Shown one piece after another: positions 1 to 34,552 of a stretch of 34,552 nt of DNA. Source of the stretch: a virus; IMG/VR virus record IMGVR_UViG_3300033004_000006, positions 1 to 34,552 of that record, one strand, 5' to 3'. The notes beneath the pieces were generated by a model. That model did not search any database, was not told the DNA's origin, and saw only the letters and a program-made list of their open reading frames with translations. The first letter of the stretch is position 1, and each line of letters opens with the position of its first letter. The position numbers and the translations under genes were made by a program.

Positions 1-445
1 GTGCCAGTCCAGCCATGCCGTCAATAACAAGAGCACGACTAGGAGTCCAAGTATCAACACACCCGAACCGTTGTCCAGTGCGATCATCAGGGAAGTCATT
101 CAAAACCTCCAAAAGTTTGATGAATTGGTTGTGCTTCGAGCGGTTGGGGTCTTGGAGTTTGGCCAAGGTGTCCAACTGCATCGTGTTGATTTTGTTTGCT
201 GCGTCCATCAGTTCAAGGAATGAGGCTTTGGGGGCCTCCATGTTGTGCCAATGGACATTTGCGGGAACTTCTTTGCCCTTGTCTGTCCAATAGGCCAGCA
301 AGGATTCGAGGCCAGGCTCCAACCCCAAATAAAAGACCTCCACACCTGCATCTGCCAATGTGCCGATGGCGTAGGTTTTTCCTGTGCCAGCCGGACCCAT
401 AAGAAGGCAATTTACCCCGGCGAGAATTGACACTTTTTCCGTCAT
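1..445 (-). CDS. RecA/Sak4-like P-loop ATPase, 3' end outside window
   Basis: The frame is open from an ATG at 445 to the window edge (148 residues seen). It has a Walker A motif, GPAGTGKT, at residues 17-24 and a Walker B-like strand, ALVIDG, at 138-143. Spacing and size fit the compact phage ATPases of the Sak4/RecA-like group, which act in recombination or single-strand annealing. That assignment is inferred, because the C-terminal half is missing. The start codon overlaps the TGA of the upstream HNH gene (ATGA), so translation is probably coupled. The first 16 residues resemble a 19-codon remnant at 953-1012, which suggests that the HNH gene inserted into this gene. A Cas4-like nuclease is encoded a few genes upstream in the same operon, as expected for a recombination module. 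Confidence 0.8.
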   Translation of the reverse strand, partial: MTEKVSILAGVNCLLMGPAGTGKTYAIGTLADAGVEVFYLGLEPGLESLLAYWTDKGKEVPANVHWHNMEAPKASFLELMDAANKINTMQLDTLAKLQDPNRSKHNQFIKLLEVLNDFPDDRTGQRFGCVDTWTPSRALVIDGMAGLA

Positions 446-894
446 ACTAAGCCTCTGTTTTTGATGTTACATATACATCCGGTAGACACTCCCCACTTTC
501 TGGCAGTGGGGCGAATTCCGGCGCCAGCTTGCAGTTCATTCCAAATCTCAGTTCTTTGCGCGTTAGACAGTTTTGCCATCCCATGCCCTTCCCCTTTTGC
601 AGACCTTCCCTTATCCTTTTTATCCTTCATATTGTCTGCGTTTGTACCAAGCCTCAGATGCTCTGGATTAACGCATGAAGGGTTGTCACATCTGTGCAAT
701 ACCATCAATTCGGGGTCTGTGATGGGTCCGACATAAACCTCATAAGAAACTCTGTGGGCTCGGAGATGGTAATTCCCGATTTGAAGTTTTCCATACCCTT
801 TTGGGCTTAAAGAACCTGTCCAAATCCAACAACCTGGAGTAACTCGAAATCGGGCTTCTAGATATGTTTGAAGTGTTTTTTTAGTCAGTGTCAT
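442..894 (-). CDS. HNH homing endonuclease (HNH_3 type) with C-terminal HTH
   Basis: 150 residues. The N-terminal GCWIWTG motif (21-27) and the HNH core with H67, N76 and H79 (VLHRCDNPSCVNPEHLRLGT) are typical of small HNH_3 homing endonucleases. Residues about 112-148 look like a helix-turn-helix (RPTARKWGVSTGCICNIKNR), which would contact the target site. A GGAGGG ribosome binding site precedes the ATG, and a consensus TATAAT lies about 30 bases further up, so the gene probably has its own promoter. It lies between two copies of the ATPase N-terminus and ends in an ATGA overlap with the intact ATPase. The context is that of a homing endonuclease gene inserted in an essential gene, not of a phage core gene. 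Confidence 0.9.
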   Translation of the reverse strand: MTLTKKTLQTYLEARFRVTPGCWIWTGSLSPKGYGKLQIGNYHLRAHRVSYEVYVGPITDPELMVLHRCDNPSCVNPEHLRLGTNADNMKDKKDKGRSAKGEGHGMAKLSNAQRTEIWNELQAGAGIRPTARKWGVSTGCICNIKNRGLV

Positions 895-923
895 AAACCC
901 TCCGTATTATTAATGACACTCCT

Positions 924-929
924 ATTATA
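924..929 (-). promoter_or_regulatory. Consensus -10 element upstream of HNH gene
   Basis: A perfect TATAAT reads leftward between the ATPase remnant and the HNH start. No convincing -35 is visible. It would give the HNH gene its own transcript, independent of the operon. Confidence 0.45.
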
Positions 930-952
930 TCTAGAATCCCCGGCCCGGATTA

Positions 953-1012
953 TTAAGACATGGTGAGCATCACGTTTGTGCCTGCTAATACGCTTTTCTT
1001 TTCTTCAGTCAT
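953..1012 (-). pseudogene. Remnant of the ATPase 5' end, cut by HNH insertion
   Basis: A 19-codon frame, MTEEKKSVLAGTNVMLTMS, starts in an ATGA overlap with the stop of the 74-residue gene upstream. Its first 16 residues align with the N-terminus of the ATPase downstream of the HNH gene (MTEKVSILAGVNCLLMG). With one gap, ten of about 19 positions are identical, and similarity stops just before the Walker A motif. The simplest reading is that this is the original start of the ATPase gene, left behind when the HNH gene inserted, while a second, complete 5' end was supplied on the other side. It might still be translated as a short peptide. Confidence 0.6.
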
Positions 1013-1233
1013 TTGCTATCCTTCATTTTGCAGATTAGGTAAGTTTCGCTAGGCCACTTTTTAAGCAATCTGTTTTTCCGTCTTTCGGCTTTCTTCTTAG
1101 AATCTGTTTCGAAGATTTCCTGACGGCCCTGTTTTGGGTCATCTACTACCCAAGTAGGTTTGTACAGATCGGCCAGTACCTTTGAGTAAAGGTTATTTTT
1201 TCCGCAATACCATATCCTATAACGAGGGGTCAT
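1009..1233 (-). CDS. Small basic protein, unknown
   Basis: 74 residues, rich in lysine and arginine (KKKAERRKNRLLKKWP at about 46-61), with several aromatic residues near the N-terminus. No family is recognised. The ribosome binding site AGGATAGGAAATG supports the ATG at 1233. The gene overlaps the 3' end of the gene before it by 17 bases, and its TGA overlaps the ATG of the ATPase remnant. It is therefore a tightly coupled member of the recombination operon. Confidence 0.65.
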   Translation of the reverse strand: MTPRYRIWYCGKNNLYSKVLADLYKPTWVVDDPKQGRQEIFETDSKKKAERRKNRLLKKWPSETYLICKMKDSK

Positions 1234-1582
1234 TTCCTATCCTTCGTTGGTAGTATTCCATATGCCGTTCGAATTCCCATCGTACAACATCCGGGCATGA
1301 CAACAGCAAAGCACTGTATTCGGGTTCCCATGCTAGCAACAGGCTGCCAGCCACAGTGAAAGGGCTAGGTCCGGGGTGCAAACGGCAGTGACCACCCTGA
1401 ATTTGCCACTTGTTTACAAAGCCGTTTTCATCGGTGACGGGGCACTTGGCCCACAACTCTCCACAATCAGGGCAAAAGTATGCGTAGCTGTAGGCTGGTT
1501 GTCGTTCGCCGTGCACAATCACATGGGGGCGGAGGACGTTACCGAGGAAACGGCCTTCGACGTGGAAGTGTTGGTCATACAT
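1217..1582 (-). CDS. Unknown protein with a CxxC zinc-type motif
   Basis: 121 residues from an ATG at 1580-1582, chosen because it follows the TAA of the preceding 34-residue gene by only two bases (TAACCATG); a TTG at 1621 would add 13 residues. The pair CPDCGELWAKCP near residues 36-47 looks like a metal-binding knuckle, with a further Cys/His (GGHCRLH) near 64-70. Function is unknown. Position in the operon suggests a DNA-transaction accessory. Confidence 0.65.
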   Translation of the reverse strand: MYDQHFHVEGRFLGNVLRPHVIVHGERQPAYSYAYFCPDCGELWAKCPVTDENGFVNKWQIQGGHCRLHPGPSPFTVAGSLLLAWEPEYSALLLSCPDVVRWEFERHMEYYQRRIGNDPSL

Positions 1583-1584
1583 GG

Positions 1585-1689
1585 TTATTTGAAGGTTGTT
1601 AAAAACATTCCCACACCACAACCGATGATTGCACCCCCCGCCCCCATTACAAACATCGCCAATAATCTGATAATAAATGTGGCATCCAT
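1585..1689 (-). CDS. 34-residue single-span membrane protein
   Basis: This small frame starts with an ATG that shares a base with the TAA of the nuclease gene (TAATG), and its own stop lies two bases before the next ATG. Residues 5-32 are almost entirely hydrophobic and glycine-rich (FVMGAGGAIIGCGVG), as in a single transmembrane helix. The tight junctions at both ends argue for a real gene. Function is unknown. Confidence 0.6.
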   Translation of the reverse strand: MDATFIIRLLAMFVMGAGGAIIGCGVGMFLTTFK

Positions 1690-2726
1690 TACATCATCCC
1701 CCTCAATTCATCACCCAATGCCACGCCATCATCCGTAGCCTGCCCCTTCAACCCTGCTGCTGGCGGCAAACTCGGGTGCCTCACATGGCCCCATGAGGCC
1801 TCAAAATCGGCAACACTCATTTCCGATCTCTGCAAAGGATCCCACACGCGCTGCTCAAACTTCGCTGGCAACCATTCTTCCGGATTCGAGGACTTGCACA
1901 CACTGACAAAAGAGCACCCACCGTAGTCCGTGCATGCACCGTCGAGGGAGAAGTCCCAATACCCTTCTTCCCAGCATCGAATCATTCGCTGTATGTCCCG
2001 ATTGACTTGCCGCTCCCAACGATCGATTTCATAATCAGAGCGATAAGTCTCCACTTCCAAAGTATCATATTTAGTCTTGAGGATGGATACCCCACGAACA
2101 ATTGTTCCAGCTGTCTTGATACCTTGTCTCCGGGCTGCCCAGGAATAACCAGTAAATTGACTACGCATCTCCCATTGACGGCCCCAAGTTGCACCGAGAG
2201 ATGAAGTGGTCTTCTCGTCATAAATCCACACTCCCGCGCCGTAGCGCTCTGCGATCATGTCCGACCGTCCTGTGTAGAGGATGGGATCCCCCGTCACAGG
2301 GTGTCTGACTTCAAGCGGCTCTGCAAAAGAAAATTCGATCCCTCTACGACCCGACGCGAGCGTAATGGGAGTGGCCCCGTCAGCTCCAAGAGGGTAGTTA
2401 AACAGATAGAATTCAAACGCCCCACACATTCGTTCAAGGGACTTTGCTGAGTCATCAGGGCAGTCGAAGTCGCCATAATGTGCAATAAGGGCAGAAAGTC
2501 CTGCAGCCTCTGCGTCAGCAGCGCTTCGCCCTTCAACGTAGAAGGCTGTTCGAGCCGCCTCAATAGCGCTTGCAAACGCTCCCCCGGCGACAAGGTGGAC
2601 AGACTGCTGGAGGGGCTTCCAATGATCGACATATTGGTATTTGAATTTGGCAGGGCACGAACGGAACGTGGACAGGATGGTCGAATCCACAGTGTGGGGA
2701 AAGAGAGGCCTGAGTTGGGGTTCCAT
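1689..2726 (-). CDS. PD-(D/E)XK nuclease, Cas4/RecB-like, probable 4Fe-4S
   Basis: 345 residues. The ATG at 2726 overlaps the TGA of the upstream gene; a GTG just before is the alternative start. Catalytic signature: D156 in GRSDM, then D170-E171-K172 (YDEKTTSS), then Q190/Y194 in the QxxxY motif (QFTGY). Four cysteines occupy the places used by the Fe-S cluster of Cas4/AddB-type nucleases: C24 (SCPAKFKY) and C265, C271, C277 near the C-terminus. Such phage enzymes are 5'-3' exonucleases that make single strands for recombination. Pairing with the RecA-like ATPase in the same operon supports that role. No Cas gene is nearby, so this is not evidence of CRISPR. Confidence 0.87.
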   Translation of the reverse strand: MEPQLRPLFPHTVDSTILSTFRSCPAKFKYQYVDHWKPLQQSVHLVAGGAFASAIEAARTAFYVEGRSAADAEAAGLSALIAHYGDFDCPDDSAKSLERMCGAFEFYLFNYPLGADGATPITLASGRRGIEFSFAEPLEVRHPVTGDPILYTGRSDMIAERYGAGVWIYDEKTTSSLGATWGRQWEMRSQFTGYSWAARRQGIKTAGTIVRGVSILKTKYDTLEVETYRSDYEIDRWERQVNRDIQRMIRCWEEGYWDFSLDGACTDYGGCSFVSVCKSSNPEEWLPAKFEQRVWDPLQRSEMSVADFEASWGHVRHPSLPPAAGLKGQATDDGVALGDELRGMM

Positions 2727-2986
2727 CACACACTCTCCGACAACTGCTTCTTGAGGTCGGCCACACGGTTTTCCATGATCGCCAAATCTTGCTTGAGGCG
2801 GTCGGAATGTGTTTCGCGAAGAACGGTGTCCAGATTGAATCCATCGGGAATTTCAATCTGAAAGTCTTTTTTCAGGACTAGAGCTTCGTTTTTTGTAAGC
2901 GGTGCTTCGAATGAATCGATTCTATACACCACTTTATCGTTGTAGTCCTTGTATGCATGCACATACGCAGTCACGGTTACAATCAT
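2726..2986 (-). CDS. Unknown 86-residue protein with C-terminal coiled coil
   Basis: The start is set at the ATG at 2984-2986, because the phage's extended ribosome binding site (AGGCTCA) lies two bases before it; a GTG at 2998 falls inside that site. The C-terminal third (LKQDLAIMENRVADLKKQLSE) has heptad-like spacing of hydrophobic residues and is probably a coiled coil. The stop overlaps the nuclease start. No family is recognised. Constant co-occurrence with the nuclease in other phages would be the first thing to look for. Confidence 0.65.
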   Translation of the reverse strand: MIVTVTAYVHAYKDYNDKVVYRIDSFEAPLTKNEALVLKKDFQIEIPDGFNLDTVLRETHSDRLKQDLAIMENRVADLKKQLSESV

Positions 2987-2994
2987 TTTGAGCC

Positions 2995-3435
2995 TCACTT
3001 AAGCAGATTTTCGAGTTGCAGACGGGCGTCACCCTCAACACCGGACAGAATCTGAGCTGCAAAAGACCGCCGAAGATTTGCGCGATAAGCATCAGCCACC
3101 GCCTCTTCGATCTTGCGGTTTCGCTCCATATTGGCTTCATGCTCAGTCAGATCAATCTTCATGATGACCCAACGCAATTCGTACTCTGCATTCGGCTGCA
3201 CTTGCACCGTATCATCAACATTGACGACAGTCACTACTTTCATTTGCCCTGCGGCCTCCACAAGAACCTGGTCCCCGACTTTCACATCAAGATGGGTGAC
3301 ATAGTTGTAGAGTTTTGCCTGTTCCTTCTCACCGCCATTCCTGGCGATGTACTCGTTATCATAACGAGAAGGGGTGAATGTCACTCGAATAGTCTTTGCA
3401 TCGTGGCGCAACAGTGCTGCAATATTCTTATCCAT
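2995..3435 (-). CDS. Unknown 146-residue protein, beta-rich centre
   Basis: Residues about 50-75 (LDVKVGDQVLVEAAGQMKVVTVVNVDD) read like a small beta-barrel of the KOW/SH3 sort. The C-terminal half is helical and charged. The AGAGGCTCA ribosome binding site fits the second of two tandem ATGs (3435); the first, at 3438, would overlap it. The stop lies 9 bases before the next gene's ATG. No function can be assigned. The position in the recombination operon and the barrel-like stretch would fit a nucleic-acid-binding accessory, but that is inference. Confidence 0.7.
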   Translation of the reverse strand: MDKNIAALLRHDAKTIRVTFTPSRYDNEYIARNGGEKEQAKLYNYVTHLDVKVGDQVLVEAAGQMKVVTVVNVDDTVQVQPNAEYELRWVIMKIDLTEHEANMERNRKIEEAVADAYRANLRRSFAAQILSGVEGDARLQLENLLK

Positions 3436-3466
3436 CATGAGCCTCTTCTATCAAACGGTTGAAAGG

Positions 3467-3688
3467 TTACAGGCCAAGTTCGCCTAGCAAATCGTCACTG
3501 TTAATCGGCTGAGCCTTTGCCTTCGCGTCAGCCTTTTTGGCCTTCGATTTGGTGCTGGTTTCCTGCGCGTTGACACGCTCTTTGCGGATCGCGGCGATGG
3601 CTTCGCGCATCTCATCGAGGGTGAGGCCTTCGGGGGTTGCAGCCTTTGCGCGCCAATATTGGATCTTTTCGGCAATAACGTCAGACAT
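3467..3688 (-). CDS. 73-residue protein with DDLLGELG tail
   Basis: The ATG is preceded by AAGGAG at a good distance. The N-terminal 40 residues are helical (LTLDEMREAIAAIRKERV). A Lys/Ala-rich linker follows, then the C-terminal tail NSDDLLGELGL. The same tail occurs in two larger unknown proteins of this phage (6959-7525 and 8814-9434), so it is probably a docking peptide for a common partner. Function is unknown. The N-terminal helices match 'EGLTLDEMREAI' patterns common in small phage proteins. Confidence 0.72.
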   Translation of the reverse strand: MSDVIAEKIQYWRAKAATPEGLTLDEMREAIAAIRKERVNAQETSTKSKAKKADAKAKAQPINSDDLLGELGL

Positions 3689-3897
3689 TTGTCAGGCTCC
3701 TTCAGTTTCATGCCATCATAATCACACATTTCCTTGAAAAGCCTCACGGAATCTTGTGAAATGGGTTGCGGTTCTCCATTCATGTTGTACTCAAACGTTG
3801 CGCATTCAACTTCGTCTTTCGCCCGTTCCCAAAGACTCACCGGCACCAGAATGTAATCCACGCCGGCAAAAGTCACTCGTTTTTTCAGGTGTGCCAC
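3484..3897 (-). CDS. Unknown protein; 3' half overlaps the next gene out of frame
   Basis: The chosen start is the GTG at 3897, five bases after GGAGGT; an ATG at 3909 would destroy that spacing. The first 70 residues (RVTFAGVDYILVPVSLWERAKDEVECATFEYN) look like real protein. Past 3688 the frame stays open only because it shadows the DDLLGELG gene; its translation there is Arg/Pro/Ser-rich, as shadow frames are. A one-base shift would end it at a TGA eight bases before the next ATG. The annotated end is therefore doubtful: the true product may be shorter, made by a frameshift, or truly overlap by about 200 bases. Confidence 0.5.
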   Translation of the reverse strand: MAHLKKRVTFAGVDYILVPVSLWERAKDEVECATFEYNMNGEPQPISQDSVRLFKEMCDYDGMKLKEPDKCLTLLPKRSNIGAQRLQPPKASPSMRCAKPSPRSAKSVSTRRKPAPNRRPKRLTRRQRLSRLTVTIC

Positions 3898-3915
3898 ACA
3901 AACCTCCATTTGTTT

Positions 3916-3943
3916 GTAGGAATTAATGTATTTTAATTCCTAC
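3916..3943. repeat. Palindromic repeat copy 1
   Basis: GTAGGAATTAA and TTAATTCCTAC, perfect 11-base arms around TGTATT. It lies just upstream of the GTG-start gene at 3897, in leftward transcription order. The right flank CTAGAAAA is shared with copy 6. Confidence 0.85.
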
Positions 3944-3963
3944 TAGAAAATAGTCAACTCAGT

Positions 3964-4140
3964 TTAATCCGGCTCGTTAAACTCCGGTTTTGGCTTAGAC
4001 TTCGTGGTGCGAAGGAGACGATTGCAGCCACAGCAGTACCAATCATAGTTCCGCTCGACGCCGAATTCGTGATCGAAGGAGCAATCGTCGATTTCCACAG
4101 ACATTTCGGCATCGCAATCGGGGCAGAAGCAGGTTGTCAT
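3964..4140 (-). CDS. Small zinc-ribbon protein
   Basis: 58 residues from the ATG at 4140, two bases after the helicase TAG and with GGGGAG upstream. Two cysteine pairs, CFCPDCDAEM near the N-terminus and WYCCGCNRLL near residue 35-44, form a typical zinc ribbon. A basic tail follows. It may bind nucleic acid or a protein partner. Coupling to the helicase gene suggests a role in replication, but no family is recognised. Confidence 0.72.
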   Translation of the reverse strand: MTTCFCPDCDAEMSVEIDDCSFDHEFGVERNYDWYCCGCNRLLRTTKSKPKPEFNEPD

Positions 4141-4141
4141 T

Positions 4142-5527
4142 CTAACTCCCCGAACATAGAAACAGTCTCGTTGTGGGACGAGTACAAGCAACATAAAGGC
4201 ACTGAAAAGCCTCCTTCCGATTCCTGTTATACAAAACGTCGTTTACGTCTACGAACACGGTTTCGTAGGTCGAGCCTTGGGAACGATGAGCCGTGATCGC
4301 ATTGGCGTAGCGAATGTCATGAAAGAGCTCTTTGTGTTCCCAAAACTTCTTCCACAGCTTCGGATTCGTCCGCGCTTCGTGGGCCATAGACTGACTATCA
4401 TTGTCAAAGGTTTGCTTTGACGATGGGTGAATCACCAATAACCTAACGACGCGATTATCTTCTGTGCGAGCCTTGAGTTCGATTGCATGATACTTTGGTT
4501 CCAGTGGGTGAACGCAGTTCGCGACTGACTCCACGATAGCTTCGTCGTCAGTACCCATGAGGTAGTCATCTCCGCGCTCGCAGGGTCCGGCAGCGACAAC
4601 ACGGTCCCCCGGCAGGAAGAATCCAGGGACAGCATCAGCTCCATAAATTCCCGCCCTAGCAATGGCATTATATTCTGCAACTCTGACATTTCGCCAGGAG
4701 ATAACTTTTGCGGTAGTACCGTCAGCGAAATCACCAGCCTGTGCGGCGGCAAAGATTCGCTCTTTGAATTCACGCTGAGAGAGCTTCCAGATCCCTGTGT
4801 GTCCATCGTTGTCGCTCCTAATTTTGATCGATGGGGCCAAGGAATTGATCTGTTCCCGCACCATCGTGGCGAATGTGAGGATTTGGTTATCGTGGCGCAT
4901 TACTCGGGTGAGGTTGGCTCCCTCCATGCCCGTGAGTGCCATCGATGCCGGTTCTCCCACGGGGGGCAATTGCGCCAAGTCCCCCATGAACACAACCTTC
5001 AACCCCCACCGCTCTGCTGTCACCCGCAAGATATCGAAGAGGTTTCTGTTCACCATCGAAGCTTCGTCAACCACAATAACATCAAGATTGCTAAGGTCAG
5101 GAGTCTTACCTGCCACAACCTGTTTGAGTTCCCCAGACTTATCCACACGTAGGCCAAGCAAAGAGTAAATAGTACACGCATCGCCAGTCACCTGTTTGAG
5201 GACTTTCGCGGCCTTGTTCGTAGGAGCGGTGTAAGCGAACGCCGAAGCCGAAGAACGACAGCGCGCAACAACTTCACGCATGCAGAAGGTTTTGCCTGTG
5301 CCTGCGAATCCCGTGAAACAAAAATACCACTGGAATGTTGAGGGGTCTTCGATGAAGTCGATGAGGCGCTGAACCGCGATCTTTTGTTCAGGGTTGAGTT
5401 CCACAGGTTTGTGTGAAAATCCTTGACCCATTGGGGCGTTGTCAACATGATATTCGACGGCTTTGTCGAGTTTGCTTTGGCTAAGGTCGCTATCATCTTC
5501 CCATGGCGGGAGAGTGCTATCTGTCAT
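4142..5527 (-). CDS. Dda/RecD-like superfamily 1 DNA helicase
   Basis: 461 residues from the ATG after AAGGCTCAT. Motif I is GFAGTGKT (73-80), motif II VVDEAS (152-157), and motif III MGDLAQLPPVG (181-191). Motifs V/VI lie near the C-terminus (ITAHRSQGSTYETVFVD and YVACTRPTTRLFL). Order and length match the 5'-3' helicases of the RecD/Dda group (AAA_30 plus UvrD_C_2). In T4, Dda works at replication initiation and in recombination, and the same use is likely here. The gene is complete and is followed two bases later by a zinc-ribbon gene. Confidence 0.92.
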   Translation of the reverse strand: MTDSTLPPWEDDSDLSQSKLDKAVEYHVDNAPMGQGFSHKPVELNPEQKIAVQRLIDFIEDPSTFQWYFCFTGFAGTGKTFCMREVVARCRSSASAFAYTAPTNKAAKVLKQVTGDACTIYSLLGLRVDKSGELKQVVAGKTPDLSNLDVIVVDEASMVNRNLFDILRVTAERWGLKVVFMGDLAQLPPVGEPASMALTGMEGANLTRVMRHDNQILTFATMVREQINSLAPSIKIRSDNDGHTGIWKLSQREFKERIFAAAQAGDFADGTTAKVISWRNVRVAEYNAIARAGIYGADAVPGFFLPGDRVVAAGPCERGDDYLMGTDDEAIVESVANCVHPLEPKYHAIELKARTEDNRVVRLLVIHPSSKQTFDNDSQSMAHEARTNPKLWKKFWEHKELFHDIRYANAITAHRSQGSTYETVFVDVNDVLYNRNRKEAFQCLYVACTRPTTRLFLCSGS

Positions 5528-5580
5528 ATGAGCCTTCAAGTTTGTCTGTGCGTGCCAGCACGCGTTAGGGGTTGAGGGTG

Positions 5581-5931
5581 TTACCACTTCGGGATAACGT
5601 CTGGAACATGGCAATAGGTGATTTCAAGACCCAAAAGCTTCGCAATCCGATGCTCCCACACACTGCCTTTGCTGTTCTGCCAATCTGGCAGCATTCGCAT
5701 GCTGTCGCAAAGGGGGATTTGACCTACGCAAATGCGCATGCAATATTGCCAGAGCCGTTCGCTTTCGATGCCGCCCCATTCTTCGATAGTTTCTTCATTG
5801 GGCAGGGTGATAGAGAAGGGGCTAAATGTCTCATACCCACACTCTCGTAACAGCCTTTCCTCATGATCGAATGCATCTCGATTGAGGTTTGGCTTGCCAC
5901 TGATGGGGCCACTGATGAAGACTCGGGTCAC
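5581..5931 (-). CDS. DUF4406 / nucleoside 2-deoxyribosyltransferase-like protein
   Basis: 116 residues from a GTG at 5931, with a textbook GGAGGTGAT five bases before it; a longer frame upstream lacks such a site. The opening VFISGPISGKPNLNRDAF and the later MLPDWQNSKGSVWEH are the two hallmark blocks of the DUF4406 family, a Rossmann-like fold related to nucleoside deoxyribosyltransferases. The Ser/Glu of the second block would be the active-site residues. A role in nucleotide salvage or signal-nucleotide turnover is plausible but unproven. The GTG overlaps the stop of the ribbon-helix-helix gene. Confidence 0.8.
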   Translation of the reverse strand: MTRVFISGPISGKPNLNRDAFDHEERLLRECGYETFSPFSITLPNEETIEEWGGIESERLWQYCMRICVGQIPLCDSMRMLPDWQNSKGSVWEHRIAKLLGLEITYCHVPDVIPKW

Positions 5932-6134
5932 GGCATCACCTCCGAAAGATATTTGCGAACAGCCGATTCGATGAGTTCGGATTGCTTCCCATGCGGGACT
6001 TTGCCTTCGGCCTCGCTCCACAAATGGAGCTTCATTCGGGCAACAAGGTCTTCGGGCAGGCTGATATTGATTTGGACACTGCGAATGGTTTTCGTGGGGC
6101 GACCACGGCTCGTTTTGACTTCACTGTTGGGCAT
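5928..6134 (-). CDS. Ribbon-helix-helix (CopG/Arc-like) DNA-binding protein
   Basis: 68 residues from the ATG at 6134, which overlaps the 3' end of the upstream gene. A basic stretch (SRGRPTKTIR) precedes a beta strand, VQINISLPEDL, and two helices (ARMKLHLWSE and KQSELIESAVRKYLSE): the ribbon-helix-helix pattern of CopG/Arc repressors, which bind operators as dimers. It is the clearest candidate regulator in the window and a candidate ligand for the palindromic repeats. No operator can be assigned from sequence alone. Confidence 0.75.
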   Translation of the reverse strand: MPNSEVKTSRGRPTKTIRSVQINISLPEDLVARMKLHLWSEAEGKVPHGKQSELIESAVRKYLSEVMP

Positions 6135-6654
6135 CTGGATACCATCCATTCTCGTTAGTGCCTGCTGACTTCGAATAGTTCTTGTGCGCAGCCCATGTGG
6201 CGATGTGGGGGGTTTCGTGTTTGGTGAGGTAAAGATTTTCGTCCCGCCAATTGTCCGTGTCGATACAGCTTGCGCACACATCCGCGAACTCTTCTACGAT
6301 CTTGATGAAATGCGGCAGGCCTTCAAGCATCGTATGGTCCGATGCTGGCACGTATTTGAAGGAATGTTGCTGCCATTTGTGCTGCTGATGCTGAAAATAG
6401 CCCTGAAAATGGCGATGGCGAGAGCCGCAACAAGAGCAGACTTGTTCGTAGAACATGGCAATAGCGGCAATAGGCTTCCAATCAACCTTCACCTCTGCTT
6501 TTTGGATCTTTTTGATCTCGGCTTTGTGACCGCTACGCTGGAAATGCTCTGCGGCACCCAACTTTTCTTTCCGGGCCTTGAGTTTTTGGGACTCTTTGTA
6601 ATCGTTACTTTCTACGATTAGTGAATCGAGGTCTGCAAAATCGTCATCTGACAT
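6121..6654 (-). CDS. Unknown protein with two CxxC pairs
   Basis: 177 residues from the ATG after GGAGGCTCACC, the phage's extended early-type ribosome binding site. The acidic N-terminus is followed by a lysine-rich helix. CSCCGSRHRHFQGYF (about 72-86) and CASC (about 128-131) could jointly hold a zinc ion. The family is not recognised. Copy 2 of the palindromic repeat and a terminator lie upstream, so it heads a transcription unit that runs into the RHH, DUF4406 and helicase genes. Confidence 0.72.
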   Translation of the reverse strand: MSDDDFADLDSLIVESNDYKESQKLKARKEKLGAAEHFQRSGHKAEIKKIQKAEVKVDWKPIAAIAMFYEQVCSCCGSRHRHFQGYFQHQQHKWQQHSFKYVPASDHTMLEGLPHFIKIVEEFADVCASCIDTDNWRDENLYLTKHETPHIATWAAHKNYSKSAGTNENGWYPDAQQ

Positions 6655-6748
6655 GGTGAGCCTCCGTGTGGTTTGTGCTACGGCTCTACTATGACGCATT
6701 GTAGGGCCATATTCCAATGAGACTTTTCTCTCAATTTGGAGTTTTCCA

Positions 6749-6774
6749 TAGGAATTAATAATTATTAATTCCTA
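6749..6774. repeat. Palindromic repeat copy 2
   Basis: Perfect 11-base arms TAGGAATTAAT and ATTAATTCCTA around AATT. It lies between the terminator at 6781-6818 and the gene starting at 6654. New transcription must begin in this gap if the terminator works. Confidence 0.9.
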
Positions 6775-6780
6775 CAAACA

Positions 6781-6818
6781 AAAGAAAAACGGTAGCTAAC
6801 CGGGGGATTAGCTACCGT
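6781..6818 (-). terminator. Rho-independent terminator after the tRNA
   Basis: Read leftward, an 11-base perfect stem (ACGGTAGCTAA pairing with TTAGCTACCGT; 6808-6818 with 6789-6799) closes an 8-base loop and is followed directly by TTTTCTTT. It lies 55 bases downstream of the tRNA and ends that transcription unit. Confidence 0.85.
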
Positions 6819-6872
6819 CACTGCAAGGCACAACCGTGGAGGCTCAATTACACGGTCTATTGCAGGTACATT

Positions 6873-6949
6873 TGGAGGGACCGGCGGGAATCGAACCCGC
6901 GCCGTAGGCGTGAAGAGCCTTATGTGCTTGCCAATTACACCACGATCCC
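6873..6949 (-). tRNA. tRNA with encoded CCA, probably Glu (TTC); odd anticodon arm
   Basis: Acceptor stem GGGATCG pairs with CGGTCCC (one T-G). The D stem is GTGT/GCAC with A14, GG and A21 in the loop. The T arm is GCGGG-TTCGATT-CCCGC, and an encoded CCA ends the gene. The anticodon arm is irregular: AGGC/GCCT closes the 7-base loop TCTTCAC, giving TTC with A37, but position 33 is C instead of the near-universal T, and the stem needs a bulged A to extend. The alternative register, CTT (Lys), gives poorer pairing. It starts 9 bases after the stop of the gene at 6959-7525 and shares its terminator, so it is probably cut from that mRNA. Confidence 0.8.
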
Positions 6950-6958
6950 ATCAAAGGC

Positions 6959-7525
6959 TTATGCCAGTTCGTCAAGCAGTGCATCCGTATCAACTGCTTC
7001 CTTTTCCTTCTTCTTCTTCTTGGCCTCAAGCTCAGCCACAATCGGGGCGATCTTCGGATTTTGGCGAAGAGCCAGCTTCTCGGCATTCGTCTTCGTCTTG
7101 AGGTAGTCCTTGATTGCCTGCGGGGACTTGCCGGTTTGCTGGATGAGGGCACGGGCCAGCACGCTCGTACCTGCCAGACCCGACGATTCACGCTTGGCCG
7201 TCCATTCGCCTTCGTTCAGACGGTCGATGACCTCTTCCACCGCGAGGACCATATCCTCAATGTCCTTCAGGCCGGCGACTTCATCACCCACCTTTTGCTC
7301 GATGCCGTGCGCAGCGAACTTTGCGAAGAGTTCAGCATTGGGGGCGATGGTGAAAGAGCGAACTTCGCCATTACGGAAGTCAAATCGCGTGGTCACATGG
7401 CCGTGATGGTCAACCGTGCTGGACTTCAGAAGCTGACGCTTGCCGGGAAACTTAACCGTCGTGCCGTCGTCCATTGCCACTTCTTCGTATTGCGTACCCT
7501 TTGCTGCCACTTGTTCTTCGCTCAT
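6959..7525 (-). CDS. Unknown protein, paralogue of 8814-9434, DALLDEL tail
   Basis: 188 residues from the ATG at 7525, which has GGAG seven bases before it; an upstream ATG at 7606 lacks a site. The N-terminal third is beta-rich. The middle (GIEQKVGDEVAG..., LARALIQQTGKSPQAIKDYLKTKTNAEKLALRQNPKIAPIVAELEA) aligns over about 110 residues with the protein at 8814-9434. The C-terminus is a lysine linker followed by VDTDALLDELA, the acidic tail also seen at 3467-3688. Function is unknown. The gene is followed by the tRNA on the same transcript. Confidence 0.8.
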   Translation of the reverse strand: MSEEQVAAKGTQYEEVAMDDGTTVKFPGKRQLLKSSTVDHHGHVTTRFDFRNGEVRSFTIAPNAELFAKFAAHGIEQKVGDEVAGLKDIEDMVLAVEEVIDRLNEGEWTAKRESSGLAGTSVLARALIQQTGKSPQAIKDYLKTKTNAEKLALRQNPKIAPIVAELEAKKKKKEKEAVDTDALLDELA

Positions 7526-7582
7526 TTGCCACTCCATCAGGATTGTTGGGGGCGGCACCGCGTTTTGTGTGCCGTTGATAGA

Positions 7583-7611
7583 ACTATACAGGGAACCCCA
7601 TAACAATGCAA
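7583..7611 (-). promoter_or_regulatory. Sigma70-like promoter for gene 6959-7525 and the tRNA
   Basis: Leftward TTGCAT, 17 bases, TATAGT. The -10 matches five of six consensus bases and the -35 three. The expected start near 7575 gives a leader of about 50 bases before the ATG. Confidence 0.5.
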
Positions 7612-7625
7612 TGGCCCGAGGGTGA

Positions 7626-8030
7626 TTACTTGCGTTTGCGAATGGCGGCGAGTTTTTCCATGTTGGTTACCAATGACGAATCCGGTGCAATCACGCCTCG
7701 TGTCTCCACGGCATCGAATCCGGGTTGTAGGTCCAGAGCCTCCCGCATGCGCACACGGTCGAGGGCGTCCTCGGATCGGAAGAAAACGAGGGCACTCCCA
7801 GCACATCGCAACGATACATCCGTGCATAGGGCCGTCAAATCTGGGCGCTCCGTGGAATTGCGCAGGGCTTTGAAGTAGGCATACACACGCCCACGCATGG
7901 AAGTGGCAATGTTGGGGGAGGCGAATTGGATGACATATTCTTCAGAGCCAGAAGACAAAGCAGCGTGGGCGCGCAAAAGGCACTGTTCATACTCCTGACC
8001 AAAGCCTTTAAGAGTGGTTGGTAGTGGCAT
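7626..8030 (-). CDS. Unknown 134-residue protein
   Basis: A complete frame with AGGGG before the ATG at 8030. It has a helical N-terminus (GQEYEQCLLRAHAAL), a central SMRGRVYAYFKALRNST segment and a basic end (KLAAIRKRK). No motif or family is recognised. It stands alone between two promoters. The upstream region carries two near-identical operator-like boxes around an extended -10, so its expression is probably regulated. Confidence 0.7.
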   Translation of the reverse strand: MPLPTTLKGFGQEYEQCLLRAHAALSSGSEEYVIQFASPNIATSMRGRVYAYFKALRNSTERPDLTALCTDVSLRCAGSALVFFRSEDALDRVRMREALDLQPGFDAVETRGVIAPDSSLVTNMEKLAAIRKRK

Positions 8031-8043
8031 GGTTTCCCCTATG

Positions 8044-8090
8044 GTTTACCGGGGTAAAGGATAGCACGCCGGGAGTTTACCGGGTTAACG
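8044..8090 (-). promoter_or_regulatory. Promoter between two operator-like boxes
   Basis: GTTTACCGGGGTAAAG (8044-8059) and GTTTACCGGGTTAACG (8075-8090) are imperfect palindromes 31 bases apart, three helical turns. Between them, leftward, is the extended -10 TGCTATCCT (8058-8066). A dimeric regulator on both boxes would cover the start site of gene 7626-8030. The regulator is unknown. Confidence 0.45.
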
Positions 8091-8130
8091 GCTAGTCACG
8101 GCGTGCGGTGGGATTCGTTGGGAGAACGTG

Positions 8131-8409
8131 TCAGGGACGTTGGAAAACCCTCATTTCCCGTTCTGGCCACGGTTGATAGTTGTCCACTACGCTGCCATCA
8201 CGCGGGCCGTAATAATAGCCGCCATTGCCGCCTTGGGAAGAGGCCGTGCCAGCCGGGGAACCCATGCTTGAAGGCCCGCCGGATTGCATGCCCATCATGC
8301 CGGGACTGGCTGCGCCTGTGCTCACGCCACCGTGGGGGCCACTGCCGATGGTTCCGGCATGGGCAGATAGAGACGCAAAGGCTACCGCTACGGCTAAAAG
8401 TGTTCTCAT
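8131..8409 (-). CDS. Small exported Gly/Ser-rich protein
   Basis: 92 residues. MRTLLAVAVAFASLSAHA is a clear Sec signal peptide with an AHA cleavage site. The mature part is low-complexity Gly/Ser/Met (GMMGMQSGGPSSMGSPAG) and ends in a charged segment, with no cysteine. TTGGAGGATT precedes the ATG. The product should leave the cytoplasm. For a phage early-type gene this suggests action at the envelope, for instance against other phages, but there is no direct evidence. Repeat copy 3 lies just upstream. Confidence 0.75.
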   Translation of the reverse strand: MRTLLAVAVAFASLSAHAGTIGSGPHGGVSTGAASPGMMGMQSGGPSSMGSPAGTASSQGGNGGYYYGPRDGSVVDNYQPWPEREMRVFQRP

Positions 8410-8435
8410 TCTTCAATCCTCCAATGTGGGCATTT

Positions 8436-8476
8436 GTAGGAATTAATGTAGATTACTCCCTACAAATAATTCCTAC
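8436..8476. repeat. Palindromic repeat copy 3, degenerate, plus extra half site
   Basis: GTAGGAATTAAT, GTAG, ATTACTCCCTAC, followed by a second arm ATAATTCCTAC. The outer flanks TTTGTAG and CTACAAA are also inverted. It lies upstream of the exported-protein gene and touches the stop of the 22-residue frame. Confidence 0.75.
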
Positions 8477-8545
8477 CTAATGCCAATGCTGAATTAGCCA
8501 ACATGCACCGATGATTGCGAATGCTAGGGTTAGCAAATAGTTCAC
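8477..8545 (-). CDS. Possible 22-residue membrane peptide
   Basis: A GTG overlaps the TGA of the gene before it (GTGA). The frame encodes one hydrophobic helix (MNYLLTLAFAIIGACWLIQ) and a short HWH end. The coupling and hydrophobic profile favour a real peptide, but its size and the lack of a clear ribosome binding site leave doubt. Confidence 0.35.
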   Translation of the reverse strand: MNYLLTLAFAIIGACWLIQHWH

Positions 8546-8718
8546 GGTGCGTAACCCCGCAGTGTCATCCATGCATGGTATGTGTAAAACCACGGCTCAC
8601 GGCGCAAATGCCGCCTACGTTGCGCCAAATATTCGAGATATTGCTCGGTTGTGCTCACTCGACAAATGACGCATCCATCGCACCCCCTCGCAGCGCATAT
8701 CAATCTATTCCTATCCAT
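8542..8718 (-). CDS. 58-residue protein with a four-cysteine cluster
   Basis: Start at the ATG at 8718, nine bases after GGAGG; a GTG at 8727 abuts the site and is unlikely. Residues 7-17 (CAARGCDGCVIC with C-x4-C-x2-C-x2-C) could bind a metal. The rest is basic and aromatic (RRRHLRREPWFYTYHAW). The family is unknown. The stop overlaps a possible 22-residue membrane peptide. Confidence 0.55.
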   Translation of the reverse strand: MDRNRLICAARGCDGCVICRVSTTEQYLEYLAQRRRHLRREPWFYTYHAWMTLRGYAP

Positions 8719-8766
8719 TTCCGACACCCTCCCCTCACGGGGTATTGATATTTTAGCAGCCTAGCC

Positions 8767-8802
8767 TGCCTACCGACAACACAGTTTTGCTATCGGTAGG
8801 CA
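8767..8802 (-). terminator. Strong hairpin after gene 8814-9434, weak U tract
   Basis: TGCCTACCGA (8767-8776) pairs perfectly with TCGGTAGGCA (8793-8802). It follows the stop of the leftward gene by 12 bases. No run of T follows in either direction, so it may be an mRNA end-stabilising or attenuating hairpin instead of a true terminator. Confidence 0.45.
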
Positions 8803-8813
8803 AGTCTTCGCCA

Positions 8814-9434
8814 TCATGCCGCCACGGGAGTCTTGCGGCGCTTCACGGGCATTGCCAATTGCGGCGTGACCATCGGTTCGCCCGTTTCGACGTTCGCCAC
8901 CTGCTCAACCGGTTCCGCTCCGAGTTCGCCCAACAATGCATCCGTGTCCACATCGCCGGCCTTCGCTGCCTGCAATTCCGCAATGATTGCCACGACCCGG
9001 GGATTGCGTTTGAGTGCCGCACGCTGTTCCTTCGTTTTGGCCGAGAGGAATTGATCCACATAATCCTTGTCCCGGCCCGTCATTTGCATGAGGGCGCGAA
9101 TCAACAGATTGTTGGTGCCGCCGGTTGATTTGCTCTCGCCACCGTCCCCGCGCTGTTTGTTCCATGTGCCATTAGGCGATGTGAGCCGTTCGTATACCTC
9201 ACGCACGGCAGCATATTTGTCATCAATGGATGCCGATGCGCCGGTTTCGGTGTTGCGAGCGATTGCCCCCGCGTCAACGAGCTTTTGCTTGATGCCATGC
9301 ATCATCGCCATGCGTTGAATCTCCGGCGAGAGCGTCGCGGTGTCGATAGCCAAGTCTTTGCCGTTTGCAAACGTGACCGTTACCGTGGTGCCGAAAATGT
9401 CGACGGACATTGCATTGCGCTTGGTGGTATTCAT
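8814..9434 (-). CDS. Unknown protein, paralogue of 6959-7525, DALLGELG tail
   Basis: 206 residues from an ATG behind GAGGCTCACTC. The N-terminal strand region (VDIFGTTVTVTFANGKDLAID), the helix MMHGIKQKLVDAGAIA and the segment LIRALMQMTGRDKDYVDQFLSAKTKEQRAALKRNPRVVAIIAELQAAK match the protein at 6959-7525 in order. VDTDALLGELG follows, then about 35 extra residues ending in a basic stretch (KRRKTPVAA) that the paralogue lacks. Function is unknown. Two diverged copies within 2 kb suggest a duplication kept for related but distinct jobs. Confidence 0.8.
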   Translation of the reverse strand: MNTTKRNAMSVDIFGTTVTVTFANGKDLAIDTATLSPEIQRMAMMHGIKQKLVDAGAIARNTETGASASIDDKYAAVREVYERLTSPNGTWNKQRGDGGESKSTGGTNNLLIRALMQMTGRDKDYVDQFLSAKTKEQRAALKRNPRVVAIIAELQAAKAGDVDTDALLGELGAEPVEQVANVETGEPMVTPQLAMPVKRRKTPVAA

Positions 9435-9518
9435 GAGTGAGCCTCATTGATTGATTGGTTAGCCAGCCTTTGTGCTGGTGTAGCTATAGGTTAGGACAGA
9501 AAACTGGATAGCGCAAGG

Positions 9519-9659
9519 TCAATCTAGGTATTTTTTCACGAGTCGTTCGAGTGATTCGTCGCAATACTCCCAAAAATTGGACAACGAACTCATGATCTGA
9601 CCAAGCAACAGGAGAAGGTAGATACCTAACATGACGCCAAGAGCAATGGTGATAATCAT
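9519..9659 (-). CDS. 46-residue single-span membrane protein
   Basis: The ATG follows AGGGGGTTGTC, nearly the same leader as the gene before it, and starts 10 bases after that gene's stop. Residues 2-22 (IITIALGVMLGIYLLLLLGQI) form one transmembrane helix. The C-terminal half is charged and probably cytoplasmic (EYCDESLERLVKKYLD). Candidate roles include superinfection exclusion or membrane-bound host takeover. None is shown. Confidence 0.65.
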   Translation of the reverse strand: MIITIALGVMLGIYLLLLLGQIMSSLSNFWEYCDESLERLVKKYLD

Positions 9660-9668
9660 GACAACCCC

Positions 9669-9872
9669 CTAGAGTTTGATAGGAGCGTACTCAACATGAA
9701 ACACTTTGCAATTGACGGTTCCGATTGTGTGCGGACCATCGCCATCCAGGGCTTCATAGGTGCGCGTGCCCGTTTTGCGGCAACGATAGAAATAACTATT
9801 GATAGTGAGGTTTTCATCGTCCACAAAATCAAACGTATCTCCCACCGACAATTCCTTAAATCGAACGAACAT
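9669..9872 (-). CDS. Small beta-rich unknown protein
   Basis: 67 residues behind an excellent AGGAGGTTGTC site. FKELSVGDTFDFVDDENL and YFYRCRKTGTRTYEALDGDG read like short beta strands of a small barrel, a pattern seen in many small phage early proteins. No function is known. It is part of a chain of four small genes separated by 1-10 bases. Confidence 0.7.
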   Translation of the reverse strand: MFVRFKELSVGDTFDFVDDENLTINSYFYRCRKTGTRTYEALDGDGPHTIGTVNCKVFHVEYAPIKL

Positions 9873-9881
9873 GACAACCTC

Positions 9882-10034
9882 CTATTTGGATAGAACGAGA
9901 GCAATCACGGTAGCAAACCCCGCAGCCATCACATAGCATGCCAATATGGCTAGAACGTCCCCAATGCGTGCGCGACGCTCGCGAGTGCGCTGCGTGGCCC
10001 ATGAGTAGGTGTAGTTATTGCGCCAATTTTCCAT
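9882..10034 (-). CDS. 50-residue membrane protein
   Basis: Start at the ATG at 10034, one base after the TAA of the upstream gene and with GAGGTCTCTAAC before it; longer starts run through that gene. A basic N-terminal half (RTRERRARIGD) is followed by a transmembrane helix (LAILACYVMAAGFATVIALVL). This gives an inside-positive, single-span topology. Function is unknown. Confidence 0.65.
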   Translation of the reverse strand: MENWRNNYTYSWATQRTRERRARIGDVLAILACYVMAAGFATVIALVLSK

Positions 10035-10035
10035 G

Positions 10036-10272
10036 TTAGAGACCTCGCATCGCGGCACGAATGCCCGTAACGGTATAGCGCGCGCCATCGGGCGTATGGG
10101 TAATGTTCTCGTCATGCAAACGTGTCAGGATATGCTTTGCGATCCGCTCACGCCCGCATCGACGGTCATATTTGAGGAATGTCGTCATGATGCTATACAA
10201 ACCTTCGTCATTGTTGAGCCACAACGAAACATTCCATTGTGCCCACGAACGATATCCATTGAATGTTGCCAT
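10036..10272 (-). CDS. Conserved phage protein, NGYRSWAQWNVSLWLNNDEGLY type
   Basis: 78 residues behind GGAGGCTCAGG. The N-terminal block, with its run of tryptophans and NNDEGLY, is one I associate with a widespread family of small phage proteins of unknown function. The C-terminal part (GARYTVTGIRAAMRGL) looks like a small winged or helical unit. It is probably expressed early. No enzymatic residues stand out. Confidence 0.75.
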   Translation of the reverse strand: MATFNGYRSWAQWNVSLWLNNDEGLYSIMTTFLKYDRRCGRERIAKHILTRLHDENITHTPDGARYTVTGIRAAMRGL

Positions 10273-10298
10273 CCTGAGCCTCCATTGAGCAATTGTTT

Positions 10299-10326
10299 AT
10301 AGGAATTAATCTACATTAATTCCTAT
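10299..10326. repeat. Palindromic repeat copy 4
   Basis: ATAGGAATTAAT, CTAC, ATTAATTCCTAT: perfect 12-base arms. It lies in the leader of gene 10036-10272. The flank AATTGTTT is shared with copy 13. Confidence 0.9.
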
Positions 10327-10342
10327 CATTAAATTCATTAGG

Positions 10343-10648
10343 TCAATTCAACTCTGCACCGTCATCCGTATAGGTACGAATTGATGAAAATGGCTCCGGG
10401 TTTTCATCGGTGGGCTCGACTAACAGCCCCATTGCCTCAAATTCCTCACGCAATGCCTCATGCCCGATGAGATCTCGTGCGTATTTGCTATTAAAAATAG
10501 CTTCCGTTGTTTCGTTATCTCCACCACGTGCCGCCAATACCTCATACACAATCGATGCCGCTTTTTTCTCGGCTTCCTCCAATGTATTAGCGGTAATGGT
10601 GAGACGCATATTGCCAAACCGTGTCGTGATGATGTCGGTGAATTTCAT
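10343..10648 (-). CDS. Unknown acidic 101-residue protein
   Basis: TAGAGGTGTGCA precedes the ATG at 10648. The start (MKFTDIITTRFGNMRLTITANTLEEAEKKAASIVYEVL) reads as a beta-hairpin followed by a helix. The C-terminal half is acidic (EPTDENPEPFSS..YTDDGAELN). No family is recognised. Acidic small proteins of this kind can mimic DNA, but this one is not acidic enough throughout to argue that. Confidence 0.68.
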   Translation of the reverse strand: MKFTDIITTRFGNMRLTITANTLEEAEKKAASIVYEVLAARGGDNETTEAIFNSKYARDLIGHEALREEFEAMGLLVEPTDENPEPFSSIRTYTDDGAELN

Positions 10649-10683
10649 TGCACACCTCTATGTTGTGAGTACAGTTATTGTAG

Positions 10684-10695
10684 ATTAATTCCTAC
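10684..10695. repeat. Palindromic repeat copy 5, one arm
   Basis: ATTAATTCCTAC with GTAG spacer remnant; the other arm is decayed. It lies in the leader of gene 10343-10648. Confidence 0.6.
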
Positions 10696-10707
10696 CATTA
10701 AATCATT

Positions 10708-10938
10708 TTATTCGGAAACGTTTTCGTCCTCGAATACCCATTTCCACATGCCCCGTCCGACACGTTCTATCCGATGGGGTGCGGTTTGTTCAAACAGGGC
10801 GATGTAGCTATCATGCGAACCTTGCGGAATACCCCCCTCACGTAACACGGTACGGGCGTTGAAAATACGGTCGATTGGTGAACCATCGCACAATACACAC
10901 CATGCGTTTATTTGTTTTGGGGTGTATGGTTTGTTCAT
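10708..10938 (-). CDS. Unknown 76-residue protein
   Basis: The ATG at 10938 is chosen because GGAGGATCACAA precedes it; the longer frame to 10995 runs into repeat copy 6. MNKPYTPKQINAWCVLCDGSPIDRIFNARTVLREGG looks like a compact helical fold with one CxxC. The end, GMWKWVFEDENVSE, is aromatic and acidic. Function is unknown. Confidence 0.65.
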   Translation of the reverse strand: MNKPYTPKQINAWCVLCDGSPIDRIFNARTVLREGGIPQGSHDSYIALFEQTAPHRIERVGRGMWKWVFEDENVSE

Positions 10939-10992
10939 TTGTGATCCTCCATTGATAACAACACGATGGTACGCAATCGACCAAGGTGCGTC

Positions 10993-11015
10993 CAATTAAT
11001 TTTTCCTACTAGAAA
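10993..11015. repeat. Palindromic repeat copy 6, partial
   Basis: AATTAATTTTTCCTACTAG with the AAAA flank seen in copy 1. It lies between a terminator and the gene starting at 10938. Confidence 0.55.
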
Positions 11016-11054
11016 ACCAATCGGGATTGTCAATCGCCTGAGCAATCCCGATTG
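11011..11054 (-). terminator. Rho-independent terminator
   Basis: CAATCGGGATTG (11018-11029) and CAATCCCGATTG (11043-11054) form a perfect 12-base stem. Read leftward the stem is followed by GGTTTTCT. It ends the unit containing the 38- and 71-residue genes. Confidence 0.75.
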
Positions 11055-11080
11055 AGTCTCACCGCGACGCGAGTACGCCG

Positions 11081-11197
11081 CTATTGCGAGCGCACAAACC
11101 CGCCATTGCACCATTCGTCATAGTGCCATGCGAATAGCGTCAGCCATCGCGATGGACGGGGACGGTAGGCGAATACGCCGTAGTCGGAGTAGAACAT
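11081..11197 (-). CDS. 38-residue aromatic protein
   Basis: The ATG follows AGGGGGTTTGTC, the same leader type as 9519-9659 and 9669-9872, 10 bases after the preceding stop. The product is rich in Tyr, Trp and Phe (YSDYGVFAYRPRPSRWLTLFAWHYDEW). It is too short for family recognition. The shared leader makes translation likely. Confidence 0.55.
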   Translation of the reverse strand: MFYSDYGVFAYRPRPSRWLTLFAWHYDEWCNGGFVRSQ

Positions 11198-11207
11198 GAC
11201 AAACCCC

Positions 11208-11423
11208 CTATCTCTTGCTGTGCGGTACAAACACACGACATGCGAGCATGGCTGCTGCAATACCTTTGAAACCATCATTTCCGGCCCCTTCCGCCTGCAT
11301 CTCAATGTATTCATTGAATACACGTTGATTACCGTTGAATGAAGCCTTTTCTTTCGGCCATGCCGTAGCAATGTAAACCAGTTCGCGTGCATGCCATTCT
11401 TCATCGTGTTGGATACGTGCCAT
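11208..11423 (-). CDS. Unknown 71-residue protein, first gene of leftward region
   Basis: The ATG at 11423 follows GAAGGGGCAAACATC; an in-frame ATG at 11462 sits only about 7 bases past the promoter and has no site. The sequence (MARIQHDEEWHARELVYIATAWPKEKASFNG) is helical and charged. As the gene nearest the divergent region, it is likely among the first expressed after infection. Such genes often encode host-takeover factors; that is inference. Confidence 0.65.
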   Translation of the reverse strand: MARIQHDEEWHARELVYIATAWPKEKASFNGNQRVFNEYIEMQAEGAGNDGFKGIAAAMLACRVFVPHSKR

Positions 11424-11468
11424 GATGTTTGCCCCTTCGTTGGTTGTGTTGCGTTGATCCATGACTCA

Positions 11469-11496
11469 ACTATAGCACACACTCAGGCTATGTCTC
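11469..11496 (-). promoter_or_regulatory. Sigma70-like leftward promoter
   Basis: GAGACA, 16 bases, TATAGT, with a TGC extended -10 (TGCTATAGT). It would start leftward transcription near 11461. Confidence 0.5.
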
Positions 11497-11833
11497 ATTG
11501 AAATTAGCTATCAAACGAACTCAGCAATGTTAACGGCTTAAAGCATTTTTCCGTGCGACACGAACGAATAGGCCTGAACCGACATGCTATACATATTAGT
11601 AGGCACGCAATGGGGCGAATGAGAGAGCGTATGAGAGCTAGGCAGGGTCATATGTCCGTGTGCACACACGTCAGGCTCCTATGTGGTTATGCATGCCATC
11701 ACTCCGCCCGCCATCCCCTCGCTCAGTCACGCGATTTTAGCCTAGTAGTCGTTATCCTAGTATCGCCACTACCCGGATACGTAAGATAACTGTAAGCTAT
11801 TGATCGGTCGGAGCCATAGCTGCATCCTATCGA

Positions 11834-11861
11834 TTGATAATTGGACGTTATGTCATATAGA
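11834..11861 (+). promoter_or_regulatory. Candidate rightward sigma70 promoter
   Basis: TTGATA, 16 bases, TATAGA, lying between CTATCGAT boxes. It points to the HNH and terminase genes. Confidence 0.4.
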
Positions 11862-12050
11862 TGCAGGCTATCGATCGGCTATGGGGCGATAGGATCGAGC
11901 TATGACAGGGGATGGTTGGCTAGCAGCAGAGGGGGTGGGGGAGGGGAAAATCGCTGCTGAGTAAAATTGATCTAATGCACCTTCCCAAATTTTTTAAAAT
12001 TTTTCAAAGGGTGCCCCATTTCGGTCCCTGAACTCGTCTCCTACTATTTA

Positions 12051-12084
12051 TTTGTCGGAATTAAAAATTCTTAATTTCTACAAA
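12051..12084. repeat. Palindromic repeat copy 7, degenerate
   Basis: TTTGTCGGAATTAA, AAATTC, TTAATTTCTACAAA: 14-base arms with two mismatches. It lies about 80 bases before the HNH start. Confidence 0.7.
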
Positions 12085-12166
12085 TAATTATTTTTTCGAG
12101 GGCTCTTCTTCGGGGTTACTCTAGGAAATTTCGGCTATTATGTAATGGCCAACTTTCGGAGGGCCT

Positions 12167-12700
12167 ATGGCTAAACCACTTGTAATAGATGACATCAAAG
12201 AGATCATTCATCAAAGAATTGTTCTTCACGAAGATGGGTGTTGGCTTTGGACTGACCAATTCAATCGAAGTGGTTATGGCATCATGTCTTATCAAGGGAC
12301 TAAATATGTAATGCACAGGTTGTCATGGACAGTATTTAAAGGGCGCATTCCCTCGGATTTGTTTGTGCTGCATAAATGCGATATAAGAAATTGCATAAAT
12401 CCGGAGCATCTATTCTTAGGAACTGCCCAAGATAATATGGATGATATGAGAGCCAAGGGAAGGGGAAGGTATCCAGGCAGGCCTAAGGGGAAGGTTAAAA
12501 TATTAGACAGGGCCAAAAAAGAAAAAGAAGTTGCGAATCAACCGTCCAAAACCAGGGGTAGGTTGCCAGTCCTTACCCAAGAACAAATAAGTTACATAAA
12601 ATCTGTTTACGTGCGTGGGAGGGAAAACCCAACTATGAAACAGCTAGCCGAGAAGTTTCAGGTCAGTGTGACGGTAATCTCGAAAGCCGTAAATTCATGA
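12167..12700 (+). CDS. HNH homing endonuclease with C-terminal HTH
   Basis: 177 residues behind CGGAGGGCCT. GCWLWTD (24-30) and the HNH core with H69, N78 and H81 (VLHKCDIRNCINPEHLFLGT) match the HNH_3 group. A basic linker follows, and residues about 150-176 (PTMKQLAEKFQVSVTVISKAVNS) form a helix-turn-helix. The gene is more A/T-rich than the terminase genes after it, a sign of separate origin. Free-standing HNH genes next to terminase genes are common in phages, and some also help packaging; here homing is the simpler reading. Confidence 0.9.
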   Translation: MAKPLVIDDIKEIIHQRIVLHEDGCWLWTDQFNRSGYGIMSYQGTKYVMHRLSWTVFKGRIPSDLFVLHKCDIRNCINPEHLFLGTAQDNMDDMRAKGRGRYPGRPKGKVKILDRAKKEKEVANQPSKTRGRLPVLTQEQISYIKSVYVRGRENPTMKQLAEKFQVSVTVISKAVNS

Positions 12701-12706
12701 GAATAT

Positions 12707-12758
12707 TTCCCCTGCGTGATGTGCTATCATTCTGTTCATCTACCCACGCGCAGGGGAA
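12707..12758 (+). promoter_or_regulatory. Hairpin that hides the ribosome binding site of the first small-terminase gene
   Basis: TTCCCCTGCG (12707-12716) pairs with CGCAGGGGAA (12749-12758), extended by two more pairs, with a 28-base loop. The 3' arm contains the AGGGGAA ribosome binding site of the gene at 12763. An extended -10-like TGCTATCAT lies in the loop. A transcript starting there would lack the 5' arm and escape the block. Confidence 0.5.
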
Positions 12759-12762
12759 TAGC

Positions 12763-13125
12763 ATGACCACAGACAGCAGCAATACGCTCAAGAAGCTCAC
12801 GTACACGCATGAGGCGATGATTGACCTCATTCTTCAAGAGCCCACGGTTTCGTATAAGGAACTGGCGGAGATTTTTGGCTTCAGTGAAGGCTGGATTCAA
12901 CGTGTCGTCGGCTCGGATGCCTTCAAAGCCCGCCTGTCGGAGCGCAAGGCCGCCCTCATCGACCCGGTGATTGCCCGCTCGCTCAACGAGCGTCTTCGAG
13001 GCGTGACTGTCAAAGCAATTGACCTCATCAGCGAAAAACTGTCCTCGGAAGAGGCCGGGGCAGCGTATGCTTTGGATGCCCTCGGGATTGCTACGAGTGC
13101 CATCTCGAAGGTGCGAAATGGTTGA
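12763..13125 (+). CDS. Small-terminase-like HTH protein, first of two paralogues
   Basis: 120 residues; the ATG follows CAGGGGAATAGC, and the longer frame from 12697 has no site. YTHEAMIDLILQEPTVSYKELAEIFGFSEGWIQRVVGSDAFKARL is a helix-turn-helix of the sort found in small terminases. The rest is a helical oligomerisation region. It aligns through its whole length with the next protein (13118-13705). It stops just past the shared region, without the long C-terminal part. It may be a second DNA-recognition subunit or a regulator of packaging. Confidence 0.7.
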   Translation: MTTDSSNTLKKLTYTHEAMIDLILQEPTVSYKELAEIFGFSEGWIQRVVGSDAFKARLSERKAALIDPVIARSLNERLRGVTVKAIDLISEKLSSEEAGAAYALDALGIATSAISKVRNG

Positions 13126-13705
13126 AAAGGCTTCGACGGAGCTGCAGGAGCTAGCGCAACAACTCATAGACGGACCTCACCCATCCGAGGTATCCCCTGT
13201 TGTTGTAGCCCCTCTTGCTTGCTCCGTCCCCTACACCCCCGAACGTATGGTGCAGTTAATGGTTGACCATCCCGATTGGGGGCACAAAGAATTGGCTGCG
13301 GCTTTCGGGCGGCTACCTTCATGGACTTCCGCCGTATTGGCGAGCGATGCCTTTCAACAGGCTCTCGACATGCGACGCCATGAGGTAGCTGACCCATCCC
13401 TTTCCGCCACGATGGAAGAGAGATTCAAAGGGCTGGCTATTCGAGCAGCCACTGTTCTGCAAGAGAAGCTCAACGGTCAGGGAGTGTCGGATCTTGTGGT
13501 GCTGAAGGCAGCGGAGTTGGGGATCAAGGCTCTTGGGCTTGGTCAGAAGGCCCCTGAGACTCCACAATTGCCGTCGAATCAGAACTCTTCCGAGTCCGTG
13601 GCAGAGAAGCTTCTGGCTGCAATGGATGCCCGTGATCGCGCCCGCACCGTTGACGTTCAAACTGTTGAGGTGAGGGAGCCTGATGGCCAACGCTCAACAG
13701 ACTGA
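13118..13705 (+). CDS. Terminase small subunit (second paralogue)
   Basis: 195 residues from the ATG at 13118, overlapping the previous stop. YTPERMVQLMVDHPDWGHKELAAAFGRLPSWTSAVLASDAFQQAL is the DNA-binding helix-turn-helix. The helical core (RFKGLAIRAATVLQEKL...VLKAAELGIKALGLG) should form the ring. The C-terminal 60 residues (ending in a charged AEKLLAAMDARDRAR stretch) are absent from the paralogue and probably contact the large subunit, whose gene overlaps this one by 23 bases. It selects phage DNA for packaging. Confidence 0.75.
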   Translation: MVEKASTELQELAQQLIDGPHPSEVSPVVVAPLACSVPYTPERMVQLMVDHPDWGHKELAAAFGRLPSWTSAVLASDAFQQALDMRRHEVADPSLSATMEERFKGLAIRAATVLQEKLNGQGVSDLVVLKAAELGIKALGLGQKAPETPQLPSNQNSSESVAEKLLAAMDARDRARTVDVQTVEVREPDGQRSTD

Positions 13706-15173
13706 ACTCAAGCGCACCCCCCTAACGGCAAGACTCATCGAGGCTTTTGCCGTTAATTACTTGTATAAGGGATTTGATGAAGCCAAGCCAACGCCCCAAT
13801 TCCACCGTGATGGTTGGGCTTTATACGCTTCCGACGCTCTACAAGCTAGTGTTATCGCCCCACGGGGCCACGCCAAATCCTCAGCTTTCACACACGTCTT
13901 CATTCTTGCATCGGTCCTCTTCAGAGACGAGAGCTACGTCATTCTGGTGTCAACGAATGAAGAGCTGGCGATTGAGCACTTGGGTGACATTACCCGAGAG
14001 CTTGTCGAAAACGAGGAATTGATCCATGACTTCCAAATCAAAGGATTCATCACCAATTCCAAGACAGAAATCATCGTCGAATTCCTCGATGGCCACCAGT
14101 TTCGAATACTCGCTCGTGGCAGCGGGCAAAAGATGCGAGGCCGCAAGTGGCGAGGCATGCGCCCTGGACTTATTGTCTGCGATGATCTTGAGGATGATGA
14201 GCAGGTCGAAAACAAAGAACGTCGTGACAAGTTCCGTCGATGGTTCAACCGAGCGGTACTGCCAGCGCTGCGGCGAGGTGGTAAGGCTAGAGTACACGGT
14301 ACGATTCTACATGAGGACAGCCTGCTGAGCCGGTTCAAGAAACAGCCGGGGGCGTGGAAGGTTCTCTTCTACTCTGCACACAAGGGCTTTGATGACTTCA
14401 CGAACATCCTGTGGCCGGAGCAATTCACAGAAGAAGCCTTGCGTGGTATCCGTCAGCGCTATATCGATGACTTTGACGCCCCTGGCTATTCCCAAGAGTA
14501 TTTGAACGACCCCTATGACAACACTGACACCTACCTCAAAAAAGACTGGTTCACTCCCATGTCTGATGAGGATTTCGACAGAGATATGCGTGTTTGCGTG
14601 GGGGTGGACTTCGCTATTAGTAAGTCTGACAAGGCTAACCGAACTTCCTTCACTACCGCTGGCCAAGATTCTGATAACGTTCTCAACTTCTTTCATCAGT
14701 GGGTAGGGCGGTGGGCAACAGATGAAATCATTGACAATATGATTGCCCTGCAGGAACGCTTCGAGCCGGAGTGTTTCTTTGTGGAGGATGGTGTCATCTG
14801 GAAAGCCATCGAGCCCATCCTCAATCTGGAAATGAAGGCTCGCAACGTATTCCTCAATTGCGTTCCACTCCCTTCCACCAAAGACAAGGCTATGCGTGGG
14901 CGGTCATTTCAAAAGCGCATGAAGGCCGGTGCCTGCCGATTTGACAAAGAGGCTGACTGGTACGCCCCCTACGAACATGAATGCCTGCGATTTACTGGCT
15001 ACAGCGAAGCCGTGTTGGACGATCAATTCGACTCTAGTGCTATCCTGTCGCGAGGCTTTGACACGCTCCCACTGTTGGATGAAGAGTCCTTCATGACAGA
15101 AGAAGAATTGTACTACGCGCATGTTGAGGACCGCAGTGGGCAAGATGGCCGATCAACAATTACTGGATACTGA
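13683..15173 (+). CDS. terL: Terminase large subunit
   Basis: 496 residues, with GGGAG before the ATG. The ATPase has the deviant Walker A PRGHAKSS (60-67) and Walker B LIVCDDLEDDE (163-173). The nuclease domain begins near 305 with VGVDFAISKSDK, where D309 is the first metal ligand, and VEDGVIWK (about 362-369) is a second acidic site. Length and order fit a full motor and headful or cohesive-end cutter. Start overlap with the small subunit indicates coupled synthesis. Nothing looks truncated. Confidence 0.93.
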   Translation: MANAQQTELKRTPLTARLIEAFAVNYLYKGFDEAKPTPQFHRDGWALYASDALQASVIAPRGHAKSSAFTHVFILASVLFRDESYVILVSTNEELAIEHLGDITRELVENEELIHDFQIKGFITNSKTEIIVEFLDGHQFRILARGSGQKMRGRKWRGMRPGLIVCDDLEDDEQVENKERRDKFRRWFNRAVLPALRRGGKARVHGTILHEDSLLSRFKKQPGAWKVLFYSAHKGFDDFTNILWPEQFTEEALRGIRQRYIDDFDAPGYSQEYLNDPYDNTDTYLKKDWFTPMSDEDFDRDMRVCVGVDFAISKSDKANRTSFTTAGQDSDNVLNFFHQWVGRWATDEIIDNMIALQERFEPECFFVEDGVIWKAIEPILNLEMKARNVFLNCVPLPSTKDKAMRGRSFQKRMKAGACRFDKEADWYAPYEHECLRFTGYSEAVLDDQFDSSAILSRGFDTLPLLDEESFMTEEELYYAHVEDRSGQDGRSTITGY

Positions 15174-15175
15174 CA

Positions 15176-17440
15176 ATGGAAATGATAGCCGATGCAGAGG
15201 CTGTGGCGATTGTGCCCACGCCCGAGATAAAGAAAAAGTTTAAGATAAAGGACATTGTTCGGGATCCGAATCTTGCTAGGCATCTTAATCAAGACGAACG
15301 GAATGCTATTGGCATGTGGGTGGTCAATGGCTACGTCAGAGACTTGTCTTCCCGCATTGTGTGGACGCAGCGGAATGCCGAGGCAATCAAGCTTGCCCTG
15401 CAATTCAAGGAGGACAAGACCTTTCCTTGGACCGGTGCGTCGAATGTCAAATTCCCTCTGGTGACCATTGCGGCCCTCCAGTTCCTGGCTCGCATCAGCA
15501 TCTTGACGAAGGGGCGGCGCATCGCCCGATACGAATACATTGGTGCCGATCCCGATGGCAAAAAGTTGGCCCGTGCGAACCGTATCAGCCTCCACACGAG
15601 CCTCCAACTAGTCGATGAGGACGTGGCATGGCTTGACTCCGATGAACAGTGCAAATTTGGTGCGGCGCTGGTCGGATCGGCCTTTAAGAAGACATACTTC
15701 GATCCCGTGCAAGGCACGAATATCAGTGAGTATGTCCCTGCGCAGTATTTTGTGTTTGACTATCATTGCAAGCATGTGGACAAGACTCTTCGGGCCACGC
15801 ATTGCATCGGCATGAATGCCAACAAGATCCGCGAACGCGTTGCCCGTGGCTTGTTCATCGAAGAAGAAAACCCTCAAACCCCTGGCCCGGAAACCATCGC
15901 CAACCTTCTCCGCGTGACCGCCGACGAAATCTCTGGTTTGTGGAATCAGGGCGCATCGGAGGAATATCGTGTCCTCGAACAACATTGTTGGTTTGATTTT
16001 GATGGAGATGGGTACGCTGAACCTTATATTATCAGCGTCCGCGAAGACACAGGGCACGTCTATCGTATCGTTGCGCGTTTTTTCGATGATGGCGACGTGC
16101 ATCGTGTTAATGATCTGGCTGTACGGCAGTATGAAGGGATGGCACTGAAGGCCAGCGATCCCAAGGACAAGTCCCGTTATGAGCGCTTGGCTCAGGAAAT
16201 GGAGGATGCAAGTGACAACAAGATTGTACGAATCGATCCCGTTAAATACTTTACCAAGTACACCTTCATACCCTCCCCTGATGGAGGTGCCTACGGTCTC
16301 GGTTTGGGGGCGCTTCTCGGACCCGTCAACGCCGCTGTCGACACTCTCATCAACCAGCTTATTGATGCTGGCACAATGTCCAATACCGGTGGCGGCTTCC
16401 TTGGGCGTGGTGTAAAGCTAAAGGGAGGGAAAACCACCTTCGATCCCTTCGAATGGAAGCCCGTTGACTCCACCGGCGATGACCTCCGCAAGAACATAAT
16501 GCCCCTTCCCACGAAGGAGCCCTCTGCCGTCCTCTTCCAACTCCTGGGCATCCTCATCACCTATGGAGAGAAGATTGGCTCGGCCACGGACATTATGACT
16601 GGCGTCAGCCCTGGCCAGAACACCCCCGCTGAAACCTCCCGGAACACAGTCGAGCAGGGGATGATGCTCTTCAGCGGCATCTACGCCCGCATGTACAGAG
16701 CCTTTCGGGAGGAATTGCAGAAGTTCTACGAACTCAACCGGCTTTACCTCCACACTTCCCCCGTATTCTGGGAACTCACTGAGGGTCCGGATGCTATCAT
16801 TTCTCCCGATGACTACACGGCAGGACGGTTCCGAGTGTTCCCGGCAGCCGATGCCTCCACGGTGAGCGGGCAACAAAGGAAACAGAAGGCTGCGGAATTG
16901 GTGCAATTCGCCATGACGCCGTTCGGGGCGCAATTGGACAAAACGTATGTGACTCGGCAATGGCTGGAGGCCGGAGAGTACGATGTGGATGCGGTGTTCC
17001 CCGATCCGAATGGGCCACGGGCAATCAAACCACCGCCCAATCCCAAGCTGGCTATTGAGCAAGCCAAACTGGCGCAGGATCAACAGCAGCATCAGGACAA
17101 CATGATGTTGGCGGTTGCTAAACTGAAGAGCGAGATTGCCGTCAACAATGCCAAGATCACTGAACTCCAAGCGAAGGCTGAGATGGAACTGGCAAAGGCC
17201 GATGGTGTGGACAAAGAACAGTTGATTGCCCTGTTGAATGCTCAGATTGGGGCAGCGAAGGCCGATAATGAGCATCTGATGAAGTCGGCGGATCTTCTGT
17301 TGAAAGCCCATGCGACACGGAATGACATGGAACAGGGCCATCACGATCGGATCATGGACGTGCATGACCGGCTGGAAGCCCAACGCACACAGGCAGAAGC
17401 TGCCGCACAAGAAGGAGAAGTGAATGCTAACCCAGCATGA
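15176..17440 (+). CDS. Portal protein
   Basis: 754 residues, two bases after the terminase stop. The central block (YGLGLGALLGPVNAAVDTLINQLIDAGTMSNTGGG, written here in part: GALLGPVNAAVDTLINQLID) and the SATDIMTGVSPGQNTPAETS stretch are typical of large portal proteins of short-tailed phages, including the P22 type. Residues after about 615 (LAIEQAKLAQDQQQHQDNM..., DRLEAQRTQAEAAAQ) form a long coiled coil, as in the P22 barrel. It forms the dodecameric ring at the packaging vertex. The last 17 bases overlap the next gene. Confidence 0.9.
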   Translation: MEMIADAEAVAIVPTPEIKKKFKIKDIVRDPNLARHLNQDERNAIGMWVVNGYVRDLSSRIVWTQRNAEAIKLALQFKEDKTFPWTGASNVKFPLVTIAALQFLARISILTKGRRIARYEYIGADPDGKKLARANRISLHTSLQLVDEDVAWLDSDEQCKFGAALVGSAFKKTYFDPVQGTNISEYVPAQYFVFDYHCKHVDKTLRATHCIGMNANKIRERVARGLFIEEENPQTPGPETIANLLRVTADEISGLWNQGASEEYRVLEQHCWFDFDGDGYAEPYIISVREDTGHVYRIVARFFDDGDVHRVNDLAVRQYEGMALKASDPKDKSRYERLAQEMEDASDNKIVRIDPVKYFTKYTFIPSPDGGAYGLGLGALLGPVNAAVDTLINQLIDAGTMSNTGGGFLGRGVKLKGGKTTFDPFEWKPVDSTGDDLRKNIMPLPTKEPSAVLFQLLGILITYGEKIGSATDIMTGVSPGQNTPAETSRNTVEQGMMLFSGIYARMYRAFREELQKFYELNRLYLHTSPVFWELTEGPDAIISPDDYTAGRFRVFPAADASTVSGQQRKQKAAELVQFAMTPFGAQLDKTYVTRQWLEAGEYDVDAVFPDPNGPRAIKPPPNPKLAIEQAKLAQDQQQHQDNMMLAVAKLKSEIAVNNAKITELQAKAEMELAKADGVDKEQLIALLNAQIGAAKADNEHLMKSADLLLKAHATRNDMEQGHHDRIMDVHDRLEAQRTQAEAAAQEGEVNANPA

Positions 17441-17669
17441 CCGCGAAGAATGGTGGCGGCACCCGATGACGCAAGAGTTTTTGCGGCAACTGACGGCCAC
17501 CAGAGAGGAAACAAAAGAGCGTTGGGCCACGCAAGGCTTCTTCGATCCTGAGGATGCCGAGAAAACCAATCGTTTGAATTCTTACGCTCTGGCCGGGATT
17601 GATGTGCTTGGTCAGGTTATTGATCTGGTCGAAGAGAATCGACCGCAACCCACGAAGTCGGAGGATTGA
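17424..17669 (+). CDS. Small protein between portal and GroES-like gene
   Basis: 81 residues behind GGAGAAGTGA. It opens with a tryptophan-rich helix (DREEWWRHPMTQEFLRQL) and ends acidic. No family is recognised. It overlaps the portal gene and abuts the GroES-like gene exactly, so the three are translated together. A minor head or assembly role is likely. Confidence 0.72.
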   Translation: MLTQHDREEWWRHPMTQEFLRQLTATREETKERWATQGFFDPEDAEKTNRLNSYALAGIDVLGQVIDLVEENRPQPTKSED

Positions 17670-18236
17670 ATGAAGCACGACACATTGTATGGCAGAGGGT
17701 CTAACCCACTGAAAGCTGCCGAGGATTTGAACCAAATATATATCGCTTGGACAGATAATCCTCTGGGAGTAATCATCAAACAACACGATGATCCAATTGT
17801 TTTTGATGAAAGTCGTGGAGAATTTGTCTGCCGACGTCATTTGAGTTACGAGCCGATGAAACCGAAAACTGATTATCTTACCTTCGGTTGGCGTGCCAAG
17901 AAAGGCCCTCAAGAATCCAACAAGAGCGGCTTCCGAGCCGTGGGCCATCGAGTGCTACTGTCCCCAGATGAGGTAGAGAAGAAGAGTGCGGGCGGCCTCG
18001 TCCTCATAGAGAAAACGATTGTGGCTGAAGAGAACAAGGCTGTCATTTGTACCGTTCTCGAAATCGGCCATGATTGCTGGAGTGACAAGTCCACTGACTA
18101 TTGCCAGGTTGGTGATCGCGTTCTCGTCGGAATGTACTGCGGCAAGTTCCATGTCAGTCCTGTCGATGGGAAGAAATACAGGTTCGTCATGGACACTGAT
18201 ATTGTCTCTCCACTCCCCCCTGAGACTAAAGAATGA
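17670..18236 (+). CDS. GroES-like co-chaperonin with a novel N-terminal domain
   Basis: 188 residues, GGAGGATTGA before the ATG. Residues about 88-182 are a Cpn10 fold: FRAVGHRVLLSPDEVEKKSAGGLVL carries the mobile-loop signature (EVEKKSAGGLVL, against EVETKSAGGIVL in host GroES), so it should bind GroEL; VGDRVLVGMYCGKF is the second conserved strand pair. The first 87 residues (FDESRGEFVCRRHLSYEPMKPKTDYL) match nothing I know. Phage co-chaperonins such as T4 gp31 enlarge the GroEL cage for the capsid protein. The position ahead of scaffold and capsid fits that job. Confidence 0.87.
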   Translation: MKHDTLYGRGSNPLKAAEDLNQIYIAWTDNPLGVIIKQHDDPIVFDESRGEFVCRRHLSYEPMKPKTDYLTFGWRAKKGPQESNKSGFRAVGHRVLLSPDEVEKKSAGGLVLIEKTIVAEENKAVICTVLEIGHDCWSDKSTDYCQVGDRVLVGMYCGKFHVSPVDGKKYRFVMDTDIVSPLPPETKE

Positions 18237-18412
18237 GCTACCAAGTCAACTTCCGCCTCTTCGTCCCCAACTGCGAATATTGGGAATCCGAACGAGTGCT
18301 CAAACTTCAAAAGGATTTGCATGAAGCGTGCATGAAGGTGGTTGAAGAGTCAGGGGTGAAGGACAAGCAAGTCGGGCTGTCGGCTGGAGAGGTTGTGTAT
18401 CTTTCCAAATGA
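18233..18412 (+). CDS. 59-residue unknown protein
   Basis: The ATG overlaps the TGA of the GroES-like gene (ATGA). The product is helical with mixed charge (YWESERVLKLQKDLHEACMK) and ends in GLSAGEVVYLSK. Its strict coupling supports a real gene. Repeat copy 8 begins 10 bases after its stop. Confidence 0.62.
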   Translation: MSYQVNFRLFVPNCEYWESERVLKLQKDLHEACMKVVEESGVKDKQVGLSAGEVVYLSK

Positions 18413-18421
18413 CATTTATTT

Positions 18422-18449
18422 GTCCAAATTAATCTACATTAATTCCTAC
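18422..18449. repeat. Palindromic repeat copy 8
   Basis: GTCCAAATTAAT, CTAC, ATTAATTCCTAC; the inner 7-base arms are perfect and the outer part is degenerate. In reverse it matches copy 13, including the ATTTATTTG and AACAATT flanks. It lies in the leader of the scaffold gene. Confidence 0.8.
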
Positions 18450-18473
18450 TAACAATTGGATAGGAGCTTTCAG

Positions 18474-19382
18474 ATGGCAGAGCGTACTCAAGAAGAAATC
18501 GCAGCGGAACTTGGCGAGGTCGAATCGGCATTGGTTGCCAAAGAAACAGGGGAAGAGGTCATCCAATCCCCCGATCCGGAAACCTTGGCTATTGAAAAGG
18601 AGGCTGGCCGTCATGGTTGGGTGCCAAAATCAATGTACAAGGGCGATCCGGCGAAGTGGAAGCCCGCCCAAGAGTATCTCGATGCTGGCCTTCGCTACAA
18701 CAAAAACATCAAGGCCGAACTCGAAGATCTGAAAACCAAGTACGCCCACCTCGAAAAGACTGGCCAGGCCTTTGCCAAGTATCACGAAGAGGCAATGGCA
18801 CGGAAGGACCAGGAGTTGAAGGATGCTATCACCGAGACCACCCGCAAACTTCGGGAAGCCGTGCGTGATGGTGACGACAACCTGGCCGACACCCTTGAAG
18901 CCCGCAAGGAACTCTTGCAAGAGGAACGCGCGGCCCTGAAGAAACAAGAGCCGGCCACCCCCGCAGAGCCTGCTGCCGTTCAGATGCCCTCCGAGGTCAA
19001 CCCTGTGGTCAAGGATTGGATCGAAGACGGCAACGAATGGTTCAACACCGATCCGGAGCTTCGCAATTACGCTCTTGAAGTCGGCAAACAGCTCCGAGCA
19101 CAGGGTGAGAAAGCAATGGGCCGCAAGATGCTCGACCTCGTTGCGGCTCAGGTTCGGGAAGACTTCCCCCGCCGCTTCAAGAAACAGCAGACTTCCCGCC
19201 AATCCCAAGTGGAAACTTCTGACACCACCGGAGCCTCGGGTTCTGCCTACAGCGTCCATGACCTCCCTGCCGAAGACCTTGCCTTGATGAAGGAATTCAT
19301 CGCGAAAGGATGGACGACCAAAGAGAAGTTTCTTCGGAATTACTTTGAGGGCGGCAAGAAAACTCACAAAACCTCACGATAG
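18474..19382 (+). CDS. Capsid scaffolding protein
   Basis: 302 residues from the ATG after TAGGAGCTTTCAG. The product is rich in Glu, Lys and Ala, with long helices (IKAELEDLKTKYAHLEKTGQ; KDAITETTRKLREAVRDG), a Pro/Ala linker (PATPAEPAAVQMPSEVNP), a second helical region and a basic C-terminus (EGGKKTHKTSR). This matches scaffolds of short-tailed phages, in which a coiled-coil rod ends in a basic capsid-binding tail. Placement two genes before the major capsid supports it. Confidence 0.8.
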   Translation: MAERTQEEIAAELGEVESALVAKETGEEVIQSPDPETLAIEKEAGRHGWVPKSMYKGDPAKWKPAQEYLDAGLRYNKNIKAELEDLKTKYAHLEKTGQAFAKYHEEAMARKDQELKDAITETTRKLREAVRDGDDNLADTLEARKELLQEERAALKKQEPATPAEPAAVQMPSEVNPVVKDWIEDGNEWFNTDPELRNYALEVGKQLRAQGEKAMGRKMLDLVAAQVREDFPRRFKKQQTSRQSQVETSDTTGASGSAYSVHDLPAEDLALMKEFIAKGWTTKEKFLRNYFEGGKKTHKTSR

Positions 19383-19428
19383 TCTTTTGCTATCCGTTTC
19401 CAATTTCTAATTCCTTGAGGTAAACTCC

Positions 19429-19989
19429 ATGTCAATTGAGCAGAAAAAAACCGCAGCCTTCGCCAGCGTCCCCGAAACCGACCGTAGCCGACTTATTGCG
19501 GCACGTCGCCACGGGCAGACAGTCTCCCGCGACACTGCCACGCGCGAACGTGAGAGCGATCTTGGCGGCTTGCGGCTGCAACTCACTGTCCACGGCGAAA
19601 TCCCCGGCTACCATCTGTATTGGGCCAATGACGAGGATGGCTACGTGGAAAGCCTTCTCATGGATGGATTTGATTTCGTCACGCAAGACGAACTGTACAA
19701 GAAAGAGGCCAAGGTGGTCTCGGACCTGGACATTTCCTCGTGTGTGAGCAAGTTTGTGAAGGGCACTCGATCAGACGGTGCAGCTCTCCGCGCCTACCTG
19801 ATGAAGATCCCCGAAGAACAGTGGAAAGAACGCGAGAATCGTCGGCACATGGCTGCTGACAAGCGGGATAGAGAGATTCACCGCAAGGCAACCGATCCCA
19901 ATCGTGCGGACGGTTTCTACAAGCCTGATAGCGTAAACACCACCATCGATACGGGGTATCGCAAGGAATACGGGGTCAAGAACCTGTAA
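19429..19989 (+). CDS. Unknown virion-region protein
   Basis: 186 residues behind TTGAGGTAAACTCC. The N-terminal 40 residues are basic. A central mixed stretch (GEIPGYHLYWANDEDGYVESLLMDGFDFVTQDEL) looks folded, followed by a charged helix (EEQWKERENRRHMAADKRDREIHRK). I know similar proteins next to capsid genes in short-tailed phages but not their role. It may be a minor head or assembly protein. Confidence 0.7.
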   Translation: MSIEQKKTAAFASVPETDRSRLIAARRHGQTVSRDTATRERESDLGGLRLQLTVHGEIPGYHLYWANDEDGYVESLLMDGFDFVTQDELYKKEAKVVSDLDISSCVSKFVKGTRSDGAALRAYLMKIPEEQWKERENRRHMAADKRDREIHRKATDPNRADGFYKPDSVNTTIDTGYRKEYGVKNL

Positions 19990-20046
19990 GACTTTGCCTC
20001 CGGCTCGCCATGGTGGAAACCCTCCAGTTAAACGAAAGGAGCCATC

Positions 20047-20664
20047 ATGGCGAATGTCAAAGCACCGCGCGGGTTCGTTCCTGTGCGTTATCGCGACGGC
20101 AGCCCCTGGAACGGGGCTACCAATATGTATCACATTCCTGCAGCGGACACGAACCAGTACAATCCTGGTGATGTGGTGCTGACGGCTGCAACGGGCGCAG
20201 ATGCCAACGGTATCCCCGACGTTATCAAGAACACTACCGGCACTGGCGTCGTGCGCGGCGTGGTTGTGGGCTGTCTGCTGGCTAACCCCCGCCAACCATC
20301 GATTCAGGGCACCAATCTCGACCTGACGGTTCAAAACATCCCCGCAACGAAGACCCGTGACTACTACGTGCTGGTGGTGGATGATCCTGCTGTCATCTTC
20401 CAAATCCAGGACGACGGCATCACCACGGCGAACCTCGTCGCGGCAAGCGTGGGCCTCAACGCCTTGTTCACGGTGACGAACCCCACGGCACCGCAGCAAA
20501 ACTCTGCCACGGTTCTGTTGTCGTCCTCGTTCGCGGTCACGGCTGGTCTGACGGTCAAGCTCTTCGGCCTCTCGCAGCTCCCCAACAACTCTTTTGGTGC
20601 GTATGCAACCTGGGACGTCATGATTAATCAACATGAATTCCAGGGCAATACGGCTGGCATCTAA
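20047..20664 (+). CDS. Head structural protein, probable capsid decoration
   Basis: 205 residues behind AAAGGAGCCATC. Almost wholly beta-strand sequence, with small and polar residues (GVVRGVVVGCLLAN; YYVLVVDDPAVIFQIQDDG). It opens with MANVKAPRGFVPVRYRDGSPWNGA, a start common to head proteins encoded just before the capsid gene. A decoration or capsid-stabilising protein is likely. The assignment rests on position and composition. Confidence 0.65.
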   Translation: MANVKAPRGFVPVRYRDGSPWNGATNMYHIPAADTNQYNPGDVVLTAATGADANGIPDVIKNTTGTGVVRGVVVGCLLANPRQPSIQGTNLDLTVQNIPATKTRDYYVLVVDDPAVIFQIQDDGITTANLVAASVGLNALFTVTNPTAPQQNSATVLLSSSFAVTAGLTVKLFGLSQLPNNSFGAYATWDVMINQHEFQGNTAGI

Positions 20665-20697
20665 GCCATCACCATTTAACATTCAAGGAGAGATGCT

Positions 20698-21612
20698 ATG
20701 CCTGGCATTATCAATACTGGTTCCTATCCCAAGGGGCTGTGGGAAGGTGTCAAATCGTGGTGGGATTCGGCAGCCGCCAGTGCCCCGCAATACGCCCCGC
20801 TCATGTTCTCGAAGGTCGAATCCTCGAAGAACTACGAAGAATACGTGCAAAGCGTTGGCCTCGGCCTGGCTGTGTTCAAGCCTGAAGGTCAACCCATCAC
20901 GTATGATTCGATGCAACAGGGCTTCGTGACCCGTGGTACGAACGTGGCATACGGCCTCGGCGTCATCACCACGCACGAAGAACTCAAAGACAATCTATAC
21001 GTCAAACTGACGAAGAATCGTGTTGAAAAGCTCCGCCGCGCGTTTGCCGAGACGAAGAACATCAACGCGACGAACATCCTCAATCGTGCCTTCAATTCGT
21101 CCTACACGGGCGGTGATGGCGTGAGCCTCCTGAACACCGCGCACCCGAACTTCACGGCGGGCACGTGGCAGAACAAGCTCACCATCGACGCACAACTTTC
21201 GCAGGCTGCTGTCGAAGACATGCTCATTCTGATGATGCAGGCCACTGATGACCGTGGCTACATTGAGCCGTTGGCTGGTGACAAGCTGATTGTCCACCCG
21301 AACAACAAGTTCAATGCCGATCGCATCCTGAAGACGCCGAAGCAAGTCGGTACGAACAACAACGATATCAACCCCATCAACACGGAAGGTTTGCTGATGG
21401 GCGGTGTCGTGTCGAATCCTTACCTGACTGCCGCCGATCCGTGGTTCATCACCACGGGCTGCCAAGATGGCATGATCTGGCAAGAGCGGGAAGAGCTGGA
21501 AATCTGGGAAGACAACGACGCCGACACCCGCAACTACAAGGTCGGCGCTTACGAACGTTACGTGTTCCTGTGGGGCAACCCGCGCGGCCTCTACGGTTCG
21601 AACGCCGCGTAA
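20698..21612 (+). CDS. Major capsid protein, HK97 fold
   Basis: 304 residues behind AAGGAGAGATGCT. Features of the Mu gpT-like capsid group: an early ESSKNYEEYVQSVG strand region, TRGTNVAYGLGVITTHEELKDNLY, a SLLNTAHPNF segment, IVHPNNKFNADRILKTPKQVG, and a final YERYVFLWGNPRGLYGSNAA. No long N-terminal delta domain is present, which agrees with the separate scaffold gene. Codon use is strongly biased (many C-ending codons), as expected for the most abundant protein. A terminator-like hairpin follows. Confidence 0.88.
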   Translation: MPGIINTGSYPKGLWEGVKSWWDSAAASAPQYAPLMFSKVESSKNYEEYVQSVGLGLAVFKPEGQPITYDSMQQGFVTRGTNVAYGLGVITTHEELKDNLYVKLTKNRVEKLRRAFAETKNINATNILNRAFNSSYTGGDGVSLLNTAHPNFTAGTWQNKLTIDAQLSQAAVEDMLILMMQATDDRGYIEPLAGDKLIVHPNNKFNADRILKTPKQVGTNNNDINPINTEGLLMGGVVSNPYLTAADPWFITTGCQDGMIWQEREELEIWEDNDADTRNYKVGAYERYVFLWGNPRGLYGSNAA

Positions 21613-21632
21613 ACGAAGCTGAACTTCCCAGC

Positions 21633-21690
21633 GCGGGATTTGTTTGTAGGAATTAATAATTATTACTTCCTATGAATAAATCCCGCTTTT
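21633..21690 (+). terminator. Terminator-like hairpin after the capsid gene, with repeat copy 9 inside
   Basis: GCGGGATTT (21633-21641) pairs with AAATCCCGC (21678-21686), followed by TTTT. The palindromic repeat fills the middle and extends the stem. Partial termination here would favour capsid over the genes after it. Confidence 0.6.
21647..21672. repeat. Palindromic repeat copy 9
   Basis: TAGGAATTAAT, AATT, ATTACTTCCTA; one mismatch. It sits within the hairpin after the capsid gene and in the leader of the gene at 21714. Confidence 0.85.
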
Positions 21691-21713
21691 CACTGAATTG
21701 ACGGAGATTTACT

Positions 21714-22481
21714 ATGGCAACGGCAGGCAGCACCAACCGTAACTCCCAAACCACGCGCATGCCCCTCGGCGTCACGAACGCTGCGCAGTGGCAAACCATG
21801 AGCAATGCAGGGCTTTTGGATCCGACATGGGCACACACCTACGCCAATGACTTTGACCAGTATGTGTCAGGTGATTGGACCCTTTCGGGTACGGGCACCC
21901 CGGCAGCAGCACTGGCAGCAGGAGATGGTGGCATTCTCAACCTCTCCACGACTGCTGGCGCATCGGATTCAGCATTCCTCATCAAGAATCCTACGGCATT
22001 CAAGGTCAGCACCGCTAACAAGCAAACGTTCTTCAAGTTTGCAGGCACCGTGTCCCGCACTGACGGGGCCTTTTATTGTGGTCTCACGTCCACGGCAGTG
22101 GCCGAGGCCAGCATCGTCAACGGCATCGTGCTGTACAAGGCAGCGGCGGGCACCACGTTTGTGCTCGATGTGATTGCGGCCTCCACTCACACCAGCGTGG
22201 CATTGCCTGCCTCATGCGTTATCGCCGCCTCCACCTACATTGAGTTGGGCATTGCTGTTGACGCCCTCGGTAATGTTGCGGCCTTCTGGAACCCGACCAC
22301 TGGCAACAACCAGATCAATGGTGGTGTTGTTGGCTCGACCGCTCCGCGTGGTGCCGTGGCCCTCCTGCAAGTCCCCACGCTGCCCACGGTCACATTGTCT
22401 CCGATTGTCAGCTACACCAACGGTTCGGCAAATGCCGTCACGGTCGGCGTGGACTACCTCGTTGCCTCGACCGAACGCTAA
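21714..22481 (+). CDS. Virion-region protein with probable jelly-roll/lectin fold
   Basis: 255 residues; the site TTGACGGAGATTTACT precedes the ATG. After about 40 residues (AHTYANDFDQYVSGDWTLSG) the sequence is alternating beta strands. Blocks such as KQTFFKFAGTVSRTDGAFYCGL and STYIELGIAVDALGNVAAFWN resemble concanavalin-like lectin domains found on phage heads. It probably decorates the capsid or binds a surface sugar. I do not recognise a named family. Confidence 0.68.
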   Translation: MATAGSTNRNSQTTRMPLGVTNAAQWQTMSNAGLLDPTWAHTYANDFDQYVSGDWTLSGTGTPAAALAAGDGGILNLSTTAGASDSAFLIKNPTAFKVSTANKQTFFKFAGTVSRTDGAFYCGLTSTAVAEASIVNGIVLYKAAAGTTFVLDVIAASTHTSVALPASCVIAASTYIELGIAVDALGNVAAFWNPTTGNNQINGGVVGSTAPRGAVALLQVPTLPTVTLSPIVSYTNGSANAVTVGVDYLVASTER

Positions 22482-22490
22482 GGAGTTGTC

Positions 22491-22895
22491 ATGGCTAACG
22501 TTCTGACAACGCAAACGATTGTCGACGGGCCGCGCAATCTTGTGGTGAAGGTCACTGGTACGCTGGACACCTCTGACCTTGCATTGACAACGATTGTCAC
22601 CCCGTCGTCAACGTTTCGAGCCCCGCCTTTGGTGCAGTTGATGCACATCGACTACTCGATGACGGACCAGTTGGAGATTCAGCTTCAGTGGAAGGGCACG
22701 CCCAACACCCCGCTGATGCCTCTGGCTGGCCGCGGCCGCATGAGCTTCGTGGACTTTGGCGGATTGCCTGACAACGCCACCAGCCCTACTGGTGACATTC
22801 AAATGCTGACTACCGGTTGGGCCTCGGGTATCCAGGTTTTCACTCTTGTGTTGGAGATGGTCAAGATTGGCCTGACAAATGCAGGAGTACGATAA
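22491..22895 (+). CDS. Small virion-region protein
   Basis: 134 residues behind AAGGAGTTGTC. Mostly beta sequence (RNLVVKVTGTLDTSDLALTTIV; VFTLVLEMVKIGL). It has a patch (PLVQLMHIDYSMTDQLEIQLQWKG) of the sort seen in small phage structural proteins encoded after the capsid. Its function is not known. Its stop lies two bases before the next ATG. Confidence 0.68.
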   Translation: MANVLTTQTIVDGPRNLVVKVTGTLDTSDLALTTIVTPSSTFRAPPLVQLMHIDYSMTDQLEIQLQWKGTPNTPLMPLAGRGRMSFVDFGGLPDNATSPTGDIQMLTTGWASGIQVFTLVLEMVKIGLTNAGVR

Positions 22896-22897
22896 TC

Positions 22898-23602
22898 ATG
22901 GGTACGCGGGTAACGGCAGTTGGACGCGCTACCGGCATTACAAACGTTCGCACAGATCTGTGGAATGTGGGCGGGACTTATGTTTTTCCTCCTGCCCCTA
23001 CCCAAATGTCTGTCGTATCGACAAGCGCGAATGATTCTGCTGCTGGTACTGGCGTCAGGATGATTATTATTCTGTATCTTGATGATCAGTACAATCAGCA
23101 GTTAACGCAGGTCACTCTAAATGGTACGACTCCTGTACTGACAACGCCCACCAATATCCTGAGAATCAACAAGGTGTTCTCAGCTTCTGTAGGTAGCGGG
23201 GGGTCGGCGGCTGGTAACATCACCGTAACCAATGGGGGAAACACCTACGCTAGGATCGATGCCACATACACAGCATCCAGACAAGCCATAGGCACTGTGC
23301 CCGCCAATATGTTTGGGTATATCACTGGTTGTGTGTTCAGCGGATGCTCTACAACGGTGGGGGAATTCATCGAATTCGATTTGCGAGTTTCCGCTCTTGC
23401 TAACACCCTACTCCCAGGCATTTTTGTGACCGTGGCTACATACGGCATAAGCAACGGAGCACTGGAGCAAACATTCGACCCCCCACAACTAGTCCCTGCA
23501 ACAGCTGATGTGAAAATAACCTGCGCCAGAACAACTGGATCAGGCATGGTGACGGCTGCGGGGAGCTATAGTGGGTTCCTCACAGGGACACTTATCACTT
23601 AA
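22898..23602 (+). CDS. Virion-region beta-rich protein
   Basis: 234 residues from the ATG at 22898, ten bases after AGGAG; a longer frame from 22817 lies within the previous gene. The sequence is rich in Thr, Ser, Gly and Val, with beta repeats (TVTNGGNTYARIDATYTAS; FVTVATYGISNGALE), as in head fibres or surface-exposed proteins. Codon use is less biased than in the capsid gene. No family is recognised. Confidence 0.65.
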   Translation: MGTRVTAVGRATGITNVRTDLWNVGGTYVFPPAPTQMSVVSTSANDSAAGTGVRMIIILYLDDQYNQQLTQVTLNGTTPVLTTPTNILRINKVFSASVGSGGSAAGNITVTNGGNTYARIDATYTASRQAIGTVPANMFGYITGCVFSGCSTTVGEFIEFDLRVSALANTLLPGIFVTVATYGISNGALEQTFDPPQLVPATADVKITCARTTGSGMVTAAGSYSGFLTGTLIT

Positions 23603-23614
23603 TAGGATGCCATC

Positions 23615-23782
23615 ATGCACAAAAAGATTGCCACCCCAACGGCCAAAAGACAGCCAAAGCCAGCGTCCTCAAAGCTCACGGTCAAGGCCGGAGCCAAAAA
23701 GATGGCTGAGTTGATGACCCGCAAAGTCTCCCACACGCAGTCCATGCGAGAGCAAAAGCAGAAGAAAGCAAAGTATCGGTAA
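23615..23782 (+). CDS. 55-residue very basic protein
   Basis: The ATG follows AGGATGCCATC, the late-gene leader type. About one third of residues are Lys or Arg (AKRQPKPASSKLTVKAGAKK; REQKQKKAKYR) and no hydrophobic core is apparent. It may bind DNA or sit inside the head. The sixteen-base gap to the adaptor gene places it in the same transcript. Confidence 0.6.
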   Translation: MHKKIATPTAKRQPKPASSKLTVKAGAKKMAELMTRKVSHTQSMREQKQKKAKYR

Positions 23783-23797
23783 CCGGAGAGTCTTGCC

Positions 23798-24508
23798 ATG
23801 CCTACCTACAGCGGCACTTACACATTTGGAATGACAGCGCTGCAGATAGTGCAGGCGGCGCTGAGGCTGACGGGAGCCTTTGACGAGTATGAAACGGTGC
23901 CCACCACGGATCAAAACAATGTCTTGCAGGCATTGGAAATCTTGGTGAAGGAGATGGCACAGGATGGCTTGCCCTTGTGGTGCGTGAAGGATGTTTCATT
24001 CCCTACGGTGATAGGGCAAGCCACCTACAATCTGTCGACCATCACGGGCACGACACTCCCGCTGCGGATTCTTGACCAGTACATTGTGGATCAAGCCGGG
24101 AATAGCGTCACCCTCATTATGACGTCGCGATATGATTGGGACACGCTTGGGCAGAAGTTTCAGCCTGGCATCCCCAATCAAGTCTGGTACGATCCGCAGT
24201 TGAATTCGGGCACCCTCACCCTGTACGATGTGCCGATTGACGCCACGCACACTATCCACGTTGTGGTGCAATTGCAGATGATGGATGTAGGCTCGTTGAC
24301 GAACAACGTTTACTTCCCGCAGGAAGCTTACCGGATGCTCAAGTGGTGTCTGGCCGATGAAATCTGCCTCGAATACCGCACCCCCGCCGACGAGCGCAAA
24401 GAAATCAACGACAAGGCCACTGGTTATCGTGACAAGTTCTTCAACGCAGAGTTCGGTCAAGAGCAGACCAGCGTGTTTTTCACCCCCAGCGAACGTCAGA
24501 GGATGTAA
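23798..24508 (+). CDS. Head-tail adaptor (P22 gp4 / T7 gp11 type)
   Basis: 236 residues behind CGGAGAGTCTTGCC. The N-terminus (TALQIVQAALRLTGAFDEYETVPTTDQNNVLQALEILVKEM) is the helical start typical of adaptors that plug the portal. A beta sandwich follows (LPLRILDQYIVDQAGNSVTLIM), then helices ending in EICLEYRTPADERKEINDKA. Order before the gp10-like gene copies that in P22- and T7-type phages. It forms the first ring under the portal. Confidence 0.8.
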   Translation: MPTYSGTYTFGMTALQIVQAALRLTGAFDEYETVPTTDQNNVLQALEILVKEMAQDGLPLWCVKDVSFPTVIGQATYNLSTITGTTLPLRILDQYIVDQAGNSVTLIMTSRYDWDTLGQKFQPGIPNQVWYDPQLNSGTLTLYDVPIDATHTIHVVVQLQMMDVGSLTNNVYFPQEAYRMLKWCLADEICLEYRTPADERKEINDKATGYRDKFFNAEFGQEQTSVFFTPSERQRM

Positions 24509-24510
24509 CC

Positions 24511-25917
24511 ATGGCTGACATGACAAAATCCGGCATGGGGGATTTGGAAATCACCTGGGCGCATGACATTGAGACGCGGGATGGGAAGCTGACCTCCGAC
24601 GCTCAAATGGTCAATGCAATGGTTGAGAAAGACAGCCAGGGAGTTTGCATTGTCAAACGGCCAGGGACATTTTATTACAATCCTGGTGGTCCCGTGGGGG
24701 TGGCACAGGGCAGCCTTTTCATCAGTGGGGGTCTCTGGTGGATCGTGAATGACAAGCTGTACGAAAATGGGAACCCCTTCGTTTCCATCACACTGCCTGG
24801 GCTGACTGTCTCTGATCAGAACTACTTTTCCGTCAGTGACTTTCCCTTCGGAACCTCTTATCTACACAACGGGGTTCAGATGTGGAAGATCGTGGGGACG
24901 ACGCCCACGTTGATTTCTGGCAACCCTACACCGATGGCCCCAGGCATGGCAGAGCTTGACGGTGTTATCTATGTAATGGACACCCTAGGGAAAGTCTATG
25001 GCAGCGCCTTGAATGATGGCACGACATGGCCTGCGCTAGATTTTATTCAGGCTGATTACTGGTTAGGGCAAGGCCGGGGACTTATTCGCCACCTCAACTA
25101 CATCATTGCCTATTACACCCGGGGGATTCAGGTTTACTATGATGCCAATGCAGCCCCCAATGGGTCTGGGATTGCGCTGGCACCGGTTCTTTCAGCTTCC
25201 TACACCACGGGATGCCCGAGAGGCAATACGCTTCAAGAATTGGCAGATGTGACCTATTTCGTGGCAATTGACAGTGAATATGGCCCATCAGTAAAGGCCA
25301 TGCAGGGTCTGCAACTCACCAAGGTCAGCACCCCCTACGTGGACAAGATCCTGCAGGAAACCAACCTGGAAGTACTCTTCTCAGCGTCTTTTCGTGTGGC
25401 AGGGCATCAATTTTACCTCCTGCAAAGCGCAGTTCCTGCCTACACGTTGGTTTACGATACTGAAATGCAGATCTGGTCAACGTGGAAAACAAGAGCCAAC
25501 ACCGGATTGGCAAACTTCGCCGGGCTGTACGGGGCCACGGATGGCACACAACAGTTTCTTCAAGACACCACCTCCGGTTTGGTGATGGTTGTGTCTCCTG
25601 ACACGTACACTGATGCGAATGGCACGATTCCTGTCTCCTGCACCACACCGAATTATGAGTGGGGGAATCTCAATTACAAGCGTTTCTCCTACATGCAACA
25701 AATTGCCGCTACCACGACCACCAGCATTAACATAAGCTTCACAGATGACGATTACCAGACATTCAGCACCCCTCGGGCCATCAGCCTCCAGTATCCTCGC
25801 AAGCAGCTCCGGAATTGCGGTGCGAGCCGTTCGAGAGCTTGGATGATGACACACGAAGACAACACCCCGTTGAGGCTGTATGCTGTTAAGATTGCTGCAA
25901 CGGTGCTGTCACGGTAA
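24511..25917 (+). CDS. Packaged-DNA stabilisation / tail hub protein (P22 gp10-like)
   Basis: 468 residues, two bases after the adaptor stop. IVKRPGTFYYNPGG near residue 48, repeated GG..W/Y blades and the closing YEWGNLNYKRFSYMQQIAATT with FTDDDYQTFS are the marks of the P22 gp10 family, a beta-propeller that closes the portal and holds the tail. T7 gp12 is the structural counterpart. It is full length, and repeat copy 10 follows directly. Confidence 0.82.
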   Translation: MADMTKSGMGDLEITWAHDIETRDGKLTSDAQMVNAMVEKDSQGVCIVKRPGTFYYNPGGPVGVAQGSLFISGGLWWIVNDKLYENGNPFVSITLPGLTVSDQNYFSVSDFPFGTSYLHNGVQMWKIVGTTPTLISGNPTPMAPGMAELDGVIYVMDTLGKVYGSALNDGTTWPALDFIQADYWLGQGRGLIRHLNYIIAYYTRGIQVYYDANAAPNGSGIALAPVLSASYTTGCPRGNTLQELADVTYFVAIDSEYGPSVKAMQGLQLTKVSTPYVDKILQETNLEVLFSASFRVAGHQFYLLQSAVPAYTLVYDTEMQIWSTWKTRANTGLANFAGLYGATDGTQQFLQDTTSGLVMVVSPDTYTDANGTIPVSCTTPNYEWGNLNYKRFSYMQQIAATTTTSINISFTDDDYQTFSTPRAISLQYPRKQLRNCGASRSRAWMMTHEDNTPLRLYAVKIAATVLSR

Positions 25918-25931
25918 AAAGCATTTATTTG

Positions 25932-25957
25932 TAGAAATTAATCTACTTTAATTCCTA
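25932..25957. repeat. Palindromic repeat copy 10
   Basis: TAGAAATTAAT, CTAC, TTTAATTCCTA; two mismatches. Its last base is the first base of a possible ATG of the GNAT-like gene. The ATTTATTTG flank is shared with copies 7 and 8. Confidence 0.82.
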
Positions 25958-26463
25958 TGGAAAATTCCATGAAAATTGCAATTGAGCCTTTTACCCTCGA
26001 CCTCGCAGCAGAAATCACCCCCCTTGGTCAAGAGTGTTGGGATGAATGCTCAGAGATCAAGCAAGACACCTGTGCCTACCATGGCCAACGAGGGTTGCCG
26101 ATTGACCCACACAATGAACGTTATCTTGAAATGCAGGCTGGCGGTTTCCTCGTTGCGTTGACATTGCGGGATGCCGAGGGGGTTTTGCAGGGCTATGCCC
26201 TGCTCATCACCTACCACAGTCTGCACCTTCGAAAAGAATTGTGTGGAAATGTGGACACTTTCTATGTTCGCCCAGCCCATCGCCAGTGCATGCCACGGTT
26301 CATGTCGAGCATTGAAGAAGAATTCCGCTCCCGTGGCGTCAGTGTCGTAGGCTGGCCTGTCACCCGCACGGGGCTGCTCTTCAAAATCCTCGAAAAGCGT
26401 GGCTATATCGCAGATGATGTGGTCATGGAACTCAAGCTCAAAGACCTTCCGAAGGGGGAGTAA
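25957..26463 (+). CDS. GNAT-like acetyltransferase protein
   Basis: 168 residues from 25957; the second ATG, at 25969, is an equally possible start since neither has a strong site. Fold order: LEMQAGGFLVALTLRDAEGVLQGYALLI, GNVDTFYVRPAHRQCMPRFMSSIEEEFRSRGV, and RTGLLFKILEKRGYIADDVVMEL, the classic GNAT strands and final 'kGF' helix-strand. The acetyl-CoA loop (RPAHRQCM) lacks the usual G-x-G/A. T7-type phages carry a related, probably inactive protein (gp13) at the same place, between the tail hub and internal virion genes. It may be a virion assembly factor. Confidence 0.75.
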   Translation: MENSMKIAIEPFTLDLAAEITPLGQECWDECSEIKQDTCAYHGQRGLPIDPHNERYLEMQAGGFLVALTLRDAEGVLQGYALLITYHSLHLRKELCGNVDTFYVRPAHRQCMPRFMSSIEEEFRSRGVSVVGWPVTRTGLLFKILEKRGYIADDVVMELKLKDLPKGE

Positions 26464-26465
26464 TC

Positions 26466-27089
26466 ATGTGCGTAATCGCCGGAGCAGTTGGGGCAAGTGT
26501 GGCCGGAGCAGCAACATCGTCAATTCTTGGTGGGGGCGGTGGCGGCGGAGGCTCGCAACAAGCTGCAAGTGCTGCCGATCCTTTTGCTGGTCAACGCCCG
26601 CAGTATCAAACCATGCTGGCCAACCTCATCAACAACCCCTCTTCGGTGACAAGCACACCGGGGTATCAGTTCCAAATGGATCAGGCTCTGAAGGGTGTGG
26701 AAGGGTCGGCGGCAGCGCAGGGCATGCTCAATAGTGGCAATGTGCTGTCCGCTCTCACCACGCAGGCCGGTAACGAGGCCTCCACACAATACTACAACCA
26801 AGCAGAGCTTTTGGCCCAATTGGCTGGTGCGAACATCGGCTCCCCTGGTACGGCAGGTCAGATTCTGCAAAAGCAAGACCTTATTAATCAGCAGAGTGCC
26901 AGCGCTCTTGGCAACCAAGTGGGAGGGATTGTGAATCAGGGTATTCAAGGATTTGGAAACAGTAACACTTTCCAGAATTGGCTCAACCCCGCCAGCGGCT
27001 CTTTTAGCGGTGGTGACTTCTCCGGCGCTTTTGCTGATACCTCCACGGGCTATTCTGGTGGTGGTAACGTTTACGGCTTCAGTGTCTAA
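26466..27089 (+). CDS. Internal virion / ejection protein (small, Gly/Ala/Ser-rich)
   Basis: 207 residues, two bases after the previous stop. MCVIAGAVGASVAGAATSSILGGGGGGG is followed by a Gln/Asn/Ala-rich helical region. It has a hydrophobic, glycine-rich start, as expected of a protein that enters the membrane during DNA ejection. Position matches T7 gp14 and P22 gp7. No catalytic motif is seen. Confidence 0.7.
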   Translation: MCVIAGAVGASVAGAATSSILGGGGGGGGSQQAASAADPFAGQRPQYQTMLANLINNPSSVTSTPGYQFQMDQALKGVEGSAAAQGMLNSGNVLSALTTQAGNEASTQYYNQAELLAQLAGANIGSPGTAGQILQKQDLINQQSASALGNQVGGIVNQGIQGFGNSNTFQNWLNPASGSFSGGDFSGAFADTSTGYSGGGNVYGFSV

Positions 27090-27101
27090 AAGGAGCCCAT
27101 C

Positions 27102-28604
27102 ATGGCAGGCTTTTTGACAAACCTCGGACTGGCCGCCGGGCGAAACATCATCACAGGCCAAGAGCTTCAAGAGAAGCAAGAAGACATTGACCTGAAGAAG
27201 CAGCAAATCGCGATGGGCCAAATCGCCATTGCCAATGCCCAACGCCAACAGCAAACCCAGCAAGCTGTGGGGTCGTTCTTGTCGTCCGAAGCGGCCAAGG
27301 ATGCAAGCAACGTTACGGACCCGGTGAAGGCTGCGGGGATGCTGGAGAGAGGCGCACAGGTTGCTCTACAGGGTGGTGATTTTGTCACCGCAAACACGAT
27401 GGGGGAATTGGCGAAGGGCAAGCTTCAGGAGGCCAAGGAACAAGCCGCAGCCGTCGCTCAACAACAGCAAGTGAAGAAAGAAGCATTGGCGAATGCTGCG
27501 GATGACTATGCCGCCAACCCCACACCCGAGGGGTACAAGGATCTGGCACGCAAGGCTATTGATGCGGGTCAAAAACCGACCGAAATCCCTATGCCGGGCA
27601 CACCGCAGTTTGCTTCGTGGCTCAACAATCAGAAGCTGGCGTCGAAAGATGCTTCGCAAAAAGCTGACTTTGTTCAAAAAGCCTATGAGATGGATCAGAA
27701 TCGGCAGGAAAAACAGCGTGAATATGACCAGACACAGAAACGTATCTTGCAAGAGCATCGTGACAATGTGATGCTTCGCGAAGCTATGATCCAAGCCAAA
27801 GCCGAAAAGGCTCCTAGTCATATAGAAACAGCTACTGGCATATACGAGTATAATCCTGACCAGTCAATCAAGGGCACCAGAGACTTGGCCGATCCTGCAT
27901 ATGTAAAGATTGGAGCGTCGAAACAAGGTCAAAATGCTAGCAATGTGTCACAAGCTGTCGTGGCATCGAGCCGGGAAGCGCTTCGCGGTCTGCGTATCAT
28001 CGGGGCAATGGACACGGGTCAAACCACAGGCCCGTTCACCGGCATCAACGATGGCACACTTGTTCACCAACTCACTAATACCGGCACTAATGTCCTCACC
28101 CCAGAGGATATGCAAGATTACAATGTTGCGACCAAAGGGCTTGGTTTGGAAATCTCTCGTGCTATGACACTAGGGGCAGGCCGGGGGGCGAATCAAGCCA
28201 CCATCAACGAGATGCAAGACATTGTTACAGCGCATGCCGGAACACCAAAGGCAGTGGCTGTATTCAAATATGCCAATGCCATTGATATCATCCGTAACCG
28301 CCTAGAGTCCACTGGCACTCTTCCGAACCCGGAACAAGAGGCAATGCGGCAAGAGGCGTTGAAGCAAATGCAAAAAGTGCCGTTGCCTGAAGATGTGTTG
28401 AAGGCCACAAAGGATGCCAAGCTTCGCCGTCAGATGCTTACGACGGGGGGTTCCATGGCTGATACGGCTGAGAAGATGCAAGTAGAATCGCAGTCCGGAG
28501 GTGTTGGTTTGCCCGGCTCAGGCACTGGCAATGCTCCCGCCGACTTGCCACCTCTCCCAGCTGGTGGTGGTCTGCCCCCCGGCGTAACAGTGAGGATTCA
28601 TTAA
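27102..28604 (+). CDS. Internal virion / ejection protein, mid-size
   Basis: 500 residues behind AAAGGAGCCCATC. A short hydrophobic start (MAGFLTNLGLAAGRNIITG) leads into long Gln/Ala/Lys-rich helices (QELQEKQEDIDLKKQQIAM and NRQEKQREYDQTQKRILQE). The C-terminal tail is Gly/Pro-rich. Composition and order match T7 gp15 or P22 gp20 counterparts, which build the ejection channel. No lysozyme motif is seen. Confidence 0.7.
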   Translation: MAGFLTNLGLAAGRNIITGQELQEKQEDIDLKKQQIAMGQIAIANAQRQQQTQQAVGSFLSSEAAKDASNVTDPVKAAGMLERGAQVALQGGDFVTANTMGELAKGKLQEAKEQAAAVAQQQQVKKEALANAADDYAANPTPEGYKDLARKAIDAGQKPTEIPMPGTPQFASWLNNQKLASKDASQKADFVQKAYEMDQNRQEKQREYDQTQKRILQEHRDNVMLREAMIQAKAEKAPSHIETATGIYEYNPDQSIKGTRDLADPAYVKIGASKQGQNASNVSQAVVASSREALRGLRIIGAMDTGQTTGPFTGINDGTLVHQLTNTGTNVLTPEDMQDYNVATKGLGLEISRAMTLGAGRGANQATINEMQDIVTAHAGTPKAVAVFKYANAIDIIRNRLESTGTLPNPEQEAMRQEALKQMQKVPLPEDVLKATKDAKLRRQMLTTGGSMADTAEKMQVESQSGGVGLPGSGTGNAPADLPPLPAGGGLPPGVTVRIH

Positions 28605-28605
28605 C

Positions 28606-31023
28606 ATGCCCGACTTCACATTTGACCTGCCGGACGGTCGTTCTGGGACTGTTACAGCTCCGGAAGGAACCACGCCGGAGCAGGCATATGGCTATTTGCA
28701 GCAGCAGATGAAGATGCAGTCTCAGTCTCCCCAAGAAAAGCCTGTGCCCGCAACGGCCCCTGCCAAACCCGCAACGGCCTCCGATCGTGCCAAAGACGCC
28801 ATTGCAGGCCTTCGCCAAGCCAACCCCTTGAACCGTCTCGATGCCAATGACAAACCAGTGCCTCCCCCCACTATTTCTAGTGCTGCCAAGTCTATTGCAA
28901 GTAGCACAGCATTCGGCGGCATTGCAGGGGCATTGTCGCCTGAAATTGTCACAGGCCTTGGCATGGCAGCGAGCTTTCTTCCCGTGGTGGGGGAGGCTGT
29001 CGGACCAGCGCTTGTCGAAACAGGTGCTGCCATGCGAGGGGCACGCCTTGCCGAAGCCGGAATCGGCGCCGCCAGCGGTCTCACCTCCGAAGCGGCTGGT
29101 CAGGCTACAGAAGCTCTTGGAGGCTCGCGAACGCAGGCAGACATTGCCCGTGTGGCTGGAGGCATGCTCACCCCAAGTGCAGGCACAGTGGCTGGATTCG
29201 TGGGGAAGCCTGTAAAGCTGGCGTGGGACTTCGCACAGAAGGCGTTGGGAGCATCACCGGATATCGCAAAGGCCGTGATGACCGCCAGGGAGAACCTGGC
29301 GAAACTGGCTGAAGCCGGGCAACCCCAAACGGCCATGCATGCGATGCTTCAGAAGGGTGTGGAGGCTGACAGGCAGGCAGCGGATAAGGCTGCGGATGCC
29401 GTGTTGGCCGATGCACATCAACGGGCGGCGGCTATTGCCCGGTCGGATGCCGGGGCCGCCACGCGGATCATTGACGATGCCCGGACCCATGCCGAGTCCA
29501 TCCGTGCCGACGCCGCCAAACGGGCCGCAGCCTTAGACAAAGCTTCTAATGGTAAGTTGGCAACGGCCAATCGTGTGTTGGCGCAGGCGGCCCCGGAACT
29601 GGCAAAAGTCGGCCAAGTCTCGGAATTGTCTGACATTGGCAACACCTTGCGCCAAGCCGCCACGGCAAAGCAAGGAGCGGAGATTCAGGCCCGAAATGAA
29701 GCTTACCAAGCCACAGTCGCTGAGCGTGATGCTGCAGTCAAAGCAAAGGAAACGGCAGGTCAGGACATTGGCCAGACTGCTGCGATGGCTAGCCTCAAGA
29801 AAGAGCTGACAGGAAAACTAGTTGGCGAGGGTGGATTTGCCAAGACAACCGACGCGGGGGTGAGGCGTGTGTATCAGCAAGTCTACGATGCGGTGAACCC
29901 CCAAAAGCAAAAGCTGTCTTTTGAGGCTGTGGATCAGGTGCGCAGGCGGCTTGGGGATGTGATTGCGGGGAATCCGACTCCCGAGGGGTATGAGGCGATT
30001 GGGAAGCAGGCTGCTCAGAAGATGTACGCACAGATTTCGAAAGCCCAAGAGGAGTTTGCTGGCCCTGTGCAGCGCACATTGCAATCAGAGTATGCCGAGG
30101 CGTCTGGTGGGCTCACCAAATTCGGTTCCAAGGCCGGAAAGAAGCTCACAGCTGTTGATCGGATCGACCCCGAGAGGTTTGCAGGCGATCCCAAGGCATT
30201 GCCCAAGGCATTCTTTAACAGTCAACAGTCAATTCGAGATGCCAAAGAGTTGACAGGCAACCCTCAATTGGTCGAGAGGCAGGCTGCAGACTACACTGCC
30301 CGGTCGATGCAGGGGCAGTCTGCGGCACAAGCCAAGAAGTGGGTCCGCGACAACCAAGACTGGATGAGGGAGGTGCCTGGGCTGACGGCTAGGGCCAATG
30401 CCTATGCCAACAAGCTGGAGCAAATCGAGCGTGTGAACAACAAACTCACCGCGAGAGCCACCACCAAGGCCAAAGAAGCCGAGCAGACTCGGATCGCGGG
30501 CACTGCGGCGGCGGAGGCTGAGCGTCAGGCTGGCATCCAGCGGGCGTCGAAGGCAGCGGAGGGTGCTGCTGCGACACAACAACGACTAGCTGACGAAGGT
30601 TCCAAGGCCGCTATCGCGGCGAGGGAAGAGAAGTTTGCACCGGCAAAGGGCCTGGAAACCATCCTCAAGGGTGGGGAGAGCCCTGAGGCCGTTCGGAGTC
30701 TTCTGTTGAATGGCAAGCCAGAGCAAACTAGGCTGGCAGCACGGTATCTGGCAGGGCAACCCGGAGGCAAGGAGGTGCTGGAACAGAGCGTGCGGCAGAC
30801 AATGCGCAATATGACGGAGGGGAATTTGCGGCAGCAGTGGACGGAGCGGATTCGGCCGATGCTTGCGGAGGGGAAGATGATCCCGCCGGAGAGACTGAAG
30901 GCACTGGAGAGTGACGTTAACCGTCTCTTGGCCGCATACAAGGGGAAAGACAAGCTCTCCCTCATCCAGCGTCATATTGCGGCGGCGATTGGCACGGCTG
31001 CGGGGCCGAATACCAATTATTGA
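28606..31023 (+). CDS. Internal virion / ejection protein, largest (805 residues)
   Basis: It starts one base after the previous stop. It opens with TFDLPDGRSGTVTAPEGTTPEQAYGY, a short domain common at the N-terminus of phage ejection proteins. A hydrophobic region (about 90-150, LGMAASFLPVVGEAVGPAL) could span a membrane. From about 250 it is an almost continuous Ala/Arg/Lys/Glu coiled coil. Position corresponds to T7 gp16 or P22 gp16. No transglycosylase catalytic block is recognisable. Repeat copy 11 starts at the base after the stop codon. Confidence 0.73.
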   Translation: MPDFTFDLPDGRSGTVTAPEGTTPEQAYGYLQQQMKMQSQSPQEKPVPATAPAKPATASDRAKDAIAGLRQANPLNRLDANDKPVPPPTISSAAKSIASSTAFGGIAGALSPEIVTGLGMAASFLPVVGEAVGPALVETGAAMRGARLAEAGIGAASGLTSEAAGQATEALGGSRTQADIARVAGGMLTPSAGTVAGFVGKPVKLAWDFAQKALGASPDIAKAVMTARENLAKLAEAGQPQTAMHAMLQKGVEADRQAADKAADAVLADAHQRAAAIARSDAGAATRIIDDARTHAESIRADAAKRAAALDKASNGKLATANRVLAQAAPELAKVGQVSELSDIGNTLRQAATAKQGAEIQARNEAYQATVAERDAAVKAKETAGQDIGQTAAMASLKKELTGKLVGEGGFAKTTDAGVRRVYQQVYDAVNPQKQKLSFEAVDQVRRRLGDVIAGNPTPEGYEAIGKQAAQKMYAQISKAQEEFAGPVQRTLQSEYAEASGGLTKFGSKAGKKLTAVDRIDPERFAGDPKALPKAFFNSQQSIRDAKELTGNPQLVERQAADYTARSMQGQSAAQAKKWVRDNQDWMREVPGLTARANAYANKLEQIERVNNKLTARATTKAKEAEQTRIAGTAAAEAERQAGIQRASKAAEGAAATQQRLADEGSKAAIAAREEKFAPAKGLETILKGGESPEAVRSLLLNGKPEQTRLAARYLAGQPGGKEVLEQSVRQTMRNMTEGNLRQQWTERIRPMLAEGKMIPPERLKALESDVNRLLAAYKGKDKLSLIQRHIAAAIGTAAGPNTNY

Positions 31024-31049
31024 TAGGAATTAATGTAGATTAATTCCTA
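31024..31049. repeat. Palindromic repeat copy 11
   Basis: Perfect TAGGAATTAAT, GTAG, ATTAATTCCTA, beginning at the base after the TGA of the 805-residue gene and ending 15 bases before the structured-RNA region. Confidence 0.92.
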
Positions 31050-31063
31050 CAAATATGTCTATA

Positions 31064-31349
31064 GGCGGGGGCTATGAGGGCAATAGGCAAAATCTATTAG
31101 CCATCCCGGCCCCCGCCCCCTACAATGTAATCGTTGCAAGTGTGAATCGGCCTACTACCGATGGGGCCTAGCTAGCCCCGCATCACACTGTTTAGAGGAA
31201 CACGCAACACGTGCTCGGCTGCAAGAGCACAGCCCACCACCAAGGCTAGACACCCGACTGAAAGGTCGGGAGGGCTTAAAAGAAGCGCCGAGCGTACCAA
31301 GGCTAGGATTATTCCTGGCCATTTGTGCTGTCTGATCGAAAGACTAGCC
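31064..31349 (+). ncRNA. Candidate structured RNA, unknown class
   Basis: No frame fits, yet consecutive stable stems fill the region. Stem 1 is GGCGGGGGC (31064) with GCCCCCGCC (31109), holding an inner stem 31079-31086/31094-31102. Next is a three-way junction: GTGTGA (31140) with TCACAC (31183), enclosing ATCGG-7-CCGAT and GGGGC-7-GCCCC. Then GTGCTC (31211) with GAGCAC (31225); CCCGAC (31253) with GTCGGG (31265); GGCTAGGA (31301) with TCCTGGCC (31313); and GTCT (31330) with AGAC (31341). ACCAAGGCTAG occurs twice (31239, 31296), and CTAGCC at 31344 could pair with either. A remnant group I intron, a regulatory leader for the genes after it, or a new RNA are all possible. The strand is inferred from transcription direction. 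Confidence 0.5.
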
Positions 31350-31364
31350 ATATATAAGGAATTG

Positions 31365-31376
31365 TTTGTAGGAATA
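31365..31376. repeat. Palindromic repeat copy 12, one arm
   Basis: TTTGTAGGAATA, with the AATTG flank of copies 4 and 13; the second arm is missing. It lies directly before the degenerate HNH gene. Confidence 0.55.
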
Positions 31377-31388
31377 ATGGAGAGTTCA

Positions 31389-31631
31389 ATGGAAAAGTCC
31401 AATAGGCAACGTGTCAAAGATAGCCTGACGCTGAAGGTTCCCGGTGGGTGCTGGATATGGAAAGGTCCGCGACATCCCCGATCCGGTGCCCCATCATTTT
31501 GTTGGGACGGCAAATGGACGCTTGTTAACCGTGCTGCTGTCTGGAAGTTAAAGCCCGGTGAGAGGGTTGTCCTAAGCTGTCAAAATCCCCTCTGCATCAA
31601 TCCCGCACACAGAAAAGTAGAAAAAATTTAA
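31389..31631 (+). CDS. Degenerate HNH_3-like protein
   Basis: 80 residues from the ATG after GGAGAGTTCA; earlier in-frame ATGs reach back to 31323. GGCWIWKG (19-26) and CQNPLCINPAH (64-74) match the two HNH endonucleases in the window. However, the first catalytic His of the core (VLH) is Ser63 here, and nothing follows the last His except six residues. The C-terminal DNA-binding helices are missing. It is either a decaying homing endonuclease or a protein that kept only the fold. The structured RNA immediately upstream makes an intron remnant worth testing. Confidence 0.65.
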   Translation: MEKSNRQRVKDSLTLKVPGGCWIWKGPRHPRSGAPSFCWDGKWTLVNRAAVWKLKPGERVVLSCQNPLCINPAHRKVEKI

Positions 31632-31691
31632 TCGGGTACAATAACGAGAAATTCTCGGGTAGGTTCACGCCCCATTCACAGGTTCACGCGA

Positions 31692-33014
31692 ATGAACATC
31701 CTCCTTATAGATGCAACTGCATCATTCGTTGATTTCGCCCTCCGCGCGGAAGCCCAAGGTCATACTGTCCGAACCTTCATGGGACCGGACAAACATGGCG
31801 ACCGATACCCTGTCGGTGACGGACTTATCACAAAAGTTCCTGACTTTCGACCACATATGAAGTGGGCTGATCTTATACTGGCTAGTGACAATTGCAAGTA
31901 TATGGTCGAACTGGAAGGCTACCGTGCCCGAGGTTTCCCCCTCTTCACTTCTAATGTTGAGGTCACTTCATGGGAGCTTGACCGGGCCAAAGGCCAGCAA
32001 GTCATGGAAGAATGCGGTATTGAGTGTCTGCCTACAATCGAATTTAAGAATTATCGCGATGCTCATGCGCATCAAATGGCAAATCGCGATAAACGTTATG
32101 TCTCAAAACCTTCCGCTGATGTGGACAAGGCTTTGTCTTATGTGAGTAAAGGCTTTCAGGACATGTGTTTCATGCTGGATTATTGGGAAAAGAACCAAAA
32201 GAAAAAAGTCCCTTTCATCTTTCAAGAGTTCTGTCCGGGTATTGAAGTTGCTGTGGGTGGTTGGATGGGGCGTGACGGATTTCTTTCCCACTTTCTAGAA
32301 AACTTCGAGTTTAAGAAGTTGATGCCAGGGGAAGTCGGGGTCAATACGGGCGAAATGGGAACTGTGATGAAGTATGTCACGATTGAAGAATCCCGTTTGG
32401 CTCAAGAACTCTTGCTTCCCCTAGAATCGCGACTCATCAGAGAAGGCTACACAGGCTATATTGACGTGGCTGTTATGGTTGGTACGGAGGGGGAACGTAA
32501 GGGAAAGTTGAATCCTCTCGAATTCACTTCTCGGCATGGATGGCCTCTTTTTCAGATTCAGCAAGCTCTCCATACGAATATTGCAGATTGGATGCTTGAT
32601 GCTCTCAATGGTCGTGACACTTTCACGCCAAGTCGTGACGTCGCCCTTGGCATTGTCTGTGCTATGCCCGACTTTCCGTACAGTAAACTGACGCGGAAAG
32701 AGGTTACGGGCTTCCCTATCTGGGGCGTAAATGCGTCCAATCGCTATAATTTCCACCCCTGCGAACTGATGCTTGGGGAATCTTATGGCGAATCCGGCGA
32801 GAAAGAGCCGATGATGGTGTCTGCCGGGGATTACTTAGCTGTCATTACAGGAACTGGTAAATCTATCAGCAAAGCTAAAGATGATGCCTATGGTAGACTA
32901 AAGGAATTCGAAATCCCGAATTCGCCTATTTTCCGCACCGACATTGGCAATCGTCTTGAGAAGCAATTGCCGAAGCTTCAGGCCTTGGGCTATGCCGAAT
33001 CCTGGGAGTGGTAG
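31692..33014 (+). CDS. PurD-like ATP-grasp ligase
   Basis: 440 residues, the usual length of phosphoribosylamine-glycine ligase. The N-terminal pre-ATP domain is MNILLIDATASFVDFALRA. The ATP-grasp region contains RYVSKPSADV, VPFIFQEFCPGIEVAVGGW, VNTGEMGTVMKYV (PurD: TGGMG) and GKLNPLEFTSRHGWPLFQIQ (PurD: vlEfNvRfGDPEtq). The metal-binding Asn of the last motif is Thr here, and the glycine-rich AGKGV loop is not visible. The fold therefore seems kept while the substrate may differ. No other purine gene is nearby; it sits among virion genes. It probably joins an acid to an amine using ATP. AGGTTCACGC occurs twice upstream, the second serving as a weak ribosome binding site. Confidence 0.82.
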   Translation: MNILLIDATASFVDFALRAEAQGHTVRTFMGPDKHGDRYPVGDGLITKVPDFRPHMKWADLILASDNCKYMVELEGYRARGFPLFTSNVEVTSWELDRAKGQQVMEECGIECLPTIEFKNYRDAHAHQMANRDKRYVSKPSADVDKALSYVSKGFQDMCFMLDYWEKNQKKKVPFIFQEFCPGIEVAVGGWMGRDGFLSHFLENFEFKKLMPGEVGVNTGEMGTVMKYVTIEESRLAQELLLPLESRLIREGYTGYIDVAVMVGTEGERKGKLNPLEFTSRHGWPLFQIQQALHTNIADWMLDALNGRDTFTPSRDVALGIVCAMPDFPYSKLTRKEVTGFPIWGVNASNRYNFHPCELMLGESYGESGEKEPMMVSAGDYLAVITGTGKSISKAKDDAYGRLKEFEIPNSPIFRTDIGNRLEKQLPKLQALGYAESWEW

Positions 33015-33017
33015 AGT

Positions 33018-33248
33018 ATGAGCCAGAAAGTATCCCCGGTTCCGCCGCATGGGCAACCCGACAAACGGTGGTTGGATGCGATGGTAGCGACGGTCAATGA
33101 TGCCTATGCCGGGACGTGTACGACGGCCACACGGCCTCCGAATGCTGTGATCGGATTCCACACATTCGACACCACGATAGGTCAACCGATATGGCTTAAG
33201 TCTGTGAACCCGAATGTTTGGGTGAATGGCACTGGGACGGTGGTGTAG
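33018..33248 (+). CDS. Small tail-region protein
   Basis: 76 residues, three bases after the previous stop; GGAGTGGTAGAGT precedes the ATG. The end (PPNAVIGFHTFDTTIGQPIWLKSVNPNVWVNGTGTVV, in short IGFHTFDTTIGQPIWLKS) resembles short repeats seen in many phage tail-tip and fibre proteins, where 'G.p.ywn...W..atG' recurs. It is probably a minor virion protein. Function is unknown. Confidence 0.7.
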   Translation: MSQKVSPVPPHGQPDKRWLDAMVATVNDAYAGTCTTATRPPNAVIGFHTFDTTIGQPIWLKSVNPNVWVNGTGTVV

Positions 33249-33258
33249 GAATTGTTTA

Positions 33259-33280
33259 TAGGAATTAATCTACATTAATT
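33259..33280. repeat. Palindromic repeat copy 13
   Basis: TAGGAATTAAT, CTAC, ATTAATT, after which the arm departs to TGGGC. With flanks (AATTGTTTA left, CAAATAAAT right) it is copy 8 in the opposite direction. It lies in the leader of gene 33297-33809. Confidence 0.8.
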
Positions 33281-33296
33281 TGGGCAAATAAATCAT

Positions 33297-33809
33297 ATGG
33301 CTGGCCGAGCAGACTTCTTCAAGAGTGGTTCATGGAACGCGACGTGCGATCTGTGCGGGGCGAAGGAGAAGGCCGACCGTATGGAACTGACGTGGAATGG
33401 CTTGTACACTTGCAAGCACCACAAGGAGAGGCGCAATCCGCAGGATTTCCTGCGTGGTGTGAAGGACAACCAGACTGTGCCGTGGTCCCGTCCGTGGCAG
33501 CCCCCGTTGTGCGAGACGACTTCGTTTCCCTACACTGAATATTGCACCCTTCAGGGCAAGAATGCTATACCAGGTTTTTCGATACCGGGTTGTGCCGTTC
33601 CTTCCTACGTAAACACGGCTTTCTACCCCTCCATTGTGCAATGGCGTGGCTGGGCTATCCAGGATACTTATGGTTGCCCTATCCTCGATACCAATGGTCA
33701 GATGATCTACCCCCCGGGCACGCCTTCGGCTACGAACCCTCCCCGACCTGCCGGCCCCGCCTATGCATTGGACGTCAACTTCTACCTTGATTCGAGCACG
33801 CTAGCATGA
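33297..33809 (+). CDS. Zinc-binding tail-region protein
   Basis: 170 residues. CDLCGAKEKADRMELTWNGLYTCKHH (17-42) is a treble-clef-like zinc site, followed by RRNPQDFLRGVKDNQTVPWSRP, a block I know from many phage proteins encoded next to tail fibres. The C-terminal part is Pro/Tyr/Gly-rich. The role is unknown; a minor virion component is likely. No strong ribosome binding site precedes the ATG, which lies 17 bases after repeat copy 13. Confidence 0.75.
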   Translation: MAGRADFFKSGSWNATCDLCGAKEKADRMELTWNGLYTCKHHKERRNPQDFLRGVKDNQTVPWSRPWQPPLCETTSFPYTEYCTLQGKNAIPGFSIPGCAVPSYVNTAFYPSIVQWRGWAIQDTYGCPILDTNGQMIYPPGTPSATNPPRPAGPAYALDVNFYLDSSTLA

Positions 33810-34552
33810 AAAAACTTCTTCTTTTCATTGGTTTGCTGTGGACTGCCGGTGCCAATGCCCAATTCACACCTGGCCAGATTCTGACCGCGGGGGCGCTGAA
33901 TGCTCAGTTTGCCTTGTATGCGCCTCTGTCTGGGGCGACCTTCACCGGGCCGGTTAGTGGCACTACGTTTGCGGGGGCATTCAATGGCCCCCTCAATGGT
34001 TCGGTGGGGGCAACCACTCCATCCACGGGCTCATTCACGAACCTCTCGTCTAACGGTACGTTGACTCTCGCCAACGGCTCCGTAACCCTCCCGTACTTGG
34101 CAACGGAAGCCGCTAACACAGTGGTGGCGAATTTCACCGGCTCGACTGCCAGTCCTGTTGCATTCTCCATGCCGAGTTGTACAGGGTCTTCCAATGCCCT
34201 CGGATATACCAACGGCACGGGCATTGTGTGCAATGGTTCAATCAATGCCACGACTCTCGGAGGCGCGACGTTTGCTTCTCCGGGATCGATTGGCTCCACG
34301 ACAGCAGGAAGTGGAGCTTTCACTACGGTCACCGCGAGCAGTACAATCACACCTTCCCAAACTGCTGGCATTGTTGGAACTACAACCAACAATAATGCGA
34401 ATGCAGGCAGTATAGGGGAATACATCACAGCTAACGCTTCGGGAGTTTCCTTAACCACTGGAACTCCATCTAACCTGACTAGTATAAGTTTGACCGCTGG
34501 TGATTGGGATGTGACAGGGATAGCCCAAGTTCTGGCATCTGGTTCCACCGTC
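33806..34552 (+). CDS. Tail fibre/spike protein with signal peptide, 3' end outside window
   Basis: 249 residues are seen, open to the window edge. The ATG overlaps the previous TGA (ATGA). MKKLLLFIGLLWTAGANA is a perfect Sec signal peptide, cut before QFTPGQILTAGALNAQF, the usual fibre head motif. Thr/Ser/Gly/Ala-rich beta repeats follow (GATFTGPVSGTTFAGAFNG; GSTTAGSGAFTTVTAS), typical of fibre shafts. The receptor-binding end is missing. A fibre that should assemble in the cytoplasm would not need export, so the signal is odd. Confidence 0.8.
   Translation, partial: MKKLLLFIGLLWTAGANAQFTPGQILTAGALNAQFALYAPLSGATFTGPVSGTTFAGAFNGPLNGSVGATTPSTGSFTNLSSNGTLTLANGSVTLPYLATEAANTVVANFTGSTASPVAFSMPSCTGSSNALGYTNGTGIVCNGSINATTLGGATFASPGSIGSTTAGSGAFTTVTASSTITPSQTAGIVGTTTNNNANAGSIGEYITANASGVSLTTGTPSNLTSISLTAGDWDVTGIAQVLASGSTV

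Follow-up and report, generated by a model that had tools for sequence, protein, structure and literature searches.

We identified a region in an uncultivated phage that very probably contains a stand-alone gene for a structured non-coding RNA, as judged from its conservation, its predicted fold and the promoter- and terminator-like elements around it. The further proposal that this RNA is a trans-acting regulator is an indirect one with an even chance of being right, and we hold the reading as a whole, a stand-alone phage RNA gene whose product probably regulates in trans, with slightly better than even confidence. The window (the whole stretch of DNA that was analysed, 34,552 bases) is a whole IMG/VR virus record classed as linear, in which we found genes for a terminase, a portal, a head closure protein, a Dda-like helicase and a protein with a weak major-head match. 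The RNA is located at the end of the run of head and structural genes, between an 805-aa ORF (28606-31023) and an ATP-grasp-like gene (31692-33014). The 805-aa protein, whose gene was named a virion gene in the preliminary description, matched no PHROG or Pfam family, and the GARS_C match of the ATP-grasp protein falls below the Pfam cut-off. The head-gene region of the window also encodes a protein (17670-18233) with a GroES-like PHROG match (phrog_3188, E 4.1e-11), and the left arm carries a single tRNA-Glu (ttc) gene (6873-6949, minus strand).

Related loci were gathered with the ATP-grasp protein (38 loci), the 805-aa protein (7) and an alignment of ATP-grasp proteins (the best 80 of 210); loci overlap between these searches, and the counts below are not of independent phages. 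By blastn, the RNA was seen in near copies of the window and, as a match that was both short and weak, in L051. A shared core, roughly AGAGTGRAGYCCA ... GGRCTWWAAAGA, was found by reading homologous gaps and was extended to further loci by regex, pattern and profile searches. Six lineages resulted, namely the window with L009; L051; L011 (also L012, L058, L059, L073 and L074); L014 (with L022 and L054); L063; and L070. All are uncultivated phages with a relative of the 805-aa gene upstream and the ATP-grasp gene downstream (6/6 lineages), and one more locus, L096, starts with the apparent 3' end of a further member. The RNA was carried by 10 of 76 ATP-grasp upstream regions; when only distinct regions of at least 900 nt were counted, 8 of 53 had it and 45 did not, so it is not essential to this phage group.

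In a search with a profile of the RNA (model R1), it was carried by 8 of 89 loci (792 kb), with one additional weak match at E 1.3. Among 33 more whole records, mostly chosen as lacking the RNA, three matches reached E<=1, two of which are the copies already recorded from L054 and L063; the remaining one (E 0.14) was taken as chance. Pattern scans of viral sequences added L054 and pointed to L022, another scan refound L063 and L070 (as L160 and L161), and one further scan returned nothing new. Six other viral stretches were rejected as chance (five at 17.1-24.3 bits; L164 with no match listed), as were 15 stretches from bacterial genomes, which scored 13.9-29.3 bits against R1 compared with 51-80 for members, in a scan that reaches only close core matches. 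Of these bacterial stretches, 13 lie in an open frame of at least 145 codons, the exceptions being L143 (46 codons) and L148 (none), in neither of which a P1 arm was seen by eye. No match was obtained by blastn against INPHARED. A search of the whole window with Rfam 15 at gathering score returned the tRNA only, and relaxing the threshold to E 10 over 30950-31700 gave two matches, at E 1.3 and E 2.9, both falling well short of the gathering score. By these searches, the structured RNA matches no family in Rfam 15, whether 6S RNA, C4, GOLLD, ROOL or other.

The predicted RNA consists of a 5' domain of branched hairpins and a long arm, in which helix P1 is followed by an internal loop and by P2 beside P3 (Table 1). 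The preliminary description had proposed Rfam and then an alignment of related phages as a check for compensatory changes in its stems, with uncompensated changes counting against a conserved RNA; Rfam gave no match, and the comparison of relatives spoke for the RNA, with compensatory changes in the helices of the arm, in P1, P3 and one P2 pair. As MAFFT alignments of longer stretches misplaced the P1 arms, we registered these arms manually from the individual folds before counting, which biases the result towards pairing, and the permutation counts for P1, P2 and P3 exclude L009 as a near copy of the window. With P1a in this register, 42/42 cells were paired across the six lineages, 7/7 positions had two-sided changes, and 0/719 permutations were as good (inner register; the outer register gave 6/7 positions and 1/719). 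The bases of P1a mostly differ among lineages, and pairing is retained throughout. P1b, counted in four lineages, had 16/16 cells paired and compensatory changes at 4/4 positions (1/23 permutations as good), and P3, also in a hand register, had 24/24 and 3/4 (1/719), with 85.7% of its cells paired on the model alignment. For P2, 30/30 cells were paired and 1/5 positions was compensatory (35/719 permutations as good). In the model-fitted alignment (A7), which covers P2 and P3, 93.7% of cells were paired and the covariation score was 0.434, relative to 0.175 when shuffled (0/500 shuffles as high), dropping to 0.03-0.16 when the registers were slid. The same alignment was unremarkable in its number of pairs with two-sided changes (70/500 shuffles) and of pair types (422/500). 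From these counts, the arm is held by compensatory changes in P1a, P1b, P3 and one pair of P2.

Table 1. Positions of the predicted parts of the RNA gene and of other conserved or repeated stretches, in window coordinates unless a locus is named.
Feature	Position	Strand	Basis or remark
Sigma70-like promoter	31097..31126	+	-35 TTAGCC at 31097 or TAGCCA at 31098; -10 TACAAT 31121-31126
Predicted ncRNA transcript, about 195 nt	31133..31327	+	Placement of promoter and terminator-like hairpin, and fold; both ends inferred
5' domain, branched hairpins	31133..31208	+	Fold
5' domain, closing stem	31133-31137/31204-31208	+	Fold
5' domain, inner stem	31140-31145/31183-31188	+	Fold
Two hairpins with 7-base loops inside the inner stem	31146-31162, 31163-31179	+	Second loop CTAGCTA
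P1a 5' arm GCTCGGC	31213..31219	+	Pairing and compensatory change in six lineages
Internal loop, 5' side AGAGCAC (other lineages AGAGTGR)	31224..31230	+	AGAG invariant, alignment A4
P2 5' arm AGYCC	31231..31235	+	Paired in 100% of cells; one pair shows a C-G/U-A exchange, other four invariant
P3 hairpin	31253..31270 (31253-31258 with 31265-31270)	+	Pairing and compensatory change
P2 3' arm GGRCT	31272..31276	+	Pairs with P2 5' arm
Internal loop, 3' side TAAAAGAA	31277..31284	+	Alignment A4
P1a 3' arm GCCGAGC	31287..31293	+	Pairs with P1a 5' arm
Terminator-like hairpin (31301-31320), then ATTTGTG	31301..31327	+	Terminator site search
Second conserved family	L075:3669-3800, L077:3651-3782, L081:3666-3797, L093:3589-3720		Same gap, apparently non-coding
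Palindrome copies	3918, 6750, 8438, 10301, 12056, 18424, 21648, 25933, 31025, 33260		Those placed lie between genes

P1a and P3 formed in the single folds of 7/7 core sequences and P2 in 5/7 (it was absent from the minimum-energy folds of L009 and L014), and P1b was clear in L011, L014, L063 and L070. In the internal loop between P1 and P2, AGAG faces a conserved AAA run (alignment A4). The region had been described as densely folded, and this was borne out: the minimum free energy of 31020-31400 was -146.5 kcal/mol, relative to -109.8 for shuffled sequences (z -6.0, 0/100 shuffles as low), and the predicted transcript by itself reached z -5.1 (0/200). Scores of single relatives were modest (L014 -1.35, L011 -2.0, L051 -2.1). 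The junction with two 7-base loops was also recovered as described. The preliminary description had taken the whole of 31064-31349 as RNA; a structured RNA does lie inside it, but the first ~70 bases of this region are upstream of the predicted start.

A promoter-like site was found 82-109 nt 5' of the core AGAG in 7/7 sequences. Compared with other intervals of the same loci, its placement had p values of 0.001-0.035 each (Fisher combined 2.9e-8 over six lineages, with L009 excluded as a near copy of the window), values which are optimistic, the interval of 79-125 nt having been set after the sites were seen and the lineages sharing ancestry. The promoter of the window itself matches weakly (p 0.027). 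In number, such sites were not above chance in the region (6, relative to 5.8 in shuffles), nor were terminator-like sites taken alone (13, relative to 10.4). By reading, a hairpin was present at the 3' end in 7/7 sequences, followed by TTTTT in L011 and L014, TTTT in L070 and a short T-run in the window, L009 and L063; the hairpin at the 3' end of the L051 RNA has no T-run. The predicted transcripts of the seven sequences are 195-223 nt long. From this placement, a promoter for the host sigma70 polymerase and a terminator-like hairpin look like the frame of a separate RNA gene. In this model, host sigma70 RNA polymerase would start near 31133, produce the RNA with its 5' hairpin domain and long arm, and stop after the 31301-31320 hairpin.

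Sequences around the promoter raise the question of whether the DNA itself, as operators or inverted repeats, was conserved, with RNA folding as a side effect. In the window and in L063 the promoter is overlapped by an inverted repeat (of 9 and 11 bp, respectively), and there are dispersed palindromes in the vicinity. However, P1, P2 and P3 are located downstream of the promoter and have two-sided changes across lineages, and the loops conserved between the helices are not palindromic, which makes this explanation very improbable. The GC-rich 9-base stem that had been counted among the RNA stems is indeed present (31064-31072 with 31109-31117), but it lies upstream of the predicted start, overlaps the promoter around the -35 element and is common only to the window and L009; no 9-bp inverted repeat was found at the promoter of L051, L011, L014 or L070, and the 11-bp one of L063 is unrelated. 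Because the stem is upstream of the predicted start and absent from the other lineages, an operator or the end of the upstream operon is likelier than a part of the RNA.

Several other repeats were observed in these genomes. The window has ten copies of the palindrome AGGAATTAAT-N4-ATTAATTCCT (<=4 mismatches), many of them flanked by TTTGT/ACAAA, as well as half copies, and by eye the gaps of related phages contain other palindromes of similar build, as if each matched a DNA-binding protein of its own. The palindrome AATAG-GCAAAAT-CTATT (31082-31098) touches the -35 element, and ATAG...CTAT repeats were seen by eye just 5' of the -35 element in L051 and L013, with CTAG...CTAT in L018; repeats of this type are a possible shared operator.

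The order of a promoter, a structured arm, a terminator-like hairpin and, downstream on the same strand, the ATP-grasp gene (6/6 lineages) would also be expected of a cis-acting leader, a riboswitch or attenuator whose arm senses a signal and whose 31301-31320 hairpin gates the HNH and ATP-grasp genes. Such a leader could use a local hairpin that would form at the expense of P1 in the window, L009 and L051, where 7, 18 and 1 of 500 shuffles, respectively, were as low. That hairpin is not conserved, however: the corresponding counts were 245 in L011, 259 in L014, 47 in L063 and 354 in L070, and we rejected it as a conserved switch, as it beats most shuffles only in the first three and is marginal in L063. 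A different switch had been proposed from the twice-repeated ACCAAGGCTAG and a later CTAGCC. These letters are present, but only the window and L009 showed the alternative pairing, and even between these two the repeat is not kept, 3/11 bases of its first copy differing by eye in the near-identical L009. Moreover, 45 of the 53 distinct ATP-grasp upstream regions do without the RNA, and the spacing between the core and the ATP-grasp gene ranges from 246 to 1191 nt over a stretch that differs between lineages, being occupied in the window by the HNH ORF and in L070 by small ORFs without a known family, and lacking any ORF of at least 50 aa in L051 and L063. A cis-acting leader is thus unlikely. 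That both flanking genes are constant and the spacing and next ORF variable fits an independent unit, and the variable spacing argues for action in trans.

The ORF that follows the RNA in the window matches HNH families (PHROGs) and no Pfam family; it is listed with 102 aa from a TTG at 31323, and would have 84 aa if read from the in-frame ATG seen by eye at 31377. It had been noted as a common partner of self-splicing introns, though with no clear group I core in view, and the RNA could in principle be the remnant of a group I intron or of a HEARO/OMEGA guide RNA tied to this gene. Group I introns and HEARO/OMEGA RNAs occur with HNH genes, the latter being recognised by an Rfam match and a downstream IscB/IsrB gene, and the likeness here, a structured RNA next to an HNH ORF, is confined to the window and its near twin. 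Against it, Rfam gave no model match at E 10, to a group I catalytic core or to HEARO/OMEGA, and the RNA interrupts no gene, being located between an ORF that ends at 31023 and one that starts at 31692, with the same arrangement in the other lineages. Among the searched loci, only near copies of the window carry a relative of this HNH ORF; the gaps of L037 and L050, both without this RNA, contain HNH ORFs too, and the ORFs tested in RNA-bearing gaps of other lineages (three in L070, one in L051) had no PHROG match. We consider the intron or guide-RNA explanation scarcely credible.

The preliminary description held that no coding frame explains the region. On the plus strand, no ORF of at least 20 aa begins inside the window transcript except at the TTG of the HNH ORF at its end, wherever the ORF stops; a 38-aa ORF from 31055 ends inside it, and minus-strand ORFs of 55 and 113 aa overlap it. 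The other lineages have short, unrelated frames across the RNA, with longer ones in L070 (46 aa, and 236 aa from a GTG in a GC-rich stretch), and no ORF common to the lineages was seen by eye among those that stop within 60 bases of the transcript end. Together with the compensatory changes, these observations suggest that the RNA is non-coding, with a conserved secondary structure.

As a regulatory or factor-binding RNA, the product would act in trans, with its near-invariant, purine-rich internal loop as the contact surface for a host factor or target. A second contact surface may be the CTGATC that lies in a predicted 7-base apical loop of L051, L014 and L063; L011 has the same letters, partly paired in its minimum-energy fold, and L070 lacks them. 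No clear antisense target was found on the plus strand of the window, where complementarity was below that of shuffles. On the minus strand, one stretch in the 805-aa gene was found, with two 12-mers and one 13-mer (means of 0.38 and 0.10 and maxima of 2 and 2 in 50 mononucleotide shuffles). We also compared 147 ORFs (at least 70 aa) of three larger RNA-bearing records with eight other records, and no ORF occurred in every one of the three while being limited to three or fewer of the eight, a comparison of low power on incomplete records. The lack of a clear target in the window and of a co-occurring gene points weakly to a host partner.

The self-complementary letters in the 5' hairpins of 5/6 lineages (TAGCTA in the window, TGATCA in L051, GATC in L011, L014 and L063), together with the position at the end of the head and structural genes, could instead suggest a virion structural or assembly RNA, similar to a packaging RNA or homo-oligomeric, with palindromic apical loops as the joints between its copies. 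However, a palindrome of only 4 bases is no rarity in a short loop, L070 has no palindromic loop and the letters of L011 are partly paired. The RNA was also not found in most of the relatives searched, and the phi29 packaging system is of another kind. A virion RNA is therefore quite improbable, and we return to the trans-acting RNA in comparing it with known systems.

Antisense phage RNAs are represented by STnc6030 of BTP1 and sas of P22, each antisense to a phage gene (PMC12197685). The likeness to the RNA described here is that of a small phage-encoded RNA with a proposed regulatory role; in contrast, our RNA has no clear antisense partner in the window and its conservation is structural. 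GOLLD and ROOL resemble it in being phage-encoded, with a conserved complex structure and a function that is not known, but many GOLLD RNAs are longer than 800 nt, and GOLLD and ROOL often have tRNA islands close by (PMC12286853), unlike the 195-223 nt RNA located between the 805-aa and ATP-grasp genes, with no Rfam match. A limited literature search of titles and the starts of abstracts, not by sequence, found no published account of this RNA.

The gap itself may be of wider use to these phages. Four relatives without the RNA (L075, L077, L081 and L126) have a near-consensus promoter, TTGACA-17-TATAAT, in the same gap with no obvious gene behind it; others have weak promoter sites only. A second conserved stretch of ~130 nt, GCTAGGGTCGATT ... 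CAGTCTAGTTTT, follows sigma70-like promoters in four other lineages (L075, L077, L081 and L093). This second family was found in 11 loci (several on the same contigs), none of which bears the first family, and its RNAalifold consensus is weak (-4.3 kcal/mol). Another possible promoter-led unit is a TTGAYGGGAGGTG-like stretch in L010, L037 and L067, with a similar GGGAGGTG in L080. We offer the speculation, which will probably not hold, that the gap is a slot in which phages keep a host-type promoter and swap unrelated non-coding RNAs behind it, the first family being a new class whose invariant internal loop would bind a host factor and whose palindromic loops might pair it into a dimer. The present work adds a structured non-coding RNA family that has no match in Rfam 15 and for which there is now a defined candidate transcript, a structure open to testing and a constant place in the genome. 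Should the slot idea be true, this one gap would reveal further phage non-coding RNAs in uncultivated viruses, and the roles of accessory genes that consist only of RNA would become askable.
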